From: Tritonibacter multivorans
GTDB taxonomy: Bacteria > Pseudomonadota > Alphaproteobacteria > Rhodobacterales > Rhodobacteraceae
Reading direction: 5' to 3'
DNA length: 64,000 nt
Assembly (NCBI RefSeq): GCF_001458415.1
Contig: NZ_CYSD01000039.1
Coordinates: 248,001 to 312,000, forward strand
A program made the translations under genes and the position numbers. The notes below the pieces were generated by a model. It made no database searches. It saw nothing but the letters and a program-made list of their open reading frames with translations, and had not been told where the DNA came from. Positions 1 through 64,000 of the stretch are shown piece by piece (position 1 is the stretch's first letter; every line of letters starts with the position of its first letter).

Positions 1-1089
<1,089 letters not shown>

Positions 1090-1752
1090 ATGATCGACGA
1101 TTGGACCGAACGTTTCCAAGGCACGGCCGCCCTGCCACGCGCTGTGCGCGACCGTTTGATCAAGGTTGCGCGGGTGGTCCATCTGCAAGAAGGGGCGCAG
1201 GTCTTTGGTCCCGCCAATGTGCCGGACAGCCTGTTTTTTCTGTACGACGGCCGTATCCGGGTGTCGCAGCATTCTGACGGTGGGCGAGAGATTGTTCTGT
1301 ATCGTGTGGATGCCGGAGAAAGCTGTGTTTTGACCACGGCCTGTATGCTCGCGGAGGAGGCCTATAACGCCGAGGGTTTTGCAGAAACCGACATAACTGC
1401 GATTGTCCTGCCAAAGCCCGCGTTTGATCAGTTGGTGGCAGAGGAAGGGGCCTTTCGAAACTTTGTTTTTGCGGCCTATTCCCGGCGGTTGATTGACCTG
1501 TTGCGGGTCGTCGATGATGTGGCCTTTGGCCATATGGATGTGCGTCTCGCAGATCGTTTGTTGACGCTGGCCAACGACCGGAAAGAGATTTCGGTGACCC
1601 ACCAGCAACTGGCCCACGAACTGGGAACGGCGCGCGAAGTGGTGAGCCGCGTGCTCTCTGACTTTCAAAAACGCCAGATGATCGCGCAATCCCGTGGCCG
1701 CGTTGTGCTGACGGATAAGGCCGCTTTGCGACGGTTGGCAACCAGCACATAA
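1090..1752 (+). CDS. Crp/Fnr family transcriptional regulator of the reduced-sulfur operon
   Basis: 220-residue one-component regulator. An N-terminal cyclic-nucleotide-binding-like beta barrel (about 20-115) is followed by a dimerisation helix and a C-terminal winged helix (about 150-215; recognition helix around TAREVVSRVL). It lacks the N-terminal cysteine cluster that binds Fe-S in FNR. Its only cysteines are Cys79 and Cys85 (CVLTTAC) in the effector domain, an arrangement that could sense thiols or persulfide; that is inference. It lies directly upstream of, and co-oriented with, the DUF2892-YeeE-YeeE-hydrolase-SulP operon, separated by a palindrome at 1787-1801 that it probably binds. 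No strong Shine-Dalgarno precedes the ATG. Family assignment is firm; ligand and targets are inferred from context. Confidence 0.88.
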   Translation: MIDDWTERFQGTAALPRAVRDRLIKVARVVHLQEGAQVFGPANVPDSLFFLYDGRIRVSQHSDGGREIVLYRVDAGESCVLTTACMLAEEAYNAEGFAETDITAIVLPKPAFDQLVAEEGAFRNFVFAAYSRRLIDLLRVVDDVAFGHMDVRLADRLLTLANDRKEISVTHQQLAHELGTAREVVSRVLSDFQKRQMIAQSRGRVVLTDKAALRRLATST

Positions 1753-1786
1753 TTGGCGGGCGGACTTTATCAGAATTTTTGAGTTG

Positions 1787-1801
1787 GGTGACAATGTCAC
1801 C
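1787..1801. promoter_or_regulatory. Palindromic operator before the sulfur operon
   Basis: GGTGACAATGTCACC is a perfect 7-1-7 inverted repeat in the 105-nt gap between the Crp/Fnr gene and the DUF2892 gene. If TATCTT at 1823-1828 is the -10 hexamer, transcription would start near 1835. The palindrome is then centred about 41 nt upstream, the usual class II position for a Crp/Fnr activator. The binding protein is inferred to be the neighbouring regulator. Confidence 0.6.
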
Positions 1802-1857
1802 GACCCCGCGCGCGAGGCGGGCTATCTTTTTTTCAAACCGCATGAAGGAGAAGCCCA

Positions 1858-2070
1858 ATGTCCACCAATGTTGGAACCCTTGACCGCCTGTTCCGCGCCG
1901 CTTTGGGCGTTGGTCTGTTTTACCTTGCCTTGTTCAGTGGCTTGCCAGCCTTTGACGGCGGCGTGTTGAAGTATGGCGCGCTTGTTGTAGGCCTTGTGAT
2001 GATTGTTGTATCGGCAACACGCGTCTGTCCGATCTATACGATCTTTGGGTTCAAAACCTGCCGGAGTTAA
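1858..2070 (+). CDS. DUF2892 small membrane protein (YgaP transmembrane-domain type)
   Basis: 70-residue inner-membrane protein with two hydrophobic helices (about 13-30 and 40-56) and a C-terminal CPIYTIFGFKTC motif typical of DUF2892. In YgaP this domain is fused to a rhodanese, and free-standing copies often sit beside sulfur-handling genes. AAGGAG precedes ATG 1858. It is the first gene of the operon that continues with two YeeE-type proteins. Its molecular role is unknown; context suggests membrane handling of sulfane sulfur. Confidence 0.85.
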   Translation: MSTNVGTLDRLFRAALGVGLFYLALFSGLPAFDGGVLKYGALVVGLVMIVVSATRVCPIYTIFGFKTCRS

Positions 2071-2071
2071 G

Positions 2072-2506
2072 ATGATGGAAACTGTATTTTCCCCTGTTGC
2101 GTCTTTTGGGGGTGGGCTTGCGATCGGCCTGGGGGCCGTTTTGTTAATGCTGGGCCTTGGCCGCATTCTAGGTGCGACGGGCATTCTGTCTGGAATGATT
2201 TTCCCAGAGCGCACTGATGAGTTCACCTGGCGCGCGGCGATGGTCCTGGGCATGGTCCTGGCGCCCGGCCTGATCTTTGTCGTGACCGGCGCGCGGCCCG
2301 AGATAACCGTGCCGGTGAGCCCGCTGATGATTGTGGTTGGCGGAGTGATTGTTGGTCTGGGCGCAAGCCTTGGGTCGGGCTGTACCTCTGGACATGGCGT
2401 CTGTGGCCTGTCGCGGCTGTCGCTGAGGTCGGCGGTGGCTGTGCCGGTGTTTATGGCAACGGCGGCAGTGACCGTGTTCCTCATTCGTCATGTGATCGGA
2501 GGCTAA
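2072..2506 (+). CDS. YeeE/YedE family transporter half (PmpA-like)
   Basis: 144-residue membrane protein with about four hydrophobic helices. The YeeE/YedE (DUF395) signature is the glycine/cysteine segment GSGCTSGHGVCGLSR near residue 105. YeeE/TsuA proteins import thiosulfate, and split two-gene versions are thought to move sulfur-containing ions. The upstream in-frame extension overlaps the preceding gene, so ATG 2072 (MMETVF) is chosen. The next transporter half starts four bases after this stop, so the two are probably translated together as a two-subunit carrier. Confidence 0.85.
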   Translation: MMETVFSPVASFGGGLAIGLGAVLLMLGLGRILGATGILSGMIFPERTDEFTWRAAMVLGMVLAPGLIFVVTGARPEITVPVSPLMIVVGGVIVGLGASLGSGCTSGHGVCGLSRLSLRSAVAVPVFMATAAVTVFLIRHVIGG

Positions 2507-2510
2507 GCCT

Positions 2511-2942
2511 ATGAAACTCTTGTTCGCTTTGTTTGCGGGTCTTGTCTTTGGCGTAGGGATCGCGGTTTCTGGCATGATGGATCCGGCGAAGGTTCTCAAT
2601 TTCTTTGATCTTGCCGGAACCTGGGATCCAAGCCTTGCCTTTGTGATGGGCGGGGCTCTGATGGTCACCTACACGGGCTATCGACTGGTGTGGCGGCGTC
2701 CAGCCCCGCTGTTTGCGGATCGGTTTCAGGTGCCGACCACCACAACCATCGACCGGCGTCTGATCGGGGGGGCGGCTTTGTTCGGCATTGGCTGGGGCAT
2801 TGCCGGGTTCTGTCCGGGGGCAGCCATTCCTGCGCTTGGCACCGGCCGTTGGGAGGTTGTGCTGTTTCTGGCAGCGGTTGCGGTGGGATTTGGCCTGCGC
2901 CGCATTCTGGACGCCCGGCTTAATCCGCAGACCACTGGGTAA
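2511..2942 (+). CDS. YeeE/YedE family transporter half (DUF6691, PmpB-like)
   Basis: 143-residue membrane protein, partner of the preceding gene. It has four predicted helices and the conserved GWGIAGFCPGAAIPALGTG segment near residue 95, with a single conserved cysteine in the position where YeeE proteins relay thiosulfate. GGAGGC lies just before ATG 2511, four bases after the previous stop. The hydrolase gene downstream begins 13 nt after this stop. Transport of thiosulfate, sulfite or polysulfide is inferred from family and context. Confidence 0.83.
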   Translation: MKLLFALFAGLVFGVGIAVSGMMDPAKVLNFFDLAGTWDPSLAFVMGGALMVTYTGYRLVWRRPAPLFADRFQVPTTTTIDRRLIGGAALFGIGWGIAGFCPGAAIPALGTGRWEVVLFLAAVAVGFGLRRILDARLNPQTTG

Positions 2943-2955
2943 GGAGACAGCGACC

Positions 2956-3837
2956 GTGACATATCCTGTGCAAATGAATGTGACCCCCGAGGTGCAGGCC
3001 TTCTTTGATGCCGCCACTCATACAATCAGCTATATTGTCAAAGATCCAAGCAGCCCGGCCTGCGCCGTTGTCGACAGTGTCATGGACATTGACTATGCGG
3101 CGGGTCGGATCACATTTGATCACGCCGACATGCTTATCCAGCAGATCACCAAGCAGGGCCTGCGTCTGGAGTGGATCATCGAGACCCATGTCCACGCAGA
3201 CCACCTGAGTGCTGCCCCCTATATTCAGGCCCGTTTGGGCGGAAAGATCGGGGTCGGTGCCAAGATCACCGTGGTTCAGGACACCTTTGGCAAAGTGTTC
3301 AATGAAGGCACTGCTTTCCAGCGTGACGGCTCGCAGTTTGATGCGTTGTTTGAAGATGGCGACATCTATCACATCGGCAATATGCAGGCTTTTGCCATGT
3401 ATACGCCCGGCCACACGCCGGCCTGCATGGTTCATGTCATGGGCGATGCGGCCTTTGTGGGGGATACGTTGTTTATGCCTGACGGGGGATCTGCCCGAGC
3501 GGATTTTCCGGGCGGTGATGCGGGTGTTCTTTACGACAGCATCCAAAAGGTACTGGCCCTGCCGGAGGCAATGCGCCTGTTCATGTGCCACGACTACGGC
3601 CCCGGAGGGCGGGACATTCAGTGGGAAACCACAGTGGCGGAGGAGAAGGCGCATAATATCCACGTGGGCCACGGTATTTCGCGCGAAGACTTCATCAGGT
3701 TCCGCACCGAACGGGACGCGCAGCTTGATATGCCAAAGTTGATCATCCCGTCGCTGCAGGTGAACATGCGGGCCGGAGAGGTGCCGACCGATCCCGACGG
3801 GCGGCCCATGCTCAAGGTGCCGATCAATGGTCTCTAG
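2956..3837 (+). CDS. MBL-fold hydrolase, persulfide-dioxygenase-like (Blh/ETHE1 group)
   Basis: 293-residue metallo-beta-lactamase-fold enzyme. The metal-binding motif THVHADH lies at residues 77-83, followed by the GHTPACMVH and GDTLFMPDGG segments. This arrangement matches persulfide dioxygenases, which oxidise glutathione persulfide to sulfite in the cytoplasm. Start: GTG 2956, eight bases after GGAG; longer in-frame versions overlap the upstream gene. Its place between sulfur-ion transporters and a SulP permease supports a role in oxidising imported or endogenous sulfane sulfur. Glyoxalase II is the alternative family, but the context argues against it. Confidence 0.87.
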   Translation: MTYPVQMNVTPEVQAFFDAATHTISYIVKDPSSPACAVVDSVMDIDYAAGRITFDHADMLIQQITKQGLRLEWIIETHVHADHLSAAPYIQARLGGKIGVGAKITVVQDTFGKVFNEGTAFQRDGSQFDALFEDGDIYHIGNMQAFAMYTPGHTPACMVHVMGDAAFVGDTLFMPDGGSARADFPGGDAGVLYDSIQKVLALPEAMRLFMCHDYGPGGRDIQWETTVAEEKAHNIHVGHGISREDFIRFRTERDAQLDMPKLIIPSLQVNMRAGEVPTDPDGRPMLKVPINGL

Positions 3838-3933
3838 CCCGGCTGCCCGGCCTGCGCAGCGCAATGCGCGTGGTAAACCTTTTTGAGGCGTCGCCATTGG
3901 CGGGCCCATACTCTTGCTGATATCACAGAAATC

Positions 3934-5667
3934 ATGAGCCAATTCAGATCCTTCCTGCCCATTTTGCACTGGGGCAGAACCTATAGTCGTGCAGCATTGA
4001 CGAATGATCTGGTTGCAGCCGTGGTCGTGACCATCATGTTGATCCCGCAGTCGCTGGCCTATGCGCTGCTTGCGGGGTTGCCGCCCGAGACGGGGATCTA
4101 TGCCTCCATTGCGCCGATTGTGCTTTATGCGATGTTTGGCACCAGTCGCGCTTTGGCCGTGGGGCCGGTGGCGGTTGTGTCGCTGCTGACCGCATCCGCC
4201 ATAGGCCAAGTGGCAGAGCAGGGCACCGCTGGCTATGCAGTGGCTGCCTTGACGCTGGCCTTTTTATCCGGCGGTTTCCTGGTCCTCTTGGGGGTGTTCC
4301 GACTGGGGATGCTGGCCAATTTTCTAAGCCACCCGGTCATTGCAGGGTTTATCACCGCGTCCGGCATTTTGATCGCCACCAGTCAGATGAAACACATCTT
4401 GGGCGTCAACGCGCAGGGGCACACCTTGCCGGAAATGCTCTGGTCGTTGTTTGCACACCTGCCAGAGCTGAACTGGATCACCCTTGTCATCGGCGTGGCG
4501 ACCACCGCCTTTCTGTTCTGGGTGCGCGGCAATCTGAAGCCGCTTCTAAGCCGTCTGGGCAGCGGACCCTTGCTGATGGATCTTCTGTCAAAAGGTGGTC
4601 CTGTTTTAGCAGTTCTGGCAACGACGTTCGCGGTTTGGGGGCTGGGGCTGGCAGAACAGGGCGTGCGTATTGTTGGCGAGGTGCCGCAAAGCCTCCCCCC
4701 CTTTACGCTGCCCGGACTGTCATGGGATCTGGTCGAGGCCCTGCTTGTGCCTGCCATTTTGATCTCCATTATTGGCTTTGTCGAAAGCGTTTCTGTTGCC
4801 CAGACTTTGGCGGCAAAAAAGCGACAGCGGATCGATCCGGATCAGGAACTGATTGGTCTGGGCGCAGCCAATCTGGGCGCGGCGTTTACAGGGGGCTTTC
4901 CTGTCACCGGCGGGTTTTCTCGGTCGATGGTGAATTTCGACGCGGGCGCACAAACCCCGGCGGCCGGGATTTTCACAGCCTTTGGTCTGGCGGTTGCCGC
5001 TGTTGCCCTGACCCCGCTGGTGTTCTTTCTGCCCAAAGCCACGCTTGCCGCGACGATTATTGTGGCGGTGCTGTCTTTGGTTGATCTTTCGATCCTGAAA
5101 AAGACATGGAGCTATTCCCTTGCCGATTTCGTGGCGGTTGCAGCTACAATTCTGCTGACCTTAAGTCTTGGCGTCGAGGTCGGTGTGGCAAGCGGCGTGG
5201 CGATCTCGGTGCTGCTGCACCTGTACAAAACATCCCGCCCGCATGTGGCCGAGGTCGGCTTGGTTCCGGGCACGCAGCATTTCCGCAATATCAACCGGCA
5301 TAATGTGGAAACCGCACCGACCCTCGTGACCCTGCGCGTTGATGAAAGCCTTTACTTTGTAAACGCACGTTTCCTCGAGGATCTGATCCAGGCGCGCGTG
5401 ACCGAAGGGTGCGAGGTGCGGGATGTGGTCTTGATGTTCTCTGCCGTCAATGCGGTGGATTATTCAGCCTTAGAGAGCCTTGAAGCCATCAATGCGCGCC
5501 TTTTGGACATGGGGGTTGGGCTGCACCTGTCCGAAGTCAAAGGTCCCGTGATGGATCGTCTGGGGCGGTCGCATTTCCTCGAACACTTGAATGGGCAGGT
5601 GTTCCTGTCCCAGTTTGATGCCTGGACCCATCTCCAGCCCAAACCCGCCCCTCGCGCGGCTGAATGA
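3934..5667 (+). CDS. SulP family anion permease with STAS domain
   Basis: 577-residue SLC26/SulP transporter. The N-terminal half has the sulfate-transporter signature (PQSLAYALLAGLPPETGIYAS, about residues 35-55) and 10-14 hydrophobic segments. A cytoplasmic STAS domain occupies about residues 450-560. ATG 3934 (MSQFRSF) is preferred over a TTG at 3883 because the family usually begins just before the first amphipathic segment. It is the last gene of the sulfur operon, 96 nt after the hydrolase. It could export sulfite/sulfate made by persulfide oxidation or import sulfate; the direction cannot be read from sequence. Confidence 0.88.
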   Translation: MSQFRSFLPILHWGRTYSRAALTNDLVAAVVVTIMLIPQSLAYALLAGLPPETGIYASIAPIVLYAMFGTSRALAVGPVAVVSLLTASAIGQVAEQGTAGYAVAALTLAFLSGGFLVLLGVFRLGMLANFLSHPVIAGFITASGILIATSQMKHILGVNAQGHTLPEMLWSLFAHLPELNWITLVIGVATTAFLFWVRGNLKPLLSRLGSGPLLMDLLSKGGPVLAVLATTFAVWGLGLAEQGVRIVGEVPQSLPPFTLPGLSWDLVEALLVPAILISIIGFVESVSVAQTLAAKKRQRIDPDQELIGLGAANLGAAFTGGFPVTGGFSRSMVNFDAGAQTPAAGIFTAFGLAVAAVALTPLVFFLPKATLAATIIVAVLSLVDLSILKKTWSYSLADFVAVAATILLTLSLGVEVGVASGVAISVLLHLYKTSRPHVAEVGLVPGTQHFRNINRHNVETAPTLVTLRVDESLYFVNARFLEDLIQARVTEGCEVRDVVLMFSAVNAVDYSALESLEAINARLLDMGVGLHLSEVKGPVMDRLGRSHFLEHLNGQVFLSQFDAWTHLQPKPAPRAAE

Positions 5668-5801
5668 AAGCCAACCGCCGCTGCGCAAGGCCACAATGGC
5701 CGGATGGCACAGGAATTCAGCATTGGGCGCAAAGCAGGGGCAAATGCGTCTGGATTTCATTAACGGCTGATGGGGGCAGTGTCTGGGTGATTGACGTAAG
5801 T

Positions 5802-5821
5802 GGATGTTGGATCCAATATCC
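5802..5821. promoter_or_regulatory. Candidate GntR operator before the hydroxyproline cluster (site 1)
   Basis: The core TTGGATCCAA is a perfect 10-bp palindrome, and the wider ATGTTGGATCCAATAT is near-palindromic. The 3' part ATCCAATATCC is repeated exactly before the GntR gene (10255-10270). It lies about 100 nt upstream of the deaminase gene. A palindrome shared by the two promoters of a catabolic cluster is the expected pattern for its FadR-type regulator; binding is inferred. Confidence 0.6.
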
Positions 5822-5917
5822 GAAGTGAAGAGTGCAAATGCGGTGGGCCCAAGATCCCGCTGCCTTCCTGCTTTGCATTTTGCGTCATCCGTCCCGCGTG
5901 TTCAGACAGGAGCTTTC

Positions 5918-6877
5918 ATGTCCCAAACTCTTTTTACAGGCACCATGCCCGCGTTGATGACCCCATGTCGTCCGGATCGAAGCCCGGACTTTGATGCGCT
6001 GGTCAAAAAGGGCCAAGAGATGATCGCAGCAGGTATGTCGGCGGTTGTGTATTGCGGATCCATGGGGGATTGGCCGCTGCTCACGGATGCGGAGCGCAGG
6101 ACCGGTGTCGAACGTCTGGTCGCCGCGGGGCTGCCGGTTGTTGTTGGCACGGGCGCGATCAACACCAAGTCCGCGGTCGCCCATGCGGCCCATGCCCAGG
6201 AAGTCGGTGCGGCGGGGTTGATGGTGATCCCCCGGGTTTTGTCGCGTGGATCCTCCAGAGCCGCGCAGCGCAGCCATTTCAAAGCCATCCTTGATGCCGC
6301 GCCTGACGTGCCTGCGATCATTTACAACAGTCCGGTGTACGGCTTTGCCACAGATTCAGAGCTGTTCTTTACCCTGCGCGCCGAACATCGGAATTTGGTG
6401 GGCTTCAAAGAATTTGGCGGTCGCGAGGCGCTGCGTTATGCGGCGGAACATATCACCAGTCAGGACAATAATGTGACCTTGATGGTCGGGGTCGACACCG
6501 CAGTCTATCATGGCTTTGTCAATTGTGGTGCAACCGGCTGCATCACAGGAATTGGCACCGCGCTGCCAAAAGAGGCACTGCTGCTGGCCGCCCTCTCCAA
6601 AAAGGCGGCCGAGGGACATGCCGAAGCCCGCCAGAGGGCCTGTGAACTCGACGCGGCTTTCGGGGTCCTGGCAAGTTTTGATGAAGGCCCTGATCTTGTG
6701 CTGTACTACAAGCATCTTCTGGTTCTGAATGGCGAAGACGAATACCGCCTGCATTTCAACGAAACTGACGCGCTGAGTGACGCCCAACGGACCTACTGCG
6801 AAACACAGTATCAGCTGTTCCGAAAGTGGTTTCAGAGCTGGTCCAAACAAGGAGGGATCATCGCCGAATGCATGTAG
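5918..6877 (+). CDS. DapA-family lyase, probable 1-pyrroline-4-hydroxy-2-carboxylate deaminase
   Basis: 319-residue class I aldolase-fold protein of the dihydrodipicolinate synthase superfamily. The Schiff-base lysine is Lys164 (VGFKEFGG), with the conserved tyrosine in YNSPVYGF (136-143). Together with the epimerase and D-amino acid dehydrogenase downstream, the best fit is deamination of pyrroline-hydroxy-carboxylate to 2-oxoglutarate semialdehyde in 4-hydroxyproline breakdown. Start: ATG 5918 behind CAGGAG; a longer frame from 5804 runs through the candidate operator. Its last codons overlap the start of the epimerase gene by 10 nt. Another DapA-type reaction remains possible. Confidence 0.8.
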   Translation: MSQTLFTGTMPALMTPCRPDRSPDFDALVKKGQEMIAAGMSAVVYCGSMGDWPLLTDAERRTGVERLVAAGLPVVVGTGAINTKSAVAHAAHAQEVGAAGLMVIPRVLSRGSSRAAQRSHFKAILDAAPDVPAIIYNSPVYGFATDSELFFTLRAEHRNLVGFKEFGGREALRYAAEHITSQDNNVTLMVGVDTAVYHGFVNCGATGCITGIGTALPKEALLLAALSKKAAEGHAEARQRACELDAAFGVLASFDEGPDLVLYYKHLLVLNGEDEYRLHFNETDALSDAQRTYCETQYQLFRKWFQSWSKQGGIIAECM

Positions 6878-7806
6878 TCGACAGCCATACAGGCGGGATG
6901 CCAACGCGTGTCATCCTGAGCGGAGGTCCGGATTTGGGCCACGGGTCGCTGGCAGAGCAGGCAAAGCTGCTGGCCAGAGATCATCAGGACTTCTGCAATG
7001 CGGTGCTTCTGGAGCCACGCGGCCAACCGGGCATGGTTGCCGCCCTTCTGGTAGAGCCCAAAGACCAAAATTCCGCCACGGGGGTCATTTATTTTGATGC
7101 TTCTGCGGTTCTTGGGATGTGTGGCCATGGCACAATTGGTCTGGTGGTCACATTGGCCCATTTGGGTAAAATTTCACATGGGACCCATCAGATTGAAACC
7201 CCGGCCGGGGTTGTACGCGCGGAGTTGCACAGCACCCATTCGGTTTCGGTCACCAATGTGGAAAGCCACTGTCTGCAACGGGATGTGGCCTTGGAGGTTC
7301 CCGGTCATGGCAGGGTCCGCGGCGATCTTGCCTATGGCGGGAACTGGTTTTTTATCACCGATGTGTTGGATCAGGACATAGGGCCACAGAACCTTGAGGC
7401 ACTGACAGCACTGTCCATTGCGATCCGTGCAGCTTGCCATGCGCAGCGCGTTGAGGGGCCGGAGGCACAGCCGGTGGACCATGTGATCCTAAGCGGCATG
7501 TCTGCAAACAAGGGGGCCCTGCGCCGCAACTTCGTGCTGAGTCCGGACGACGAATATGACCGCTCGCCCTGTGGGACGGGCAGCTCTGCTTTTGTGGCCT
7601 GTCTCGCGGCCGCCGGTCAGTTGCGCCCCGAAGAAGAGATTGTCTTGGAAAGCGTGATCGGCAGCGCGTACCGTGTGTCCTACGTGCCAGGATCGGGGGG
7701 CGGTGTGGTTCCGACGCTCACCGGAGCGGCGCATGTGATGGCGGAGAGCACTTTGATTTTTTCACCGGAGGATCCGTTCCAAAAGGGGATTACTTTCCGT
7801 CCCTGA
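6868..7806 (+). CDS. 4-hydroxyproline 2-epimerase (proline racemase family)
   Basis: 312-residue two-base racemase that interconverts trans-4-hydroxy-L-proline and cis-4-hydroxy-D-proline without cofactor. Both catalytic cysteines are present: Cys85 in MCGHGTIG and Cys235 in DRSPCGTGSSA. The N-terminal VDSHTGGMPTR segment is also typical. The Cys/Cys pair separates it from dehydratase-type members that carry Ser or Thr at the first position. ATG 6868 overlaps the end of the upstream lyase gene by 10 nt, with GGAGGG at 6851-6856 as ribosome site, implying coupled translation. Neighbouring genes supply the next two steps of the pathway. Confidence 0.88.
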   Translation: MHVVDSHTGGMPTRVILSGGPDLGHGSLAEQAKLLARDHQDFCNAVLLEPRGQPGMVAALLVEPKDQNSATGVIYFDASAVLGMCGHGTIGLVVTLAHLGKISHGTHQIETPAGVVRAELHSTHSVSVTNVESHCLQRDVALEVPGHGRVRGDLAYGGNWFFITDVLDQDIGPQNLEALTALSIAIRAACHAQRVEGPEAQPVDHVILSGMSANKGALRRNFVLSPDDEYDRSPCGTGSSAFVACLAAAGQLRPEEEIVLESVIGSAYRVSYVPGSGGGVVPTLTGAAHVMAESTLIFSPEDPFQKGITFRP

Positions 7807-7855
7807 CGGTATCGGCGCCCCGGGAAATTAGGTTTCAACAGAACGGGCAGAGCGC

Positions 7856-9094
7856 ATGCAGACTCATATCGTCGTGATTGGTGCCGGGGTGATCGGCATC
7901 AGCGTTGCGCTCAGGCTGCGGCGTTTGGGGCATGAGGTGACGGTTCTGGATCGCAAGGGCGTTGCAGCAGAAACATCGCAGGGCAATGCCGGGGCTTTTG
8001 CCTTTACAGATGTGATGCCGTTGGCCTCTCCGGGGATCCTGCGCAAAGCGCCGGGATGGCTGCTGGATCCGCTTGGCCCGTTGTCGGTGCCGCCGCGCTA
8101 TGCGCTGCAGATTGCCCCGTGGCTGCTGCGGTTGTGGCGGGCCAGTTGGAAAGATCGCTACATGGCCTCTGTCGCGGCGCAAAGCAGTCTGATGCAGTTG
8201 GCCCGTGCGGCGCTGGAACGCCAGATCGCTGATACAAAAGGCGAGGCGCTGATCCAGCGGGATGGGCAGTTACAGCTTTATGAAGGGGAGGGGCAGTTCA
8301 ACACCAGCCTGGCTGGCTGGGACATGCGCCGTGCGCAGGGGATCCGGTTTGACCTGTTGCAACGTCCGGAACAGATTGCTGAGATCCAGCCCGGTCTTGA
8401 CCGTCGGTTTACCCATGCGGGCTTCACCCCGGACTGGATGAACACCACGGACCCGAAACGCTGGGTCGACCATCTTGCGCATGTCTTTGAGGCGGCGGGG
8501 GGACGGATCCTTCGAGAGGACGTGATACATCTGCAACCAACGGGAGAGGCCGTTAAGGTGACCCACAGGGGCGGAGACATCCGGGTATCCAAAGTTGTGC
8601 TGGCGGCTGGGGCATGGTCGCATCATTTGGCCAAGGCGCTGGGCGACAAAATCCCGTTAGAGACAGAACGCGGATACAACACCACATTGCCGATCGGCGC
8701 GTTTGACGTCCGGACGCATTTGACCTTTGCCAACCACGGCTTTGTGGTGACACGGATCAATGGTGGCGTGCGGGTTGGCGGCGCAGTGGAACTGGGCGGG
8801 CTTCACCTGCCGCCAAATTACCGGCGCGCCGAGGCGTTGTTGCAAAAAGCAGCGCTGTTCCTGCCGGGGCTGGACACCGGTGGAGGGCGCCAGTGGATGG
8901 GGTTTCGCCCTTCGCTGCCGGATACGCTACCGGTCATTGGTCCGGCCACGCAGACCCCACATGTGATCTACGCCTTTGGTCACGGGCATCTTGGCCTGAC
9001 CCAATCTGCGGCCACAGCAGAGCTTGTCGGGGATCTTGTTGAAGACAAGCCGACAGAAATTTCTCTCGCGCCTTTCAGAGCAGATCGGTTTTAG
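7856..9094 (+). CDS. FAD-dependent D-amino acid dehydrogenase (probable D-hydroxyproline dehydrogenase)
   Basis: 412-residue DadA/DAO-family flavoprotein. The N-terminal dinucleotide-binding motif is VVIGAGVIGISVALRL (about 5-21), and the C-terminal FAD segment is FGHGHLGLTQSA (about 376-387). It would oxidise cis-4-hydroxy-D-proline to the pyrroline intermediate used by the DapA-like deaminase, passing electrons to the respiratory chain. It lies 49 nt downstream of the epimerase, probably in the same transcript. Substrate is assigned from context; another D-amino acid is possible. Confidence 0.85.
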   Translation: MQTHIVVIGAGVIGISVALRLRRLGHEVTVLDRKGVAAETSQGNAGAFAFTDVMPLASPGILRKAPGWLLDPLGPLSVPPRYALQIAPWLLRLWRASWKDRYMASVAAQSSLMQLARAALERQIADTKGEALIQRDGQLQLYEGEGQFNTSLAGWDMRRAQGIRFDLLQRPEQIAEIQPGLDRRFTHAGFTPDWMNTTDPKRWVDHLAHVFEAAGGRILREDVIHLQPTGEAVKVTHRGGDIRVSKVVLAAGAWSHHLAKALGDKIPLETERGYNTTLPIGAFDVRTHLTFANHGFVVTRINGGVRVGGAVELGGLHLPPNYRRAEALLQKAALFLPGLDTGGGRQWMGFRPSLPDTLPVIGPATQTPHVIYAFGHGHLGLTQSAATAELVGDLVEDKPTEISLAPFRADRF

Positions 9095-9122
9095 AGCGGG
9101 TCTGCTGTTGAAGACAGGGCGG

Positions 9123-10142
9123 TCAGGACTGCAGCAGCGCGCGCAGGTCCTGATACAGCCCTTCGGAAATCTCGACATAGCCGCGTGCCAGATTGCGCCG
9201 CCGCGCGGCAAATCGGCGTTGCGAGGGCAGCCGTGCGCCTTGATCCAGAATATCGGCGAACAACCGTTCGGCGCGCGCATCATTGTCTGCCACGCGCCCG
9301 CCACTGAAGTGGTCGGGATCAAAGGCGAGTATCATCTCCCCATGATACGGGGCTGCGCCAGCACCTTTTGCGATCTCCATGCTCTCAAGACTGGTCAGGT
9401 CATCGATCAGCGGACCTGCCAACAACTCGATCATGATCGACAATGCGGACCCTTTGTAGCCACCGAAGGTCAGCATAGCGCCATCCAACGCGGCTTGCGG
9501 GTCCGTCGTTGGCTGGCCGTCCTTGTCGATCGCGACACCTTCGGGCAGCGGCTTCCCGGCCCGTTTGTAAAGCTCGATCTCTCCGCGCGCAAAGCCGCTG
9601 GTGGCAAAGTCAAAGGTGAAAGGATCCTTGCCCGCCCGGGGCCAGGAAAACGCCAGCGGGTTGGTCCCCAGGCTGCCGCGGGTGCCCCCGGCGGGCGCGC
9701 CCCAAGCGTGACTGGGCACCATAGCAAGCCCTGCAAGACCGGCAGCGGACAGCCGTTCAACCTCTGGCCAGAGCGCAGAAAAATGGTAGCAGTTGTTGAT
9801 CGCCAATGCGGCGATACCATAGTGGCGCGTCTTTTCAATCAACAGCGGAGCAGCCTGATCAAAGGCCAGCAGGGACATGCCGCCGCGGGCATCCGCTCGC
9901 ACAACCGCACCGTCTGATGGCTGCACCACGGGCTGAACGTCGCCGTCTATGGCCTCGCTGCGCATGGTCTGGCAACACATGAACAGGCGGAACAGACCGT
10001 GGGATTGGCAGTCGTCCAGCTGGCACGCATAAAGCGTGTCCGTGATGGCCTCCGCATGTGCGGCCCCGTAGCCTGCGTGGGCCAGGACAGACAGGCTCAG
10101 GTCCTTGATTTCAGACAAAGGCATACGTCGGATCTGCGTCAT
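9123..10142 (-). CDS. Ldh family NAD(P)H-dependent oxidoreductase (malate/L-lactate or pyrroline-carboxylate reductase type)
   Basis: 339-residue member of the DpkA/malate-L-sulfolactate dehydrogenase fold, unrelated to classical Rossmann LDH. The conserved cofactor-loop segment is SHAWGAPAGGTRGSLGTNPLAFS. In hydroxyproline clusters such enzymes reduce delta-1-pyrroline-2-carboxylate to L-proline. Start: ATG 10142-10140 behind AAAGGAGA; an in-frame ATG 18 nt upstream lies within the ribosome site. It is transcribed toward the three catabolic genes and divergently from the GntR regulator, sharing the 144-nt promoter region that holds operator site 2. Confidence 0.82.
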   Translation of the reverse strand: MTQIRRMPLSEIKDLSLSVLAHAGYGAAHAEAITDTLYACQLDDCQSHGLFRLFMCCQTMRSEAIDGDVQPVVQPSDGAVVRADARGGMSLLAFDQAAPLLIEKTRHYGIAALAINNCYHFSALWPEVERLSAAGLAGLAMVPSHAWGAPAGGTRGSLGTNPLAFSWPRAGKDPFTFDFATSGFARGEIELYKRAGKPLPEGVAIDKDGQPTTDPQAALDGAMLTFGGYKGSALSIMIELLAGPLIDDLTSLESMEIAKGAGAAPYHGEMILAFDPDHFSGGRVADNDARAERLFADILDQGARLPSQRRFAARRRNLARGYVEISEGLYQDLRALLQS

Positions 10143-10254
10143 AAAATCTCCTTTGGCCAAAGCCGTTCAGGGGCGTGGAGCCACTGCGCTGGGCTACGCA
10201 GAAACGGCGCGGTTTTGCGCATCCTAAATGGTATCTGACCGCAGTTTGCGCTAG

Positions 10255-10270
10255 TTTGCATCCAATATCC
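10255..10270. promoter_or_regulatory. Candidate GntR operator (site 2)
   Basis: TTTGCATCCAATATCC lies 16 nt before the GntR start, in the gap shared with the divergent Ldh-family gene. It shares ATCCAATATCC with site 1 at 5802-5821. The core TTGCATCCAA differs from the palindrome there at one base. The position suggests autoregulation plus control of the divergent gene. Confidence 0.55.
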
Positions 10271-10286
10271 AACGAAAGGGATTGCC

Positions 10287-10967
10287 ATGGCAGGCAGGCG
10301 ACTGGTGCAAAAGCAAAGCTTACCCGAAATTATCGCAAATGACCTTCGGGAACGTATCCTGAGCGGCGAGATCCCCGAGGGGGCCGCGATCCAACAGGAG
10401 GTGCTGGCCGAAGAATACGGCGTCTCTCGCATGCCCGTCCGCGAGGCCCTGAAACGTCTGAATGCAGAAGGGCTTTTGTCCTGGGAAACCAATCGCGGCG
10501 GGTCTGTTGTGAAACATTCGCTGAACGAGATTGGCGAGATTTTTGACCTGCGGGCTCTGATCGAAGTGGATCTGTTCCGCCGTGCCATTCCGAATATGAC
10601 CGCGACAGATTTTATGCGCTGCGAAGAGCTGCTGGCAGAGATGGAGGTCTCTTACGCGGCCAATGATGTGGCGCGCTGGGGGCAGCTCAACCATGATTAT
10701 CACACCGCGCTTTACCGCGCTGCCAACCGCCGGCTGACCGACGATGTGCTGATCCGCATTGCGTTGCAGTCCGACCGTTATGTGCGGATCCACCTGAGTG
10801 TCATGAAACAACGTGACCCAGCGCGCGAGGAACACCGCAAGTTGCTGGATCTAGCGCAGCAGGGCGATGTGGCGGGCGCAGGCGCTCTGCTCGAACGCCA
10901 TATCCTGCGCACCAGAGACGCGCTTCTGGAACTGGTCGCCAAACAGCGCAGCCAGATGGGCGACTGA
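10287..10967 (+). CDS. GntR family regulator, FadR/FCD subgroup
   Basis: 226-residue regulator. The N-terminal winged HTH is at about residues 12-75 (PVREALKRLNAEGLL), and the all-helical FCD effector domain at about 85-215 carries the Asp/His residues that usually hold a metal and an organic acid. It presumably represses the hydroxyproline-type genes until an intermediate binds. Two related sites, before itself and before the catabolic operon, support this. AAGGGA precedes ATG 10287. Its stop codon abuts the stop of the convergent VOC gene with no spacer. Confidence 0.88.
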   Translation: MAGRRLVQKQSLPEIIANDLRERILSGEIPEGAAIQQEVLAEEYGVSRMPVREALKRLNAEGLLSWETNRGGSVVKHSLNEIGEIFDLRALIEVDLFRRAIPNMTATDFMRCEELLAEMEVSYAANDVARWGQLNHDYHTALYRAANRRLTDDVLIRIALQSDRYVRIHLSVMKQRDPAREEHRKLLDLAQQGDVAGAGALLERHILRTRDALLELVAKQRSQMGD

Positions 10968-11357
10968 TCAGCCCTCAGCGTAGCAGACAGCCTGCAGCTT
11001 GTTGCCATCGGGGTCGCGCACGTAAGCCGCGTAGTAGTTTTCGCCGTAATGGGGGCGCGGGCCGGGCGGGCCTTCGCAGCTGCCGCCCTGCGCCAGGGCT
11101 GTGTCATGGAACTGATGCACGATCTCGCGGCTGTCAGCGATAAAGGCAATATGGCTGCCGTTGCCGACAGTTGCGGGGTTTTCATCCAAGGGCAGATAGA
11201 CAAAAATCGTCGGCCCGCCGTCCTTGGCATAGGCCAGCGGGAAATCCGCCGGTTTGTCAAGCCGCGTGAACCCCAAAAGCCCCAGCACCGCATCATAAAA
11301 CCGCGCCGCACGGGGGACGTCATTGGTGCCAAGGGTGAGGTGACTGATGGTGGTCAT
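10968..11357 (-). CDS. VOC family (glyoxalase/bleomycin resistance-like) protein
   Basis: 129-residue single-unit vicinal-oxygen-chelate protein. It starts with a typical ISHLTLGTNDVPRAARFYD strand-helix and ends with YVRDPDGNKLQAVC, the second metal-side strand. AGGAGG precedes ATG 11357. Substrate cannot be predicted; family members include lyases, dioxygenases and antibiotic-binding proteins. The gene is tail-to-tail with the GntR gene (TGA directly followed by TCA), leaving no room for a separate terminator. Confidence 0.85.
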   Translation of the reverse strand: MTTISHLTLGTNDVPRAARFYDAVLGLLGFTRLDKPADFPLAYAKDGGPTIFVYLPLDENPATVGNGSHIAFIADSREIVHQFHDTALAQGGSCEGPPGPRPHYGENYYAAYVRDPDGNKLQAVCYAEG

Positions 11358-11424
11358 GGCGCGACCTCCTGAGTTATTCTCTTTGACTATGGCAAATGCG
11401 TGGAATCGCTGACAAGTTTTCTTG

Positions 11425-11775
11425 TCATGAGTTCAATGCTTCCAAGGCGGCCAAAAGCTGTTTCTGCGCAGGTGTAGATTTCTTGGATAGGTAGTCGACA
11501 AGATTGGGATCCAACTTTGCAGTTAGGTTCATGGCAGGCCCATTTGCTGGCTCTGCGCCATAGTACAAGTAGTCTAAGGACACGTTATATCTCTCACGCA
11601 GCCTTTTCGCCGCGATCAATGAAAGGTCTCTCGTTGTGTTTTCAAATGCGCCGTAAGCTTGTGGCGAAATCCCAAGGCTTTCTGCGAAATCGGCTTTGGA
11701 CTTGTCATGCGAAACGCGAACGGAACGCAGACGGTCCGCTACGGCTTTCCTGGTCACTGGATCAAAGTTAGTCAT
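11425..11775 (-). CDS. XRE-type helix-turn-helix protein
   Basis: 116-residue small DNA-binding protein with a Cro/CI-type HTH in the first 65 residues (KADFAESLGISPQAYGAFENTTRDLSL) and a short C-terminal helical tail. Start: ATG 11775 behind TTGAGG; the frame upstream of it lacks a better site. It stands alone between the VOC gene and the terminator of the fpr gene. Target unknown. The AT-richer coding around the HTH differs slightly from its neighbours, so acquisition by transfer is possible but unproven. Confidence 0.8.
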   Translation of the reverse strand: MTNFDPVTRKAVADRLRSVRVSHDKSKADFAESLGISPQAYGAFENTTRDLSLIAAKRLRERYNVSLDYLYYGAEPANGPAMNLTAKLDPNLVDYLSKKSTPAQKQLLAALEALNS

Positions 11776-11869
11776 GAAATGCCTCAATTGATGAACGCGA
11801 ACAGCACAACCCACGGATTTTTGGCAGTCAAGTCTTTGAACGCGGCACGTAGTTTGGGCCCAGTAAACA

Positions 11870-11902
11870 AAAAAGCCGGGTCGCTGATGCGCCCGGCTTT
11901 TT
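11870..11902 (-). terminator. Rho-independent terminator of fpr
   Basis: GCCGGG...CCCGGC stem (11875-11880 with 11892-11897) followed, on the minus strand, by a run of T. It starts 21 nt after the fpr stop codon. A T run on the other strand would also allow termination in the opposite direction. Confidence 0.85.
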
Positions 11903-11922
11903 GTGCTTGCTGTGTGTGGACC

Positions 11923-12762
11923 TTAGTCCAGGAACGCCTTTTCCACGACGAAATGCGCGGGCTTGGAGTTTGCGCCTTCTTCCAGGCCATAGGTGTTCTC
12001 GAACATGTCTTTCAGTTCGAGGTTGAACGCCAGGTTGCCGCAGATCATGGCGCGGTCTTCTTCGGGGTTCATCGGCGCGACGCCCAGATCCTTGAAGGCT
12101 TCGCCGGACTTCATCAGGTCAGTGATGCGGCCCATCTTGGCGCTCTCTTCGCGGGTGGTGGTCGGGTAGTATTTGATCTTCTTCCAGAAGCCTTCGCCGA
12201 TCACCTCGTTCAGAAGCTCGTCGTCCTTCAGGCTCTCGATCAGCTCGCGGCCATAGGTCAGCTCGCCTGCTTCGCGGCAGGTGTGGGTGATGATGACCTC
12301 GTCGAATTTCTCGTAGGTTTCCGGTTCGCGCAGCAGGGAGGCAAACGGCGCAAAGCCGGTGCCGGTGGCGAAGAACCAGATGCGCTTGCCGGGCACCAGC
12401 GCGTCATGCACCAGCGTGCCAACGGGTTTGGGGCGCAGGATGATTTCATCACCGGGCTCAATATGCTGCAGGCGCGAGGTCAGCGGGCCGTCTTCGACCT
12501 TGATCGAATAAAATTCCATTTCCTCGGCCCAGGACGGGGAGGCAATGGAATAGGCGCGCATGATCGGCTTGGCTTTGCCGGTCTTTTCGTTCACGTCGCC
12601 CATCAGGCCGATCATCACAAACTCGCCCGAGCGGAAACGCAGGGACGCAGGGCGCGACACTTTGAAGGAAAACAGACGGTCCGTCCAATGTTTGACCTCG
12701 GTTACGGTCTGGGCATCGGGCAGGGTAGGGGTGGCCTTGGGGGCAACAGCGGCTTCAGTCAC
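11923..12762 (-). CDS. fpr: Ferredoxin-NADP(+) reductase
   Basis: 279-residue FAD enzyme of the bacterial subclass I FNR type. The FAD-binding barrel contains MRAYSIASPSW (RxYS motif, about residue 88), and the NADP-binding half has ATGTGFAPFASLLR (about 132-145). The C terminus GANSKPAHFVVEKAFLD is typical of the bacterial FPR tail. It exchanges electrons between NADPH and ferredoxin or flavodoxin. The start is GTG 12762, seven bases after GAGAG. It lies downstream of the sulfite-reduction operon, behind its own 151-nt promoter region with a palindrome, and could supply reduced ferredoxin to the reductases; that link is inferred. Confidence 0.92.
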   Translation of the reverse strand: MTEAAVAPKATPTLPDAQTVTEVKHWTDRLFSFKVSRPASLRFRSGEFVMIGLMGDVNEKTGKAKPIMRAYSIASPSWAEEMEFYSIKVEDGPLTSRLQHIEPGDEIILRPKPVGTLVHDALVPGKRIWFFATGTGFAPFASLLREPETYEKFDEVIITHTCREAGELTYGRELIESLKDDELLNEVIGEGFWKKIKYYPTTTREESAKMGRITDLMKSGEAFKDLGVAPMNPEEDRAMICGNLAFNLELKDMFENTYGLEEGANSKPAHFVVEKAFLD

Positions 12763-12876
12763 GGGGCACTCTCGTTTGCTAGGTGGCCTTTGGGAGGAGC
12801 CTCAAGGCCTTTGATTTAGGTTCGAATGAAGATCAACAGCGCGCCCTGATTTGTGTCAAGTCGCGCCGTCATTTTT

Positions 12877-12892
12877 TTAACCAATTGGTCAA
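12877..12892. promoter_or_regulatory. Palindrome in the fpr promoter region
   Basis: TTAACCAATTGGTCAA has a perfect ACCAATTGGT core and matches in 14 of 16 positions as an inverted repeat. On the minus strand a TTGACA hexamer follows at 12859-12854, so the palindrome would lie upstream of a promoter for fpr. The binding protein is unknown; an oxidative-stress or iron regulator would fit an fpr gene. Confidence 0.45.
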
Positions 12893-12913
12893 AATATTTC
12901 GTTCAAAGCTTGC

Positions 12914-13315
12914 TTATGCAGCGTTTGATGTCGCGCGAACGCGCGCTTGGTAGTTGTGGCTCTGCCAGTTGGCGCGGAATTTCCACTCGCCTTCGGGCTG
13001 GCGGGCGGCCAGTTCGTCCGAGATTTCCACCTCGTCAAAGCCGACGCGGCGCGCCATGGCGTATTGGTCGGAAATCACATGGCCCTTGGCGCGCAGACGG
13101 CCAGTGAAGCCCATCAGGCGCAGGGTGCGGGCGATGGTGAAACCACGGCCATTGGCAAAAGACGGGAAGTCCACGCGGATCATCTCCACGCCGTCCAGCT
13201 GGTCGCCCAGCGTGGTGGGATCGACGTCAGAGGCCAGATCCAGCACATTGGCGCCTTCAAAGCCGCCTTCCCAGGTGTCGGGGCCAAAGCCCGCGTCTGT
13301 CACGATAACAGTCAT
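12914..13315 (-). CDS. DUF934 protein of the sulfite reduction operon
   Basis: 133-residue protein matching DUF934, a family nearly always found beside cysI/cysH in alphaproteobacteria. Typical segments are VDFPSFANGRGFTIARTLR and KGHVISDQYAMARRVGFDEVE. The function is not established; an accessory role in sulfite reduction is the usual proposal. Start: ATG 13315, six bases after the cysH stop, so it is the last gene of the operon. The C terminus (SNAA) ends 151 nt before fpr. Confidence 0.88.
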   Translation of the reverse strand: MTVIVTDAGFGPDTWEGGFEGANVLDLASDVDPTTLGDQLDGVEMIRVDFPSFANGRGFTIARTLRLMGFTGRLRAKGHVISDQYAMARRVGFDEVEISDELAARQPEGEWKFRANWQSHNYQARVRATSNAA

Positions 13316-13320
13316 CTCGA

Positions 13321-14082
13321 TTACGCTCCTGTGCGTACGAATTTGCCATCCACCACGTGGATGCCGCATTCTTCTTTGTTCTGATCGCGCCAACGGCCGG
13401 CGCGGGGATCTTCGCCTTCCTTGACCGGGCTGGTGCAGGGGGCACAGCCGATCGAAGGATAGCCCTTGGCCACCAGCGGGTGACGCGGCAGGCGGTTTTC
13501 AGTCATATAGGCGCGCACATCTTCGGGCGCCCAATGGGCCAGCGGGTTGACCTTGATGCGTCCGGTGCCCTCTTCGACCTCGAAAAACTCGAGCGCCGCA
13601 CGAGAGCCGGCCTGAAAGCGTTTGCGGCCGGTGATCCAACCGTCAAACCCATTCAGCGCCTTTTGCAGCGGCTGCGTTTTGCGCAGGTCACAGCAGGCAT
13701 CCGTGCTGGAGAACCGCAGCGCGCCATAGGGGTCTTTTTCGGCAATGTCGGCGGCGCGAACCACCTGCACATTGCGCAGACCCAGACGCTCGCTCACCTC
13801 CTGCTGGTAGACCAGCGTTTCGGTGAACAGCAGCTCGGTGTCGACAAACAGCACCGGTGTCATCTTATCCGCAAGCGCTGCCATATGCAGCAGCACCACA
13901 GATTCGGCACCAAAGCTTGAGACCAGGGCAATCCGACCAGATCCCAAAAGATCGTCTTTCAAGGCGGCCTCCATCACAGAGGTCGCCGAGTGGTGTTTAT
14001 AGCGCGCGTTCAGCGCCGCCACCTTGTCGGCGAGAACAGGATCGACGTCCTGTCCTTTTGTGTCCTGATCCAAGCTTACCAT
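13321..14082 (-). CDS. cysH: Phosphoadenylyl/adenylyl-sulfate reductase
   Basis: 253-residue assimilatory reductase that makes sulfite from activated sulfate. The PP-loop SSFGAESVVLLH lies at about 55-66. The cysteine set of [4Fe-4S]-containing, APS-using enzymes is present: Cys130-Cys131 (DACCDLRK) and Cys213/Cys216 (IGCAPCTSP). The catalytic cysteine is Cys239 (ECGIH). The CC...CxxC pattern indicates adenylyl-sulfate rather than PAPS as substrate. It lies three bases after cysI and six before the DUF934 gene. No sulfate adenylyltransferase gene is in the window. Confidence 0.92.
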   Translation of the reverse strand: MVSLDQDTKGQDVDPVLADKVAALNARYKHHSATSVMEAALKDDLLGSGRIALVSSFGAESVVLLHMAALADKMTPVLFVDTELLFTETLVYQQEVSERLGLRNVQVVRAADIAEKDPYGALRFSSTDACCDLRKTQPLQKALNGFDGWITGRKRFQAGSRAALEFFEVEEGTGRIKVNPLAHWAPEDVRAYMTENRLPRHPLVAKGYPSIGCAPCTSPVKEGEDPRAGRWRDQNKEECGIHVVDGKFVRTGA

Positions 14083-14085
14083 GGG

Positions 14086-15753
14086 TCAGGCCACTTTCGC
14101 TTCGGCAGGCGGGTAGAGTGCTGCTTTGAACGGCTCCATGCCAACGCGGCGGTAGGTTTCGAGGAAGGTTTCCTCGGAATGCGCGCGGATCTCCAGATAG
14201 GCGTGCACGATACGCTCGATTGCCGGGACAATCTCGTCATAGGCAAAGCCGGGTCCGGTGCGGGTGCCGATCTCGGCGGTTTCGGTTGCGTCGCCGCCCA
14301 GCGTGATCTGGTAGTTCTCAACGCCCGCACGATCCAGACCAAGGATGCCGATGTGGCCCACGTGGTGGTGACCACATGCGTTGATGCAGCCCGAGATCTT
14401 GATCTGCAGGTGACCAATGTCATGCTCCAACTTCAGTTCGTCAAAGCGGGTGGCAATGGTTTCAGCGACCTGGATCGATCGCGCGGTGGCCAGCGCACAG
14501 TAGTCCATGCCAGGGCAGGCAATAATGTCCGAGATCAGACCAATGTTGGCGGTTGCCAGATCAGCCGCTTTCAGACGCGCGTGGATCGCGGGCAGGTCGT
14601 TTTTATGGACATGCGGCAGGATCACGTTCTGCTCGTGGCTGATGCGCAGCTCACCATAGGCGAGGTCCTCGGCAATAGAGGCCATTTCGCGCATCTGCTC
14701 GGCGGTTGCGTCACCCGGGGTTGCACCGTGTTTCTTGATCGAGATGGTCGCGATCGCGTGACCCTCGGCGCGGTGCTCGGCCAGGTTGGTGTCGGCCCAG
14801 GCGCGGAAGACCGGGTCGGCCTCATAAGCCGCGTCAAACGCCTCGGTGGTGCCGGTGCGGAAGTCGGGCGATGCAAAATGCGCTTTGATGTCCTCAAACA
14901 GGGCCTTGTCAGCACCGCCAAAGGTCGGACGCACCAGCGCGAAACGCTCGTCGGTCAGGCGGCGGATCTCGTCGATGCCATGCTCGTGCACGGTGATCTT
15001 GATGCGCGCCTTATATTTGTTGTCGCGACGGCCGATCTGGTTCCAGACAGACACAACAGATTCGATGTAGGGCAGGAGATCATCCTGCGCGACAAAGTCG
15101 TTCAACACTTTGCCGATCATCGGGGTCCGGCCAAGGCCGCCGCCCACCAGAACCTGATAGCCGATCACATCGTCATCGTTCTTCACAATGCGAACCGCCA
15201 GATCGTGGGCTTTCAGAACCGCACGGTCCGCGGCGCTTGCAGACACTGCGATTTTGAACTTGCGGCCCATGAATTGGAATTCCGGGTGGTCCGTGGTCCA
15301 CTGGCGGATCAGTTCCGCAATCGGGCGCGGATCTTCGATCTCATCAGCGGCAGCACCGGCGAAATGGTCCGCGGTCACGTTGCGGATGGTGTTCCCGGAA
15401 GTCTGGATGGCGTGCATGTTGACCTTCGCCAGCGCGTCCAGCATGTCCGGCACGTCCTGTAGCTTTGGCCAGTTGTACTGGATGTTCTGGCGGGTGGTGA
15501 AGTGGCCATAGCCCTTGTCCCATTTCTCGGCCAGCAGAGCGAGTGTGCGCATCTGGTCCGCGTTCAGGGTGCCATAGGGGATCGCAACCCGCAGCATATA
15601 GGCGTGCAGCTGCAGATACAGGCCATTCATCAGGCGCAGCGGTTTGAATTCATCCTCGGTCAGTTGACCGTCGATGCGGCGCTCTACTTGCGCGCGGAAC
15701 TGGCGGTTGCGCTCGGCCAGAAAGGCGTGGTCGAAGTCGTTATACTTATACAT
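14086..15753 (-). CDS. cysI: Nitrite/sulfite reductase, hemoprotein beta subunit
   Basis: 555-residue siroheme/[4Fe-4S] reductase. It has two ferredoxin-like/siroheme repeats, and the cluster ligands lie in ACPGMDYCALATAR and SGCINACGHHHVGHIG. It reduces sulfite to sulfide in the cytoplasm. ATG 15753 behind AGGAGG is chosen. The open frame continues upstream but there overlaps the DUF2849 gene; the real overlap is 8 nt. Its place with cobA (siroheme synthesis), cysH and DUF934 supports sulfite rather than nitrite as substrate. No flavoprotein subunit is nearby, so a ferredoxin donor is likely. Confidence 0.92.
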   Translation of the reverse strand: MYKYNDFDHAFLAERNRQFRAQVERRIDGQLTEDEFKPLRLMNGLYLQLHAYMLRVAIPYGTLNADQMRTLALLAEKWDKGYGHFTTRQNIQYNWPKLQDVPDMLDALAKVNMHAIQTSGNTIRNVTADHFAGAAADEIEDPRPIAELIRQWTTDHPEFQFMGRKFKIAVSASAADRAVLKAHDLAVRIVKNDDDVIGYQVLVGGGLGRTPMIGKVLNDFVAQDDLLPYIESVVSVWNQIGRRDNKYKARIKITVHEHGIDEIRRLTDERFALVRPTFGGADKALFEDIKAHFASPDFRTGTTEAFDAAYEADPVFRAWADTNLAEHRAEGHAIATISIKKHGATPGDATAEQMREMASIAEDLAYGELRISHEQNVILPHVHKNDLPAIHARLKAADLATANIGLISDIIACPGMDYCALATARSIQVAETIATRFDELKLEHDIGHLQIKISGCINACGHHHVGHIGILGLDRAGVENYQITLGGDATETAEIGTRTGPGFAYDEIVPAIERIVHAYLEIRAHSEETFLETYRRVGMEPFKAALYPPAEAKVA

Positions 15754-16054
15754 TGGCTTCGGCCTCCTGTTTGCCGTGGCGATAGTTCGAGGGTCCGGTG
15801 CGACGGAATTCTTCGCGGAAATGCGTAGGCTCTGGGCCGTTCTCTCCGGCTTTGGCATCGGCGAGATAGGCACCGACGGTGACGTCTTTCTGGCTTTCCG
15901 CTTCCAGCAGACGCAGCTGGGCGTCGGCTTCATCGGTGATCAGCTCGGCCTCAGCCAGCTCGCGGGTCCAGCTGTTGTCGGCCTTCAGGTAAATCACATC
16001 GCCTTCCAGCAGGTGGTTGGCAGTGACCACTTTGGGGGTAAATGCGCGGGGCAT
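15746..16054 (-). CDS. DUF2849 protein
   Basis: 102-residue protein of a family restricted largely to alphaproteobacterial cys operons. It begins with AFTPKVVTANHLLEGDVIYL and ends with a region rich in Glu and Arg. Its start shares one base with the cobA stop (TGATG) and its end overlaps cysI by 8 nt, so translation is tightly coupled. Function is unknown; co-conservation points to sulfite reductase assembly or siroheme delivery, which is inference. Confidence 0.87.
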   Translation of the reverse strand: MPRAFTPKVVTANHLLEGDVIYLKADNSWTRELAEAELITDEADAQLRLLEAESQKDVTVGAYLADAKAGENGPEPTHFREEFRRTGPSNYRHGKQEAEANV

Positions 16055-16860
16055 CAGGCAAGCTCCATTTTCAAAGTCTCAAGGGCGGCGGCGCTTGCGC
16101 GCGGTGCGAGCCCAATAAAGGTGAGTGCCGGGCCGGTCAACTGGGCCGCGGCAAGATCGTCAGCGAGGGTGGCAAGGGTGGTGGCGATTACGCGCTGATT
16201 GGCGCGCGAGGCGTTCTCCACCAGGGTCACCGGTGTGTCGGTGGCCGCGCCATGCATGAGCAGGCGGCCTTGGATGAAACGGGCGGATTTCTTGCCCATA
16301 TAGATGGCGGCAACTTCACCGGCGCGGGCCAGCTGGGCCCAGTCGTGATCGGCAAAACCTTTGGTGTCATGCCCGGTCAGAAACCGAACGGAGGAATTGC
16401 GACCGCGCTGCGTCAGGCTCTGACCGATCGAGGCAACCGCGGCCGAGGCCGAAGTGATCCCCGGAAAGACCTGATAAGCAAGACCGGCTTCTTCCACTGC
16501 AACCAGTTCTTCGTCCAGACGGCCAAAAACGGTTGGGTCGCCGGACTTCAGACGCAGAACCTTGCGGCCCTTCAATGCGTGGGCCACAAGGCGCGAGCAG
16601 ATCTCTTCCTGCGACATTTGCGGGCCGAAGCCTTCTTTGCCGACGTCCTCAAGAAGCGCCTGTTCACCCGCCAGCGCCATAATCTCATCCGAGACCAAGC
16701 GGTCATAAAGGATCACATCGGCTTCCTGCAGGGCTTTCAGAACCTTGATCGTCAGCAGATCTGCATCGCCCGGACCAGAGCCTGCAAAACAGACCTCGCC
16801 TGCACGCAGCACGGCACCTTTGGTGCGGGGCAGGGCAGTGTGGTCATTTGCGTAGGTCAT
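16054..16860 (-). CDS. cobA: Uroporphyrinogen-III C-methyltransferase (siroheme synthesis)
   Basis: 268-residue SAM-dependent methyltransferase converting uroporphyrinogen III to precorrin-2. Family motifs are visible: GSGPGDADLLTIKVLKAL (about 28-45), YDRLVSDEIM, LRLKSGDPTVFGR (about 100-112) and FPGITSASAAVA. This is the CysG C-terminal half only; no oxidase/ferrochelatase domain is fused. It is the first gene of the sulfite operon, behind AGAGGAAA. It supplies siroheme for CysI. It is divergent from the Lrp-type regulator across a 154-nt region with a palindrome. Confidence 0.92.
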   Translation of the reverse strand: MTYANDHTALPRTKGAVLRAGEVCFAGSGPGDADLLTIKVLKALQEADVILYDRLVSDEIMALAGEQALLEDVGKEGFGPQMSQEEICSRLVAHALKGRKVLRLKSGDPTVFGRLDEELVAVEEAGLAYQVFPGITSASAAVASIGQSLTQRGRNSSVRFLTGHDTKGFADHDWAQLARAGEVAAIYMGKKSARFIQGRLLMHGAATDTPVTLVENASRANQRVIATTLATLADDLAAAQLTGPALTFIGLAPRASAAALETLKMELA

Positions 16861-16908
16861 TTGGTTTCCTCTGGCGATAGCTTGGGTGTTTGACTTGTGG
16901 TGGAATAT

Positions 16909-16922
16909 AGGAAATATTTCCT
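16909..16922. promoter_or_regulatory. Palindromic operator between cobA operon and Lrp-type regulator
   Basis: AGGAAATATTTCCT is a perfect 14-bp palindrome in the divergent promoter region. A TTGACT (16890-16895) with 17-nt spacing to AATATT (16913-16918) would read toward the regulator, with the palindrome covering its -10. On the opposite strand TATATT (16909-16904) could serve the cobA operon. An AT-rich symmetric site fits an Lrp/AsnC protein; binding is inferred. Confidence 0.6.
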
Positions 16923-17014
16923 CTCAGACACCATATGCGCGGGGAAATAAGGATGATTGTTCCTCCCGGCGTGCCCCATAAGTCAGAAAATCCTAATGCG
17001 CGGAGTTTTTTGGA

Positions 17015-17494
17015 ATGACAGTGCGGATAGACGCGACCGACAAGAAAATTCTGGCAGAGCTGCAGCGGGATGCAGGCCAATCCTTGGATGAAATTGCACG
17101 CCAAGTGGGCAGTTCCAAGACCCCTGTATGGAACCGGATCCGCAAATTACGCGATGCCGGAGTCGTGGGGCGCCAGACCATGATCCTTGACGCCGAAGAA
17201 CTGGGGTTTGAGGCGTGTTTCTTTGTTCTGATCCGCACCTCAGAACATGAGGCCAGCTGGCAGGCGAAGTTCCTCAAAGCGCTGCAGGAGCGACCCGAGG
17301 TGCAGGAAGCGCATCGCTTGGCGGGCGACATTGACTACATTCTAAAGGTGCGGGTGAAGAACGCGCGGGCCTATGATAAATTCTATCAGGCGCTGATTTC
17401 CGAGGTGCGCGTGCACAATGTGACCGCGCTGCTGTCGATGGAAGAGATCAAGTCGACAACTTTGTTGCCGCTGGACCAGATCGAGGTCGAGTAG
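17015..17494 (+). CDS. Lrp/AsnC family regulator divergent from the sulfite operon
   Basis: 159-residue regulator. The N-terminal HTH is at about residues 5-60 (LDEIARQVGSSKTPVWNRIRKL), and the C-terminal RAM ligand domain at about 70-150 contains VQEAHRLAGDIDYILKVRV. Divergent placement next to cobA-cysI-cysH and the palindrome at 16909-16922 suggest that it controls the sulfite reduction operon, perhaps sensing a sulfur amino acid. It is followed by a double copy of the intergenic repeat and the convergent P450 gene. Confidence 0.87.
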   Translation: MTVRIDATDKKILAELQRDAGQSLDEIARQVGSSKTPVWNRIRKLRDAGVVGRQTMILDAEELGFEACFFVLIRTSEHEASWQAKFLKALQERPEVQEAHRLAGDIDYILKVRVKNARAYDKFYQALISEVRVHNVTALLSMEEIKSTTLLPLDQIEVE

Positions 17495-17496
17495 AC

Positions 17497-17590
17497 GGGG
17501 GCGCTGCCCCCGAACCCCCGGAGTATTTCGAGCCAAAAGAAACTCAGGCGCGCGGCCTGGCTTCTTTTGGCCAAAATACTCCGGAGCGCG
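17497..17590. repeat. Intergenic repeat family, copy A (inverted pair)
   Basis: A GC hairpin (GGGGGCGCTGCCCCC, 17497-17511) is followed by CCGGAGTATTTCGAGCCAAA at 17517 onward, then the same block reversed ending at 17584. The two arms can form a long stem. The block AGTATTTTG-CCAAAAGAAG recurs at 25341-25403, 35058-35120, 45742-45789 and 54375-54435. It lies between convergent genes, directly after the Lrp-type gene. Confidence 0.85.
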
Positions 17591-17613
17591 AGGCAGAGCC
17601 TCGTAAAAAATGT

Positions 17614-18798
17614 CTACATAGACACCAGCAAACGGGTCAGGCCGTGGAAGTGATAGGTGTTTGAATATACCGGTGTTTCGGCCAGTTTTAGGTGCGGGCA
17701 CCGTTCGAACAAGATCGGAAGCGCAATCGCCATTTCCAACCGCGCCAAGGGGGCACCAACGCAGAAATGCATCCCGCCGCCAAAGGCTTTGTTGACCTTG
17801 GCCGGGCGCGTCGGGTCGAACACAGCCGGGTTTGCCACCGATGCAGGGTCACGGTTGGCCGCTGCCAGCAAAAGTGCAACCAGATCGCCTCTTTGGAAGG
17901 TATGGCCAAAGACCTCGACCTCTTCATAAGCATAGCGCGTGAACAGATGTAGCGGCGGGTCATACCGCAGGATTTCTTCGACCAGTTGATCGATACCATC
18001 AGGCTGCAGCCAATCTTTGGACCAGCCCTGTTGGAGCATTGTTTTCACCCCGTTGCCAAGCGAATGCACGGTGGCCTCGTGGCCAGCGTTCAGGAGAAGA
18101 ATACAGGTGCCTATCAATTCGTCGGTGGAGAGGCTTTCACCATCTTCTTCGGCCTGAATAAGCCGTGTGATCAGATCCTCGCCGGGGGTTTTGCGCCGTT
18201 CTTCCACATAAGCGGTGAGAAATTCGATGAATTCGGCGCTGGCTTTGGCGGCGGCGTGTTCGGTCTCGGTGGTTTTTGAAGCCTGATACATGGCCACCAT
18301 TTTGTGCGACCACTCTAACAGCTGCGGCGCCATGTCCTCGGGCACGCCCAGCAGGCGGCAGATGGCGATCACCGGGACCTGGGTACAATAGGTGTCCAGC
18401 AGATCAAAGGGTTCATCTTTGGGGAAGCCTTCAATGAGCCTGTGGCACAGAGTTTCGAGCCCCGGTGCCAGCGCTTTGATTTCGCGGCTGGTGAAAGCGC
18501 GCAGGACAAGCTTGCGCAGGCGGGTATGGCGCGGGGGTTCCGCATCCAGCAGCGAATGGGCTTCGACCTGCAGGAACGGTGCGAGGTGCTCTGGCCCCGG
18601 TTTTTGCATCTCTTGTGGCACTTCCCGGCCAAACCGGCGGTCGCGCAGCAGCATGTGCACAGCCTGATCGCTGAAAGCGGCGACCATTTTGAAATCCTCC
18701 CAATAGGCCAAGGGGGCCTCGGATCGGATGCGGTCGTAGAACGGATAGGGATCCTGCACAAAGGCCGGGTCGAGCGGGGATTGCGTAATGGTCTTCAT
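17614..18798 (-). CDS. Cytochrome P450
   Basis: 394-residue soluble bacterial P450 monooxygenase. It has the I-helix oxygen-binding segment NAGHEATVHS, the K-helix ExxR (EILRYDPP), and the heme-ligand loop FGGGMHFCVGAPLAR with Cys346. ATG 18798 (MKTITQ) is chosen over a TTG 36 nt upstream because it fits the family length. No ferredoxin or ferredoxin reductase gene is adjacent; fpr at 11923-12762 is the only reductase in the window. Substrate unknown. Divergent from dctB with 60 nt between starts. Confidence 0.9.
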   Translation of the reverse strand: MKTITQSPLDPAFVQDPYPFYDRIRSEAPLAYWEDFKMVAAFSDQAVHMLLRDRRFGREVPQEMQKPGPEHLAPFLQVEAHSLLDAEPPRHTRLRKLVLRAFTSREIKALAPGLETLCHRLIEGFPKDEPFDLLDTYCTQVPVIAICRLLGVPEDMAPQLLEWSHKMVAMYQASKTTETEHAAAKASAEFIEFLTAYVEERRKTPGEDLITRLIQAEEDGESLSTDELIGTCILLLNAGHEATVHSLGNGVKTMLQQGWSKDWLQPDGIDQLVEEILRYDPPLHLFTRYAYEEVEVFGHTFQRGDLVALLLAAANRDPASVANPAVFDPTRPAKVNKAFGGGMHFCVGAPLARLEMAIALPILFERCPHLKLAETPVYSNTYHFHGLTRLLVSM

Positions 18799-18858
18799 GT
18801 GCCAAGCTTTTGCCGACTGCTCTGGTGTTGGCAAGGGGGCTCGGTCTAAGTTGCCGCT

Positions 18859-20634
18859 ATGAAGCGAACTCTTGTGAAAAGAAGTGCCCTCCTCGCAGCG
18901 GTCCTGGTTCTGATCGGCGTGATCTCGGCTTTGGTGTGGACCTCGGCCTACCGTCAGGCTCTGGGATCTCTGGCAGAGCGGGGGGCGGCTGACCTTGCGC
19001 TGGCGTCGGACCGGGTGTCAGCGCAGCTGCAGATCTATCGAGAGTTGGCGGTCCTGATCGCGGACCACCCGGTTTTACGCGGTCTGAAGACGCCCGCCGG
19101 TCGCGAGATCGCGGCGGATCGGTTGCGGGGATATGCGGATAAGACTGGTGCGATGGATGTGTTCTATGCCAACGCCGACGGTCGGGTGCTCGCGGCAGCC
19201 GAAGGCGTGACAGGCCCTTCGGTGGCAGAGGAGAGATATTTTAAGCGCGCCGTTCAAGGCGGTTTAGGGGCGGCGCCGGCTGTTCTGGACAGTGGCGCGC
19301 GGGTGTATTTTTTTGCGGCTCCTGATTTCGGCCTCGATGGCGAAGTCCGCGGTGCGCTGGTTGTTGTTGCTGACGTGCAGTATCTGGAGCAAACTTGGCC
19401 GGGGTCTTTGCCTGCGGTCTATTTCACAACGCGCGCTGGTCAGGTGTTTATTTCCAACCGCTATGAGCTGTTGTTTTGGTATCGCAGCGAATTTGGCCCC
19501 GGAATTGCGCCCGAAGCCAGTGCGGCCCCGCGTCTGGAAGTCGGTGAAGCTTTGGGGCACGAAATCTGGCGTCCGGGGTGGAGCCCCTATCTGCCAAAGC
19601 GCGCGTTGCACCTTGGACGTGATATTGCGGCGATTGATATGCACGCTGACATTTTGGTGGATGTGGCGCCCGCCCGGCGCATTGCCACCTTGCAGGCGCT
19701 GAGCATGGGCGCGGTGCTGTTGGCCTCGGCGATGATGTTGTTTCTCGCGGCAGAACGGCGGCGCACGCTGGCAGAGGCCAATGCGGTGCTGGAAGTGCGG
19801 GTCGCGCGGCGCACGCGCGATTTGTCGGCGGCCAACCACCAGCTGAAGCGGGAGATCCATGAACGCGCCGAGGCTGAGGCTGCGCTGCGCCGCGCTGAAG
19901 CGGATCTGGTACGTGCAGATAAGCTTTCTGCGCTGGGGCGCATGTCGGCGGGCATCAGTCACGAACTGAACCAGCCCTTGATGGCCATTCAGCAGTTTGC
20001 TGAAAACGGCCGCGCCTTTCTGGACAGAGAGCGCCCCGAACGCGCAGGTGAGAATCTGGGTCGGATTGCCGACATGGCCACGCGTATGGGGCGGATAATT
20101 AAAAACCTGCGGGCCTTTGCCCGCAATGAGGCGGAGCCGTCGTCGCGGGTTGATCTGGTGAAGGTGGTCGAGGATGCCGTGGAGCTGACGCAGGCGCGGC
20201 TGCGCGAATGTTCGGTGCGCCTGGACTGGGTTCCGCAGCCGCGGGGAACGGTTTATGTACGCGGCGGTGAGGTCCGCCTGACGCAGGTCCTGGTGAACCT
20301 GATCAACAATGCGGTGGATGCCATGTTGGATCAAGAGAACCGGGAGATTCGCATTCATATCGGCCCGGCAGAAGGCGAAGCCACAGGGCGGCGTGCGGTC
20401 ACCGTGTCGGACATCGGGCCGGGCTTGAAGGAGCCTGAAAAAGTGTTTGATCCGTTCTATTCGACCAAAGCGGTCGGAGCTGTCGATGGCGAGGACGGGA
20501 TGGGCCTGGGACTGTCGATATCCTATGGGCTTGTGCAGAGTTTCGGCGGCAATATCCGGGGTCGAAACGGGGCCCAGGGGGCTGAATTTGCCGTGGAACT
20601 GGAAGACTGGAAAGAAGAGGAATACCCGCAATGA
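18859..20634 (+). CDS. dctB: Sensor histidine kinase of C4-dicarboxylate transport
   Basis: 591-residue membrane kinase. TM1 is at about 9-30, a periplasmic double-Cache sensing region at about 35-275, and TM2 at about 279-298. A coiled coil follows, then the HisKA box with phospho-acceptor His368 (GISHELNQPL) and an HATPase_c domain (LVNLINNAVDAM, then MGLGLSISYGLV). The architecture is that of DctB, which senses succinate, malate or fumarate. The last codons overlap dctD by 4 nt. The downstream TRAP transporter is its expected target. Confidence 0.92.
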   Translation: MKRTLVKRSALLAAVLVLIGVISALVWTSAYRQALGSLAERGAADLALASDRVSAQLQIYRELAVLIADHPVLRGLKTPAGREIAADRLRGYADKTGAMDVFYANADGRVLAAAEGVTGPSVAEERYFKRAVQGGLGAAPAVLDSGARVYFFAAPDFGLDGEVRGALVVVADVQYLEQTWPGSLPAVYFTTRAGQVFISNRYELLFWYRSEFGPGIAPEASAAPRLEVGEALGHEIWRPGWSPYLPKRALHLGRDIAAIDMHADILVDVAPARRIATLQALSMGAVLLASAMMLFLAAERRRTLAEANAVLEVRVARRTRDLSAANHQLKREIHERAEAEAALRRAEADLVRADKLSALGRMSAGISHELNQPLMAIQQFAENGRAFLDRERPERAGENLGRIADMATRMGRIIKNLRAFARNEAEPSSRVDLVKVVEDAVELTQARLRECSVRLDWVPQPRGTVYVRGGEVRLTQVLVNLINNAVDAMLDQENREIRIHIGPAEGEATGRRAVTVSDIGPGLKEPEKVFDPFYSTKAVGAVDGEDGMGLGLSISYGLVQSFGGNIRGRNGAQGAEFAVELEDWKEEEYPQ

Positions 20635-21860
20635 CGCGCAAAGTTTTGCTGGTGGATGATGACGCAGCGGTGCGCGAAGCCCTGGGACAAACGCTCGATC
20701 TGAATGATTTTGACGCCATTACGGCAGGGTCTTTTGTTGCAGCCAAAGATCATATTACTGCGGATTTCTCTGGGGTGATCCTGTCGGATTTGCGGATGCC
20801 GGGGCGCGATGGCTTCCATCTTCTGGATTATGCGCATGGCGTTGATGCAGAGCTGCCGGTGATCTTGCTGACGGGCGAAGGGGATATTCCCATGGCCGTC
20901 AAAGCGATGGGGCAGGGGGCTTTTGACTTTCTTGAAAAACCCTGCGCGCCGACGCATCTGACCTCGGTTTTGGACCGGGCGCTGCATACGCGGACCTTGG
21001 TGCTGGAAAACCGTCGCCTCAAAACCCAGTTGGAAAGCGGCGATGCGGCTGCGCGGATCCTCTTTGGAACCTCTCCGCAGGCGGATGCTTTGCGTGACCG
21101 CACACGGTCTGTTGCGCCAACAGAGGCCGAGGTGCTGATCGCTGGCCCGCCGGGCTGTGGGTTTACCAAGGTGGCCGAAGTTATCCATCTTATGTCGCAC
21201 CGCGCGCAGGGACCTTTTGTGAAACGACCCTGTGCCGGGCTGACCCCGGCGGCCTTGACCGAGATTGCGCAGGGGGCTGAGGGCGGGACCCTGTATCTGG
21301 ATGAGCCCTCAGCGCTGCCAGAGGCCTCGCAATATGCCCTGCTTGAGCTGCTGGAACACGACAGCCCCTGCCGCATTGTCTGTGGCGGCACGGCAGATTT
21401 GTCCGAGCTTGCGGGGAAGGGCGCGTTCTTGCCGGATCTGTTTTACCGGCTGGATGTGATGCGCGTGCGGATCCCGTCGCTTGCGGAGCGGCCAGAGGAC
21501 ATTCCAGTGCTGTTTCGTCATTATGTCAGCCAAGCGGCTGAACAGGCCGGGATTGAGGCACCAGAGCCAAGCCCGGACACACTCGCCGGTCTTATGGCGC
21601 AGGACTGGCCGGGCAATGCGCGGTCGCTGATGTCGGCGGCCATGCGATTTGTGCTGGGCATGCCTGAAGATGTGACTGAGGCCGGCAACCTTGGTCTCGC
21701 GGAACAGATGGCACAGGTTGAACGTTCGCTTCTTATTGCGGCGCTTGGGCGGCACAATGGCAAGGCCTCGGCCGCGGCCGAAGGGCTGAAGCTGCCGCGC
21801 AAGACCTTCTATGACAAGCTTGCGCGCTATGGGATTCGTCCCGATGACTATCGGCGTTGA
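20631..21860 (+). CDS. dctD: DctD-like response regulator with degenerate sigma-54 activator domain
   Basis: 409-residue NtrC-type regulator. The receiver domain has phospho-acceptor Asp53. An AAA-like domain spans about 145-300, and a Fis-type HTH lies near 385-405 (KLPRKTFYDKLARYGI). The ATPase core is degraded. The Walker A position reads GPPGCGFT (172-179), with Phe where Lys is required. The segment that should carry the sigma-54-contacting GAFTGA loop is absent (FVKRPCAGLTPAALTEIAQG runs straight into GGTLYLDE). The arginine-finger region reads FLPDLFYRL rather than FREDLYYRL. Walker B is intact. The frame is open throughout, so the changes are real. It probably acts without ATP-driven sigma-54 remodelling. 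Confidence 0.9.
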   Translation: MTRKVLLVDDDAAVREALGQTLDLNDFDAITAGSFVAAKDHITADFSGVILSDLRMPGRDGFHLLDYAHGVDAELPVILLTGEGDIPMAVKAMGQGAFDFLEKPCAPTHLTSVLDRALHTRTLVLENRRLKTQLESGDAAARILFGTSPQADALRDRTRSVAPTEAEVLIAGPPGCGFTKVAEVIHLMSHRAQGPFVKRPCAGLTPAALTEIAQGAEGGTLYLDEPSALPEASQYALLELLEHDSPCRIVCGGTADLSELAGKGAFLPDLFYRLDVMRVRIPSLAERPEDIPVLFRHYVSQAAEQAGIEAPEPSPDTLAGLMAQDWPGNARSLMSAAMRFVLGMPEDVTEAGNLGLAEQMAQVERSLLIAALGRHNGKASAAAEGLKLPRKTFYDKLARYGIRPDDYRR

Positions 21861-21897
21861 TCTGGGCGCATAGCTGCCGGTGTTGCGGCGCTAACGA

Positions 21898-21917
21898 TTG
21901 TGCGGATTTCCGCACAA
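21898..21917. promoter_or_regulatory. DctD-type upstream activating site 1
   Basis: TTGTGCGGATTTCCGCACAA is a perfect 8-4-8 palindrome. It matches the DctD site known from rhizobial dctA promoters (TGTGCGGA-N-TCCGCACA type). It stands about 210 nt before dctP and 37 nt after the dctD stop. Confidence 0.85.
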
Positions 21918-21930
21918 TGCCGCGTAACAG

Positions 21931-21950
21931 CTGTGCGGGATTTCGCACAA
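21931..21950. promoter_or_regulatory. DctD-type upstream activating site 2
   Basis: TGTGCGGGATTTCGCACA is a second, slightly imperfect palindrome of the same type. Its centre is about 33 nt, or three helical turns, from that of site 1, so two dimers would sit on the same face of the DNA. No GG-N10-GC (-24/-12) promoter is visible between here and dctP. Confidence 0.8.
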
Positions 21951-22108
21951 GCCGGACACCAAGGGCTTAAGCCTTCCGAAGGTCACGGTTTTAGGCGTCT
22001 GAAAAGTAATGTTTTTTTGGATTTTCCGAGCGATTCTCGAATCGCCTCTTGAGTAGGCACAGAGCAGACATGATCCTGTCCCCCATCTGATTATCTTGGG
22101 AGGAAATC

Positions 22109-23113
22109 ATGAAACTGTTTACCGCAGCCGCCACAGCGCTGGCTCTGACTGTGACCGCTGGCGCTGCTTCTGCCGAGGCATGCCAAGACGGCGAGATCGT
22201 GGTGAAGTTCAGCCATGTGACCAACACCGACAAGCACCCGAAGGGCATTGCGGCCTCGCTGCTGGAAAAGCGCGTCAACGAAGAGATGGATGGCACCATG
22301 TGCATGGTCGTCTATCCGAACTCCACGCTGTATGATGATAACAAAGTGCTCGAAGCGATGCTGCAAGGCGACGTGCAGCTGGCGGCCCCTTCGCTGTCCA
22401 AGTTCGAGAAGTTCACCAAGCAGTTCCGCCTGTTTGACCTGCCGTTCATGTTCAAAAACATCGACGCGGTGGATGCGTTCCAGGGGTCCGAGCACGGTCA
22501 AGCCATGCTGGACAGCATGCAGCGCCGCGGCCTGCAGGGTCTGGCCTACTGGCACAATGGCATGAAGCAGATGTCTGCAAACAAGCCGCTGCTTGCGCCC
22601 TCTGACGCAAATGGCCTGAAGTTCCGCGTTCAGTCCTCGGACGTGCTGGTTGCTCAAATGGAAGCCATCGGTGGTTCGCCGCAGAAAATGGCCTTCTCCG
22701 AGGTTTACGGCGCGCTGCAGCAGGGCGTTGTCGACGGTCAGGAAAACACCTGGTCCAATATCTACGGCAAGAAGTTCTTTGAGGTGCAGGATGGGATCAC
22801 TGAAACCGACCACGGCATCATCGACTATCTGGTTGTGACCAATATCGACTGGCTGGAAAGCCTGGACCCTGCTGTGCGTGACCAGTTCACCACCATTCTG
22901 GGTGAAGTCACCGCAACCCGGAACGCGGAATCCACCAAAGTGAACAATGATGCCAAAGCGGCGATTGTTGAAGCAGGCGGTACCGTGCGCACTCTGGATG
23001 GCGAACAGCGTCAGGCTTGGGTCGACGTGATGAAGCCGGTTTGGGCGCAGTTTGCAGGCGACGTTGGTCAGGACATGATCGACGCGGCGCAGTCCATCAA
23101 CGCAGGCTTCTAA
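22109..23113 (+). CDS. dctP: TRAP transporter substrate-binding protein, C4-dicarboxylate type
   Basis: 334-residue periplasmic binding protein. A Sec signal peptide covers residues 1 to about 22 (cleavage near ASAEA). The DctP fold follows, with the conserved ligand-clamping region GLKFRVQSSDVL (about 170-182). GGGAGGAAATC precedes ATG 22109. It captures dicarboxylates for DctQM. A GC-rich stem-loop after the stop (23150-23169) separates it from dctQ, a usual way to keep the binding protein in excess over the membrane subunits. Confidence 0.92.
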   Translation: MKLFTAAATALALTVTAGAASAEACQDGEIVVKFSHVTNTDKHPKGIAASLLEKRVNEEMDGTMCMVVYPNSTLYDDNKVLEAMLQGDVQLAAPSLSKFEKFTKQFRLFDLPFMFKNIDAVDAFQGSEHGQAMLDSMQRRGLQGLAYWHNGMKQMSANKPLLAPSDANGLKFRVQSSDVLVAQMEAIGGSPQKMAFSEVYGALQQGVVDGQENTWSNIYGKKFFEVQDGITETDHGIIDYLVVTNIDWLESLDPAVRDQFTTILGEVTATRNAESTKVNNDAKAAIVEAGGTVRTLDGEQRQAWVDVMKPVWAQFAGDVGQDMIDAAQSINAGF

Positions 23114-23149
23114 TCCCAAAGGTCCCCGAATGGACCCTTAACCTTGCGC

Positions 23150-23169
23150 GGGGCGGATCCGTCCGCCCC
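23150..23169 (+). terminator. Intercistronic stem-loop between dctP and dctQ
   Basis: GGGGCGGATCCGTCCGCCCC forms an 8-bp stem with a four-base loop, 36 nt after the dctP stop. There is no T run, so it more likely stabilises the dctP message or causes partial termination than full termination. Confidence 0.7.
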
Positions 23170-23224
23170 GGCACCTTCACGGCAGGGGAGCTGCCGCATT
23201 TTCCGGAAAAATGGGGAGTACACC

Positions 23225-23899
23225 ATGTCGGGGGCAACCACCGGCCCATCCGGGCTGATCACAAAGCTCGAGGAGACGCTGATCGCAGCCATCCTCGGCG
23301 CTATGACCGCAATCACTTTTGCCAATGTGATTGCACGCTTTATGAATTCCAACATCCTTTGGGCGCTTGAACTGACCGTGTTCCTGTTTGCCTGGCTGGT
23401 GCTGCTGGGCGCGTCTTACGCGGTAAAGGTACATGCGCATCTGGGCGTGGATGTTATCTTGAACATCCTGCCTGAAGGCGTGCGCCGCATTGTCAGCCTG
23501 TTTGCCGCAGCCTGCTGCATCGTGTTCTCGCTGCTGCTTTTGAAAGGCGCTTATGACTATTGGGCGGTCTTTGCGGATCTGCCGCCGACCTCGGGACGCT
23601 GGTTCCCCACTGGGTTGGACCTCAAAGCGCGCAGCCAAAGCTTCTATGAGGTGCAGGACGTTCCCATGCTGGGTATCTTCCGCTTCCTTGAAGACCTGAT
23701 CAACTATGGCGATTCTTACGAGAAATTGCCGAAAGTGGTGCCCTATGTGGTGCTGCCGGTGTCCATGCTGCTGCTGGTCTACCGCTTTGTTCAGGCTGCC
23801 ATCCAGATTGCCCGTGGCGATGCTGACCGTCTGGTCGCCAGCCACGAAGTTGAAGACGAGCTCGCCGAAGTGCGCGCCCAGCAAGGAGAGCATGACTAA
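23225..23899 (+). CDS. dctQ: TRAP transporter small permease
   Basis: 224-residue membrane subunit with four predicted helices (about 24-42, 50-68, 88-108, 175-196) and an acidic C-terminal tail. ATG 23225 behind GGGGAG is chosen; the longer frame from 23144 runs through the stem-loop. An extra stretch between helices 3 and 4 (about 110-170) makes it longer than the minimal DctQ. Its stop shares one base with the dctM start (TAATG). Confidence 0.9.
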   Translation: MSGATTGPSGLITKLEETLIAAILGAMTAITFANVIARFMNSNILWALELTVFLFAWLVLLGASYAVKVHAHLGVDVILNILPEGVRRIVSLFAAACCIVFSLLLLKGAYDYWAVFADLPPTSGRWFPTGLDLKARSQSFYEVQDVPMLGIFRFLEDLINYGDSYEKLPKVVPYVVLPVSMLLLVYRFVQAAIQIARGDADRLVASHEVEDELAEVRAQQGEHD

Positions 23900-25275
23900 T
23901 GGAAGTCGTCCTTCTATTCGCCCTGGTCATTGGCCTTTTGCTGATCGGCGTTCCGATCGCGGTGGCTCTTGGCCTGTCCTCCACCCTGTTCCTGCTGTTG
24001 TTCTCTGACAGCTCTTTGGCGTCCGTTGCCGGGACCTTGTTCCAGGCTTTTGAGGGTCACTTTACCCTGCTGGCGATCCCCTTCTTTATCCTGGCGTCAT
24101 CCTTCATGACGACAGGGGGCGTGGCGCGGCGGATCATCCGCTTCTCCATCGCCTGTGTAGGCCACCTGCCGGGTGGTCTGGCGATTGCAGGTGTGTTTGC
24201 CTGTATGCTGTTTGCGGCGCTGTCCGGCTCCTCCCCTGCCACAGTTGTTGCCATCGGTACCATTGTGATCGCCGGCATGCGGCAGGTGGGCTACACGAAG
24301 GATTTTGCGGCGGGCGTGATCTGTAACGCAGGTACGCTGGGCATCCTGATCCCGCCGTCCATTGTGATGGTCGTTTATGCCGCCGCGGTTGAGGTGTCGG
24401 TGGGCCGGATGTTCCTTGCGGGCGTCATTCCGGGCCTGATGGCAGGTATCATGCTGATGATCACCATCTATGTGATGGCCAAGGTCAAGAACCTGCCCAA
24501 AGGCGAATGGCAGGGGTGGGGCGAGATCTTTGCCTCTGCCAAAGAAGCTGGCTGGGGTCTGTTCCTGATCGTGATTATCCTTGGCGGTATCTATGGTGGT
24601 ATCTTCACCCCGACCGAGGCCGCAGCGGTGGCGGCTGTCTATGCTTTTGTGATCGCGACCTTTATCTACAAAGACATGGGTCCGCTTTCCAATGGTGAAG
24701 ACGCGCCGAAGACTTCGCTGTTGCGCAAGCCGCATGCGATTATCACGGCGCTGATCCACCCGGATACCAAACACACCTTGTTTGAAGCTGGCAAGCTGAC
24801 CGTGACCCTGCTGTTTGTGATCGCCAACGCGCTGATCCTGAAGCATGTGCTGACCGACGAACAAATCCCGCAGCATATTGCAAATGCGATGCTGTCGGCT
24901 GGCTTTGGTCCGGTGATGTTCCTTGTGGTGGTGAACGTGATCCTGCTGATCGGCGGGCAGTTCATGGAGCCTTCGGGGCTTCTGGTGATCGTGGCGCCGC
25001 TGGTGTTCCCGATTGCGATCGAGCTGGGTATTGATCCGATCCATCTGGGCATCATCATGGTTGTCAACATGGAGATCGGCATGATCACCCCGCCGGTTGG
25101 CCTGAACCTTTTCGTGACCTCGGGTGTCGCGGGCATGCCAATGATGTCCGTGGTGCGCGCAGCGCTTCCTTTCCTGGCGGTTCTGTTCGTGTTCCTGATC
25201 CTGATCACCTATGTGCCGTTCCTGTCGACCGCATTGCCCAATGCGATTATGGGACCGGAGATCATCACCAAGTAA
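23899..25275 (+). CDS. dctM: TRAP transporter large permease
   Basis: 458-residue membrane subunit that couples dicarboxylate uptake to sodium or proton flow. About 12-13 helices are visible, with family segments such as ALSGSSPATVVAIGTI (about 106-121), GTLGILIPPSIVMVVYA and GMITPPVGLNLFV. A central hydrophilic stretch near 255-285 is longer than in the shortest homologues. Translation is coupled to dctQ. A strong terminator follows the stop after 22 nt. Confidence 0.93.
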   Translation: MEVVLLFALVIGLLLIGVPIAVALGLSSTLFLLLFSDSSLASVAGTLFQAFEGHFTLLAIPFFILASSFMTTGGVARRIIRFSIACVGHLPGGLAIAGVFACMLFAALSGSSPATVVAIGTIVIAGMRQVGYTKDFAAGVICNAGTLGILIPPSIVMVVYAAAVEVSVGRMFLAGVIPGLMAGIMLMITIYVMAKVKNLPKGEWQGWGEIFASAKEAGWGLFLIVIILGGIYGGIFTPTEAAAVAAVYAFVIATFIYKDMGPLSNGEDAPKTSLLRKPHAIITALIHPDTKHTLFEAGKLTVTLLFVIANALILKHVLTDEQIPQHIANAMLSAGFGPVMFLVVVNVILLIGGQFMEPSGLLVIVAPLVFPIAIELGIDPIHLGIIMVVNMEIGMITPPVGLNLFVTSGVAGMPMMSVVRAALPFLAVLFVFLILITYVPFLSTALPNAIMGPEIITK

Positions 25276-25297
25276 GTGCTCACTCACTTGCAAAAGA

Positions 25298-25330
25298 AAA
25301 CGCCCCGCAGAAAACAGCGGGGCGTTTTTT
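25298..25330 (+). terminator. Rho-independent terminator of dctPQM
   Basis: CGCCCCGC/GCGGGGCG stem with an eight-base loop and a run of six T (25325-25330), 23 nt after the dctM stop. Confidence 0.93.
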
Positions 25331-25340
25331 CGTTTCAGGG

Positions 25341-25403
25341 CAGGGGCTTTGCCCCTCTGCGCGTGCCGCGCATTCACCCCAGAGTATTTTGAGCCAAAAG
25401 AAG
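25341..25403. repeat. Intergenic repeat family, copy B
   Basis: GGGGCTTTGCCCC hairpin, then a GCGCG-containing variable part, then CATTCACCCCAGAGTATTTT and GAGCCAAAAGAAG. It lies between the convergent dctM and tpiA genes. It is closest to copies C and E; A and D carry a shorter CCCCCGGAG form. Confidence 0.85.
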
Positions 25404-25420
25404 CAGCGAACCTGTTTGGG

Positions 25421-26161
25421 TTAGCTGACCGCAAGGGCCGCAATGATCGGTGAGAAGTCAGCCGCCTTCAGGCTGGCACCGCCGACCAATGCGCCATCCA
25501 CATTTGCAACGCCAAAGATTTCGCCTGCATTTGCGGGTTTCACCGACCCACCATAGAGCAGGGAGACGTTTTCGCCTTCCGCGCCGAAACGATCGGTCAG
25601 TTGCGCACGCAGAAAGTCATGGACCTCACCGATTTGTTCCAGGTTCGCGACCTTGCCTGTGCCAATGGCCCAGACCGGTTCATAGGCGACCACAACGGTT
25701 GCGCCGGTTGCAGTGTCTGGAAGGGACGCCGCAAGCTGGTCGCCGACGATTTTCAATGTGAGGCCCGCTTCGCGTTCGTCGAGGGTTTCACCAATGCAGA
25801 CCACGGCAATCAGACCGGCGGCCAGTGCGGCTTCGGTTTTGGCACGGACGGTGGCATCGGTTTCACCGTGATCACTGCGGCGCTCGGAATGGCCGAGGAT
25901 GACATATGTGGCGCCTGCATCCTTGAGCATGTCGGCGGAGGTATCACCGGTATGGGCACCAGAGGCATGAGCGTGGCAATCCTGCCCGCCAATTGCAACC
26001 GGGCCCGCAATGTCCGTTGCGCGGGCGACCAGCGTGGCCGGTGGGCAGATCAGCACGTCCACCCCGTCGGGCAGGGCGCTGGACGCGAGGGATTGTAGTT
26101 CGCTCAGGCTTGCGCCCGTGCCGTTCATTTTCCAATTGCCTGCAGCCAGTTTGCGCGCCAT
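25421..26161 (-). CDS. tpiA: Triosephosphate isomerase
   Basis: 246-residue TIM barrel interconverting dihydroxyacetone phosphate and glyceraldehyde 3-phosphate. Catalytic residues are visible in AAGNWKMNG (Lys near 11), VILGHSERR (His near 91) and [13 protein letters not shown] (Glu near 160). The phosphate loop is [19 protein letters not shown] precedes ATG 26161. It is transcribed alone, following the terminator of the Fe-S genes. Confidence 0.96.
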
Positions 26162-26214
26162 TTTTCGGCCCTCCTGAATATCTGTTTGCCCTGTCCTAGC
26201 ACCCGTTCAGGCAA

Positions 26215-26250
26215 AGAAAAAGGGTGGTGCGGCCTGCGCCGAACCACCCT
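26215..26250 (-). terminator. Rho-independent terminator after the iscA-type gene
   Basis: AGGGTGGT/ACCACCCT stem (26221-26250) with a GC-rich loop, followed on the minus strand by TTTTTCTTT. It closes the two-gene Fe-S unit. Confidence 0.85.
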
Positions 26251-26275
26251 GGTCTTCTGTGTCAAGCGGGCAGGC

Positions 26276-26629
26276 TTATTCGCCCACTTTGAAGCTGATG
26301 CTTTCGCCGCAGCCGCAGGCCTCGGCCACATTGGGGTTGTTGAACTTGAAGCTCGCCTCCAGCAGCGAAACTTCATAGTCGATCTCGGTGCCAAACAGGA
26401 ACATTTGCGCCATCGGTGCGATCAGGACACGGGCCCCGCTGTGTTCCACAACTTCGTCATTGGGATCGGCTTCGTCCACATATTCCATGGTGTATTCCAT
26501 GCCCGCGCAGCCGCCTTTTTTGACGCCAATGCGCAGGCCTGCGTGACCCGCGCTGTCCATCAGCTTGCGGATCTGGGTCGCGGCGCGGTCGGTTATTGTG
26601 ACCGCCTGTTTGCCGGGAATTGCGAACAT
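26276..26629 (-). CDS. HesB/IscA-type iron-sulfur cluster carrier
   Basis: 117-residue A-type carrier that delivers Fe-S clusters to apoproteins. The three conserved cysteines are in KKGGCAGMEY and EACGCGES. The N-terminal region VTITDRAATQIRKLM is typical of SufA/ErpA. AGGAGAG precedes ATG 26629. It lies 22 nt after the DUF59 gene in the same direction, an arrangement usual at the end of alphaproteobacterial suf clusters. No sufBCDS genes are in the window. Confidence 0.92.
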   Translation of the reverse strand: MFAIPGKQAVTITDRAATQIRKLMDSAGHAGLRIGVKKGGCAGMEYTMEYVDEADPNDEVVEHSGARVLIAPMAQMFLFGTEIDYEVSLLEASFKFNNPNVAEACGCGESISFKVGE

Positions 26630-26651
26630 AACTGCTCTCCTAAGCGGGGGC

Positions 26652-27014
26652 TTACATAAAGCCCAATTCGAGTCGGGCCTCGTCCGACATCATTTCCATG
26701 CCCCACGGCGGCTCCCAGACAAGGGACACATCCACCGATTTCACACCCGGCACCGGCGAGATCGCATCGACGATCCAACCCGGCATGTCGCCCGCCACAG
26801 GGCAGCCTGGCGCGGTCAGGGTCATAATGACGTTCACGTCGTTTTCTTCGCTGATATCAATGGTATAGATCAGGCCGAGGTCGTAGATATTGACCGGGAT
26901 CTCCGGGTCAAAAACGGTACGGCAAGCGTCGACGCAGGCGTCAAAGAGCGCATGCGAAACGGACGAGGGGGCGATCAGCGGCGTGCCTTCAAGAGGTTCT
27001 GAGGTATCGGTCAT
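26652..27014 (-). CDS. SufT/MIP18-type (DUF59) iron-sulfur assembly factor
   Basis: 120-residue DUF59 protein. Diagnostic segments are VFDPEIPVNIYDLGLIYTI (about 38-56), the conserved cysteine in MTLTAPGCPVAGDMP, and SLVWEPPWGMEMMSDEAR near the C terminus. Such proteins help maturation of Fe-S proteins. Start: ATG 27014 behind CGGAAC; ATG 27029, five codons upstream, is an equal alternative. It forms an operon with the A-type carrier. Confidence 0.88.
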   Translation of the reverse strand: MTDTSEPLEGTPLIAPSSVSHALFDACVDACRTVFDPEIPVNIYDLGLIYTIDISEENDVNVIMTLTAPGCPVAGDMPGWIVDAISPVPGVKSVDVSLVWEPPWGMEMMSDEARLELGFM

Positions 27015-27029
27015 CTGGGTTCCGGTCAT

Positions 27030-27480
27030 CTTTTCTGACTTTTTATATAGGAAACCCCAAAGGGTACGTCCAGTGGTGCGGGGCCTGCAAAACGCGGGGT
27101 GATGTATGTGCACAGGGCGTACACCGGGCGTGCCCCCCCTGTGCACCGGCTCTGCGCCGTTCGATCATTGCTCAATTTGCCGCGACACCGCGTGATCGGG
27201 GCCAGGGTGTGACTTGATCAGTTGGAGAGTGTGATAAGCCAAATTGACCGGAGAACAGACGCGAAGGGTGCCTGGGTGAAACGATGTGTGGGGGAGAGGG
27301 CGGTTTTTGATCAAGGTGCGACGAAGCTCGCCTTAGTGCCCACTTCGGCGTTCGTCGTTGCCTAAGCAAAACCTGCTTCCATAGCACTGTCCTATTGTAG
27401 TGCGAGTGTAATCGCAAATTCAGGCTTAGTACCTTTGGGACGTTGAAGACCGTGCTGCATGTTCCCAAAGTGCTGCGTCT
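27030..27480. other. Gene-poor intergenic region with a 10-bp inverted repeat
   Basis: About 450 nt with no convincing gene. The only clear structure is GTGCACAGGG (27108-27117) paired with CCCTGTGCAC (27137-27146). The open frame on the minus strand from 27468 has no ribosome site or recognisable pattern. The region may hold the promoter of the DUF59 gene. Confidence 0.5.
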
Positions 27481-27879
27481 TTAAGAAAAGTTTTGAAGCG
27501 TCAAAAACGTCAATGCCATCCCAGCAAACAACCCCACAGGGAACCCTCTCGGGGTCACCTTCCACCCCGACGACGCTCCTTTCAGAACTGTGCGAATAAA
27601 CCAAATCGGCGTAACGATGACCCAGACAACAGAAATCACAGCAACCGGCAGGCCGAAAGCACCGGGGGCAAGCCCGTCCTTGATCGATTGCGGTGCCATA
27701 TCGCTAATCGCTTGGATGTTTGCAAAGGCAAAGCCAATCACAAGCGAAACTACAAAGCCTTTAATCGCACCGCCCCAACTGAATCCGCTCGAATCTTTGG
27801 ATTGTATCCTAGAACTTGGTAGGTCTTGCGTCTTGGATTGTAGTCGTTTGATCCGTGCCTGGAACTCTTCATTCGACAT
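27481..27879 (-). CDS. Small membrane protein of unknown function
   Basis: 132-residue protein that I do not recognise. Residues 1-30 are charged and probably form a short coiled coil (EEFQARIKRLQSKTQ). Three hydrophobic helices follow, at about 36-54, 75-97 and 113-129. No catalytic motif or export signal is visible. It stands alone between gene-free stretches of about 450 and 256 nt, and its base composition is less GC-rich than that of its neighbours, which could mean transfer. That it is a real gene is likely but not certain. Confidence 0.6.
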   Translation of the reverse strand: MSNEEFQARIKRLQSKTQDLPSSRIQSKDSSGFSWGGAIKGFVVSLVIGFAFANIQAISDMAPQSIKDGLAPGAFGLPVAVISVVWVIVTPIWFIRTVLKGASSGWKVTPRGFPVGLFAGMALTFLTLQNFS

Positions 27880-28084
27880 TCGGTTTTTTTTCTCCAGCCG
27901 ACTTTTTCATGTTGGGATTTTAGATGATTAGAAGTAAAAAATATACTCGCAAAAGTTGAGTAACCCGATGAACATTTTTTATTGGAGCGGCGCTAAAATA
28001 TTTCCAATTGAGCGCTTTAAGCAGACATCAGCTTTGTCCGCTTAGTCACTTTTGCGCGGGGACTTAAATGGCTACATCAATGTA

Positions 28085-28120
28085 CGGAGTGGGCACACAG
28101 GATAAACGCCTCCCACTCCG
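28085..28120. repeat. Inverted repeat downstream of nfeD
   Basis: CGGAGTGGG (28085-28093) pairs with CCCACTCCG (28112-28120) across an 18-base loop. It lies just after the nfeD stop (minus strand) and could act as a transcript end, though no T run follows. Confidence 0.45.
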
Positions 28121-28135
28121 ATAATCTATGCGATG

Positions 28136-28408
28136 TTAGTCATTAATATCGTGATCAAAGGTCTTTACCTGACCTTTGGGCAGCGCAAAGCTGCGGCGCA
28201 GGATCAGCCAGGCGGCCAGGGACAGGGCGGCAAAGACCAGCAGTAGGGCAGGCAGGCCCAGCGCGCCGGGGGCCAGCAGTTGCAGCAGGCCAACGCCTGC
28301 AGCGCCAATGGCGAAGCCAAGGAAAATAAAGCCCGGTGCCAGCATCTCAATAATGCCGAGCACCAGAGCAGCCGCCATCCAGACCCACCACAGCGACCAG
28401 AGCGCCAT
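28136..28408 (-). CDS. NfeD-like membrane protein
   Basis: 90-residue short NfeD homologue: two or three hydrophobic helices (about 7-60, with the family's LAPGFIFLGFAIGAAGVGLL), then a polar tail that ends before the usual OB-fold domain. Its start shares one base with the stop of the SPFH gene (TAATG), the standard stomatin-NfeD pairing. The two probably organise membrane microdomains and protein quality control. Confidence 0.87.
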   Translation of the reverse strand: MALWSLWWVWMAAALVLGIIEMLAPGFIFLGFAIGAAGVGLLQLLAPGALGLPALLLVFAALSLAAWLILRRSFALPKGQVKTFDHDIND

Positions 28409-29298
28409 TATTTTACCCCTTTCAGCATTTTGAATGCGTCGCCAAAGGCATCCAGTGCATTGGCGGGTAGAACCACGGTCTGGCTGCCATTGCTGCCGCC
28501 AAGCGCATTGAGCGCTTCGACCTGTTTCAGGGCCACTTGGTACTGCGCGGCCTCAATGCCGTTCTTTGCAATCGCTTCGGCGACGACTTCGGTGGCAAAG
28601 GCTTCGGCTTCGGCCTCAATGCGGCGGGCTTTGGCGGTTTGTTCGGCGGCGTAAAGTTCGGCGTCGGCGGCCAGCTCAACCGCGCGTTTCTTGCCCTCGG
28701 CCTCGGTCACTTGGGCGCGGCGGGCGCGTTCGGCGTTCAGCTGTTGCAGCATGGCGTCGCGGGTGGCTTGGTCAAGGTTCACGTCCAGGATCTCGGCGCG
28801 GGTCACTTCAATGCCCCAGTCGTCAACGGCGCTTTCGACGCTGTGCTGGATCTGGCTGATCAGCTGCGCGCGGTTGGATTGGACCTCGTCCAGATCCATC
28901 TTGCCGATCTCGGCGCGGACAATACCGGCCACGGTGGTGGCAATGGCACCATCCACATCGCGGATGCGGTAGACAGTCTTTTCCGGTTCCAGAATGCGGT
29001 AGAACACGGAGGTGTCGATCTGCACCAGGACGTTGTCCTTGGTGATTGCGTCTTGGGTGGCGTTTGGCAGCTGGCGTTCGAGGATCGAAATTTTATGCGC
29101 CACACGGTCCAAAAGCGGGATGATGAAATTGATCCCCGGCCCAAGCACCGCATGCAGGCGGCCAAAGCGTTCCACGACATATTTTTCCGATTGCGGCACA
29201 ATCCGGACGCCTTGGAAAATGATAAAGACGAGGAAGGCCGCGCCCAGAAGGTACAGCAGGTTGGAGGACAGCATGTTGATAATGTCTTGTTCGGTCAT
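28408..29298 (-). CDS. SPFH/stomatin family membrane protein (QmcA-like)
   Basis: 296-residue protein. The N-terminal membrane anchor is at about 12-30, the SPFH/band 7 domain at about 32-190 (VPQSEKYVVERFGRLHAVLGPG; LVQIDTSVFYRI), and an Ala/Glu-rich coiled coil at about 190-265. Start: ATG 29298 (MTEQDI); the long upstream frame has no support. It forms oligomeric rings at the inner membrane and binds proteases such as FtsH in other bacteria. It is cotranscribed with nfeD. Confidence 0.9.
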   Translation of the reverse strand: MTEQDIINMLSSNLLYLLGAAFLVFIIFQGVRIVPQSEKYVVERFGRLHAVLGPGINFIIPLLDRVAHKISILERQLPNATQDAITKDNVLVQIDTSVFYRILEPEKTVYRIRDVDGAIATTVAGIVRAEIGKMDLDEVQSNRAQLISQIQHSVESAVDDWGIEVTRAEILDVNLDQATRDAMLQQLNAERARRAQVTEAEGKKRAVELAADAELYAAEQTAKARRIEAEAEAFATEVVAEAIAKNGIEAAQYQVALKQVEALNALGGSNGSQTVVLPANALDAFGDAFKMLKGVK

Positions 29299-29506
29299 GA
29301 AAATTGATCCGTGCTGAGGAAGGGTGTCATGGTCCAGTAGGTCGGTGTCTGGGGGCTTGGGGTCAAGGGGAAAACAGACGTATCCCGCCCGCGCGTGCCC
29401 TTTGTGTCGCCACCCTGCGGAGGTCTCTTGGCATTTCGGGGAATATACGGCATGAGGTGCCTTTGGAAAAATCCACAGGTTTTCGTTAGCCTGTGGTGGT
29501 GGGCCC

Positions 29507-29539
29507 CGAGACAGGACCGAAACAGGACCGAGACAGGAC
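29507..29539 (+). repeat. Three tandem 11-nt repeats before tgt
   Basis: CGAGACAGGAC, CGAAACAGGAC, CGAGACAGGAC stand head to tail, the last one supplying the AGGA ribosome site of tgt. An inverted repeat CCACAGG/CCTGTGG (29473-29496) lies just upstream. Confidence 0.8.
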
Positions 29540-29545
29540 AGTGTG

Positions 29546-30676
29546 ATGGCAGAGCGTTTCAATTTCGAACTGAAAGCAACCGACGGCAAGGCACGCACCG
29601 GCGTGATCAACACGCCGCGCGGGGAAATCCGCACGCCTGCCTTTATGCCTGTGGGCACGGCCGCGACGGTAAAGGCGATGATGCCGGAAAGCGTGCGGGC
29701 GACCGGCGCTGATATTCTGCTGGGCAACACCTATCACCTGATGCTGCGCCCCACGGCCGAGCGGATCAATAACCTGGGCGGTCTGCACAAATTCATGAAC
29801 TGGGAGCGCCCGATCCTGACGGATTCGGGTGGGTTTCAGGTGATGAGCCTCGCAGGTCTGCGCAAGCTGACCGAGAAGGGGGTGACGTTCAAATCCCATA
29901 TTGATGGTTCCAAACACGAGCTGACCCCGGAACGGTCGATGGAAATCCAACGCCTGCTGGGATCGGACATTGTGATGTGTTTCGACGAATGCCCGGCGCT
30001 GCCTGCGGATCGCGACCGCATTGCAGAGTCGATGCGCCTGTCGATGCGCTGGGCCGAGCGGTCCAAGGACGCCTTTGGCGACCGTCCCGGCCACGCGCTG
30101 TTTGGCATTCAGCAGGGTGGTCTGGAGCAGGACTTCCGCGAGGAAAGTGCCGAAGCACTGCAAAAGATCGGCTTTGATGGCTATGCCGTGGGCGGTCTTG
30201 CGGTGGGCGAAGGGCAGGAGGCGATGTTTGGCTGTCTGGACTATGCGCCCGATATGCTGCCGGTGGACAAGCCGCGTTACCTGATGGGCGTGGGCAAGCC
30301 CGATGATATTGTCGGCGCCGTGAAGCGCGGCATCGACATGATGGACTGCGTGCTGCCGTCGCGGTCGGGGCGCACCGGCCAGGCCTTCACGCGCTATGGC
30401 GTCGTGAATATCAAAAACGCCCGCCACGCCGATGATCCCCGCCCCCTGGACGAGACCTGCACCTGCCCGGCATGTACGAACTACTCCCGCGCCTATCTGC
30501 ACCATGTGTTCCGCTCGAACGAAATGATCTCGGGCATGCTGCTGACCTGGCACAACCTGCATTATTTCCAGACGATCATGCAGGAAATGCGCGATGCAAT
30601 TGCAGCGGGTACGTTTGACGCGTGGGAAAAGAAATTCCACGAGGACCGCGCGCGCGGGGATATTGAGCCGCTCTGA
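29546..30676 (+). CDS. tgt: tRNA-guanine transglycosylase (queuine synthesis)
   Basis: 376-residue TIM-barrel enzyme that swaps guanine-34 for preQ1 in tRNAs with GUN anticodons. Active-site segments are [12 protein letters not shown] (catalytic Asp near 93), the nucleophile region [10 protein letters not shown], and the zinc site [16 protein letters not shown]. The last ligand His belongs to this stretch. ATG 29546 is seven bases after AGGA; GTG 29543 is an alternative. No queA is adjacent; the next gene is an unrelated unknown. Confidence 0.95.
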
Positions 30677-30717
30677 AACTTGCGCCATAGTTGTGGAAGT
30701 TGAAGAAAGTGATTTCC

Positions 30718-31368
30718 ATGACGAACGAGATCGAACGTGCTCTGGCCCTCGATTGGTGGGCCGAGCAACGCGCGCAGGTCGAAGAGGATCTGCGCAAACG
30801 CCTGCCGGATCTTTTGTTGCAAGCGCGCGAAGCCGTGGCAGCTATGCCCATGAGCGCGTTTGTGCGCCGAAGTAAGTTCCACACCGAAGTCATCCTGCCG
30901 ATGGCCACTGAATGGGTGGAGGCAGAGCACGCGCGCCTGAGCGCTGCAATCGGCGACACGTTGCTCGATATTTTTGGGGCCAATGCCGGAAGTCATAACT
31001 GGTCTACGACAGATTACGCCGAAGTTGGCTTGGCCGCAGCCTTTTCCGCAGCCCCCTTGGCGGCCCTGCCGTTTGTTGGTGGACTTGTGGTCACGGCGAG
31101 CACGGGGTTCTTTGCGACCTCCGCTTCTATCGCTGTGGTCCCCGCACTTGCCGTCGGCGGCGGTCTGGTCGCGCTGGGCTATGGCGGGCAGGTGCGCGGC
31201 TGGACCATTGAACGGCTCCGGGAAAGATATCGGGTCAAAGTCGAAGCAGACCTCACCCTTTTGGTGCTGGGCGACGCGGCGCGCCCACAAGAGCCATCCC
31301 TCAAAGGCACAATATTCGCAGAACTCGACGGTATTTTGTCCACCAAGCTTGAGGAGCCCCCCCAATGA
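30718..31368 (+). CDS. Unrecognised protein with hydrophobic hairpin, first gene of a two-gene module
   Basis: 216-residue protein that I do not recognise. Residues 1-95 are mostly amphipathic helix (DWWAEQRAQVEEDLRKRLPDL). Residues 101-157 form a long Ala/Gly/Val-rich hydrophobic hairpin, and 160-216 are again polar helix. It has no signal peptide. ATG 30718 is chosen over TTG 30691, although no strong ribosome site is visible. Its end overlaps the next gene by 4 nt, so the two are coupled. The architecture resembles proteins that insert into membranes after assembly, but no family can be named. Confidence 0.7.
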   Translation: MTNEIERALALDWWAEQRAQVEEDLRKRLPDLLLQAREAVAAMPMSAFVRRSKFHTEVILPMATEWVEAEHARLSAAIGDTLLDIFGANAGSHNWSTTDYAEVGLAAAFSAAPLAALPFVGGLVVTASTGFFATSASIAVVPALAVGGGLVALGYGGQVRGWTIERLRERYRVKVEADLTLLVLGDAARPQEPSLKGTIFAELDGILSTKLEEPPQ

Positions 31369-32318
31369 TCGGCCCCATTCCTTTTCAAATCCCGACAGAG
31401 TTCCTTGCCCAATATGGGGCCGGTGAACTTGTCCGGTATGGCGCCATTTTGAAAAGCGCTGAGACCGGTCGAATCGTCGCGCATTTGCAGCAGACAGGTG
31501 TTCTGGATCAGGTTCTTGGCGTCGTGTCGAATTTTGATCCAACTGGCATCACAGGCCTGATCGGGGTCGTGCAGAACGCGCAAATGAGCAGCAAGCTCAG
31601 CGCTTTGCAGTCCGCTGTTGGCGGGCTTGAGACGCTTCAGCTTGCGTCGCTGGCCTCTTCGGTTGCGGGGATTGGCGTCACTGCGGCCTCTACCGCGCTG
31701 ATTTTGCTGCGCTTGCGGGGGATCGAAGGGCAAGTCAGTGGGCTGTCAGATCAGATCGAAGCACTCTCGGGCGAAATTAAACTGCAGAGCATCCATAAAG
31801 TGTTTTCCGACATTGCCGGTGCGATTGAGCGGATCGAACTGGCTGAGCGTCGGAGTGACGCAGACCAGACCGTCCAAAGCGCAGAAGATCGCCTGCATTA
31901 TAGTTTCCGTGAACTTTCTGACATCACGGGGCGGGTCCTGCTGCAAGACAAGGTCGACGCCGCACTCGCGCGAAGCCTTTTGGCAGGGCTTTCGGTCTGC
32001 AGCGCTGCGCAGGTTAAATCGCTCTATTGGTTGAATGAATTGGAGGCTGCTGAAATTCAGGCGCGCAGGCATTACCGCCGGATCGAAGAGCTGTCGTATA
32101 AGGTCACTCTGGATCAGATGCAGCCGCGTTTGGCCCATCTGGACAATAGTGACGCGGTTGCCCTTGGGTTGCTGCGGGATGTGAGCGAGGTGCGCGCACG
32201 TCTCGCGGCCGTGCCGTCCTTGTCGGGGCATCTGCGCGGTATGGAGTGCCATGGCCGGGCCTATCTGTCCCAGTTGGAAGAACAGCGCGAAGCGCCTTTG
32301 CTGGTTCTTGCTGCATAG
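31365..32318 (+). CDS. Unrecognised helical protein with one hydrophobic segment, second gene of the module
   Basis: 317-residue protein without a family I can name. Order: N-terminal segment IPTEFLAQYGAGELVRYGAI; a region rich in small residues (50-90); a hydrophobic helix at 91-116 (SLASSVAGIGVTAASTALIL); a coiled-coil-like stretch at 117-170; then helical repeats to about 310. No catalytic motif. Its start overlaps the preceding gene by 4 nt (ATGA), so the pair is probably expressed in fixed ratio. A membrane-active two-component effector is one possible reading and is speculative. The pair sits between two housekeeping genes, tgt and lon. Confidence 0.75.
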   Translation: MIGPIPFQIPTEFLAQYGAGELVRYGAILKSAETGRIVAHLQQTGVLDQVLGVVSNFDPTGITGLIGVVQNAQMSSKLSALQSAVGGLETLQLASLASSVAGIGVTAASTALILLRLRGIEGQVSGLSDQIEALSGEIKLQSIHKVFSDIAGAIERIELAERRSDADQTVQSAEDRLHYSFRELSDITGRVLLQDKVDAALARSLLAGLSVCSAAQVKSLYWLNELEAAEIQARRHYRRIEELSYKVTLDQMQPRLAHLDNSDAVALGLLRDVSEVRARLAAVPSLSGHLRGMECHGRAYLSQLEEQREAPLLVLAA

Positions 32319-32442
32319 TTCCGTCAGCGGCATCCTGCCGCGAAAACTGGCTGGATTAGGATCTTGGTTACGCAACCTACAAAACGGCCCTTGTGGTCCG
32401 GCGGATGCGCGGGCATGCTGCACGGTGACTTTGAGGCACGGT

Positions 32443-32472
32443 GGTTGAAACCACACCACCGCCGCACCAGAT
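32443..32472 (+). promoter_or_regulatory. Possible heat-shock (sigma-32) promoter of lon
   Basis: GTTGAAA (32443-32449), a 14-nt spacer and CACCAGATA (32464-32472) resemble the sigma-32 pattern CTTGAAA ... CCCCATNTA. It lies about 75 nt before the lon start. Lon is a classical heat-shock gene, which supports but does not prove the call. Confidence 0.4.
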
Positions 32473-32547
32473 AAACAAATCCAAGAGGAGATCGCCAAGG
32501 GCTGCCAAATGTGGGGCCGGGGGATCTCGCCAAGAAAAGGACCGAGT

Positions 32548-34956
32548 ATGCAAGAGCCTCTCAACGCTTCTTACCCCGTACTGCCGCTGCGTGATATTGT
32601 GGTCTTCCCCCACATGATTGTGCCGCTGTTTGTGGGTCGCGAAAAATCGGTACATGCCCTCGAAGAGGTGATGGCCGATGACAAGCAGATCCTGCTGTCC
32701 AGCCAAATCGATCCGTCCGAGGATGATCCGGCTGTTGATGGCATCTATCGCACCGGTGTGCTGGCCAATGTGCTGCAACTGCTGAAGCTGCCCGATGGCA
32801 CCGTCAAGGTGCTGGTCGAAGGCCAGGCGCGGGTGAAAATCACCGAATTCCTCGACAATGACGCCTTCTTTGAGGCGCGTGCCGAATATCTGACCGAGAT
32901 CCCCGGCGACGTCACCGCCACCGAGGCGCTGCTGCGCACGGTTGGGGATGAGTTTGAACGCTACGCCAAGGTTCGCAAGAACATCCCCGAAGAGGCGCTG
33001 TCTGCGGTGGGCGAAACCACAGAACCTGCGAAACTGGCGGATCTGGTTGCCGGTCATCTGGGTATTGAAGTCGACCGCAAGCAAGAGCTGCTGGAGACGC
33101 TGTCGGTCTCTGAACGTCTGGAGAAGGTCTTTGGCCTGATGCAGGGCGAACTGTCGGTTCTGCAGGTCGAGAAAAAGATCAAGACCCGCGTCAAAACCCA
33201 GATGGAGAAGACCCAGCGCGAGTACTACCTGAATGAGCAGATGAAGGCCATTCAGAAGGAACTGGGCGACGGCGAAGAGGGCGCAGGCGAAATCGCTGAG
33301 CTTGAAGAGAAAATCGCCGCGACCAAGCTTTCGAAAGAAGCCCGCGAAAAGGCCGATGCAGAGCTGAAAAAGCTCAAGAACATGTCGCCCATGTCGGCTG
33401 AGGCCACCGTGGTGCGCAACTATCTGGATTGGATGCTGTCCATTCCGTGGGGCACCAAATCCCGCGTAAAGAAAGACCTGGCCAAAGCCGAAGAGATCCT
33501 GGATGCGGATCACTATGGTCTGGAAAAGGTCAAGGAACGCATTGTCGAATACCTCGCGGTGCAGCAGCGTTCGGCCAAGCTGAAGGGCCCGATCCTGTGC
33601 CTTGTTGGCCCTCCGGGTGTGGGTAAAACCTCGCTTGGTAAATCGGTTGCGAAAGCCACAGGTCGCGAGTTTATCCGCATTGCGCTGGGCGGCGTGCGGG
33701 ACGAATCTGAGATTCGGGGTCACCGCCGGACTTACATCGGCTCCATGCCGGGCAAGATCATTCAGGCGCTGAAGAAGGCAAAAACCACCAATCCGCTGAT
33801 CCTGCTCGATGAGATCGACAAGATGGGTCAGGATTTCCGTGGCGATCCCGCGTCAGCGATGCTCGAGGTGCTGGACCCGGAACAGAACGCAACCTTCATG
33901 GACCACTACCTTGAGGTCGAATATGACCTCTCGAACGTGATGTTCCTGACCACCTCGAACAGCTACAACATGCCGGGCCCGCTGATGGACCGCATGGAGA
34001 TCATCCCGCTGTCGGGCTACACCGAAGACGAAAAAAGCGAGATCGCCAAGCGTCACCTGATCAACAAGCAGGTAAAAAACCACGGCCTGAAAGCCAAAGA
34101 GTTTGAACTGACCGATGAAGCGCTGACCGGCATTATCCGCACCTACACCCGCGAGGCAGGCGTGCGGAACCTGGAACGCGAAGTGGCCAAGGTCGCCCGC
34201 AAGGCGCTGACCTCGATCGTCAAGAAACAGACCGACAGTGTCACCGTGACCGGCGACAACCTCGAGGATTTCCTTGGCGTGCCCAAATTCCGCTACGGTC
34301 TGGCCGAAAAGGAAGATCAGGTGGGTGTGGTCACCGGTCTGGCCTATACCTCGGTTGGCGGCGAACTCTTGTCCATTGAGGCCCTGCGCCTGCCGGGCAA
34401 GGGGCGGATGAAGACCACCGGTAAGCTGGGCGATGTGATGAAGGAATCCATCGAGGCTGCCTCGTCCTATGTGCGCTCTGTCTCGCCCGACCTCGGTATC
34501 AAACCGCCGAAGTTCGACAAATGGGACATCCACGTGCACGTGCCCGAAGGCGCAACGCCCAAGGATGGCCCATCTGCGGGTCTGGCCATGGTGACCTCGA
34601 TCGTCTCTGTGCTGACGCAGATTCCCGTGCGCAAAGACATTGCCATGACAGGCGAGGTCACGCTGCGCGGCAATGCGCTGGCCATTGGCGGGTTGAAAGA
34701 AAAACTGCTTGCGGCGCTGCGCGGTGGGATCAAGACGGTCTTCATTCCGAAAGAGAATGAAAAAGACCTGCCGGAGATCCCCGATAATGTGAAAGAGGGG
34801 CTGGAAATCATCCCTGTCGATCACGTGAGCGAAGTTCTGGCCAAGGCGCTGGTCTCGCAGCCCGAAGCGATCGAATGGGACGAAGAAGCAGAAGAAGCTG
34901 CAGCTGCGGCCGCTGCGCTCAAGTCCGGCGATGGCTCTGGCGCAACCGCGCACTAA
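32548..34956 (+). CDS. lon: ATP-dependent protease La
   Basis: 802-residue Lon protease. The N-terminal substrate-recognition domain is at about 10-210 (YPVLPLRDIVVFPHMIVPLFVG). The AAA+ module has Walker A GPPGVGKTS near 357 and Walker B ILLLDEIDKM. The C-terminal protease domain has the Ser-Lys dyad, with Ser in PKDGPSAGLAM and Lys in GGLKEKLLAALRGG. Start: ATG 32548 eight bases after AAGGA. It degrades damaged and regulatory proteins in the cytoplasm. A possible heat-shock promoter precedes it and a hairpin follows. Confidence 0.97.
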   Translation: MQEPLNASYPVLPLRDIVVFPHMIVPLFVGREKSVHALEEVMADDKQILLSSQIDPSEDDPAVDGIYRTGVLANVLQLLKLPDGTVKVLVEGQARVKITEFLDNDAFFEARAEYLTEIPGDVTATEALLRTVGDEFERYAKVRKNIPEEALSAVGETTEPAKLADLVAGHLGIEVDRKQELLETLSVSERLEKVFGLMQGELSVLQVEKKIKTRVKTQMEKTQREYYLNEQMKAIQKELGDGEEGAGEIAELEEKIAATKLSKEAREKADAELKKLKNMSPMSAEATVVRNYLDWMLSIPWGTKSRVKKDLAKAEEILDADHYGLEKVKERIVEYLAVQQRSAKLKGPILCLVGPPGVGKTSLGKSVAKATGREFIRIALGGVRDESEIRGHRRTYIGSMPGKIIQALKKAKTTNPLILLDEIDKMGQDFRGDPASAMLEVLDPEQNATFMDHYLEVEYDLSNVMFLTTSNSYNMPGPLMDRMEIIPLSGYTEDEKSEIAKRHLINKQVKNHGLKAKEFELTDEALTGIIRTYTREAGVRNLEREVAKVARKALTSIVKKQTDSVTVTGDNLEDFLGVPKFRYGLAEKEDQVGVVTGLAYTSVGGELLSIEALRLPGKGRMKTTGKLGDVMKESIEAASSYVRSVSPDLGIKPPKFDKWDIHVHVPEGATPKDGPSAGLAMVTSIVSVLTQIPVRKDIAMTGEVTLRGNALAIGGLKEKLLAALRGGIKTVFIPKENEKDLPEIPDNVKEGLEIIPVDHVSEVLAKALVSQPEAIEWDEEAEEAAAAAAALKSGDGSGATAH

Positions 34957-34972
34957 AGCGCTTTCCAACACA

Positions 34973-35008
34973 CGAACAAGGGCGTCCCAATTGGGGCGCC
35001 CTTGTTCG
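34973..35008 (+). terminator. Stem-loop terminator after lon
   Basis: CGAACAAGGGCG/CGCCCTTGTTCG perfect 12-bp stem around an inner CCCAATTGGG, 17 nt after the lon stop. The T run is poor, but the stem is very stable. Confidence 0.75.
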
Positions 35009-35057
35009 TTACAGGTTCATTTGTGTGAGCAACCTCGCGACGAAGCGCAGCCCGTGT

Positions 35058-35120
35058 CTTCTTTTGGCTCAGAAACTCTGGGGTGAATGCGCGTCTCGCG
35101 CAGAGGGGCAAAGCCCCTTT
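35058..35120. repeat. Intergenic repeat family, copy C (minus orientation)
   Basis: Reverse complement of the copy B type: GGGGCTTTGCCCC hairpin, GCGCGAGACGCGC core, CATTCACCCCAGAG and GAGCCAAAAGAAG. It lies between the convergent lon and amino acid dehydrogenase genes. Confidence 0.85.
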
Positions 35121-35125
35121 ACGCG

Positions 35126-36181
35126 TTACTCAGCGGCTTGCGCCAACTGCATTTTTTCATCCACTGCTGCTTCTGCGACACGCGCCGGGCTGACAGCTTG
35201 GTCTTTGGCGGTGTTCAAAATGGTCCAGAGCGTGGCATCCAAGGCCCAGAGTTTGTCGCCCACAAATCTTTCGGCCGCGTCGATCTTCAGGATCTCGGTT
35301 GCGACATTCACAATCCCGCCGCCATTGACCACAAAATCCGGGGCATAAAGAATGCCACGCGCGTGCAGGGCGTCTGCGTCTGCCTGTGTCGCCAGTTGGT
35401 TGTTGGCGGCGCCGGCCACAACGGAAACGCGCAGCTGCGGGATGGTCTCTGCGTTCAGAATGCCACCAATCGCGCAGGGGGCAAAGATATCGGCTTCAAC
35501 CCCATATATGTCTGTCAGTGCAACAGGGCGCGCACCAAAACAGGTGACAGCCTGTTTGACCCGCTCAGCGGAAATATCTGTCACAACGATCTCAGCGCCC
35601 GCGGCCCGCAACCGTTTGCATAGGTCCCAGCCCACATGACCCAGCCCCTGAACCGCCACGACGCGCCCGGTGAGGTCACGGGAGCCAAGGCGAAACTCAG
35701 CGGCTGTCCGGATCCCGTTAAACACCCCCTGCGCGGTAATGGGCGAGGGGTCTCCGCTGCCAAAATTGCCACCCTGAAGACCGGCGGCGAATTGGGTCTG
35801 GGTCGCAATCTCTGCCATGTCTGCCGGGGTCATGCCCATGTCTTCGGCGGTGATATACCGCCCTTGCAAGGCGGCAACAGCCTGTCCAAAGGCCCGCAGC
35901 AGGGCAGGGGTCTTGTCGGTATTGGGATCGCCTAGGATCACAGCTTTACCACCGCCCAATGGCAGCTCTGCCGCCGCATTCTTGTAGGTCATCCCACGCG
36001 ACAGGCGCAGTGCATCCTCCAAAGCCTCATCAAAGCTGTCATAGGGCTTCATCCGCAGCCCGCCCGCAGCCGGGCCATTCTGCGTTGAATGAATGGCAAT
36101 GACGGCTGTCAGCCCTGTGTCTGCGTCTGTGACCTTATAGACCGCTTCGTGGCTGTCCGAAGGGATTTGGGAAATGTCCAT
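35126..36181 (-). CDS. Leu/Phe/Val-type amino acid dehydrogenase
   Basis: 351-residue member of the Glu/Leu/Phe/Val dehydrogenase family, which deaminates branched-chain or aromatic amino acids with NAD. The substrate site is in AAGGLRMKPY and the catalytic lysine in GMTYKNAAAELPLGGGK. The nucleotide fold is VAVQGLGHVGWDLC (about 175-188). Its length fits leucine or valine dehydrogenase rather than glutamate dehydrogenase. Start: ATG 36181. It is divergent from an Lrp-type regulator 114 nt away, which probably controls it in response to an amino acid. Confidence 0.88.
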   Translation of the reverse strand: MDISQIPSDSHEAVYKVTDADTGLTAVIAIHSTQNGPAAGGLRMKPYDSFDEALEDALRLSRGMTYKNAAAELPLGGGKAVILGDPNTDKTPALLRAFGQAVAALQGRYITAEDMGMTPADMAEIATQTQFAAGLQGGNFGSGDPSPITAQGVFNGIRTAAEFRLGSRDLTGRVVAVQGLGHVGWDLCKRLRAAGAEIVVTDISAERVKQAVTCFGARPVALTDIYGVEADIFAPCAIGGILNAETIPQLRVSVVAGAANNQLATQADADALHARGILYAPDFVVNGGGIVNVATEILKIDAAERFVGDKLWALDATLWTILNTAKDQAVSPARVAEAAVDEKMQLAQAAE

Positions 36182-36295
36182 GTGATGCGCCTCCTGCTTT
36201 CCTGTCAGATTAAGGGCAGGCGGGGGCTGTTTTTCACCAAAATAACCTGTATTTATGAGGTGTCTTGGTGAAAATCGGCGCAGAAGAGGTAAGTT

Positions 36296-36766
36296 TTGGA
36301 AAAAATCTTGGACCACATTGATCGAAAGATCATTTCTGCGCTGCAGCGCAATGGGCGTCTGCGCATGGCGGATCTGTCAGAGCAGGTGGGCCTGTCGCCA
36401 ACACCCTGCGCGCGGCGGGTCGCACAGCTGGAAGATGCTGGCCTGATACAAGGCTATAGCGCCCGTGTGGACCAGGCTGCGTTGGGGTTCTCGGTCACGA
36501 TCTTTGTCATGGTGGAGCTGGAGCGGCAGTCTCGTGACACACTCAAGGAGTTCGAGGCTGCGGTTCGCGCCCTGGACCAGGTGATGGAATGCCACCTCAT
36601 GACCGGCAGCCGCGACATTCTTTTGAGGGTGGTTGCGGCCTCGCTGGCGGATTTTGACCGCTTTCTTGAGGAAGAGCTGATGCGGGTGCCGGGTATTCGC
36701 AATATGCGTTCAAGCTTTACGCTTCGGACCATGGTGCAGCGGCAGGAGCTGCCGCTGAGACCCTAG
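36296..36766 (+). CDS. Lrp/AsnC family regulator of the amino acid dehydrogenase
   Basis: 156-residue regulator with an N-terminal HTH (MADLSEQVGLSPTPCARRVAQL, about 24-45) and a C-terminal RAM domain (VMECHLMTGSRDILLRVV). The start is TTG 36296, seven bases after AGAGG; no ATG fits. Divergent pairing with a leucine-dehydrogenase-type gene is a frequent arrangement, suggesting amino-acid-dependent activation of that enzyme. Confidence 0.87.
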   Translation: MEKILDHIDRKIISALQRNGRLRMADLSEQVGLSPTPCARRVAQLEDAGLIQGYSARVDQAALGFSVTIFVMVELERQSRDTLKEFEAAVRALDQVMECHLMTGSRDILLRVVAASLADFDRFLEEELMRVPGIRNMRSSFTLRTMVQRQELPLRP

Positions 36767-36860
36767 TTGGCAGCGGCAGAGGATCCGTTGCGCCCCGTGT
36801 TTGAAGAACCCGTGTTTGAAGAAAATGTAACGTGCGGCCTGTTTTTTCGTGAAATGCCTC

Positions 36861-36889
36861 TTGCAGCCCCCTGCGGCTGACGGTAATAC
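36861..36889 (+). promoter_or_regulatory. Promoter of tRNA-Val(CAC)
   Basis: TTGCAG (36861-36866), a 17-nt spacer and TAATAC (36884-36889), 11 nt before the tRNA. The preceding GCCTCTTGC is repeated before the second Val tRNA. Confidence 0.75.
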
Positions 36890-36899
36890 CCGGCCTCAC

Positions 36900-36974
36900 G
36901 GGTGATTAGCTCAGTGGTAGAGCGCTTCGTTCACATCGAAGATGTCAGGAGTTCAAATCTCTTATCACCCACCA
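36900..36974 (+). tRNA. tRNA-Val, anticodon CAC
   Basis: 75 nt including encoded CCA. The acceptor stem GGGTGAT pairs with ATCACCC, and the anticodon arm is CTTCG-TTCACAT-CGAAG with CAC at 34-36. The T arm has GTTCAAAT. It reads the codon GUG. Confidence 0.95.
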
Positions 36975-37233
36975 TCTCCTCCTATTTGTTACGAAAAATC
37001 GCAGTAGCCTCTGGCTTGCGGTGTCTTGCGTTGGGCATTTGCCCGCCGTGTTGATCACCAGACACGCTGAGGTAGCGCGCCGCCATCTTTGATAAGGGCT
37101 GCGGTATTTTCGCGACCGCATATTTGTCTCTGTTGTGATGCAGGTCGCGGCGGCCTAGGGTCGGCCAGAATTAAGATTGAAATTTGGGGCGGCGAAGAGT
37201 CCCGACACGCTCCTTTGAACGAATGGAGGCGAA

Positions 37234-37839
37234 ATGCCTGCGATTATCCGCGCCAATCCACCGAAAATTTGGTTCCTGCGCCATGGCCAAACGGTCTGGA
37301 ATGCAGAGCACCGCGTGCAAGGACAGATGGAAAGCGATCTGACAGAGTTGGGGCAATCTCAGGCGGCCGCACAGGCAGCGATTATTGCACCGATTCTGGA
37401 AACTCACCGCCCGCCTGTTCTGGTGTCGCCGTTGCGCCGTGCCCAGCAGACGGCCGAGATTGCGTTGGGGGGGATGCCCATCACCACCGATCCGCGCCTG
37501 GCCGAAGCGCAGGCGGGCGTGTTTCAGGGCCAAACCCTGAGCGAAATCGCCGCGCGTTACCCGCAGATCCGGGCAGAGAACCCGCATGCGCTGGATCTGT
37601 TCTGCGCGGCGCCAGAGGGGGAGGGGTTTGAGGCGTTTTATGCGCGCATTGCCAATTTGCTGTCCGCGCTCGAAACGCCGACAGTTCTGGTGGGCCATGG
37701 GCTGTGGGGGCAGGTGCTGCGTGGGATCATCTGTGGCCTCACGCGGGCCGAGATGGCGGCGCTGCCAAACGAGCAGGGCTGCGTTTATGAGTTGGAAAAC
37801 GGAACCGAGCGCGTGCTGCGTGACGCTCAAACCCGGTAA
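37234..37839 (+). CDS. Histidine phosphatase family protein
   Basis: 201-residue phosphoglycerate-mutase-like phosphatase. The catalytic RHG motif is at 16-18 (FLRHGQTVWN), the conserved Arg is in SPLRRAQQTA, and the second His is in VLVGHGLWG. Its length fits the small GpmB/CobC-like group; substrate unknown. GGAGGCGAA precedes ATG 37234. It lies alone between the two tRNA-Val genes. Confidence 0.9.
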   Translation: MPAIIRANPPKIWFLRHGQTVWNAEHRVQGQMESDLTELGQSQAAAQAAIIAPILETHRPPVLVSPLRRAQQTAEIALGGMPITTDPRLAEAQAGVFQGQTLSEIAARYPQIRAENPHALDLFCAAPEGEGFEAFYARIANLLSALETPTVLVGHGLWGQVLRGIICGLTRAEMAALPNEQGCVYELENGTERVLRDAQTR

Positions 37840-37894
37840 ATCGCGAGATTTTGAGGAGAGGCAAAGTTTTTTGCAAAAAGATGCAAAAAGCCTC

Positions 37895-37923
37895 TTGCGC
37901 TCCCCGCGGGTATTCCTTAAATC
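37895..37923 (+). promoter_or_regulatory. Promoter of tRNA-Val(UAC)
   Basis: TTGCGC (37895-37900), a 17-nt spacer and TAAATC (37918-37923), 10 nt before the tRNA. Layout and flanking GCCTCTTGC are the same as for the first Val tRNA. Confidence 0.7.
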
Positions 37924-37933
37924 CGCCCTCACC

Positions 37934-38009
<76 letters not shown>

Positions 38010-38186
38010 TCCCCCTCTTCAAATCGTTGAAAACACATGGCTCTACCAGACACCGCCGGTGGCTGATGGACTGTTTTCATTTCCGGCTTTTTCGTTTGTT
38101 TTCAAGGGTCTGCCCTTTGAGTGCAGGGGTGAATTCGGCTCTGTAAAAAATTTTCAATTTTCGTGCAGAAAATTCGAAATCCCCGC

Positions 38187-38215
38187 TTGACGCCCCCGAG
38201 GGGTGCGCATATTAC
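38187..38215 (+). promoter_or_regulatory. Promoter of the tRNA-Asp array
   Basis: TTGACG (38187-38192), a 17-nt spacer and TATTAC (38210-38215), 39 nt before the first tRNA-Asp. No comparable promoter lies before copies 2 and 3, so one transcript probably carries all three. Confidence 0.8.
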
Positions 38216-38254
38216 AGCCCAACGTTCAGCGGAGACGCTGACACACAGCAGAGA

Positions 38255-38331
38255 GCGGTTGTAGCTCAGTTGGTTAGAGTACCGGCCTGTCACGCCGGGG
38301 GTCGCGGGTTCGAGCCCCGTCAACCGCGCCA
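38255..38331 (+). tRNA. tRNA-Asp, anticodon GTC (copy 1)
   Basis: 77 nt including CCA. Acceptor GCGGTTG pairs with CAACCGC, and the anticodon arm is CCGGC-CTGTCAC-GCCGG with GTC. It is a substrate for the tgt enzyme of this window (GUN anticodon). Confidence 0.97.
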
Positions 38332-38409
38332 CTGCTGCCCATCCTGTCGGGCCCGCAAGGGAGATCAGGACCGCCCCGGAGGGGATCTGGCGCAAGCCAA
38401 AATGAAAGT

Positions 38410-38486
38410 GCGGTTGTAGCTCAGTTGGTTAGAGTACCGGCCTGTCACGCCGGGGGTCGCGGGTTCGAGCCCCGTCAACCGCGCCA
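38410..38486 (+). tRNA. tRNA-Asp, anticodon GTC (copy 2)
   Basis: Identical to copy 1 over the 77 nt read. The spacer before it is similar to the spacer before copy 3 (CCTGTCGGG, CCGCAAGG, CAGGACCG, CCGGAGGG). Confidence 0.97.
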
Positions 38487-38567
38487 CTTTCACCCCACCT
38501 GTCGGGGGCCGCAAGGCAAGCAGGACCGGCCCGGAGGGCACGCCGATGCGTCGGCAGAGATAAATGC

Positions 38568-38644
38568 GCGGTTGTAGCTCAGTTGGTTAGAGTACCGGCC
38601 TGTCACGCCGGGGGTCGCGGGTTCGAGCCCCGTCAACCGCGCCA
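38568..38644 (+). tRNA. tRNA-Asp, anticodon GTC (copy 3)
   Basis: Identical 77-nt tRNA. Start-to-start distances in the array are 155 and 158 nt, as expected from tandem duplication of tRNA plus spacer. Confidence 0.97.
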
Positions 38645-38775
38645 TTTTCTCCTCTCTTTTCAGCACAGTTGAAAATGGCAACGCAGACCCATCCGGGTGC
38701 TGCGGTTTTTGCTGTTTGTCCGCCTGTGAGCCTGTAAGACTAGGGGAACCGATAGCCCACCGTCAAAGGCCAGCC

Positions 38776-39165
38776 ATGCAAGATCTGATTCCGCCCGCAA
38801 CCGAACCCACAATTCGCGTTGTCGCCATGCCCACGGATACGAATCCCGCAGGCGATATTTTTGGCGGCTGGCTGATGAGCCAGATGGACCTTGCCGCAGG
38901 CACCATTGCCGCGCGGGTCAGCAAAGGGCGGGCGTCGACCGTGTCTGTCGATAAAATCCAGTTCCATCAGCCGGTGACCGTGGGGGATGAGGTGTCGTTC
39001 TATGCCGAGCTGGTGAAAATCGGCCGCACCTCGATGCGCATCCATGTGCGTGTCTGGAGCCGCGCGCGCCATCAGGAAGACAGCAAGCCCGTGACCGAAG
39101 GCGTCTTTACCTTTGTGGCGCTGGATGAAAACGCGCGACCGCGTCCGGTTCAGCCAGACGCCTGA
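38776..39165 (+). CDS. Acyl-CoA thioesterase (YciA-type hotdog fold)
   Basis: 129-residue single-hotdog thioesterase. The signature DTNPAGDIFGGWLMSQMDLA contains the catalytic Asp region; VSVDKIQFHQPVTVGDEV and the SMRIHVRVWSR strand follow. It hydrolyses acyl-CoAs in the cytoplasm. ATG 38776 (MQDLIPP) is chosen over an upstream start near 38716, which would add an unconserved tail. Confidence 0.9.
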   Translation: MQDLIPPATEPTIRVVAMPTDTNPAGDIFGGWLMSQMDLAAGTIAARVSKGRASTVSVDKIQFHQPVTVGDEVSFYAELVKIGRTSMRIHVRVWSRARHQEDSKPVTEGVFTFVALDENARPRPVQPDA

Positions 39166-39173
39166 CCCTTTGG

Positions 39174-40064
39174 TCAGGCCGCAAGCGAATCGAGGAAGGT
39201 CAGCAGCGCCGCAGCCGTTGCCTCGGGCGACTGATCGACAAAGAAGTGGCCGCCGGGCACGGTTGTGGTCTGCATATTGGCCAAACGCGGCGACCAGGCC
39301 GCTGCCATGTCATAATGCCGCGCCATGGCCCCATCGGCCCCATAGGCCACAAGCGCGGGGCAGGTGACCTTCTGGCTCAGATCGGCGTTGTCGAGGGCGA
39401 AATCCACGTCGATCGCCGCGCGGTAGTCGTTGAACATGGTGTGTATACAGGCGGGGTCCCGCCAGGCCCTGCGGTAGGCGTCAAGCTGTTCGGGCGCGAA
39501 ATCCGCAAGCCCCGCACCGCCCCAACCCGTCAGGCAACTGTGGAAGAACGCATCCACATCAGCCGAGATCAGCGTTTCTGGCACGGGCGCTGGCTGGGAC
39601 AGGAAGAACCAGTGGTAATAAGCGCGCGCCACCTCTTTGCTGAGGTCTGACAGCAGCAGATGCGTGGGCACAATGTCCATGACCGTGAGGCTGGCGACGG
39701 CTTCGGGCGCGTCCAGTGCAAGGCGGTGCGCCGTCCGCCCGCCGCGATCATGGCCGATCAGGTGGAAGGTCTCGTGTCCGAGCGCCTGCATCAGGGCCAG
39801 TTGATCCGCACCCATATTGCGAAAGCTCATCGCCTCTACGCCGTCGGGTTTGGAGCTGTCGCCATAGCCGCGCAGATCTGCCGCGACGACCGAATAGCGC
39901 TGCGCCAGTAGGGGCGCCACCTGCGCCCAGAGCGCGCGGGTCTGAGGAAACCCATGCAGCAGCAGGACGGGCGGGCCTTCACCAGCCAGGCTGAAGGCAA
40001 TGTCCTGACCGTTCACATGCAGGCTGTGGTCCTCGAACCCTGTGATCATCGCGGTCCCGTTCAT
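39174..40064 (-). CDS. Alpha/beta hydrolase, haloacetate (fluoroacetate) dehalogenase-like
   Basis: 296-residue alpha/beta hydrolase with an aspartate nucleophile. Asp106 lies in GHDRGGR, with Arg107 and Arg110 placed to hold a carboxylate. Asp130 and His273 complete the triad. The halide-pocket residues of fluoroacetate dehalogenases are also present: His151-Trp152 (YYHWFF) and Tyr214 (FNDYR). Epoxide hydrolases share the Asp nucleophile but lack this set. GGGGG precedes ATG 40064. It is convergent with the thioesterase and downstream of the M20 peptidase terminator. The dehalogenase call follows from residue pattern only. Confidence 0.75.
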   Translation of the reverse strand: MNGTAMITGFEDHSLHVNGQDIAFSLAGEGPPVLLLHGFPQTRALWAQVAPLLAQRYSVVAADLRGYGDSSKPDGVEAMSFRNMGADQLALMQALGHETFHLIGHDRGGRTAHRLALDAPEAVASLTVMDIVPTHLLLSDLSKEVARAYYHWFFLSQPAPVPETLISADVDAFFHSCLTGWGGAGLADFAPEQLDAYRRAWRDPACIHTMFNDYRAAIDVDFALDNADLSQKVTCPALVAYGADGAMARHYDMAAAWSPRLANMQTTTVPGGHFFVDQSPEATAAALLTFLDSLAA

Positions 40065-40081
40065 GTCCGTCCCCCTTTATC

Positions 40082-40109
40082 AAAAAAGGCCCCGCTGTGG
40101 CGGGGCCTT
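40082..40109 (-). terminator. Rho-independent terminator of the M20 peptidase gene
   Basis: GGCCCCGC/GCGGGGCC stem followed on the minus strand by TTTTTT, 15 nt after the peptidase stop. Confidence 0.92.
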
Positions 40110-40123
40110 CTGAGTATTGTGGG

Positions 40124-41512
40124 TTACTTGCTGAGCGCGTCAAGGATGCGTGCCCAGGATCGCGTGCCTTTGTGAAAGCTTTCCAAGTCGTATTTTTCGT
40201 TCGGGGAGTGGATCGCATCGTCGTCATTGGCAAAGCCGACTAGCATTGCATCCATGCCAAGGATCGATTTGAAATACCCCGCCACAGGGATGGAGCCGCC
40301 CATGCCGGAGAACACGGCCTCGCGGTCCCATTCTTCGGTCAGTGCGCCGCGCGCGGCCTCGAATTCGGTCCTTGTGGTGTCGATGACATAGGCAGGGGAG
40401 CCATCAAGGTCGAGGTCCCAGACAACTTTGGTGTCGGTGGGCAGGCGGTCCTCGACGTGTTTGCGCAGTTTTGCCCGCAGGGCGGCGGGATCCATATCGC
40501 CAACCAGTCGGCAGGTGATCTTGCAGTGTGCCTCGGAGGGAATCACTGTCTTGGTGCCCGCGCCCTGATAACCACCCCAGAGACCATTGATTTCCAGCGT
40601 GGGCCGCGCCCATTGCTGTTCCAACGTGGAGTAGGCCTTTTCGCCATGCGCCACGGTGTAGCCCGCATTGTCGAGGTAGTCTTTTTCGTCAAAGCCGCAG
40701 TTCTGCCACTGGCGCAGGATGTCAGCGGGCACCTCATGGACGCCTTCATAAAAACCCTCAACCGCGACGGCGCCTGTCTCATCGTCATGGAAGGACGCAA
40801 TCAGTTTGGAGATTTCGCGCAGCGGGTTCAGACCGGGGCCGCCGTAGTGACCGGAGTGCAGGTCAATCTTGGGGCCGACCAGGGTGAATTCTTCCTTCAG
40901 CATACCGCGCAGCTGTGACGCGATCGACGGCACGCCGCGCGAGACCATAGAGGTGTCACAGATCAACGCCACATCGGCCTTCAGGGCCTCGGCGTGTTCT
41001 TTCAGGAAGGGGATCAGCGAGGGCGACCCCGATTCCTCTTCGCCCTCAAAGAAGAAGGTGATGCGGCACGGGAAGGAGCCATGCACCTGAGCCCAGGCGC
41101 GGCAGGCCTCCACAAAGGTCATCAACTGGCCCTTGTCGTCCGACGATCCGCGTCCGCGAATGACGGTGCCATTGGGGGTCTCTTCGAGCGCCGGGTCAAA
41201 CGGCGGGCTGTTCCACAGGTCCAGCGGATCAACAGGCTGCACATCGTAGTGACCGTAAAAAAGCAGATGCGGCTTGTCAGTATTTTCCGCGCCCACTTCA
41301 CCCATCACCATTGGGTGGCCGGGGGTCGGACATTTTTTGGCGTCGACCCCGATCGATTTCAAATCTGCCACCAACCAATCGGCGGCTTTGTCACAATCAG
41401 CTTTATAGGTCGGGTCCGTGGAAATCGACGGGATGCGTAGAAATTCCATCAGCCTGTCCGTTGCGGCGTCAAGATTGTTGTCAATGGTGGTCAATACGTC
41501 GTTGATTGACAT
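40124..41512 (-). CDS. M20 family dipeptidase
   Basis: 462-residue metallopeptidase of the CNDP/DapE type. Zinc-site segments are LLFYGHYDVQPVDP (about 84-97), RGSSDDKGQLM, FFFEGEEESGSPSL (about 152-165) and LICDTSM. The dimerisation domain is inserted at about 205-375. It hydrolyses dipeptides or related amides in the cytoplasm. Start: ATG 41512 behind AGGAGAAA. Confidence 0.92.
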   Translation of the reverse strand: MSINDVLTTIDNNLDAATDRLMEFLRIPSISTDPTYKADCDKAADWLVADLKSIGVDAKKCPTPGHPMVMGEVGAENTDKPHLLFYGHYDVQPVDPLDLWNSPPFDPALEETPNGTVIRGRGSSDDKGQLMTFVEACRAWAQVHGSFPCRITFFFEGEEESGSPSLIPFLKEHAEALKADVALICDTSMVSRGVPSIASQLRGMLKEEFTLVGPKIDLHSGHYGGPGLNPLREISKLIASFHDDETGAVAVEGFYEGVHEVPADILRQWQNCGFDEKDYLDNAGYTVAHGEKAYSTLEQQWARPTLEINGLWGGYQGAGTKTVIPSEAHCKITCRLVGDMDPAALRAKLRKHVEDRLPTDTKVVWDLDLDGSPAYVIDTTRTEFEAARGALTEEWDREAVFSGMGGSIPVAGYFKSILGMDAMLVGFANDDDAIHSPNEKYDLESFHKGTRSWARILDALSK

Positions 41513-41918
41513 GGGTTTCTCCTAGTTCAAAGCGCGGCGACGCTGCGTCACGCAGGCTGTTGCGCGGAGCCTATCAGCGGTCTGAAACGGACGCCAGAGC
41601 ACAAGGCAAAGGGGTACAATTGGGAAAAAGAAGTTTCCCATTGGCGGCACAAACCCTGCGGCAAAACGACCGGATATCCGAAATTCCGCCACTTCTTTGG
41701 GGGCGCCATGCTTGTTGAAGACCTAGAAAGCTTCTAAATTGAGCGATACGCGAATTTGACCTGCGTCAAAGTTGCATCCCTTTTAGCCCTTTAGAAAGCG
41801 GTTCGTGGGATGTATCTATAATTCACTTCGCGCCGCAGACTGTCTGGGCGCGGAGGTGAGAGCAGGGACAGCCACGCGAGCCTCCGATCTTCTGGGGGAC
41901 GTAGCTATGGAGAGACCG
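41513..41918. promoter_or_regulatory. hemA promoter region with FnrL-like box
   Basis: The 400-nt gap before hemA holds TTGACCTGCGTCAA at 41756-41769, a perfect TTGAC-N4-GTCAA dyad of the FNR/FnrL type. A consensus TATAAT follows at 41817-41822. The box is centred about 62-67 nt upstream of the expected start, suitable for activation from upstream. A further inverted repeat TGGGAAA/TTTCCCA lies near 41629-41648. No gene is seen. Confidence 0.8.
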
Positions 41919-43142
41919 GTGGACTATAACGCGAAACTTGATGCAGCGATTGATGCCCTTCACGAAGAAGGCCGCTATCGCACCTTTATCGACATCGAAC
42001 GCAAACGCGGCCAGTTTCCCCATGCAACCTGGAACAAAGACGACGGTACCCAGGAAGAGATCACGGTCTGGTGCGGCAATGACTATCTGGGCATGGGCCA
42101 GCATCCGGTTGTCCTGAAAGCGATGCGCGACGCCGTGGACCGGGCCGGGGCCGGGTCGGGCGGCACCCGCAATATTTCTGGCACCACCGTCTATCACAAG
42201 CGTCTGGAAGCCGAACTTGCCGATCTCCACGGCAAGGATGCGGCGCTGGTGTTTACCTCGGCCTATGTGGCGAATGACGCGACGCTGTCGACCCTGCCGA
42301 AACTGTTTCCCGGTCTGATCATCTATTCTGATGCGCTGAACCACGCCTCCATGATCGAAGGTGTGCGCCGCAATGGCGGGGCCAAGCGGATCTTCCGGCA
42401 CAATGACGTCGAACACCTGCGCGAACTGCTGGCGGCGGATGATCCGGCCGCACCGAAACTGATCGCCTTTGAAAGCGTCTATTCGATGGACGGTGATTTC
42501 GGCCCGATCGAGGCGATCTGTGATCTGGCGGATGAATTCAATGCGCTGACCTATATTGATGAGGTTCACGCTGTGGGAATGTATGGCCCGCGCGGCGGTG
42601 GGGTCAGCGAACGCGACGGGCTGGCCCATCGCATTGACATTATCAATGGCACGCTGGGCAAGGCCTATGGCGTCATGGGCGGCTATATTGCAGCCTCGGC
42701 CAAGATGGTAGATGCGGTGCGCTCTTATGCGCCGGGCTTCATTTTCACCACCTCCATTGCGCCTGCCGTGGCAGCTGGGGCGGCGGCTTCGATTGCTTAC
42801 CTGAAAGAACACGGCGAGCTGCGCGAAAAACATCAGGAGCAGGCCCGCATTCTGAAGATGCGCCTGAAGGCCGCAGGTCTGCCGATCATCGATCATGGCA
42901 GCCACATTGTGCCGGTGATCGTTGGCAACCCGGTTCATACCAAAAAGCTCAGCGATATGCTGCTGTCGGACTATGGGATTTACGTCCAGCCGATCAATTA
43001 TCCCACGGTTCCACGCGGCACTGAACGGCTGCGGTTCACCCCGTCCCCTGTTCATGGGCCGAAGGAATTGGATCATTTGGTTAGGGCAATGGACACGCTC
43101 TGGTCTCATTGTGCGCTAAATCGCGCTGAGTTGGCCGGATAA
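41919..43142 (+). CDS. hemA: 5-aminolevulinate synthase
   Basis: 407-residue PLP enzyme joining glycine and succinyl-CoA, the first step of tetrapyrrole synthesis by the C4 route. Landmarks are [42 protein letters not shown] and the PLP lysine in [13 protein letters not shown]. The GTG at 41919 (VDYNAK) matches the usual MDYN start; ATG 41907, seven bases after GGGGGA, is an alternative four codons longer. Control by oxygen through the upstream FnrL box is likely. Confidence 0.95.
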
Positions 43143-43201
43143 CACACTGAGAAGTTTTCTGTTAGCGGTTTTGTGTTATCGTTTCTGTAATGAACCTCCC
43201 A

Positions 43202-43221
43202 TACCGAATCGGGATTCGGTA
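43202..43221. repeat. Perfect inverted repeat before rodZ
   Basis: TACCGAATCGGGATTCGGTA, an 8-bp stem with a CGGG loop, 50 nt before the rodZ start. It could be a leader hairpin, an operator or the end of the hemA transcript; no T run follows. Confidence 0.6.
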
Positions 43222-43271
43222 CAGAGGGGGAACAATGTCTTACCAAGGCAGGAAACGATGGGACTGCAGGC

Positions 43272-44495
43272 ATGATCGGGCGCTTTTCATTGCGCAGAAA
43301 CGGCGGGAGTAATTCGTCGTCAGAGCCCAAGAGCTTTGACGATTTCGAATTGCGTCTTGGCGACGTCATGCGCGGTGAGCGGGCCACAATGGGCAAATCG
43401 CTGCTGGATGTGCAGCGCGAACTGCGGATCAAGGCCTCTTATATCGCTGCCATCGAAAACTGCGATCCCACTGTTTTTGACACGCCGGGCTTTATTGCTG
43501 GCTATGTACGCTCTTATGCGCGCTACCTTGGCATGGACGCCGAAGAATGCTTCCGCAACTTCTGCATCGAAAGCGGCTTTGAAGTCGCCCATGGCATGTC
43601 CGTCGAAGCTTCGGGCAAAAAGCCGCGCGCAGCAGCCTTGCCGGCGCAGGGCGGGCTGGGCAGCGAAGCCTTTGCAGGCACACCGTTCCTGCCAGCGGAT
43701 GAAGGCATTGTCACACGGATTGAACCGCGCGCTGTTGGCTCTTTGCTGGTGCTGCTCGCGGTGATCGGTGGTATTGGCTATGGCGGCTGGCAAGTGCTGC
43801 GTCAGGTGCAGCAGGTGACCTTTGCGCCGGTCGAACAAACGCCGGATGTGCTGGCGGATCTCGACCCGCTGGAAGGCGTGGTCGTGGCAGATGCTGCATC
43901 CGAAGATCCCGCGACCGAAGCTTTGAACCGTCTGTATCGCCCACAAGCCCTGGATGTGCCTGTGTTGGTGGCGCGGGATGCGCCGATCGCCACGCTTGAT
44001 CCGCGTGATTTTGGCAATTTCACCGGCTTTGAGCAGCTGAACCGTGAAACAGCGCCCAGTGTTTTGCTGGCCGAGGCGACGGTGACAGACCGCCCGGTCG
44101 TGCCAACGGCCGCAGCCACCGCAACACCGCAGGTGGTCGAAGCGCCAGCGCCGGGCGTTCAGATCCTGGCCGTGCGGCCATCATGGGTACAGGTCAAAAC
44201 CGCTGGCGGCACTGTTCTGTTTGAAACGATTATGGAGCCGGGCCAGACCTATGATGTGCCCGCCAGTGATGAACCGCATATCTTTGGCACCGGTGAAAGC
44301 AGCGGTATCTATTTCGCGGTCAATGGCGCCCATTACGGCCCCGTTGGCCCGCGCGGTCAGGTGACCAAACGTATTGATCTCGCGCCCGAGGCCCTGTCCG
44401 AACGTTTCCAGATCGCGGATCTTGAGGCGGAGGCAAATGAACCGCTGGCGACAATGGTTGCCCAGTTGCGCGCGCAGACCCCCGACAGCGAATAA
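43272..44495 (+). CDS. rodZ: RodZ-like helix-turn-helix membrane protein
   Basis: 407-residue bitopic protein. The cytoplasmic HTH_25 domain is at about 25-100 ([38 protein letters not shown]), a linker at about 105-150 and one TM helix at about 155-175. A periplasmic proline/alanine-rich region ends in a DUF4115 beta domain (about 295-365). RodZ links MreB to the elongation machinery. Homologues are commonly placed just before ispG, as here. Confidence 0.87.
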
Positions 44496-44604
44496 CCGCC
44501 CCCTCTCAGCCTATCCCTTCGCGGGATCCCTGTTGCAGCAAGGGGCATCCAGCCCTATGTATCGGCAAGACCGTTACCGATGGGCTGCAAGAGCAGGAAT
44601 ACGC

Positions 44605-45729
44605 ATGTCGATGAATCACATCCGCCCCTGGCGCAATATTGAACGCCGCAAAAGCCGTCAGATCCATGTCGGTAATGTGCCCGTCGGCGGCGACGCACCG
44701 ATTGCGGTGCAGACCATGACCAACACGCTGACCACGGATGCCAAGGCAACGATCGAACAGGTTCTTGCCGCAGCCGAAGCGGGCGCAGATATTGTGCGCG
44801 TGTCGGTCCCGGATGAGGCCAGTGCAAAGGCGCTGAAAGAGATTGTTCGCGAAAGCCCGGTGCCAATCGTGGCGGACATTCATTTCCACTACAAACGCGG
44901 GATTGAAGCCGCCGAGGCAGGGGCCGCCTGCCTGCGCATCAACCCGGGTAACATTGGCGATGAAAAACGCGTGGCCGAAGTGATCCGTGCCGCGCGCGAT
45001 CACAATTGCTCGATCCGCATTGGCGTGAACGCAGGGTCGCTCGAAAAGCACCTTTTGGACAAATACGGCGAACCCTGTCCCGATGCGATGCTTGAATCGG
45101 GGCTGGATCACATCAAAATCCTGCAAGATCACGACTTCCACGAGTTCAAAATCTCGGTCAAAGCCTCCGACGTGTTTATGTCTGCCGCAGCCTATCAGAT
45201 GCTGGCAGAGGCCACGGACGCGCCGATCCACCTTGGCATTACCGAAGCAGGCGGGCTGATGTCGGGCACCATTAAATCGGCAATTGGCCTGGGCCAGCTG
45301 TTGTGGATGGGCATTGGCGACACCCTGCGGGTGAGCCTCTCGGCTGACCCGGTGGAAGAGGTCAAGGTCGGCTACGAGATCCTGAAATCGCTTGGCCTGC
45401 GTCACCGCGGCGTGAACATCATCTCGTGCCCGTCCTGTGCGCGCCAGGGGTTTGATGTGATCAAAACCGTGGAAACGCTCGAAGACCGCCTGGCCCATAT
45501 CAAAACGCCCATGAGCCTCAGCATTATTGGCTGCGTGGTGAATGGCCCGGGCGAGGCGCTGATGACGGACGTGGGCTTTACGGGCGGCGGCGCGGGCAGC
45601 GGCATGGTCTATCTGGCGGGCAAAGCCAGCCACAAAATGTCCAACGATCAGATGGTCGACCACATCGTCGAAGAGGTCGAGAAAAAGGCCGCCGAACTTG
45701 ACGCTGCCGCGGCGGAAGCCGCCGAATAA
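44605..45729 (+). CDS. ispG: 4-hydroxy-3-methylbut-2-en-1-yl diphosphate synthase
   Basis: 374-residue [4Fe-4S] enzyme of the MEP isoprenoid pathway. The TIM-barrel part includes [18 protein letters not shown] and [13 protein letters not shown]. Cluster ligands lie in [13 protein letters not shown] and [15 protein letters not shown] 44605 is six bases after AGGA; the long upstream frame overlaps rodZ. The C-terminal tail is rich in Ala and Glu. The repeat copy D follows 12 nt after the stop. Confidence 0.96.
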
Positions 45730-45741
45730 CCGGCTGCGTCA

Positions 45742-45789
45742 CTTCTTTTGGCCCAAAATACTCCGGGGGTGTGGGGGCAGCGCCCCCAC
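45742..45789. repeat. Intergenic repeat family, copy D (minus orientation)
   Basis: Reverse complement of the short form: GTGGGGGCGCTGCCCCCAC hairpin, then CCCCCGGAGTATTTTGGGCC and AAAAGAAG. It lies between the convergent ispG and DsbA-like genes. Confidence 0.85.
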
Positions 45790-45798
45790 GGTGGCCAA

Positions 45799-46563
45799 TC
45801 AACCGCGTGCGTCGCGGATCTCCTTGACCATGTCCAGCATCGCATCCGCAGGCAGATAGCCGCGCAGAAGTTCGGTATCGACCACAAAGCTCGGCGTGCC
45901 CGAGATAGACAGCTGCTGTGCGAGCGCGCGGGTGCGGGTGATGGCCTCTGTGACTTCCGGCGCATTCATGCCCGCAAGAATGGCGTCCCCATCCAGATCC
46001 AACCCTTTGGCAAGACGGCGCAGGGCCACATCTGTGGGTTCACCTGAAAAGGCCAGCAGCGCATCGTGCACCGCTTTATAGGCCGCGTCGCCAGCAATGT
46101 TTTTCGTCGCAATGGCAAACCGCGACGCGGTCATGGAGGCTTCGCCCAAAATCGGGAATTCTTTCACCACAAGGCGGATATTGCCGTCTTTTTCCAATAG
46201 TTTAGCGATCTCTGGCACGGCGCGCCGACAATAGCCGCAGCGGTAGTCCATGAACTCGACCACAGTGATGTCGCCCTCGGGGTTGCCACCAACCCAAGAA
46301 TAGCCGTCGTTTTGCAGCTCGGCCAAATAGGTTTCGACCAGCGCGTCATCACGGGCGGCCTCGGCTGCGGCCTGACGCTGTTCCAGAACGGCGACGGCTT
46401 CCATGATCACTTCGGGGTTTTCCAGCAGATAGCTGCGCACGGCCTGACCAAAGGCATCGCGCTCGGCGCTGTTCATGCTGTCGATATCAAACGCGGCCAG
46501 TGGGGTGGCCAGCAGGCTCAGTCCGACGGTGGCCGAGGCGGTAAAGCGGGTCAGGGCGTTCAT
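45799..46563 (-). CDS. DsbA-family periplasmic thiol oxidoreductase
   Basis: 254-residue thioredoxin-fold protein. A signal peptide covers residues 1 to about 24 (cleavage after LAAF or PLAA). A helical N-terminal segment precedes the active site CGYC (FMDYRCGYCRRAVPE, about 106-120), and the cis-proline loop is SGTPSFVV. It probably forms or shuffles disulfides in exported proteins (Com1/BdbD-like). Its first bases overlap the end of the M48 protease gene upstream by 4 nt, so the two are one operon. Confidence 0.92.
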   Translation of the reverse strand: MNALTRFTASATVGLSLLATPLAAFDIDSMNSAERDAFGQAVRSYLLENPEVIMEAVAVLEQRQAAAEAARDDALVETYLAELQNDGYSWVGGNPEGDITVVEFMDYRCGYCRRAVPEIAKLLEKDGNIRLVVKEFPILGEASMTASRFAIATKNIAGDAAYKAVHDALLAFSGEPTDVALRRLAKGLDLDGDAILAGMNAPEVTEAITRTRALAQQLSISGTPSFVVDTELLRGYLPADAMLDMVKEIRDARG

Positions 46564-47888
46564 TTCTTTTTCCTTTTCTCAGAGCGCTCATAGGCCAGGA
46601 ACACGTCCTGCGCCCGTCGCCAAGGGGGGGAGCCCTCGGGCAACAGTCCGAGAGCACGTTTTGCATGGGTGCCTGCGTCGTTCAAACGACCGCGGAGGGC
46701 ATAGCGTTCTGCAGTGACCACAGAAGCCATTCCGTTTTGTCCGGTTTGGGCATAGGCTAGCGACATATCTCGCAGCAAGCGATGATTGCGGAAATCGCGA
46801 AGACGGGCGCGTTCCAAAGTTGCCAATGCGGTCTTTGGGTTTCCGGCTGACAATTGTGTGCGACCCAAACCCGCAAGGATAAGTGCGTCCTTGGGCGCTA
46901 GCTTTGCGGCGCGGGCATAGGCGGCATTGGCCTCTTCCCAGCGACGGTTTTCATACAGGATCTGCCCTTCAAGTTCGGCGTAGAAGGGGTCATTGGGGCG
47001 CAGCCTGCGCAGGTCACGCATTTGTTTCAGGGCCGCATTCAGCTTGTTGTTGCGAAAATCAGCAATGGCGCCGCGCATCAGTTTGACGTCCGCATAGGTT
47101 TCGCTGCGCAGGCGGCGTTTGGTCCATTTTGGCGCGCGTTTGAAAGCCGAGAGCTTGCCCTGGACCCGTGCCAGCCAATAGGCCGCATCCGGGTCTTTGC
47201 CGGGATCCTCGGGCAGGGTGGCGACAACGGCTTCGGCGGCGCGAATACGGTCGCGGGTCAGCGGGTGGGACCGCATATAAGGGTCCTGATTGCGGCGCGA
47301 CAGCACCTCTTGGCCGGCAAACAGCCCATGCAGTTCGATCATGCCGCGCGGATTAATGCCTGCGCGTCGCAGATACGTAATGGCGGAGCGGTCGGCAGAG
47401 GCTTCCTCGGCACGCGTATGGCTCAGGAAACTCCGAAGGGCGCTGGATTGCGTGCCAGCGGCCACGCCGATCGCGGCCTCGCCTCCGCCCAGTGCGCCCG
47501 CCAGAACCGCCAGTGCCGTCCCAAGCCCGGCAGCGGTGCCCGCATTGCGGATGTTTTGCCCGCGTCTGCCGATATGGCCGTTGGCAATATGGGCGGCCTC
47601 ATGTGCGATGACGGCCTGCAGCATTTCAGGCTTTGTGGTGCGCAGGATCAGCCCGTAGTTCAGAAAGATCGCCGTATGGTCGATGACAAAGGCGTTGAGG
47701 CTGGCGCTGTCGACCACCAAAAGACGGGTGCTGCTGGGGTTCAGGCCCGCCGCCCGCAGCACAGGCGACGCCAATTCGCGCAGCCCGTGTTCAATATCTG
47801 CGTCACGCAGCAGCGAAACCCCCTGCGCCCGCGCAGGCGCGACCAGCATGTTCAGACCCAGCACAAACGCCAATAGGGCGCTTATCAT
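46560..47888 (-). CDS. M48 family zinc metalloprotease with TPR-like repeats (BepA-like)
   Basis: 442-residue exported protease. The signal peptide at about 1-20 (LLAFVLGLNMLVAPARA) directs export. The zinc motif HEAAH lies in VIAHEAAHIANGHIG, and the third ligand region is RAEEASADRSAI. The C-terminal half (about 265-440) has TPR-like helical pairs. BepA-type proteins degrade or assemble outer-membrane proteins. Start: ATG 47888, where the signal peptide begins; ATG 47987 upstream would hide the signal. It is cotranscribed with the DsbA-like gene. Confidence 0.88.
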   Translation of the reverse strand: MISALLAFVLGLNMLVAPARAQGVSLLRDADIEHGLRELASPVLRAAGLNPSSTRLLVVDSASLNAFVIDHTAIFLNYGLILRTTKPEMLQAVIAHEAAHIANGHIGRRGQNIRNAGTAAGLGTALAVLAGALGGGEAAIGVAAGTQSSALRSFLSHTRAEEASADRSAITYLRRAGINPRGMIELHGLFAGQEVLSRRNQDPYMRSHPLTRDRIRAAEAVVATLPEDPGKDPDAAYWLARVQGKLSAFKRAPKWTKRRLRSETYADVKLMRGAIADFRNNKLNAALKQMRDLRRLRPNDPFYAELEGQILYENRRWEEANAAYARAAKLAPKDALILAGLGRTQLSAGNPKTALATLERARLRDFRNHRLLRDMSLAYAQTGQNGMASVVTAERYALRGRLNDAGTHAKRALGLLPEGSPPWRRAQDVFLAYERSEKRKKK

Positions 47889-48009
47889 ACGGATCACGAA
47901 CAATCGGTCCGACAGCGAACGGGCCGAAAGCCGCAGAAACGCACGGCGCGGGATTGACGGGACGGGGATTAACCGGTCAAAGATCATGGCCGCACCATGG
48001 GAGATCAGA

Positions 48010-49155
48010 ATGCGAAACTCAACCCGTTCCAACGTCGATCCCTTCATTGTGATGGATGTGATGGAGGCCGCCCGCAAAGCCGAGGAAAAAGGCCGCCATA
48101 TCATCCACATGGAGGTGGGGCAGCCCGCGACAGGGGCGCCGGAACGTGCCCGCCGCGCCTTGGCCGACGCGCTGGACAAAGGCGCGATGGGCTACACGGT
48201 TGCACTTGGTCTGCCAGAGCTGCGGGCGCGGATCGCGCAGATGTATGGGGAATGGTACAATGTGGACCTGAACCCTGACCGCGTGGTGATCACGCCGGGG
48301 TCTTCGGGCGCGTTTATTCTCAGCTTTACCGCGCTGTTTGACAGCGGTGATCGCGTCGGGATTGGCGCACCGGGCTATCCCAGCTATCGCCAGATCCTGA
48401 GCGCATTGGGCATGCAGCCTGTGGACATCCAGACAGCGCCGGAAAACCGGCTCCAGCCGGTGGCGGCGGATCTGGTGGGGCAGGACCTGCGCGGGCTTTT
48501 GGTCGCAAGCCCCGCAAACCCCACCGGCACGATGTTGTCCAAACCCGCATTGACCGAGCTGATGGGTGCAGCTGCCGAGGCCGGGGCGTCGTTTATTTCG
48601 GACGAGATCTATCATGGCATTGAGTACGAGGCGAAGGCGGTCACCGCGCTTGAAGTCTCAGATGACGCCTATGTGATCAATTCCTTCTCCAAATATTTCT
48701 CCATGACCGGCTGGCGCGTGGGCTGGATGGTGGTGCCCGAAGATCATGTGCGTGTGGTCGAACGCATTGCGCAGAACATGTTCATTTGCGCCCCCCACGC
48801 GAGCCAGGTTGCGGCGTTGGCGGCAATGGATTGCGAAGACGAGCTGCAGGACAATCTGGCCGTCTATGCCAAGAACCGTCAGCTGATGCTCGACGGGTTG
48901 CCCCAGGCGGGGTTTGACAAAATCGCACCGCCAGATGGGGCGTTTTATGTCTATGCGGATGTCTCGGACATCACGCAGGACAGTCGCGCGCTGGCGGCGG
49001 AGATTCTGGAAAAGGTTGGTGTTGCCGTCACGCCGGGCCTGGATTTTGACCCCGTGCGCGGGGCGACGACGCTGCGGTTTTCTTATGCGCGCTCAACGGC
49101 GGATATTGAGGAAGGGCTGCTACGGCTCAAGACCTTCATGGAGGGGCGGCTATGA
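48010..49155 (+). CDS. Class I/II PLP-dependent aminotransferase
   Basis: 381-residue fold-type I aminotransferase. The PLP lysine is in NSFSKYFSMTGWRVGW, the cofactor-binding Asn in SPANPTGTM, and the Asp/Tyr in SDEIYHGIEYE. GGGAG precedes ATG 48010. It probably acts on aspartate or another common amino acid; the substrate is not fixed by sequence. Its end overlaps amiC by 4 nt, and it is divergent from the M48 gene with 121 nt between starts. Confidence 0.9.
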   Translation: MRNSTRSNVDPFIVMDVMEAARKAEEKGRHIIHMEVGQPATGAPERARRALADALDKGAMGYTVALGLPELRARIAQMYGEWYNVDLNPDRVVITPGSSGAFILSFTALFDSGDRVGIGAPGYPSYRQILSALGMQPVDIQTAPENRLQPVAADLVGQDLRGLLVASPANPTGTMLSKPALTELMGAAAEAGASFISDEIYHGIEYEAKAVTALEVSDDAYVINSFSKYFSMTGWRVGWMVVPEDHVRVVERIAQNMFICAPHASQVAALAAMDCEDELQDNLAVYAKNRQLMLDGLPQAGFDKIAPPDGAFYVYADVSDITQDSRALAAEILEKVGVAVTPGLDFDPVRGATTLRFSYARSTADIEEGLLRLKTFMEGRL

Positions 49156-50378
49156 TCCGGGCGGTCCTTCTGGCGCTGATGCTTTTGTTTCCAGCTGCGG
49201 TGGTGGCCCAAGGGTTTTCCGCGCTGGCGCGGGTTATGCCGGAAAACAGCAGCTTGCGGGACAAAGGGCGCGATGTTCACCTGCAGCTGGGGCTGAGCCA
49301 GGGCGTGCCGTTTCGCGTTTTTACCCTAGATGCGCCCGCGCGTCTGGTGCTGGACTTCCAGGAAGTGGACTGGAGCGCGCTTGCGGTGGGGACTTTTGGC
49401 GACAGTGCACAGGTCGCGGCCCTGCGGTATGGCGGGTATGTTCCGGGCTGGTCGCGGATGGTGCTGGAACTGGCGGGGCCAATGGAGGTTTCGCAGGTGG
49501 CCATGACGGTCGATGACGAAACAGTCGAGGCCGAGCTGAAGGTGAAGCTATCGCCCACCGACGCACAGACGTTTGCCAAAGCCGCGGGCGCACCACAGGA
49601 TCCCCGTTGGGACCTGCCAGAGCCAGAGCCGATTGCGCTGGCCCCGGAGCAGCGGCGCAACGGTCCGCTGGTTGTGATGCTGGACCCGGGCCATGGTGGT
49701 TTGGATCCGGGCGCAGAGACCGAATACAACGGCCAGTATCAGAACGAAAAATCTCTGATGCTGCGCTTCGCCTATGAACTGGGCGAGATCCTGATGCGCT
49801 CGGGCGAGTTTGAGGTGATCCTGACGCGAGAGGGCGATTACTTTGTCTCACTCGAACGGCGCATTGCCATGGCCCATCAGGTGGAGGCCGATTTGTTTGT
49901 GTCGCTGCATGCGGACGCGCTGGCCGAAGGGTTGGCACATGGGGCAAGCATCTATGTGCTGTCCGAAGAGGCCTCGGATGTGGCCTCTGCCAAACTGGCC
50001 GAACGCCATGACCGCGCCCAGCTTCTCAGCGGCACAGATCTGAGCGGCACCGACGATGCGGTGACCGATATTATGCTGGATCTGGCCCGTCAGGAAACCC
50101 AGCCGCGCAGCGAAGCCCTTGCGGCTTCGGTGGTGCGGGGACTGCAAAGCGAAGCGGTCAAAATGTACCGCCGCCCGCTGCAGTCGGCTGGGTTTTCGGT
50201 GCTGAAATCGGCCGATATCCCGTCAATTCTGGTGGAGGTTGGCTATCTGTCCAGTCCCAAGGACGCGGCCAATATCACCAATCCCGACTGGCGCAAGAAG
50301 GCGGCGCGCGGGATCATGAACGGCATCCGTGCCTGGCGCAATCAGGACGAGGCGCAGCGCGCATTGGTGCGCCAGTAA
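49152..50378 (+). CDS. amiC: N-acetylmuramoyl-L-alanine amidase
   Basis: 408-residue exported peptidoglycan amidase. The signal peptide is at 1-19 (LLALMLLFPAAVVAQ), an AMIN domain at about 28-130 targets it to the wall, and the Amidase_3 catalytic domain spans about 172-398. Zinc ligands are in MLDPGHGGLDPGA and VSLHADA, and the catalytic Glu in ILVEVGYLSSPKD. It cuts the stem peptide from MurNAc for cell separation. It is followed by a PBP1A gene, giving a wall-synthesis pair. Confidence 0.94.
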   Translation: MIRAVLLALMLLFPAAVVAQGFSALARVMPENSSLRDKGRDVHLQLGLSQGVPFRVFTLDAPARLVLDFQEVDWSALAVGTFGDSAQVAALRYGGYVPGWSRMVLELAGPMEVSQVAMTVDDETVEAELKVKLSPTDAQTFAKAAGAPQDPRWDLPEPEPIALAPEQRRNGPLVVMLDPGHGGLDPGAETEYNGQYQNEKSLMLRFAYELGEILMRSGEFEVILTREGDYFVSLERRIAMAHQVEADLFVSLHADALAEGLAHGASIYVLSEEASDVASAKLAERHDRAQLLSGTDLSGTDDAVTDIMLDLARQETQPRSEALAASVVRGLQSEAVKMYRRPLQSAGFSVLKSADIPSILVEVGYLSSPKDAANITNPDWRKKAARGIMNGIRAWRNQDEAQRALVRQ

Positions 50379-50610
50379 GTCCGGCAACTCAGCCCGGCAA
50401 CAAAATGCTGCGGGCGGGGGCTTTGGCCCGTCGCCCGTTTCGCATCCGTCTAATTGATGGTAGAATGGGCGTGAAATTCCCCCCATTGCGCATCCGGCGC
50501 GGATCTGGTTCTTGACCTCTTGGGCCCATATCTGTTGGCGGAGGCCCATATCTTTGACCCCAGCCCCGGAGCAGCCTATACAGGCCGCATTCCGCGAAAG
50601 AGGCCCAAAC

Positions 50611-53100
50611 GTGCTCAGGTTCATCTTCTCCTTTTTTGGCTCCATCTTCAGCACCTTGACGCTTGGCATTGCCATGGCGGCACTGTCGGTGGGCGCGATT
50701 TTCTGGGTCTATGGGCGCGATCTGCCCAGCCATGAAAGCCTGGCGCAGTATCAGCCGCCGACCATCAGCCGGATTTATTCCGGCGAAGGGCAGCTGATCG
50801 ATGAATTTGCCAAAGAACGCCGTCTGTTCACCCCATCCGAGGAAATTCCGGCGCTGGTGAAGCAGGCGTTTATCTCGGCCGAGGACAAGAATTTCTATGT
50901 CCACAAGGGGTATGACGCGCGTGGTATTCTGGCGGCGGCGGTGCAGGCGGTGCAAAGCCGGGGGCGCAATGTGCGCGGGGCCTCGACCATCACCCAGCAG
51001 GTGATGAAGAATTTCCTGCTGTCCGGCGACCGTCAGGCGGAACGCAAGATCAAGGAAATCATCCTCGCCACCCGGCTTGAGGAGACACTGAGCAAGGAAC
51101 AGATCCTTGAGCTGTATCTGAACGAGATTTTCCTTGGCCAGAATTCCTATGGTGTCACCGCTGCGGCGCAGACCTATTTCAACAAAACCCTCGACGAGCT
51201 GACCCCGCATGAGGCCGCGACTTTGGCGTCCATGCCCAAGGCCCCGTCGGATTTCCATCCGGTGCGCCGCAAGGAGCGTCTGCTGAAACGGCGCGACTAT
51301 GTTCTCGAAGAGATGAAAGAGAACGGATATATCACCGACGCGGTCTATGACTACGAGGTGGCACAGCCCTTGCGGTCTGTTCAGAACGGCGATTTTGAGG
51401 CCTTCCGCACCGCATTGCCGCCGCGTGATTACTTCACCGATGAAATCCGCCGCCAGCTGTCCAGTGACTTTGGCGAAGGCGAATTTTTCACCGGCGGTTT
51501 CACCATTCGCGCCACCATCGATGAAGAGATGCAGTCCGAAGCGGCCCTTGCCATGCGCAAAGGGCTGGAGAACTTCGACCGCTCGCGCCAGATCTGGCGG
51601 GGCACTGGCCTGACGCTTGAGGGCGTGGATCTGAACGATGAGGCCGCATGGCGCGACGCCCTGGCGGATTCTCGTGCCCCGCGCGACATTGTGACCGAAG
51701 GCGGCAAATGGCACCCTGCTGTGGTGCTGACTGTGGCCGAGCAAAGCCTGACCCTTGGCATTCAGAACGTTGATGGCACCGGCACTGTGCCGCGTGCGGA
51801 CATCAAATGGATGAAGGGCAACTTCTTTGACAATTTTACAGCCGGTGATGTGATCCTGACCATGAAGGTCGATGACCACTGGTCTGTGCGGCAGGTTCCC
51901 GAAGTGCAGGGCGGCTTTGTCGCGATGGACGTCAACACCGGCCGTGTGATCGCCATGCAGGGTGGTTTCTCATATCAGGCGAGTGTGTTTAACCGCGCCA
52001 CCCAAGCGCGCCGTCAGCCGGGGTCAAGCTTTAAGCCCTTCGTCTATGCCGCCGCGCTCGACAGCGGGTATAGCCCCGCAACCATCGTGGTCGACGCCCC
52101 GATCGAGATCAACACGCCGCAGGGCCTGTGGCGACCCAAGAACTCTTCGAACAAGTTCTACGGCCCCACGCCGCTGCGGACGGGTATTGAACAGAGCCGG
52201 AACCTGATGACCATTCGTCTGGCGCAAGAGGTCGGCATGCCGGTGATTGCGGGCTATGCGGAACGCTTTGGCGTCTATGACAATATGGGCACTTTCCTTG
52301 CGAACTCGCTCGGCTCCGAGGAGACGACGCTGTATAAAATGGTGGCGGCCTATGCGATGTTTGCCAACGGCGGTGAACGGGTGGAGCCGACGCTGGTGGA
52401 CCGGATACAGGACCGCTTTGGGCGCACCATTTACCGCCATGACGAACGCGAGTGCACCGACTGTCTGCGCCCTGATCTGGCCGAAGGACAGGCGCCAAAG
52501 ATTGTCACCCATCGTGAACGCGTTATGGACCCGATCACGGCCTATCAGCTGACATCGATGATGAAGGGCGTGGTGGATCGCGGCACCGCAGCCAGCGCCA
52601 TTGACCTGCCGGTGCCTGCCGCGGGCAAGACCGGCACCACCAATGACAGTCGCGATGCGTGGTTTGTTGGCTTTACCTCCAATATCGTGGCGGGCTGCTA
52701 TTTTGGTTATGACCAGCCGCGTCCGATGGGCCGTGGGGCCTATGGCGGCACCCTTTGTGGTCCGGTGTTCCAGCAGTTCATGACCAAAGCGACCGAGAAA
52801 TTCGGCGGTGGTCCCTTTGCCGTGCCGCCGGGGGGGCAGTTTATCAAGATCGACCGTTTTACCGGTGGTCGGCTGCCAGACAGTGCCAGTGGCGATTATG
52901 TGGTGGCGGAATATTTCCGCGAGGGGGAGGAGCCAATCTTTGGTCTGACCTATGACGGCGGTTTTGCCATGGGATCAAACCTGCCGCTGATCGAAGAAGC
53001 CGCGCAGGCCGGGCGGCGGGTCAAAACCTCGTCCGGGGGCACTGCCGTTCTGGGGCCAAAAGCGAATTTTGGCACCATCAGTTCCGGCGGTCTGTACTAA
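50611..53100 (+). CDS. mrcA: Class A penicillin-binding protein (PBP1A)
   Basis: 829-residue bifunctional murein synthase. An N-terminal TM helix (about 7-30) is followed by the GT51 glycosyltransferase domain with SAEDKNFYVHKGYD (about 91) and GASTITQQVMKNFLL, then an OB-type domain. The transpeptidase domain has SSFK (QPGSSFKPF), SRN (EQSRNLM) and KTG (AGKTGTTND). The start is GTG 50611 behind AAAGAGG; a longer frame from 50512 has no support. A hairpin terminator follows. Confidence 0.93.
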   Translation: MLRFIFSFFGSIFSTLTLGIAMAALSVGAIFWVYGRDLPSHESLAQYQPPTISRIYSGEGQLIDEFAKERRLFTPSEEIPALVKQAFISAEDKNFYVHKGYDARGILAAAVQAVQSRGRNVRGASTITQQVMKNFLLSGDRQAERKIKEIILATRLEETLSKEQILELYLNEIFLGQNSYGVTAAAQTYFNKTLDELTPHEAATLASMPKAPSDFHPVRRKERLLKRRDYVLEEMKENGYITDAVYDYEVAQPLRSVQNGDFEAFRTALPPRDYFTDEIRRQLSSDFGEGEFFTGGFTIRATIDEEMQSEAALAMRKGLENFDRSRQIWRGTGLTLEGVDLNDEAAWRDALADSRAPRDIVTEGGKWHPAVVLTVAEQSLTLGIQNVDGTGTVPRADIKWMKGNFFDNFTAGDVILTMKVDDHWSVRQVPEVQGGFVAMDVNTGRVIAMQGGFSYQASVFNRATQARRQPGSSFKPFVYAAALDSGYSPATIVVDAPIEINTPQGLWRPKNSSNKFYGPTPLRTGIEQSRNLMTIRLAQEVGMPVIAGYAERFGVYDNMGTFLANSLGSEETTLYKMVAAYAMFANGGERVEPTLVDRIQDRFGRTIYRHDERECTDCLRPDLAEGQAPKIVTHRERVMDPITAYQLTSMMKGVVDRGTAASAIDLPVPAAGKTGTTNDSRDAWFVGFTSNIVAGCYFGYDQPRPMGRGAYGGTLCGPVFQQFMTKATEKFGGGPFAVPPGGQFIKIDRFTGGRLPDSASGDYVVAEYFREGEEPIFGLTYDGGFAMGSNLPLIEEAAQAGRRVKTSSGGTAVLGPKANFGTISSGGLY

Positions 53101-53116
53101 GCGCCAGACAAGACAG

Positions 53117-53145
53117 GGGAGGCTTCGGCCTCCCTTTGTGTTTTT
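53117..53145 (+). terminator. Rho-independent terminator of mrcA
   Basis: GGGAGGC-TTCG-GCCTCCC, a 7-bp stem with a UUCG tetraloop, followed by TTTGTGTTTTT, 16 nt after the stop. Confidence 0.92.
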
Positions 53146-53231
53146 GCTTTGATTTGAACGCCTGCTGCGCTTGCCCGCCGCGCTGAGGTGGTTTATTCAC
53201 ACGGCCTGAACATAGTGACAGGACTTGCCCC

Positions 53232-54356
53232 ATGCGCGCCGAAATCCAGAATATCGTTGCCGAAATCGAGAACTCCCTGACCCTGCTGGCGCAGCGCCTG
53301 GACTGGGAAACGGCCGAATTCCGTCTGGAAGAGTTTAACGCGCGCGTTGAAGACCCGAACCTGTGGGATGACCCTGTAGCGGCACAGAAACTGATGCGCG
53401 AGCGTCAGTCGCTGGTCGATGCCATCGACACCTATAAGTCCATCAAACAGGAGCTGACCGACAGCATCGACCTGATCGAACTGGGCGAGATGGAAGAGGA
53501 CGAAGAGGTCGTCACCGAGGCCGAAGAGACCCTGAAGGCGCTGAAGGAGACAGCCGCCAAGAAAGAGCTCGAGGCGCTTTTGGATGGGGAAACCGACCCC
53601 AATGACGCCTTTCTTGAAATCAAGGCAGGCGCGGGCGGCACCGAGGCCTGCGACTGGGCATCAATGTTGGCACGTATGTATGTCCGCTGGGCGGAAAGCC
53701 GGGGCTTTGAGGTCGAACTGCAGGAAGAACAGGCGGGCGCTGAGGCGGGCATTAAATCTGCGACCTATCAGATCAAAGGCCATAATGCCTATGGCTGGCT
53801 GAAATCTGAGAGCGGCACGCACCGTCTGGTGCGGATTTCGCCCTTTGGCAAGGGCACCCGCGAGACCTCTTTTGCGGCCGTCGGCGCCTATCCGGTGATC
53901 GACGACAATATTGAAATCGAAGTGAACCCTGCCGACATCCGCATCGACACCTACCGGTCGTCCGGTGCCGGTGGTCAGCACGTGAACACCACGGACTCGG
54001 CGGTGCGCATCACCCACGCGCCTACGGGGATCGTTGTGACCTCGTCTGAGAAGTCGCAGCACCAGAACCGCGATATTGCCATGAAAGCGCTGAAATCGCG
54101 CCTGTATCAGCTGGAGCTGGACCGCCGCAACGCCGAGGTGAACGCGCTGCACGAAGCCAAAGGCGACGCGGGCTGGGGCAATCAGATCCGATCCTATGTG
54201 ATGCAGCCCTACCAGATGGTCAAAGATCTGCGCACCAACCACGAAACCGCTGACACCAAAGGCGTTCTGGATGGGGATCTGGATGAGTTCATGGCCGCCA
54301 CGCTGGCGCTGAAGGTTGCCGGCAAAAGCCGCGCCGACGCGCAGGGCGAGGACTAA
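53232..54356 (+). CDS. prfB: Peptide chain release factor 2
   Basis: 374-residue release factor for UAA and UGA. The GGQ motif is in RSSGAGGQHVNTTDSAV (about 236-252), and the SPF recognition tripeptide is in VRISPFGKGTR (about 197-207). The frame is continuous from ATG 53232, without the in-frame UGA and slippery site that autoregulates E. coli prfB. The N-terminal coiled-coil domain (about 1-110) is normal. Confidence 0.97.
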   Translation: MRAEIQNIVAEIENSLTLLAQRLDWETAEFRLEEFNARVEDPNLWDDPVAAQKLMRERQSLVDAIDTYKSIKQELTDSIDLIELGEMEEDEEVVTEAEETLKALKETAAKKELEALLDGETDPNDAFLEIKAGAGGTEACDWASMLARMYVRWAESRGFEVELQEEQAGAEAGIKSATYQIKGHNAYGWLKSESGTHRLVRISPFGKGTRETSFAAVGAYPVIDDNIEIEVNPADIRIDTYRSSGAGGQHVNTTDSAVRITHAPTGIVVTSSEKSQHQNRDIAMKALKSRLYQLELDRRNAEVNALHEAKGDAGWGNQIRSYVMQPYQMVKDLRTNHETADTKGVLDGDLDEFMAATLALKVAGKSRADAQGED

Positions 54357-54374
54357 GGACGAGCTGCAACCAAA

Positions 54375-54435
54375 CAGGGGCTTTGCCCCTCTGCCCGATG
54401 GGCATTCACCCCAGAGTATTTGGGGCCAAAAGAAG
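54375..54435. repeat. Intergenic repeat family, copy E
   Basis: GGGGCTTTGCCCC hairpin, GCCCGATGGGC core, then ATTCACCCCAGAGTATTTGG and GGCCAAAAGAAG. It starts 18 nt after the prfB stop. This is the only copy between genes in the same direction. Confidence 0.85.
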
Positions 54436-54536
54436 GGGCGGCGTTGGCTGCCCTTTTGCTGTTTCAGAGATACATCTTTGGGATAGAAATGATCCTTCTT
54501 ATCCTCGGTTCGTAAGAGAGGTGCTGAGGAGGGGTA

Positions 54537-55364
54537 TTGTTGCCAATAGATCAGGTGCTGTCCGCAGAGAGCCGCGCAGAACCCGGTGTCCCGCCGTTGG
54601 GGACACTGCGCCTTCGTCACCTGTCTGCCGCCTTGCGTGCCGGCTGGCGAGACTTTCTGACACACCCGTTCTATGGCATTGCTTTCGCCGGATTCTACGT
54701 GATCGCTGGCTGGGTGATGCTTTGGGTGTCGACGGCTTCGGGTACCACGTTCTGGTTGGTGCTGGCAGCGATCGGATTTCCGCTGATCGGGCCTTTTGCG
54801 GCCACTGGGCTATACGAGATCTCGCATCTGGAAGAACGGGGCAGGCGGATTGAGCCGTGGCATGTGGTGTCCGTGATTCTGGAACAGGGGCGCCGCCAGT
54901 TGCCGTCGCTCTGTGCCGTGATCATTGTTGTGTTTCTGTTTTGGTTCTTTTTGGGACACATGATTTTTGCCCTGTTTATGGGGCATATGCCGATGGTGAA
55001 TGTTTCGACATCTCTTGAGACCTATGTGACTGGTCCGGGGCTTGCCATGTTTGCTTTTGGCACGCTGGTTGGCGCTGGGTTTGCGCTCTTGCTGTATATG
55101 ATTACGGTTATGGCCATGCCGCTGCTGTTGGATCGCGAGGTGGATTTTGTCACTGCGATGATCACCAGCTTTACCTTTGTTCAAAGAAACCCTGTCGTCA
55201 TGCTGATTTGGGGCGTAGGCTTGGCGGGGGGCACCTTTCTGGCGATGCTGCCGGGGTTTTTGGGGTTGTTAGTTGTTTTGCCTTGGTTGGGGCATGCGAG
55301 CTGGCATCTCTATCGCCTTGCCCGCGCGGTCGCGGAAGAGGGCGATGCTGCACCGCTTAGCTGA
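54537..55364 (+). CDS. DUF2189 membrane protein
   Basis: 275-residue inner-membrane protein with six predicted helices (about 47-65, 70-90, 122-142, 166-190, 215-235, 238-256). The DUF2189 beginning LRHLSAALRAGWRDFLTHPFYGIAF is clear. The start is TTG 54537 or 54540 behind AGGAGG; no ATG fits. Function unknown. Its 3' end overlaps the end of the convergent HTH gene by 8 nt. Confidence 0.87.
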   Translation: MLPIDQVLSAESRAEPGVPPLGTLRLRHLSAALRAGWRDFLTHPFYGIAFAGFYVIAGWVMLWVSTASGTTFWLVLAAIGFPLIGPFAATGLYEISHLEERGRRIEPWHVVSVILEQGRRQLPSLCAVIIVVFLFWFFLGHMIFALFMGHMPMVNVSTSLETYVTGPGLAMFAFGTLVGAGFALLLYMITVMAMPLLLDREVDFVTAMITSFTFVQRNPVVMLIWGVGLAGGTFLAMLPGFLGLLVVLPWLGHASWHLYRLARAVAEEGDAAPLS

Positions 55365-56154
55365 ACCGGTCACCAAGGCGAAGAAGCCGACGGTGATAGG
55401 GGATAATGTCAGGGGCCTCCAAGAAGCCGGATTTGCGTGCCGCAGGCAGCGCATGGCGGACATTGGGGCCGAGGTACTCGTAGAGCATGCGCATGGCCCG
55501 GTCGCCGCTTTCGCTTTCGCGCACTGATCGCGCCACATATCCGATCCAGAGCCCGTTTTCGGCCGACGACACGCGCGCAAGATAGTTGAAGGAGTAGGTA
55601 TAGCTTTGGCGCCGACCCAGCACAAACGCCACGCCGTCTTCATGGCTGGTCAGATAGCCGCGAAATTCGCGCGAGCGTCCATCCATGGGCAGGCCCTGAT
55701 AGATCATGCCTGCGCGTGGTTCGAACCCTTTGATATAGGTGACGCTGCCATCGCGGAAGACGTAAACGATGCCGACAATAAAACGGGCGTCATCCACAAA
55801 AGACCGGCGCGTGAACCGGTAAAATCCCGATGGGAAGATCTCTTCGGACACCTTGTGGACACCGACACCGAGAAAGTCGTTCAGAAACGGCGAATTCAGG
55901 ATGCTATTGTGGGTCTGAAGATTTTCCGCAGGCTCCAACAGAATGCGGGCGTCGACTTCAAAAAAAGAGCAAATGCGGTCCAGCACATCGGGTCTTGGGA
56001 AGCTTTCGCCCGACAAATACCGATTGAACTGGGTGCGATTGATTCCCAGCCGACGCGAGAGTTCGGAAATCGAAGGGTAGCCACGCGCAAGCATATGCAG
56101 ATTGTCGCCAAACATATTGCGCAATTCGGCAGGTGAGCGTGTCGGTTTCGGCAT
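55357..56154 (-). CDS. Helix-turn-helix transcriptional regulator
   Basis: 265-residue regulator. The XRE-type HTH is at about 26-60 (SELSRRLGINRTQFNRYLSGE), then a dimerisation segment, then a C-terminal domain (about 90-255) with no family I can name (FYRFTRRSFVDDARFIVGIVY). Start: ATG 56154; the frame extends to 56208 without support. The next gene upstream is the small protein at 56364, transcribed away. Target unknown. Confidence 0.82.
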   Translation of the reverse strand: MPKPTRSPAELRNMFGDNLHMLARGYPSISELSRRLGINRTQFNRYLSGESFPRPDVLDRICSFFEVDARILLEPAENLQTHNSILNSPFLNDFLGVGVHKVSEEIFPSGFYRFTRRSFVDDARFIVGIVYVFRDGSVTYIKGFEPRAGMIYQGLPMDGRSREFRGYLTSHEDGVAFVLGRRQSYTYSFNYLARVSSAENGLWIGYVARSVRESESGDRAMRMLYEYLGPNVRHALPAARKSGFLEAPDIIPYHRRLLRLGDRFS

Positions 56155-56363
56155 GGATACAGGTTCACTTGTTATCGGGCGGCGGTTTGCCGCCACTTGT
56201 GGCGACATGAGCCGGATTTGATGCTATTTGGCGACAGTTTGTAGCCATTTAGTATCTAGATCGTACTTCAGGTGACACAAAATGCAATAACTAAGGCCGT
56301 AGTTTTCCGTGTTTGAAACGGAGGAATTGCAGCAGAATGGAGTCGTAAAATGTGAGGTTTGAG

Positions 56364-56798
56364 ATGATAGGCGTTGTCGTTTGGACAGATCAGACTTTTG
56401 AGAAAGCCGTAATTTGGTGTGAAGATCAGAGTGATTTGGCCTATTTTGTGCGGCCGGATCAGGAATTTTTTGAAAACAATAAGATGACAGCGGGCGAAAT
56501 TTCTGCGCCCCTTGACGACATAAGAAAAGGCGATTTGGTGGTGTTTGACGCCTACTATGAAGGCGACTGCCGGATGGCTAAGAACTTGCGCCTATTGGAA
56601 GAGGACTCGCATCCTCTGCTGGCGGATTATCTGCAACCTGACGCGAATTCGGACCAAGGTGGCCAAACGGCTGCTGTGGCGTCTGACCATCTCGCACAGG
56701 ATCAGGTGAAAACAACCGGAGAGATTTTGCCGTTTCTCGGAGGCAACAACGGACGGGTGGGGCATCAGGTTCAACCCAATCGACGCAAATCCGGATGA
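56364..56798 (+). CDS. Small acidic protein, conserved-hypothetical type
   Basis: 144-residue protein without an assigned function. Residues 1-70 look like a small beta fold (IGVVVWTDQTFEKAVIWCED, YFVRP, KGDLVVFDAYYEG) that resembles short roseobacter proteins of unknown role. The rest is low-complexity and probably flexible. GAGG precedes ATG 56364. The coding is less GC-rich than its neighbours. It is followed by a good terminator at 56877-56904. Confidence 0.7.
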   Translation: MIGVVVWTDQTFEKAVIWCEDQSDLAYFVRPDQEFFENNKMTAGEISAPLDDIRKGDLVVFDAYYEGDCRMAKNLRLLEEDSHPLLADYLQPDANSDQGGQTAAVASDHLAQDQVKTTGEILPFLGGNNGRVGHQVQPNRRKSG

Positions 56799-56876
56799 AC
56801 GTTTTGCAGAAATCAGCGGAGCTCTGCTCTGTCTGAGGTCGCAATGCGGAACGAGTGTCAGATGAGTATGAACAAG

Positions 56877-56904
56877 AAAAGCGCGCCATAAGGCGCGCTT
56901 TTTT
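56877..56904. terminator. Bidirectional Rho-independent terminator
   Basis: AAAAGCGCGCC-ATAA-GGCGCGCTTTTTT, flanked by A and T runs so that it works in both directions. It serves the small acidic protein gene and, on the minus strand, ilvH. Confidence 0.92.
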
Positions 56905-56931
56905 ACTGTTTTATCGTGGAAAGGCGCGGGA

Positions 56932-57492
56932 TTATTCGCCGCGCAGCAGCGCGGCCACGCCTGTGCGCGCGATCTTGCTCAGTCCCAGCGGGCGCATCAG
57001 ATCGGCAAAAGCGTCGATTTTGTCCGGCGCGCCGGTGATCTCGAAGATGAAAGAGTTCAGCGTGCTGTCGACAACCTTAGCGCGGAAAATATCCGCCAGA
57101 CGCAGCGCTTCGACCCGCTTGTCTCCTTCGCCAACCACTTTGACAATCGCCAGTTCCCGTTCCACCGACGGGCCTGCAACGGTCAGATCGGTCACGTCAT
57201 GCACGGGCACAATCCGACCCAGCTGCGCTTTGATCTGTTCGATCACCTGTGGGGTGCCGGTGGTGACAATGGTGATACGGCTCAGGTGGCCGGTATGGTC
57301 GACTTCGGCCACGGTGAGGCTGTCGATATTGTAGCCACGGCCCGAGAACAGGCCAATCACACGCGCCAGAACACCGGGTTCGTTTTCCACCAGAATGGTG
57401 ATTGTGTGACGCTCTTGCACATCCGAGAAATTCGGCCGCAGGTTATAGGCGGAATGCTTGGTGGAGCCTTTTTTGATATGTAGGGCAGACAT
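56932..57492 (-). CDS. ilvH: Acetolactate synthase small (regulatory) subunit
   Basis: 186-residue regulatory subunit. The N-terminal ACT domain at about 25-100 (HTITILVENEPGVLARVIGLFSGRGYNIDSLTV) binds valine for feedback inhibition; the C-terminal ALS_ss_C domain follows (about 110-180). It lies 69 nt downstream of the catalytic subunit with a stem-loop in between (57519-57539), in the same transcript controlled by the attenuator. Confidence 0.95.
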   Translation of the reverse strand: MSALHIKKGSTKHSAYNLRPNFSDVQERHTITILVENEPGVLARVIGLFSGRGYNIDSLTVAEVDHTGHLSRITIVTTGTPQVIEQIKAQLGRIVPVHDVTDLTVAGPSVERELAIVKVVGEGDKRVEALRLADIFRAKVVDSTLNSFIFEITGAPDKIDAFADLMRPLGLSKIARTGVAALLRGE

Positions 57493-57518
57493 CTGCGTCC
57501 CTTTCTGAAAAATCGGGG

Positions 57519-57539
57519 GCAGGGCGCGTTTCGCCCTGC
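57519..57539 (-). repeat. Intercistronic stem-loop between ilvI and ilvH
   Basis: GCAGGGCG/CGCCCTGC 8-bp stem with a five-base loop. It lies 23 nt after the ilvI stop and could tune the subunit ratio or message stability. Confidence 0.6.
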
Positions 57540-57561
57540 AATCTGTTCCTAAAAAGGTGCG

Positions 57562-59313
57562 TTACACCAGCACCGCGCCGCCGGATTGGATGACGCCTTG
57601 GGTTTCGGCCTCGCCCAGCAGCATTTCGTTGTGTGCCTTGCCCGACGGGATCATCGGGAAGCAGTTCTCGTGCTTCTCTACCAGACAGTCAAAGATCACC
57701 GGGCCGTCATATTCGATCATTTCCATGATCGCGTCGTCCAGATCCTTGGGGTCCTTGCAGATGATGCCTTTCGCGCCGAAGGCCTCGGCGAGTTTTACAA
57801 AATCAGGCAGCGCTTCGGACCAGGAATGGCTGTAGCGTTCGCCGTGCAGCAGTTCCTGCCACTGGCGCACCATGCCCAGACGTTCGTTGTTCAGGATGAA
57901 CTGTTTGACCGGCAGGCGGTACTGCACTGCGGTGCCCATTTCCTGCATGTTCATCAGCCAGGAGGCTTCACCCGCAACGTTCACAACCAGCGCATCGGGG
58001 TGGGCAACCTGCACGCCGATGGACGCAGGCGTGCCATAGCCCATGGTGCCGAGGCCCCCTGAGGTCATCCAGCGGTTCGGATCTTCAAAGCCAAGGTATT
58101 GCGCCGCCCACATCTGGTGCTGGCCCACCTCGGTGGTGATATAGCGATCCATACCCTTGGTCAGCTCTTCCAGACGCTGCAGCGCGTATTGCGGCTTGAT
58201 CGTGGTCTCGGAATTTTTGAAGTCCAGACACCGGATCGCACGCCAGTCGCTGATCTGCTTCTGCCATGTGGCAATCGCATCGGCGTTGGTCTTGCGGCCG
58301 CGGGATTTCCAGACCTTCAGAATATCTTCCAGCACATGGCCCACGTCACCCACGATCGGAATATCCACGCGGACAACCTTGTTGATCGACGACGGATCAA
58401 TGTCGATATGCGCCTTTTTGGAGTTCGGGCTGAACGCATCCAGACGGCCGGTGATCCGGTCATCAAAACGCGCACCGACGTTGATCAGCAGGTCACAGCC
58501 ATGCATGGCCATGTTCGCCTCGTAAAGCCCGTGCATGCCCAGCATACCCAGCCAGTTTTTACCGGACGCAGGATAGGACCCCAGCCCCATCAGGGTCGAG
58601 GTGATCGGAATGCCCGTTGCATCCACCAGCTCGCGCAGCAGTTGGCTTGCGCCGGGGCCAGAGTTGATGACGCCACCACCGGTGTAGAACACCGGGCGTT
58701 CTGCGGTCTCAAGCGCGGCCACCAGTTCGGTGATCTCTTCCATATCGCCCTTCAGCTGCGGCTGATAGGCCGAGGCCGCGGGCTTCGGCGGCTGGTATTC
58801 ACCGTTGGCGAACTGAACATCCTTGGGGATGTCGATCAGAACGGGGCCCGGACGGCCCGAGGTCGCCACGTGGAAAGCCTCGTGCAGGGTTTCGGCCAGC
58901 TTGTCTGTCTCTTTGACCAGCCAGTTGTGCTTGGTGCAGGGGCGGGTGATGCCCACAGTGTCGGCCTCTTGGAACGCGTCCGAGCCGATCATAAAGGTCG
59001 GCACCTGACCGGTCAGGACCACCAGCGGGATCGAATCCAGCAGCGCATCCGTCAGGCCGGTCACCGCATTGGTGGCACCGGGACCCGAGGTCACCAGAAC
59101 AACACCGGGCTTGCCGGTCGACCGGGCATAGCCTTCGGCGGCATGCACCGCGCCTTGCTCGTGACGGACCAGAATGTGGCGAATGTCGTTTTGCAGGAAG
59201 ATTTCATCATAGATGGGTAGCACGGCGCCACCGGGGTACCCGAATACCGTGTCCACACCCTGATCTTTCAGGGCTTGAACAACCATCTTTGCGCCGGTCA
59301 TCTCACGTGTCAT
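57562..59313 (-). CDS. ilvI: Acetolactate synthase large (catalytic) subunit
   Basis: 583-residue ThDP enzyme that makes acetolactate or acetohydroxybutyrate for valine, leucine and isoleucine. The catalytic Glu is in LVRHEQGAVHAAEGYA (about 50-65), the FAD-binding domain is central, and the ThDP domain has GYGTPASIGVQVA. The Mg-binding motif reads AGEASWLMN where the family usually has Asp (AGDAS). The asparagine side NNERLGMVRQWQ is normal. ATG 59313 is eight bases after GGAG; ATG 59337 upstream lacks a ribosome site. It is controlled by the attenuator at 59376-59476. Confidence 0.95.
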   Translation of the reverse strand: MTREMTGAKMVVQALKDQGVDTVFGYPGGAVLPIYDEIFLQNDIRHILVRHEQGAVHAAEGYARSTGKPGVVLVTSGPGATNAVTGLTDALLDSIPLVVLTGQVPTFMIGSDAFQEADTVGITRPCTKHNWLVKETDKLAETLHEAFHVATSGRPGPVLIDIPKDVQFANGEYQPPKPAASAYQPQLKGDMEEITELVAALETAERPVFYTGGGVINSGPGASQLLRELVDATGIPITSTLMGLGSYPASGKNWLGMLGMHGLYEANMAMHGCDLLINVGARFDDRITGRLDAFSPNSKKAHIDIDPSSINKVVRVDIPIVGDVGHVLEDILKVWKSRGRKTNADAIATWQKQISDWRAIRCLDFKNSETTIKPQYALQRLEELTKGMDRYITTEVGQHQMWAAQYLGFEDPNRWMTSGGLGTMGYGTPASIGVQVAHPDALVVNVAGEASWLMNMQEMGTAVQYRLPVKQFILNNERLGMVRQWQELLHGERYSHSWSEALPDFVKLAEAFGAKGIICKDPKDLDDAIMEMIEYDGPVIFDCLVEKHENCFPMIPSGKAHNEMLLGEAETQGVIQSGGAVLV

Positions 59314-59375
59314 CTGCTTTGCTCCAGTATGCGACATCGTCTGTGTTTCAAGTGTGCGAGAAGGGAAGCCCCCAT

Positions 59376-59402
59376 AAAAAAACCCCCGAGTAATCTCAGG
59401 GG
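59376..59402 (-). terminator. Attenuator terminator before ilvI
   Basis: On the minus strand CCCCTGAG-ATTA-CTCGGGGG is followed by seven T. It lies 27 nt after the leader peptide stop and 63 nt before ilvI. CCCATGCGC just upstream can pair with GCGCATGGG inside the leader frame, a candidate alternative structure. Confidence 0.88.
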
Positions 59403-59428
59403 CGCATGGGGTCGATTATGGACAACCG

Positions 59429-59476
59429 TTACCGGCCCATGCGCATGGTTCCTACGATGACGACTAGCGTGTTCAC
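59429..59476 (-). CDS. ilvL: ilv leader peptide
   Basis: 15-codon frame from GTG 59476 to TAA 59429, reading MNTLVVIVGTMRMGR. It carries Leu-Val-Val-Ile-Val codons in a row, the end products whose charged tRNAs should be sensed. A strong GAAGGAG lies seven bases before the GTG. With the terminator downstream, this is the classical layout of ribosome-mediated attenuation. Stalling at the Val/Ile codons when these amino acids are scarce would favour read-through into ilvI-ilvH. Confidence 0.88.
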   Translation of the reverse strand: MNTLVVIVGTMRMGR

Positions 59477-59506
59477 GAGGGCTCTCCTTCAAGCGTTGAC
59501 GGGGAC

Positions 59507-59533
59507 ATTATGGCGGGCTGAGGGGAGGGTCAA
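59507..59533 (-). promoter_or_regulatory. Possible promoter of the ilv operon
   Basis: On the minus strand TTGACC (59533-59528) and CATAAT (59512-59507) with a 15-nt spacer, short of the ideal 17. The start would be near 59500, giving a leader of about 24 nt before the leader peptide. Confidence 0.45.
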
Positions 59534-59732
59534 GGGCCAAAGATACCGCTGAAGGCACGTTTTGGGACATTTTATTACTCTGAGGTGGGTAAATCTGACA
59601 TTTTCGCCATTCTCGGGTGGGGTTTTTGTTGTTTTGGCGCAAATCACCCCTTTCAAGCTGACTCGGGGCGGTAATTTTCCTACCCTTCAATGGACCCTCC
59701 GGGGCGGCTGAGACGTGGGATGGAGGCTTTCA

Positions 59733-60113
59733 ATGACAGACAAATCTCTGGTGCAGGCGGTGACGCCATTTGTCCTGTGTTCCGATCTGAATGCGCAGGT
59801 GGCGTTTTATCAGCGCTGTCTGGGGTTCGAGATGACCTTCCAAGCCGACAATTATGCCTTTCTGCGTCACGGCGGCGCAGGGTTGCGCCTGCTGGAGTGT
59901 CCTGAGAACGAGGATGGCACGCCCTTGGGCCACAATCAGTCTTTCTATATAGATGTCACAGATGTTGACGGGCTTTATGCACAGTTGAAACCGGCGTTGG
60001 ACGGGTTGCCTGAGGGGCGCGTGCGTGCGCCGTTTGACCAAGATTATGGCCAGCGCGAGTTTCATGTCTTGGACGAAGATGGGGCGTTGGTGTTCTTCGG
60101 AATGGCGCTCTGA
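59733..60113 (+). CDS. VOC family protein
   Basis: 126-residue vicinal-oxygen-chelate protein. It opens with TPFVLCSDLNAQVAFYQRCLGFE and ends with QREFHVLDEDGALVFFGMAL, the paired metal-side strands. Family members include glyoxalase I-like enzymes and drug-binding proteins; the function here is unknown. GGAGG precedes ATG 59733. It is convergent with the response regulator gene. Confidence 0.85.
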   Translation: MTDKSLVQAVTPFVLCSDLNAQVAFYQRCLGFEMTFQADNYAFLRHGGAGLRLLECPENEDGTPLGHNQSFYIDVTDVDGLYAQLKPALDGLPEGRVRAPFDQDYGQREFHVLDEDGALVFFGMAL

Positions 60114-60128
60114 CAGGGGCGCTGCGGT

Positions 60129-60773
60129 TCAGATGCCGCGTCCGGTGCCCTGCAAAACGCCATGTTCGAGCGCATAGCGGGTCAGCCCCGCAGTGGAGGA
60201 AATCCCCAGCTTGCGCTTGATGTTCTTGCGGTGGGTTTCCACCGTGCGCACCGAAATATCGAGCTCTTCCGCCACGGCCTTATTGGATTTGCCCTGCGCC
60301 AGTTCCAACAAAACGGTCTGCTCGCGCCCGGTCAGCGCTTCGCGCTCCTGGCCTTCTTTGGGTTTCAGCGACCCTTCGGCCCCGGTGCAGAGATAGGTTT
60401 TGCCGTCCATGACCGCATCAATGGCCGTTTTGATTTCTTCGGGCTGAACGTCCTTGAGGACATAGCCCTTTGCCCCATGGCTCAGCGCGGTGGAAATATA
60501 TTCGGGGCTGTCATGCATCGACAGGACAAGCACTTTGGTATCGGGCTGGTTTTCCAGGATCAGCTCGGTTGCGCTCAATCCCCCAAGCTCTGGCATATTC
60601 AGGTCCATGAGGATCACGTCAGGTCGCAGACTGCTGGCGGCATCCACGGCGGCGCGGCCATTGGTCGGTGTTCCGAGAACTTCGATATCGTCATAGCCCT
60701 CCAGAATTGACTGGATGCCTTCTGCCACCATGGGGTGGTCATCGACGATCAGCACTCGGGTTGCCGGACGCAT
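60129..60773 (-). CDS. NarL/LuxR-family response regulator
   Basis: 214-residue regulator. The receiver domain has phospho-acceptor Asp57 (VILMDLNMPE) and Asp11-Asp12. The C-terminal LuxR HTH is at about 145-205 (LTGREQTVLLELAQGKSNKAVAEELDISVRTVETHRKNI). Start: ATG 60773 behind GGGAGAAAGAAG. The kinase gene lies 77 nt upstream in the same direction. The divergent TRAP transporter is the likely target. Confidence 0.92.
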   Translation of the reverse strand: MRPATRVLIVDDHPMVAEGIQSILEGYDDIEVLGTPTNGRAAVDAASSLRPDVILMDLNMPELGGLSATELILENQPDTKVLVLSMHDSPEYISTALSHGAKGYVLKDVQPEEIKTAIDAVMDGKTYLCTGAEGSLKPKEGQEREALTGREQTVLLELAQGKSNKAVAEELDISVRTVETHRKNIKRKLGISSTAGLTRYALEHGVLQGTGRGI

Positions 60774-60850
60774 GCTTCTTTCTCCCTTTGGGGCGCAATT
60801 CAGTGTTGCGCGTCGTTCTTCACCGCCGCTCCGTCCTTGGCGCGTTCTCC

Positions 60851-62263
60851 TCAAGACGGCGTGTCGCCCGGGGGAAGCAGGTGGCTCAGCGGCAGGCTGG
60901 CCTCCACCACCACCCCGCTCTTTGGGGCGCGAGAAGACAGGATACGCAGGGTGCCGTCAAGCCGTTCAATGCGTTCCTGCATATTCCGCAGACCAATCCC
61001 CGGATTATGTGCGTTCGGATGGGCGGGCAGACCCCGCCCGTTATCTGCCACGCGCAAGGTTGCGCCACGGGCGTGGCCGCGCAGGTCGACCTCCACACGG
61101 GTGGCACCCGAATGGCGTTCGACGTTCATCAAGGCTTCTTGCGCGATGCGGTACAGCGCGATTTTGGAGTCCTGATCCAGTCGATTGCGGAAAACCACGG
61201 TGCTGAATTCGACGTCTATCCCGGTGCGGGCGGCAAATTCGCCTGTCAAAGCCTTGAGAGCTGGCCCCAGACCAAGATCGTCCAGCACGCCGGGCCGCAG
61301 GTCGCGGCTGATGCGGCGGACCTCTGTAATTGCTGTGCCCAGCCCATCGATCCCTTTTTCCAATGGTTCGGGGACCTTGTCGCTGTCGCCGCGTCCAAGC
61401 CTGCGTTTTGCGGTCTCCAGCGCGTAGCGCACGCCGACCAAAAGCTGGCTGATGCTGTCATGCAATTCCCGCGCCACCCGGCCGCGTTCTTCTTCTTGGG
61501 CGTCAAACACCCGTTGGGTCAGCTCTTTCAGCTTGGCATCCGCCAGCCGTCGTTCACGTATGTTCAGAACCATGCCGGTGGTGAACACCAAAATCAGCGC
61601 GGTTAGGGCAATGACACCAATATAGATAAAGGTGCGCTGAATGCGCGCTTCGACCTCGGCGCGGGCAGTGGCGACCGAGGCCAAGACATCGTCAATAAAG
61701 ACCCCTGTGCCCACGGCCCACTGCCAATCCTGCAGCCCGACCACATAGGTGACCATCAAAGCCTCTTCGCCGGTCGAGGGCTTTTCCCACAGAAAGGAAT
61801 GCCAGCCGGACCCTTGCCGGGCGATGTCGATCAACCGGTCCACCACCGGCACCCCACGTGGGTCGCTCAGGCCCTGCCAATTGCGGTTGATATATTCGGT
61901 CTGGCGCGGGCTCACCAGATTGGTGCCGTCATAGTCGTAGACAAAGAAGAACCCATCCTTGCCATAGATCATCGCCGCCAGCATCTGGGTGACTTGCCGC
62001 TTGGCTTCGTCATCGTCAGGGGCTGCAGGCCCATAGATATGGGCAAAAGAATTGCGCGCTTGAGTGACATAGTTGCGCAGCTCTGCTTTCTTGGCTTCGA
62101 GCAGTTGGCGCTCGAGGATCTGGATTTCCTGTTCGGCCATGGCGCGCGACTGATAGGCCACCAAAGCCGCAATCGCGCAGCAGGCGATAATCATTGGCAA
62201 AGTGGCCAGAAGAGACAGTTTCTGAGCGTAGTTCGGCCGGAAAATCTGGCGGATCAAAGACAT
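60851..62263 (-). CDS. Cache-domain sensor histidine kinase (HisKA_3 type)
   Basis: 470-residue membrane kinase. TM1 is at about 16-37, a periplasmic single Cache domain at about 45-205 (FFFVYDYDGTNLVSP, WAVGTGVFIDDV) and TM2 at about 211-233. The HisKA_3 box has His268 (RVARELHDSISQLL), and the HATPase_c domain follows (NVERHSGATRVEV; DNGRGLPAH). A small-molecule-sensing Cache domain next to TRAP genes suggests that it senses the imported organic acid. It forms a pair with the NarL-type regulator. Confidence 0.92.
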   Translation of the reverse strand: MSLIRQIFRPNYAQKLSLLATLPMIIACCAIAALVAYQSRAMAEQEIQILERQLLEAKKAELRNYVTQARNSFAHIYGPAAPDDDEAKRQVTQMLAAMIYGKDGFFFVYDYDGTNLVSPRQTEYINRNWQGLSDPRGVPVVDRLIDIARQGSGWHSFLWEKPSTGEEALMVTYVVGLQDWQWAVGTGVFIDDVLASVATARAEVEARIQRTFIYIGVIALTALILVFTTGMVLNIRERRLADAKLKELTQRVFDAQEEERGRVARELHDSISQLLVGVRYALETAKRRLGRGDSDKVPEPLEKGIDGLGTAITEVRRISRDLRPGVLDDLGLGPALKALTGEFAARTGIDVEFSTVVFRNRLDQDSKIALYRIAQEALMNVERHSGATRVEVDLRGHARGATLRVADNGRGLPAHPNAHNPGIGLRNMQERIERLDGTLRILSSRAPKSGVVVEASLPLSHLLPPGDTPS

Positions 62264-62467
62264 GGGTAGACCTGACGTAAGGAAGCTGGGGGCCGCAAAT
62301 GCCCGTCAAGAGCGTGTCCCGAATCGTTACGAAATCTCGCGCCATAAGCAAAGACCTGCCGGTCGCGCGTTTCCCTCTTCTGAGGGGAATGGCACAAGGC
62401 TGAAGGAAAATTAATGGCACCAATCGCGATTTTACGGCGTCAACTGCGGGTCTCTACGCAGTACTAG

Positions 62468-62480
62468 GTATTCACAATAC
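62468..62480. promoter_or_regulatory. Short inverted repeat upstream of the second TRAP operon
   Basis: GTATT-CAC-AATAC, 90 nt before the binding-protein start, in the gap divergent from the kinase gene. A NarL/LuxR-type regulator could bind it; this is inference. Confidence 0.45.
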
Positions 62481-62513
62481 GCAATCTGTCTCTAGGGTTG
62501 GCCCTGCTTGAAA

Positions 62514-62547
62514 CGAACCGTCCACAATTAAAGAGACGGACGGTTCG
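62514..62547 (+). repeat. 10-bp inverted repeat in the leader of the second TRAP operon
   Basis: CGAACCGTCC (62514-62523) pairs with GGACGGTTCG (62538-62547) around a 14-base loop, ending 22 nt before the start codon. It could form an mRNA hairpin near the ribosome site or be an operator. Confidence 0.65.
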
Positions 62548-62569
62548 AGATTTTGGGAGGAGACTACCT

Positions 62570-63652
62570 ATGGATCGCAGATCCTTTCTACGCACGTCCG
62601 CACTGGGCGGTTCCGCCGCTGCAGCCACCAGCTTGGCAGCCCCGGCAATTGCTCAGGGCAACCGCACCCTGACCATGGTCACCACCTGGGGCCGTGGCCT
62701 TGCAGGTGTTCATGACGCAGCCCAGCACGTGGCTGATTCCATTACCGCAATGTCCGATGGGTCTTTGACCGTTGATCTGAAAGCCGCTGGCGAACTGGTT
62801 GGCGCGTTTGAAGTTTTTGACGCTGTGACCGCAGGTCAGGCCGACATGTACCACGGTGCGGACTACTATTTCACCGGTCAGCACCCGGGCTATCAGTTCT
62901 TCACCGCAGCGCCGTTTGGCATGACGCCGCAGGAACTGGTGAACTGGTACTACCACGGTGACGGCCACGCGCTGCACGACGAGCTGGGCCAGATCTTTGG
63001 TCTGAAGTCCTTCCTCGCAGGCAACACCGGCCCGCAGGCCGGTGGTTGGTTCAGCAAAGAAATCAACAGCCCCGATGACTTCAACGGCCTGAAATTCCGC
63101 ATGCCGGGTCTGGGCGGCAAGGCGCTGGGCAAACTGGGCGCATCGGTTCAGAACATTCCGGGTTCCGAAGTGTATCAAGCGCTGGCCTCCGGCGCGATTG
63201 ACGGCACCGAGTGGATCGGCCCCTGGGCGGACGAAAAGGCGGGTTTCCAGGAAATCACCAAGACCTACTATACCTCCGGCTTCCACGAGCCGGGCGCGGG
63301 TCTGTCGGTTGCTGTAAACCGTGACGTCTTTGAAAGCCTGAGCCCCGCGCATCAGAAAATCATCGAAGTTGCCTCTGCCGAAGCGCACCAGTGGAACCTG
63401 GCGCAGTTCATGAACAACAACGGTGCGGCGCTGCAGCGTCTGCAAGCCGGCGGTGTGAAGACCCTCGAATTCCCTGACTCCGTTTGGGATGCGTTCGGTC
63501 AGGCGGCCTCCGACACCCTGGATGAGTTCATGAGCGACGATCTGTTCGCAAACATTCGCGGCAGCGTTGTGTCCTCCATGAAAGCGTCCTCCGGCTGGAT
63601 CACCAAGTCGGAAGGTGCATACCGCACCCAACGCGACCGCGTTCTGGGCTAA
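62570..63652 (+). CDS. TRAP transporter substrate-binding protein (TakP/DctP type)
   Basis: 360-residue periplasmic binding protein with a twin-arginine signal at 1-28 (MDRRSFLRTSALGG ... APAIAQ). Family segments are FNGLKFRMPGLGGKALGKLGA and GAIDGTEWIGPWADEKAGF, the latter close to the ligand-binding stretch of TakP, which binds 2-oxo acids with sodium. GGGAGGAGA precedes ATG 62570. The ligand is probably an organic or oxo acid. The kinase-regulator pair is divergent, and a permease gene follows. Confidence 0.9.
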   Translation: MDRRSFLRTSALGGSAAAATSLAAPAIAQGNRTLTMVTTWGRGLAGVHDAAQHVADSITAMSDGSLTVDLKAAGELVGAFEVFDAVTAGQADMYHGADYYFTGQHPGYQFFTAAPFGMTPQELVNWYYHGDGHALHDELGQIFGLKSFLAGNTGPQAGGWFSKEINSPDDFNGLKFRMPGLGGKALGKLGASVQNIPGSEVYQALASGAIDGTEWIGPWADEKAGFQEITKTYYTSGFHEPGAGLSVAVNRDVFESLSPAHQKIIEVASAEAHQWNLAQFMNNNGAALQRLQAGGVKTLEFPDSVWDAFGQAASDTLDEFMSDDLFANIRGSVVSSMKASSGWITKSEGAYRTQRDRVLG

Positions 63653-63780
63653 TCGGACACCCGAGTAGCAATGGGTCCTCCGCACTGCGGGGGGCCTTTT
63701 CGTAACCTAGCGGCTGACAGGGCATCTCCGGGGCAACCCGTAGCAGAGCCTTCCGGCCCACTTCCAAATCGGGGGGAGCC

Positions 63781-64000
63781 ATGCAGGACGACATGGGCGT
63801 TTCCTTCTTCGGGGCCATCGGGGCATTCCTGATCTGGCTCGGGAGCAATATCCTCGGCGCATTTGTGAATCTTTTCACTGCGCTGACACAAACTTCGCTC
63901 TGGCTGGATTGGCTGAGTTGGGACAATACCACCGAAGACAAGCAATCCGTGATGCGCTTGGTCTACTACGGTGGGTCGGTCGAATTTTTCTTTGTGGTCT
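63781..64000 (+). CDS. TRAP transporter small permease, 5' end (cut by the window)
   Basis: The frame from ATG 63781 runs off the right edge after 73 codons. It starts MQDDMGVSFFGAIGAFLIWL, with one hydrophobic helix (about 8-30) and a second beginning near residue 65. Position after a DctP-type binding protein, 128 nt downstream of its stop, indicates the DctQ-type subunit of the same transporter; these longer N-terminal segments are typical of TakQ-like permeases. Confidence 0.75.
   Translation, partial: MQDDMGVSFFGAIGAFLIWLGSNILGAFVNLFTALTQTSLWLDWLSWDNTTEDKQSVMRLVYYGGSVEFFFVV

Follow-up and report, generated by a model that had tools for sequence, protein, structure and literature searches.

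A DctD-like regulator without the Walker A lysine and GAFTGA loop, beside a candidate sigma-70-type dctP promoter, in Tritonibacter multivorans and its relatives

The stretch of DNA analysed here (the window, 64,000 nucleotides of Tritonibacter multivorans) carries a gene for a DctD-like response regulator in the arrangement of a DctB-DctD pair, with dctB upstream and the transporter genes dctPQM downstream (Table 1). The reading frame of dctD is open over its 409 aa and encodes, by Pfam, Response_reg, a Sigma54_activat domain split into two stretches, an AAA lid and HTH_8.

Table 1. Features of the dctBD-dctPQM locus, in window coordinates
Feature	Position	Strand	Remarks
dctB-like sensor histidine kinase, 591 aa	18859..20634	+	HisKA and HATPase_c matches; overlaps dctD
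dctD-like response regulator, 409 aa	20631..21860	+	GAFTGA-less, without Walker A lysine
Degenerate P-loop GPPGCGFTK, residues 172-180	21144..21170	+	lysine site is Phe178
F196 to Walker B E225	21216..21305	+	canonical DctD has 19 extra residues, including GAFTGA (L1)
Walker B to sensor I, residues 226-256	21306..21398	+	about 12 residues below canonical (L2/pre-sensor I loop)
Operator 1, TGTGCGGATTTCCGCACA	21899..21916	.	perfect TGTGCG-N6-CGCACA
Operator 2, TGTGCGGGATTTCGCACA	21932..21949	.	33 bp past operator 1
-35-like TTGAGT	22049..22054	+	150 bp from operator 1 start
-10-like GATCCT	22072..22077	+	spacer 17 bp
dctP, TRAP solute-binding subunit	22109..23113	+	TIGR00787 above cut-off
dctQ, small TRAP permease	23219..23899	+	start uncertain, 23144 possible too; match under curated cut-off
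dctM, large TRAP permease	23899..25275	+	TIGR00786 above cut-off

The original prediction had read several losses from this single sequence, and alignment of 107 orthologue rows (the clade) against a canonical reference of 37 rows that have the lysine and GAFTGA or a near form (e.g. GAFTDA, GSFTSA) confirmed them. The clade rows are partly non-independent, five named loci having a promoter identical to that of survey loci. At the Walker A lysine, the replacement by Phe was read correctly (Phe178 within GPPGCGFTK); lysine stands here in 37/37 canonical rows and in 0/107 clade rows, which apart from the window carry I (61), T (25), V (14), N (3), M (1) or, in two rows, another letter, so that Phe is found solely in the window sequence within the clade set. 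The proposal that about 25 residues are missing at GAFTGA held as to the place but not as to the size. Set against the canonical rows, the loop lengths give exactly 19 residues missing there (30 residues in all 107 clade rows versus 49 in all 37 canonical rows), plus a separate deletion, not named before, of about 12 residues in the L2/pre-sensor I region (31 in 80/107 versus 43 in 37/37). The arginine-finger region is indeed altered: the first finger, Arg in every canonical row, is Leu in the window and most often N (51), S (20), H (14), L (9), D (3) or V (3) in the clade (n=107), while the second is kept as Arg in the window and is Arg in 93 and Lys in 12 of the clade rows.

What the protein was said to retain, it does retain: Pfam domains and alignment agree on an intact receiver Asp53, Walker B and HTH in an open frame. 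Throughout the clade Asp53 and the key HTH residues are invariant (107/107 each), and Walker B has Asp in 103 and Glu in 94 of the 107 rows. Two residues on from the lost lysine, residue 180 is Lys in 106 clade rows and Arg in one, and Lys in 0/37 canonical rows, making it a conserved lysine of the clade. The P-loop flanks remain conserved (75%), so clade DctDs may still bind nucleotide. A model built from 48 aligned sequences retains the AAA+ fold (pLDDT 90.3, pTM 0.56), with fold matches to NtrX, NtrC1, FleQ and, at rank 13, VpsR (7v2b); a single-sequence fold (pLDDT 47.6) was set aside. Mean identity within the clade, from 30 rows drawn from each set, is 67% in the receiver, 68% in the lid, 69% in the HTH and 51% between Walker A and B, against 52, 56, 48 and 61% in the canonical set, which is taxonomically wider, so that conservation is compared between parts and not in absolute terms.

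The clade was defined by motif, and identity yields the same set. Both motifs are absent in all 66 survey loci at 51% identity or above by blastp, and likewise in all 43 named loci of 51% or above (drawn here and below from the best 80 of at least 584 relatives); L080, at 49% identity to the window DctD, retains the lysine. In a 116-row tree, one branch holds the 74 lysine-less rows and nothing else, and in a more careful 46-row tree all 17 fall in one branch (support 99/97). There the clade adjoins canonical DctD, in a branch with L082 and L094 (support 100/98), and near it lie an intermediate that lacks GAFTGA but has the lysine, plus canonical DctDs. The trees took their rows from a 169-row table that leaves out L001, L002 and L005 (NtrC/NtrX/HupR-like by our reading), L015 (a window copy), L039 (stop), L096 (partial) and L163 (out of frame). 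In 43/43 named loci the gene immediately before dctD encodes a DctB relative, and DctP lies downstream in 38/43 (best 80 of at least 584 relatives). Because all 107 rows have both losses and form one supported clade, the losses are, on sequence grounds, not decay, and the same conservation rules out sequencing error, assembly error or chance as their source.

Upstream of dctP, the tandem TGTGCG-N6-CGCACA operators, which we take to resemble the rhizobial DctD site, are kept in the clade: they occur at all 38 named loci with DctP downstream (best 80 of at least 584 relatives), and a second operator was not seen at up to 2 mismatches in 11/59 survey loci. Our promoter sets comprise these 59 loci (dctP was not found within the fetched stretch in 8/67) and a union of 92, both including L080 (the intermediate) and L096 (partial). 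About 100-150 bp downstream of the operators, at a nearly fixed distance, stands a sigma-70-type pair, TTG-N20-TTNNNT (17-bp spacer). TTG lies 146-152 bp from operator 1 in 77/92 promoters (mean 10.8 and maximum 25 in 1000 shuffles); of those 77, 53 have T at +23 and 69 have it at +28. TTG is absent from the expected place in 15/92, and TTGA occurs in 46/92 only. The consensus -10, TTCACT, is without the A at the second position that is usual in sigma-70 promoters. CACAA stands just 5' of the -35 in 9/34 promoters (mean 0.19, maximum 3 in 1000 shuffles). A strict sigma-54 pattern was found in 2/92 union promoters, both loose hits and neither in the window, and in 0/38 named clade loci (best 80 of at least 584 relatives). 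Canonical DctDs (Thalassospira, Sinorhizobium, L082) resemble the window protein in their DctB neighbour and in sequence (about 40-44% identity); they differ in having P-loop, L1 and L2 intact, and in the sigma-54 box, present by the same pattern in 8/8 loci with dctP in reach.

The window genome is 99.94% complete, and profile searches found no rpoN in it (no PF04552 match at E<=0.001 and no PF04963 match up to E<=10), with positive controls in E. coli, B. subtilis and Caulobacter. All six of its activators of the sigma-54 family are without GAFTGA. Across 149 family genomes, with the motif read by letters, an intact GA/SFT-A was present in 42 of the 43 with rpoN, the remaining one carrying a fragment, and in 3 of the 106 without, these three being 73-76% complete; a family gene alone is therefore a poor guide to sigma-54 control unless its motif is read. 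PF04552 matches in G075 (23.2 bits, 41 positions, barely above the cut-off) and, below the cut-off, in G022, G095, G110 and G115 were scored as absent. Letters were read because a PF00158 score cut of 5e-63, picked after viewing 16 genomes, proved a poor proxy: six of the nine rpoN-minus genomes above it had a broken motif, and two rpoN genomes below it an intact one. All five canonical-DctD genomes searched have rpoN. So do 12 of the 66 survey genomes bearing the lysine-less DctD (11 non-fragments and G031, a fragment with a stop), and hence rpoN loss alone does not explain the change in DctD; in 7 of the 10 such genomes with a readable promoter, TTG is already at the sigma-70-type place. Plasmid matches among the relatives are commonly named 'sigma-54 dependent', known from their names, not their motifs.

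Our preferred reading, to which we give a probability of about 0.77, is that the window DctD descends from a sigma-54 activator and was remodelled to act together with RNA polymerase of the housekeeping (sigma-70-type) form, under control of phosphorylation and without ATP hydrolysis. The absence of rpoN, the orthologue-wide losses and a -35/-10 pair without a sigma-54 box all support the sigma-70-type regulator originally proposed. Given the intact kinase and receiver, DctB would sense dicarboxylate and cause phosphorylation of Asp53. DctD~P would then bind the palindromes at 21899 and 21932, whose conservation marks them as operators, and from about 100-150 bp upstream would aid polymerase at TTGAGT-N17-GATCCT, a promoter recognised by conservation, in transcribing dctPQM. 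ATP hydrolysis is not expected in this action, since the protein has lost the P-loop lysine and one arginine finger and has lost or shortened both sigma-54-contacting loops. The AAA+ fold would stay as a platform for oligomerisation or contact, perhaps still nucleotide-binding.

One variant, which we can put forward only tentatively, keeps the preferred reading but makes binding of ATP (not its hydrolysis) a requirement, perhaps via Lys180. The glycines 175 and 177, Lys or Arg180 and Arg331 (sensor-II-type by our reading) are each present in 107/107 rows, and Walker B Asp in 103/107. The canonical P-loop lysine touches the nucleotide phosphates, and a lysine shifted by two residues would, on general knowledge, face elsewhere in the helix. 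NtrC of Rhodobacter capsulatus is reported to need ATP binding and not hydrolysis, while a Caulobacter NtrC Walker A lysine mutant, which speaks against the variant, fails to grow in defined medium (both PMC10274813).

Under a second alternative DctD would be a repressor that keeps dctPQM off until DctB-dependent phosphorylation lifts the repression. The GAFTGA-less NtrC of Caulobacter can repress, at CtrA-activated promoters (PMC10274813). In Ruegeria pomeroyi, a mutant in the annotated C4-dicarboxylate sensor gene beside dctMPQ lost growth on fumarate as transporter mutants did (PMC10130141, PMC4809877), being down 96.9% versus 99.1 and 96.7% (PMC10130141; the sensor annotation is from PMC4809877). 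The mutation sits in the sensor and may be polar, and a sensor mutant by itself could equally trap a repressor. However, the operators lie well upstream of the -35 and do not cover the promoter, the -10 is poor, like that of activator-dependent promoters, and in Thalassospira the dctP next to a canonical DctD has like operators upstream of it. We regard repression as unlikely, and the operator position together with the R. pomeroyi phenotype leads us to favour an activator.

Two further readings were dropped. A functionless pseudogene, suggested by the missing catalytic residues, the in-frame stop of one survey copy (L039) and the frame of one named copy (L163), is scarcely credible beside 107 open rows with invariant Asp53, HTH residues and L1 length, conserved operators, and a DctB neighbour at every named locus (43/43 of those among the best 80 of at least 584 relatives). 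Equally improbable is sigma-54 activation in which DctD joins an intact partner in mixed hexamers, HrpR/HrpS being a precedent for mixed activators (PMC7057263): neither rpoN nor an intact partner was found in the window genome, dctP is without a sigma-54 box, and a genome without rpoN leaves no room for this mechanism.

Sigma-70 activators without GAFTGA are already known, and the window DctD and its dctP combine, on sequence, both marks of the class, the loss of GAFTGA and a sigma-70-type target promoter. R. capsulatus NtrC is a GAFTGA-less relative that activates with sigma-70 and needs phosphorylation, as stated in PMC10274813, unlike the window DctD in its reported need for ATP binding; the same paper describes the loop as absent from this NtrC and from others in Rhodobacterales. 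The NtrC-like proteins in our analysis (named by our reading) keep the Walker A lysine, as GESGTGKS, that the window DctD lacks. In Caulobacter NtrC the GAFTGA region is deleted by eight residues and sigma-70 promoters are regulated, but its Walker A/B residues are needed for growth, and Caulobacter retains two GAFTGA-bearing activators (PMC10274813). VpsR of Vibrio cholerae is likewise without GAFTGA, acts at sigma-70 promoters and reportedly does not need ATP (PMC10274813), but it has c-di-GMP as ligand (7v2b title) and stands outside a DctB/DctD pair. HupR (R. capsulatus), TyrR and DhaR have lost or altered GAFTGA and depend on sigma-70, with different signals and targets; what PMC3162934 says of the three, in the portions consulted, includes neither P-loop lysine nor promoter conversion. 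Pro is described there as preferred at GAFTGA position 4, and Jannaschia is named as having a change at this residue.

The tree suggests an order of change in which GAFTGA was lost first, then L2 and the lysine, with most lineages being without rpoN today. One could go further and propose an in-place conversion of the sigma-54 circuit, with protein and promoter changing jointly: the -12 TTGC of a former sigma-54 promoter would have become the -35 TTG(A/C) of a sigma-70 promoter with the operators unmoved, the lysine two residues on would have gained a non-hydrolytic role, and this would be one among several parallel routes (loss of L1, GAFPGA, loss of Walker B) that made family activators sigma-54-independent, opening the way to repeated loss of rpoN. 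We consider this doubtful. Like operators do occur at canonical dctP loci (Thalassospira and L082), and among the five canonical loci with operator and dctP, -12 TTGC lies 147-148 bp from operator 1 in L153, L156 and L179 (Thalassospira). Against the step from -12 to -35, the distances in L166 (about 125 bp) and L082 (about 112 bp) are off, and the promoter of the intermediate L080 already has TTGA. No operator was found at three further canonical dctP loci (L152, L158, L162).

Among the literature matches listed, none describes the clade-wide loss of the lysine, the promoter change that goes with it or the association with rpoN across the family. Nor does any of them treat a DctD that lacks GAFTGA or the lysine, or the loss of rpoN across the Rhodobacteraceae. 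The ordered series of canonical, GAFTGA-less and P-loop-dead proteins may mark a route from an ATP-driven enhancer-binding activator to an ordinary one, with the promoter changing in match, and it renders the role of AAA+ activators without hydrolysis directly testable. In Roseobacter-type bacteria, a regulatory circuit for organic-acid uptake would thereby have been rewired while its DNA address was kept. The target is a real one in a Roseobacter, R. pomeroyi needing dctMPQ for growth on fumarate (PMC10130141).

The original prediction, that this DctD has a dead ATPase core, was examined by comparing its motifs with a canonical reference of 37 DctD rows in which the Walker A lysine is present together with GAFTGA or a close variant of it (GAFTDA, for example). 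The proposed change of the Walker A lysine to Phe is borne out, the P-loop reading GPPGCGFTK with Phe178 at the lysine site. Residues are indeed missing at GAFTGA: a first deletion, leaving 30 residues between F196 and the Walker B Glu against 49 in the 37 canonical rows, removes loop L1, and a second, which had gone unnamed, shortens the L2 region (31 residues from Walker B to sensor I against 43 in the same rows). The two loops of a canonical activator point towards sigma-54 and promoter DNA and make contact with both (PMC7057263). The arginine-finger region is altered at its first site, which is lost, and keeps its second; as described, there is no loss at Asp53, Walker B or the HTH.

Features of the dct region in the window
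Feature	Position	Strand	Remark
dctD-like response regulator, 409 residues	20631-21860	+	receiver, AAA+ and Fis-type HTH domains
Residue 180 of DctD, two past the lost lysine	21168-21170
Sensor kinase gene	18859-20634		overlapped by dctD ORF
dctP, dctQ and dctM of TRAP transporter	about 250 bp after dctD

Window-type DctD, classed by the absence of both motifs, occurs in 66 of the 149 genomes surveyed from the window's family (64 of them aligned over their whole length, the other two being a copy interrupted by a stop and a partial one). A collection scan that kept the best 80 of 584 relatives added 43 named loci, which include Phaeobacter, Ruegeria, Roseovarius, Shimia, Sulfitobacter, Salipiger, Yoonia, Nereida and Defluviimonas. 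The interrupted survey copy, L039 of genome G009, has an in-frame stop. Ranking by identity to the window picks out the same loci: both motifs are absent from every survey locus at 51% or more (blastp) and from every named locus (L105-L147), and the next, L080 at 49%, retains the lysine. In the alignment and genome survey proposed with the original prediction, both losses are common to all 107 aligned rows. The lysine site is Ile in 61, Thr in 25, Val in 14 and Asn in 3, plus single others. Residue 180 is Lys in 106 and Arg in one, whereas the canonical rows have Leu, Val, Met or Gln there, and Lys in 0 of 37.

In a careful tree of 46 rows, built with the motif columns left out, the 17 lysine-less rows form one branch (support 99/97). 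A larger branch (99/97) adds L080, in which the lysine and nearly all of L2 are present but GAFTGA is gone, and a group (L081, L084, L086 and L092, with L090 in a larger tree) that has the Walker A lysine but no longer the Walker B acids (SLKN, SIKH, TLKG, SCKS); the branching order of L080 and this group is weak (86/61). From its motifs, the group would represent a second route to a dead ATPase. Canonical L082 and L094, both from genomes with rpoN, branch next (100/98). The clade conserves its receiver, lid and HTH better than the segment from Walker A to Walker B, whereas the canonical rows show the opposite pattern. We conclude that window-type DctD is a conserved family; decay is rejected, since the losses are common to 107 of 107 rows on one supported branch.

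Downstream of dctD lie two palindromic operators, TGTGCG-N6-CGCACA, 33 bp apart; among the 59 survey loci that have dctP in reach, 48 show a spacing of 32-34 bp. All 43 named loci (from the best 80 of 584 relatives) have DctB upstream and 38 have DctP downstream; each of these 38 has at least one operator, and 32 have two. The sequence TTGA stands 146-152 bp past the first operator's start in 34 of the 59 survey loci (500 shuffles: mean 1.6, maximum 7) and in 13 of the 38 named loci from those best 80 relatives (1000 shuffles: mean 1.1, maximum 5). TTG is there in 77 of 92 distinct promoters (1000 shuffles: mean 10.8, maximum 25). Past a 17-bp spacer, 53 of the 77 have T, and 69 have T five bases further, which we read as a sigma-70-type pair. 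CACAA, possibly a third half-operator, lies 12 bp upstream of the -35 in 9 of 34 clade dctP promoters (shuffle mean 0.19). All 8 canonical DctD loci that have dctP in reach contain a strict sigma-54 box (TGG-N9-TGC), against none of the 38 named clade loci, themselves from the best 80 of 584 relatives, and 2 of 92 promoters in the union set. Because canonical loci share the operators (at least one in 5 of those 8, three of them Thalassospira) but have the sigma-54 box, the operators have been kept while the core promoter differs. The boldest reading is that TTGC at the former -12 turned into the -35 TTG of the present promoter: three canonical loci of one genus fit, as do the 18 clade promoters, of 92, in which TTGC occupies that place (shuffle mean 2.8, maximum 8), but L082 and L166 give no support.

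The window's genome (4.17 Mb, 99.94% complete) gave no match to the sigma-54 DNA-binding domain and, with the threshold relaxed to E 10, still none to the core-binding domain. GAFTGA is absent from all six of its activators of DctD's family, which by reading appear to be NtrC, NtrX, a HupR-like protein and three DctD-like proteins. A further kinase/DctD-like pair in this genome (L003, contig C24) adjoins a TRAP-type solute-binding gene, its DctD-like protein lacking GAFTGA and having the P-loop lysine. A sigma-54 activator is rejected by membership: GAFTGA, the P-loop lysine, rpoN and the -24/-12 box are all absent. Loss of GAFTGA with use of sigma-70 is described for R. capsulatus NtrC, HupR, TyrR, DhaR, VpsR and Caulobacter NtrC (PMC3162934, PMC10274813), VpsR being reported independent of ATP. 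Such members being known, window DctD would work like a known kind. Among the matches listed in the literature searched, there was no report of the clade-wide P-loop lysine loss accompanied by a conserved lysine at residue 180, of the L1, L2 and lysine losses placed on a tree, of the promoter difference beneath unchanged operators, or of the co-occurrence of intact motif and rpoN across the window's family.

In the mechanism we propose, DctB would phosphorylate Asp53 in response to dicarboxylate, and DctD~P, sitting on the paired operators as their conservation suggests, would from a nearly fixed distance help the housekeeping polymerase at the TTG-N17-hexamer promoter. ATP hydrolysis is not expected; nucleotide may still be bound, since the P-loop glycines, Walker B Asp and Arg331 are retained. 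In Ruegeria pomeroyi, one study has dctMPQ carrying fumarate, malate and succinate, and growth on fumarate and succinate lost in an SPO2630 mutant, as in transporter mutants (PMC10130141); other papers name SPO2630 a C4-dicarboxylate transport sensor protein (PMC4809877) or a TRAP regulatory protein (PMC10041152). This phenotype would fit positive control, with the qualification that the insertion may be polar and that the mutant is of the sensor. In the three Ruegeria genomes searched, window-type DctD is present and rpoN absent.

Across the survey, rpoN is present in 43 of 149 genomes (44 over the cut-off minus G075, a 23-bit match; those of G031 and G021 are fragments), and in 42 of these, G082, G125, G046 and G080 among them, reading found a GA/SFT-A motif intact. 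The sole exception is G031: its rpoN is a fragment containing a stop, and none of its activators that were read has the motif. This fragment (L292, contig C54, 1297-1632) lies near an IstB-like ORF, and rpoN is apparently in course of being lost there. Full reading at E 1e-6 found GA/SFTGA in 0 of 36 activators from eight further genomes without rpoN, and in 15 of 51 read from eight with it, at least one per genome, a weak match (G035:C6) being unread. A PF00158 match at E 1e-57 or better occurs in 24 of the 106 genomes without rpoN. Read at those matches, the motif is broken in 21, in most cases through Pro at position 4 or another change, and intact in three (G068, G122, G147), which are 73-76% complete, so that rpoN may simply be missing. 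The remaining 82 have no match that good; with the lowest-scoring intact motif read at 210.5 bits and the cut at about 196, an odd intact activator below the cut is possible among them. An earlier, score-only comparison gave Fisher p = 6e-24, uncorrected for kinship. Among 21 named genomes, all 5 that carry canonical DctD also have rpoN, against 3 of the 16 that carry window-type DctD, one sub-cut-off match being uncounted.

A long L1 with Pro for Thr (GAFPGA, GSFPGA and near forms) was seen in L087, L091, L093, L095, L102, L185, L262, L263, L264, L266, L267, L275, L279 and several of L325-L336, some from genomes that have rpoN and some from genomes that lack it; PMC3162934 noted that Pro is preferred here.
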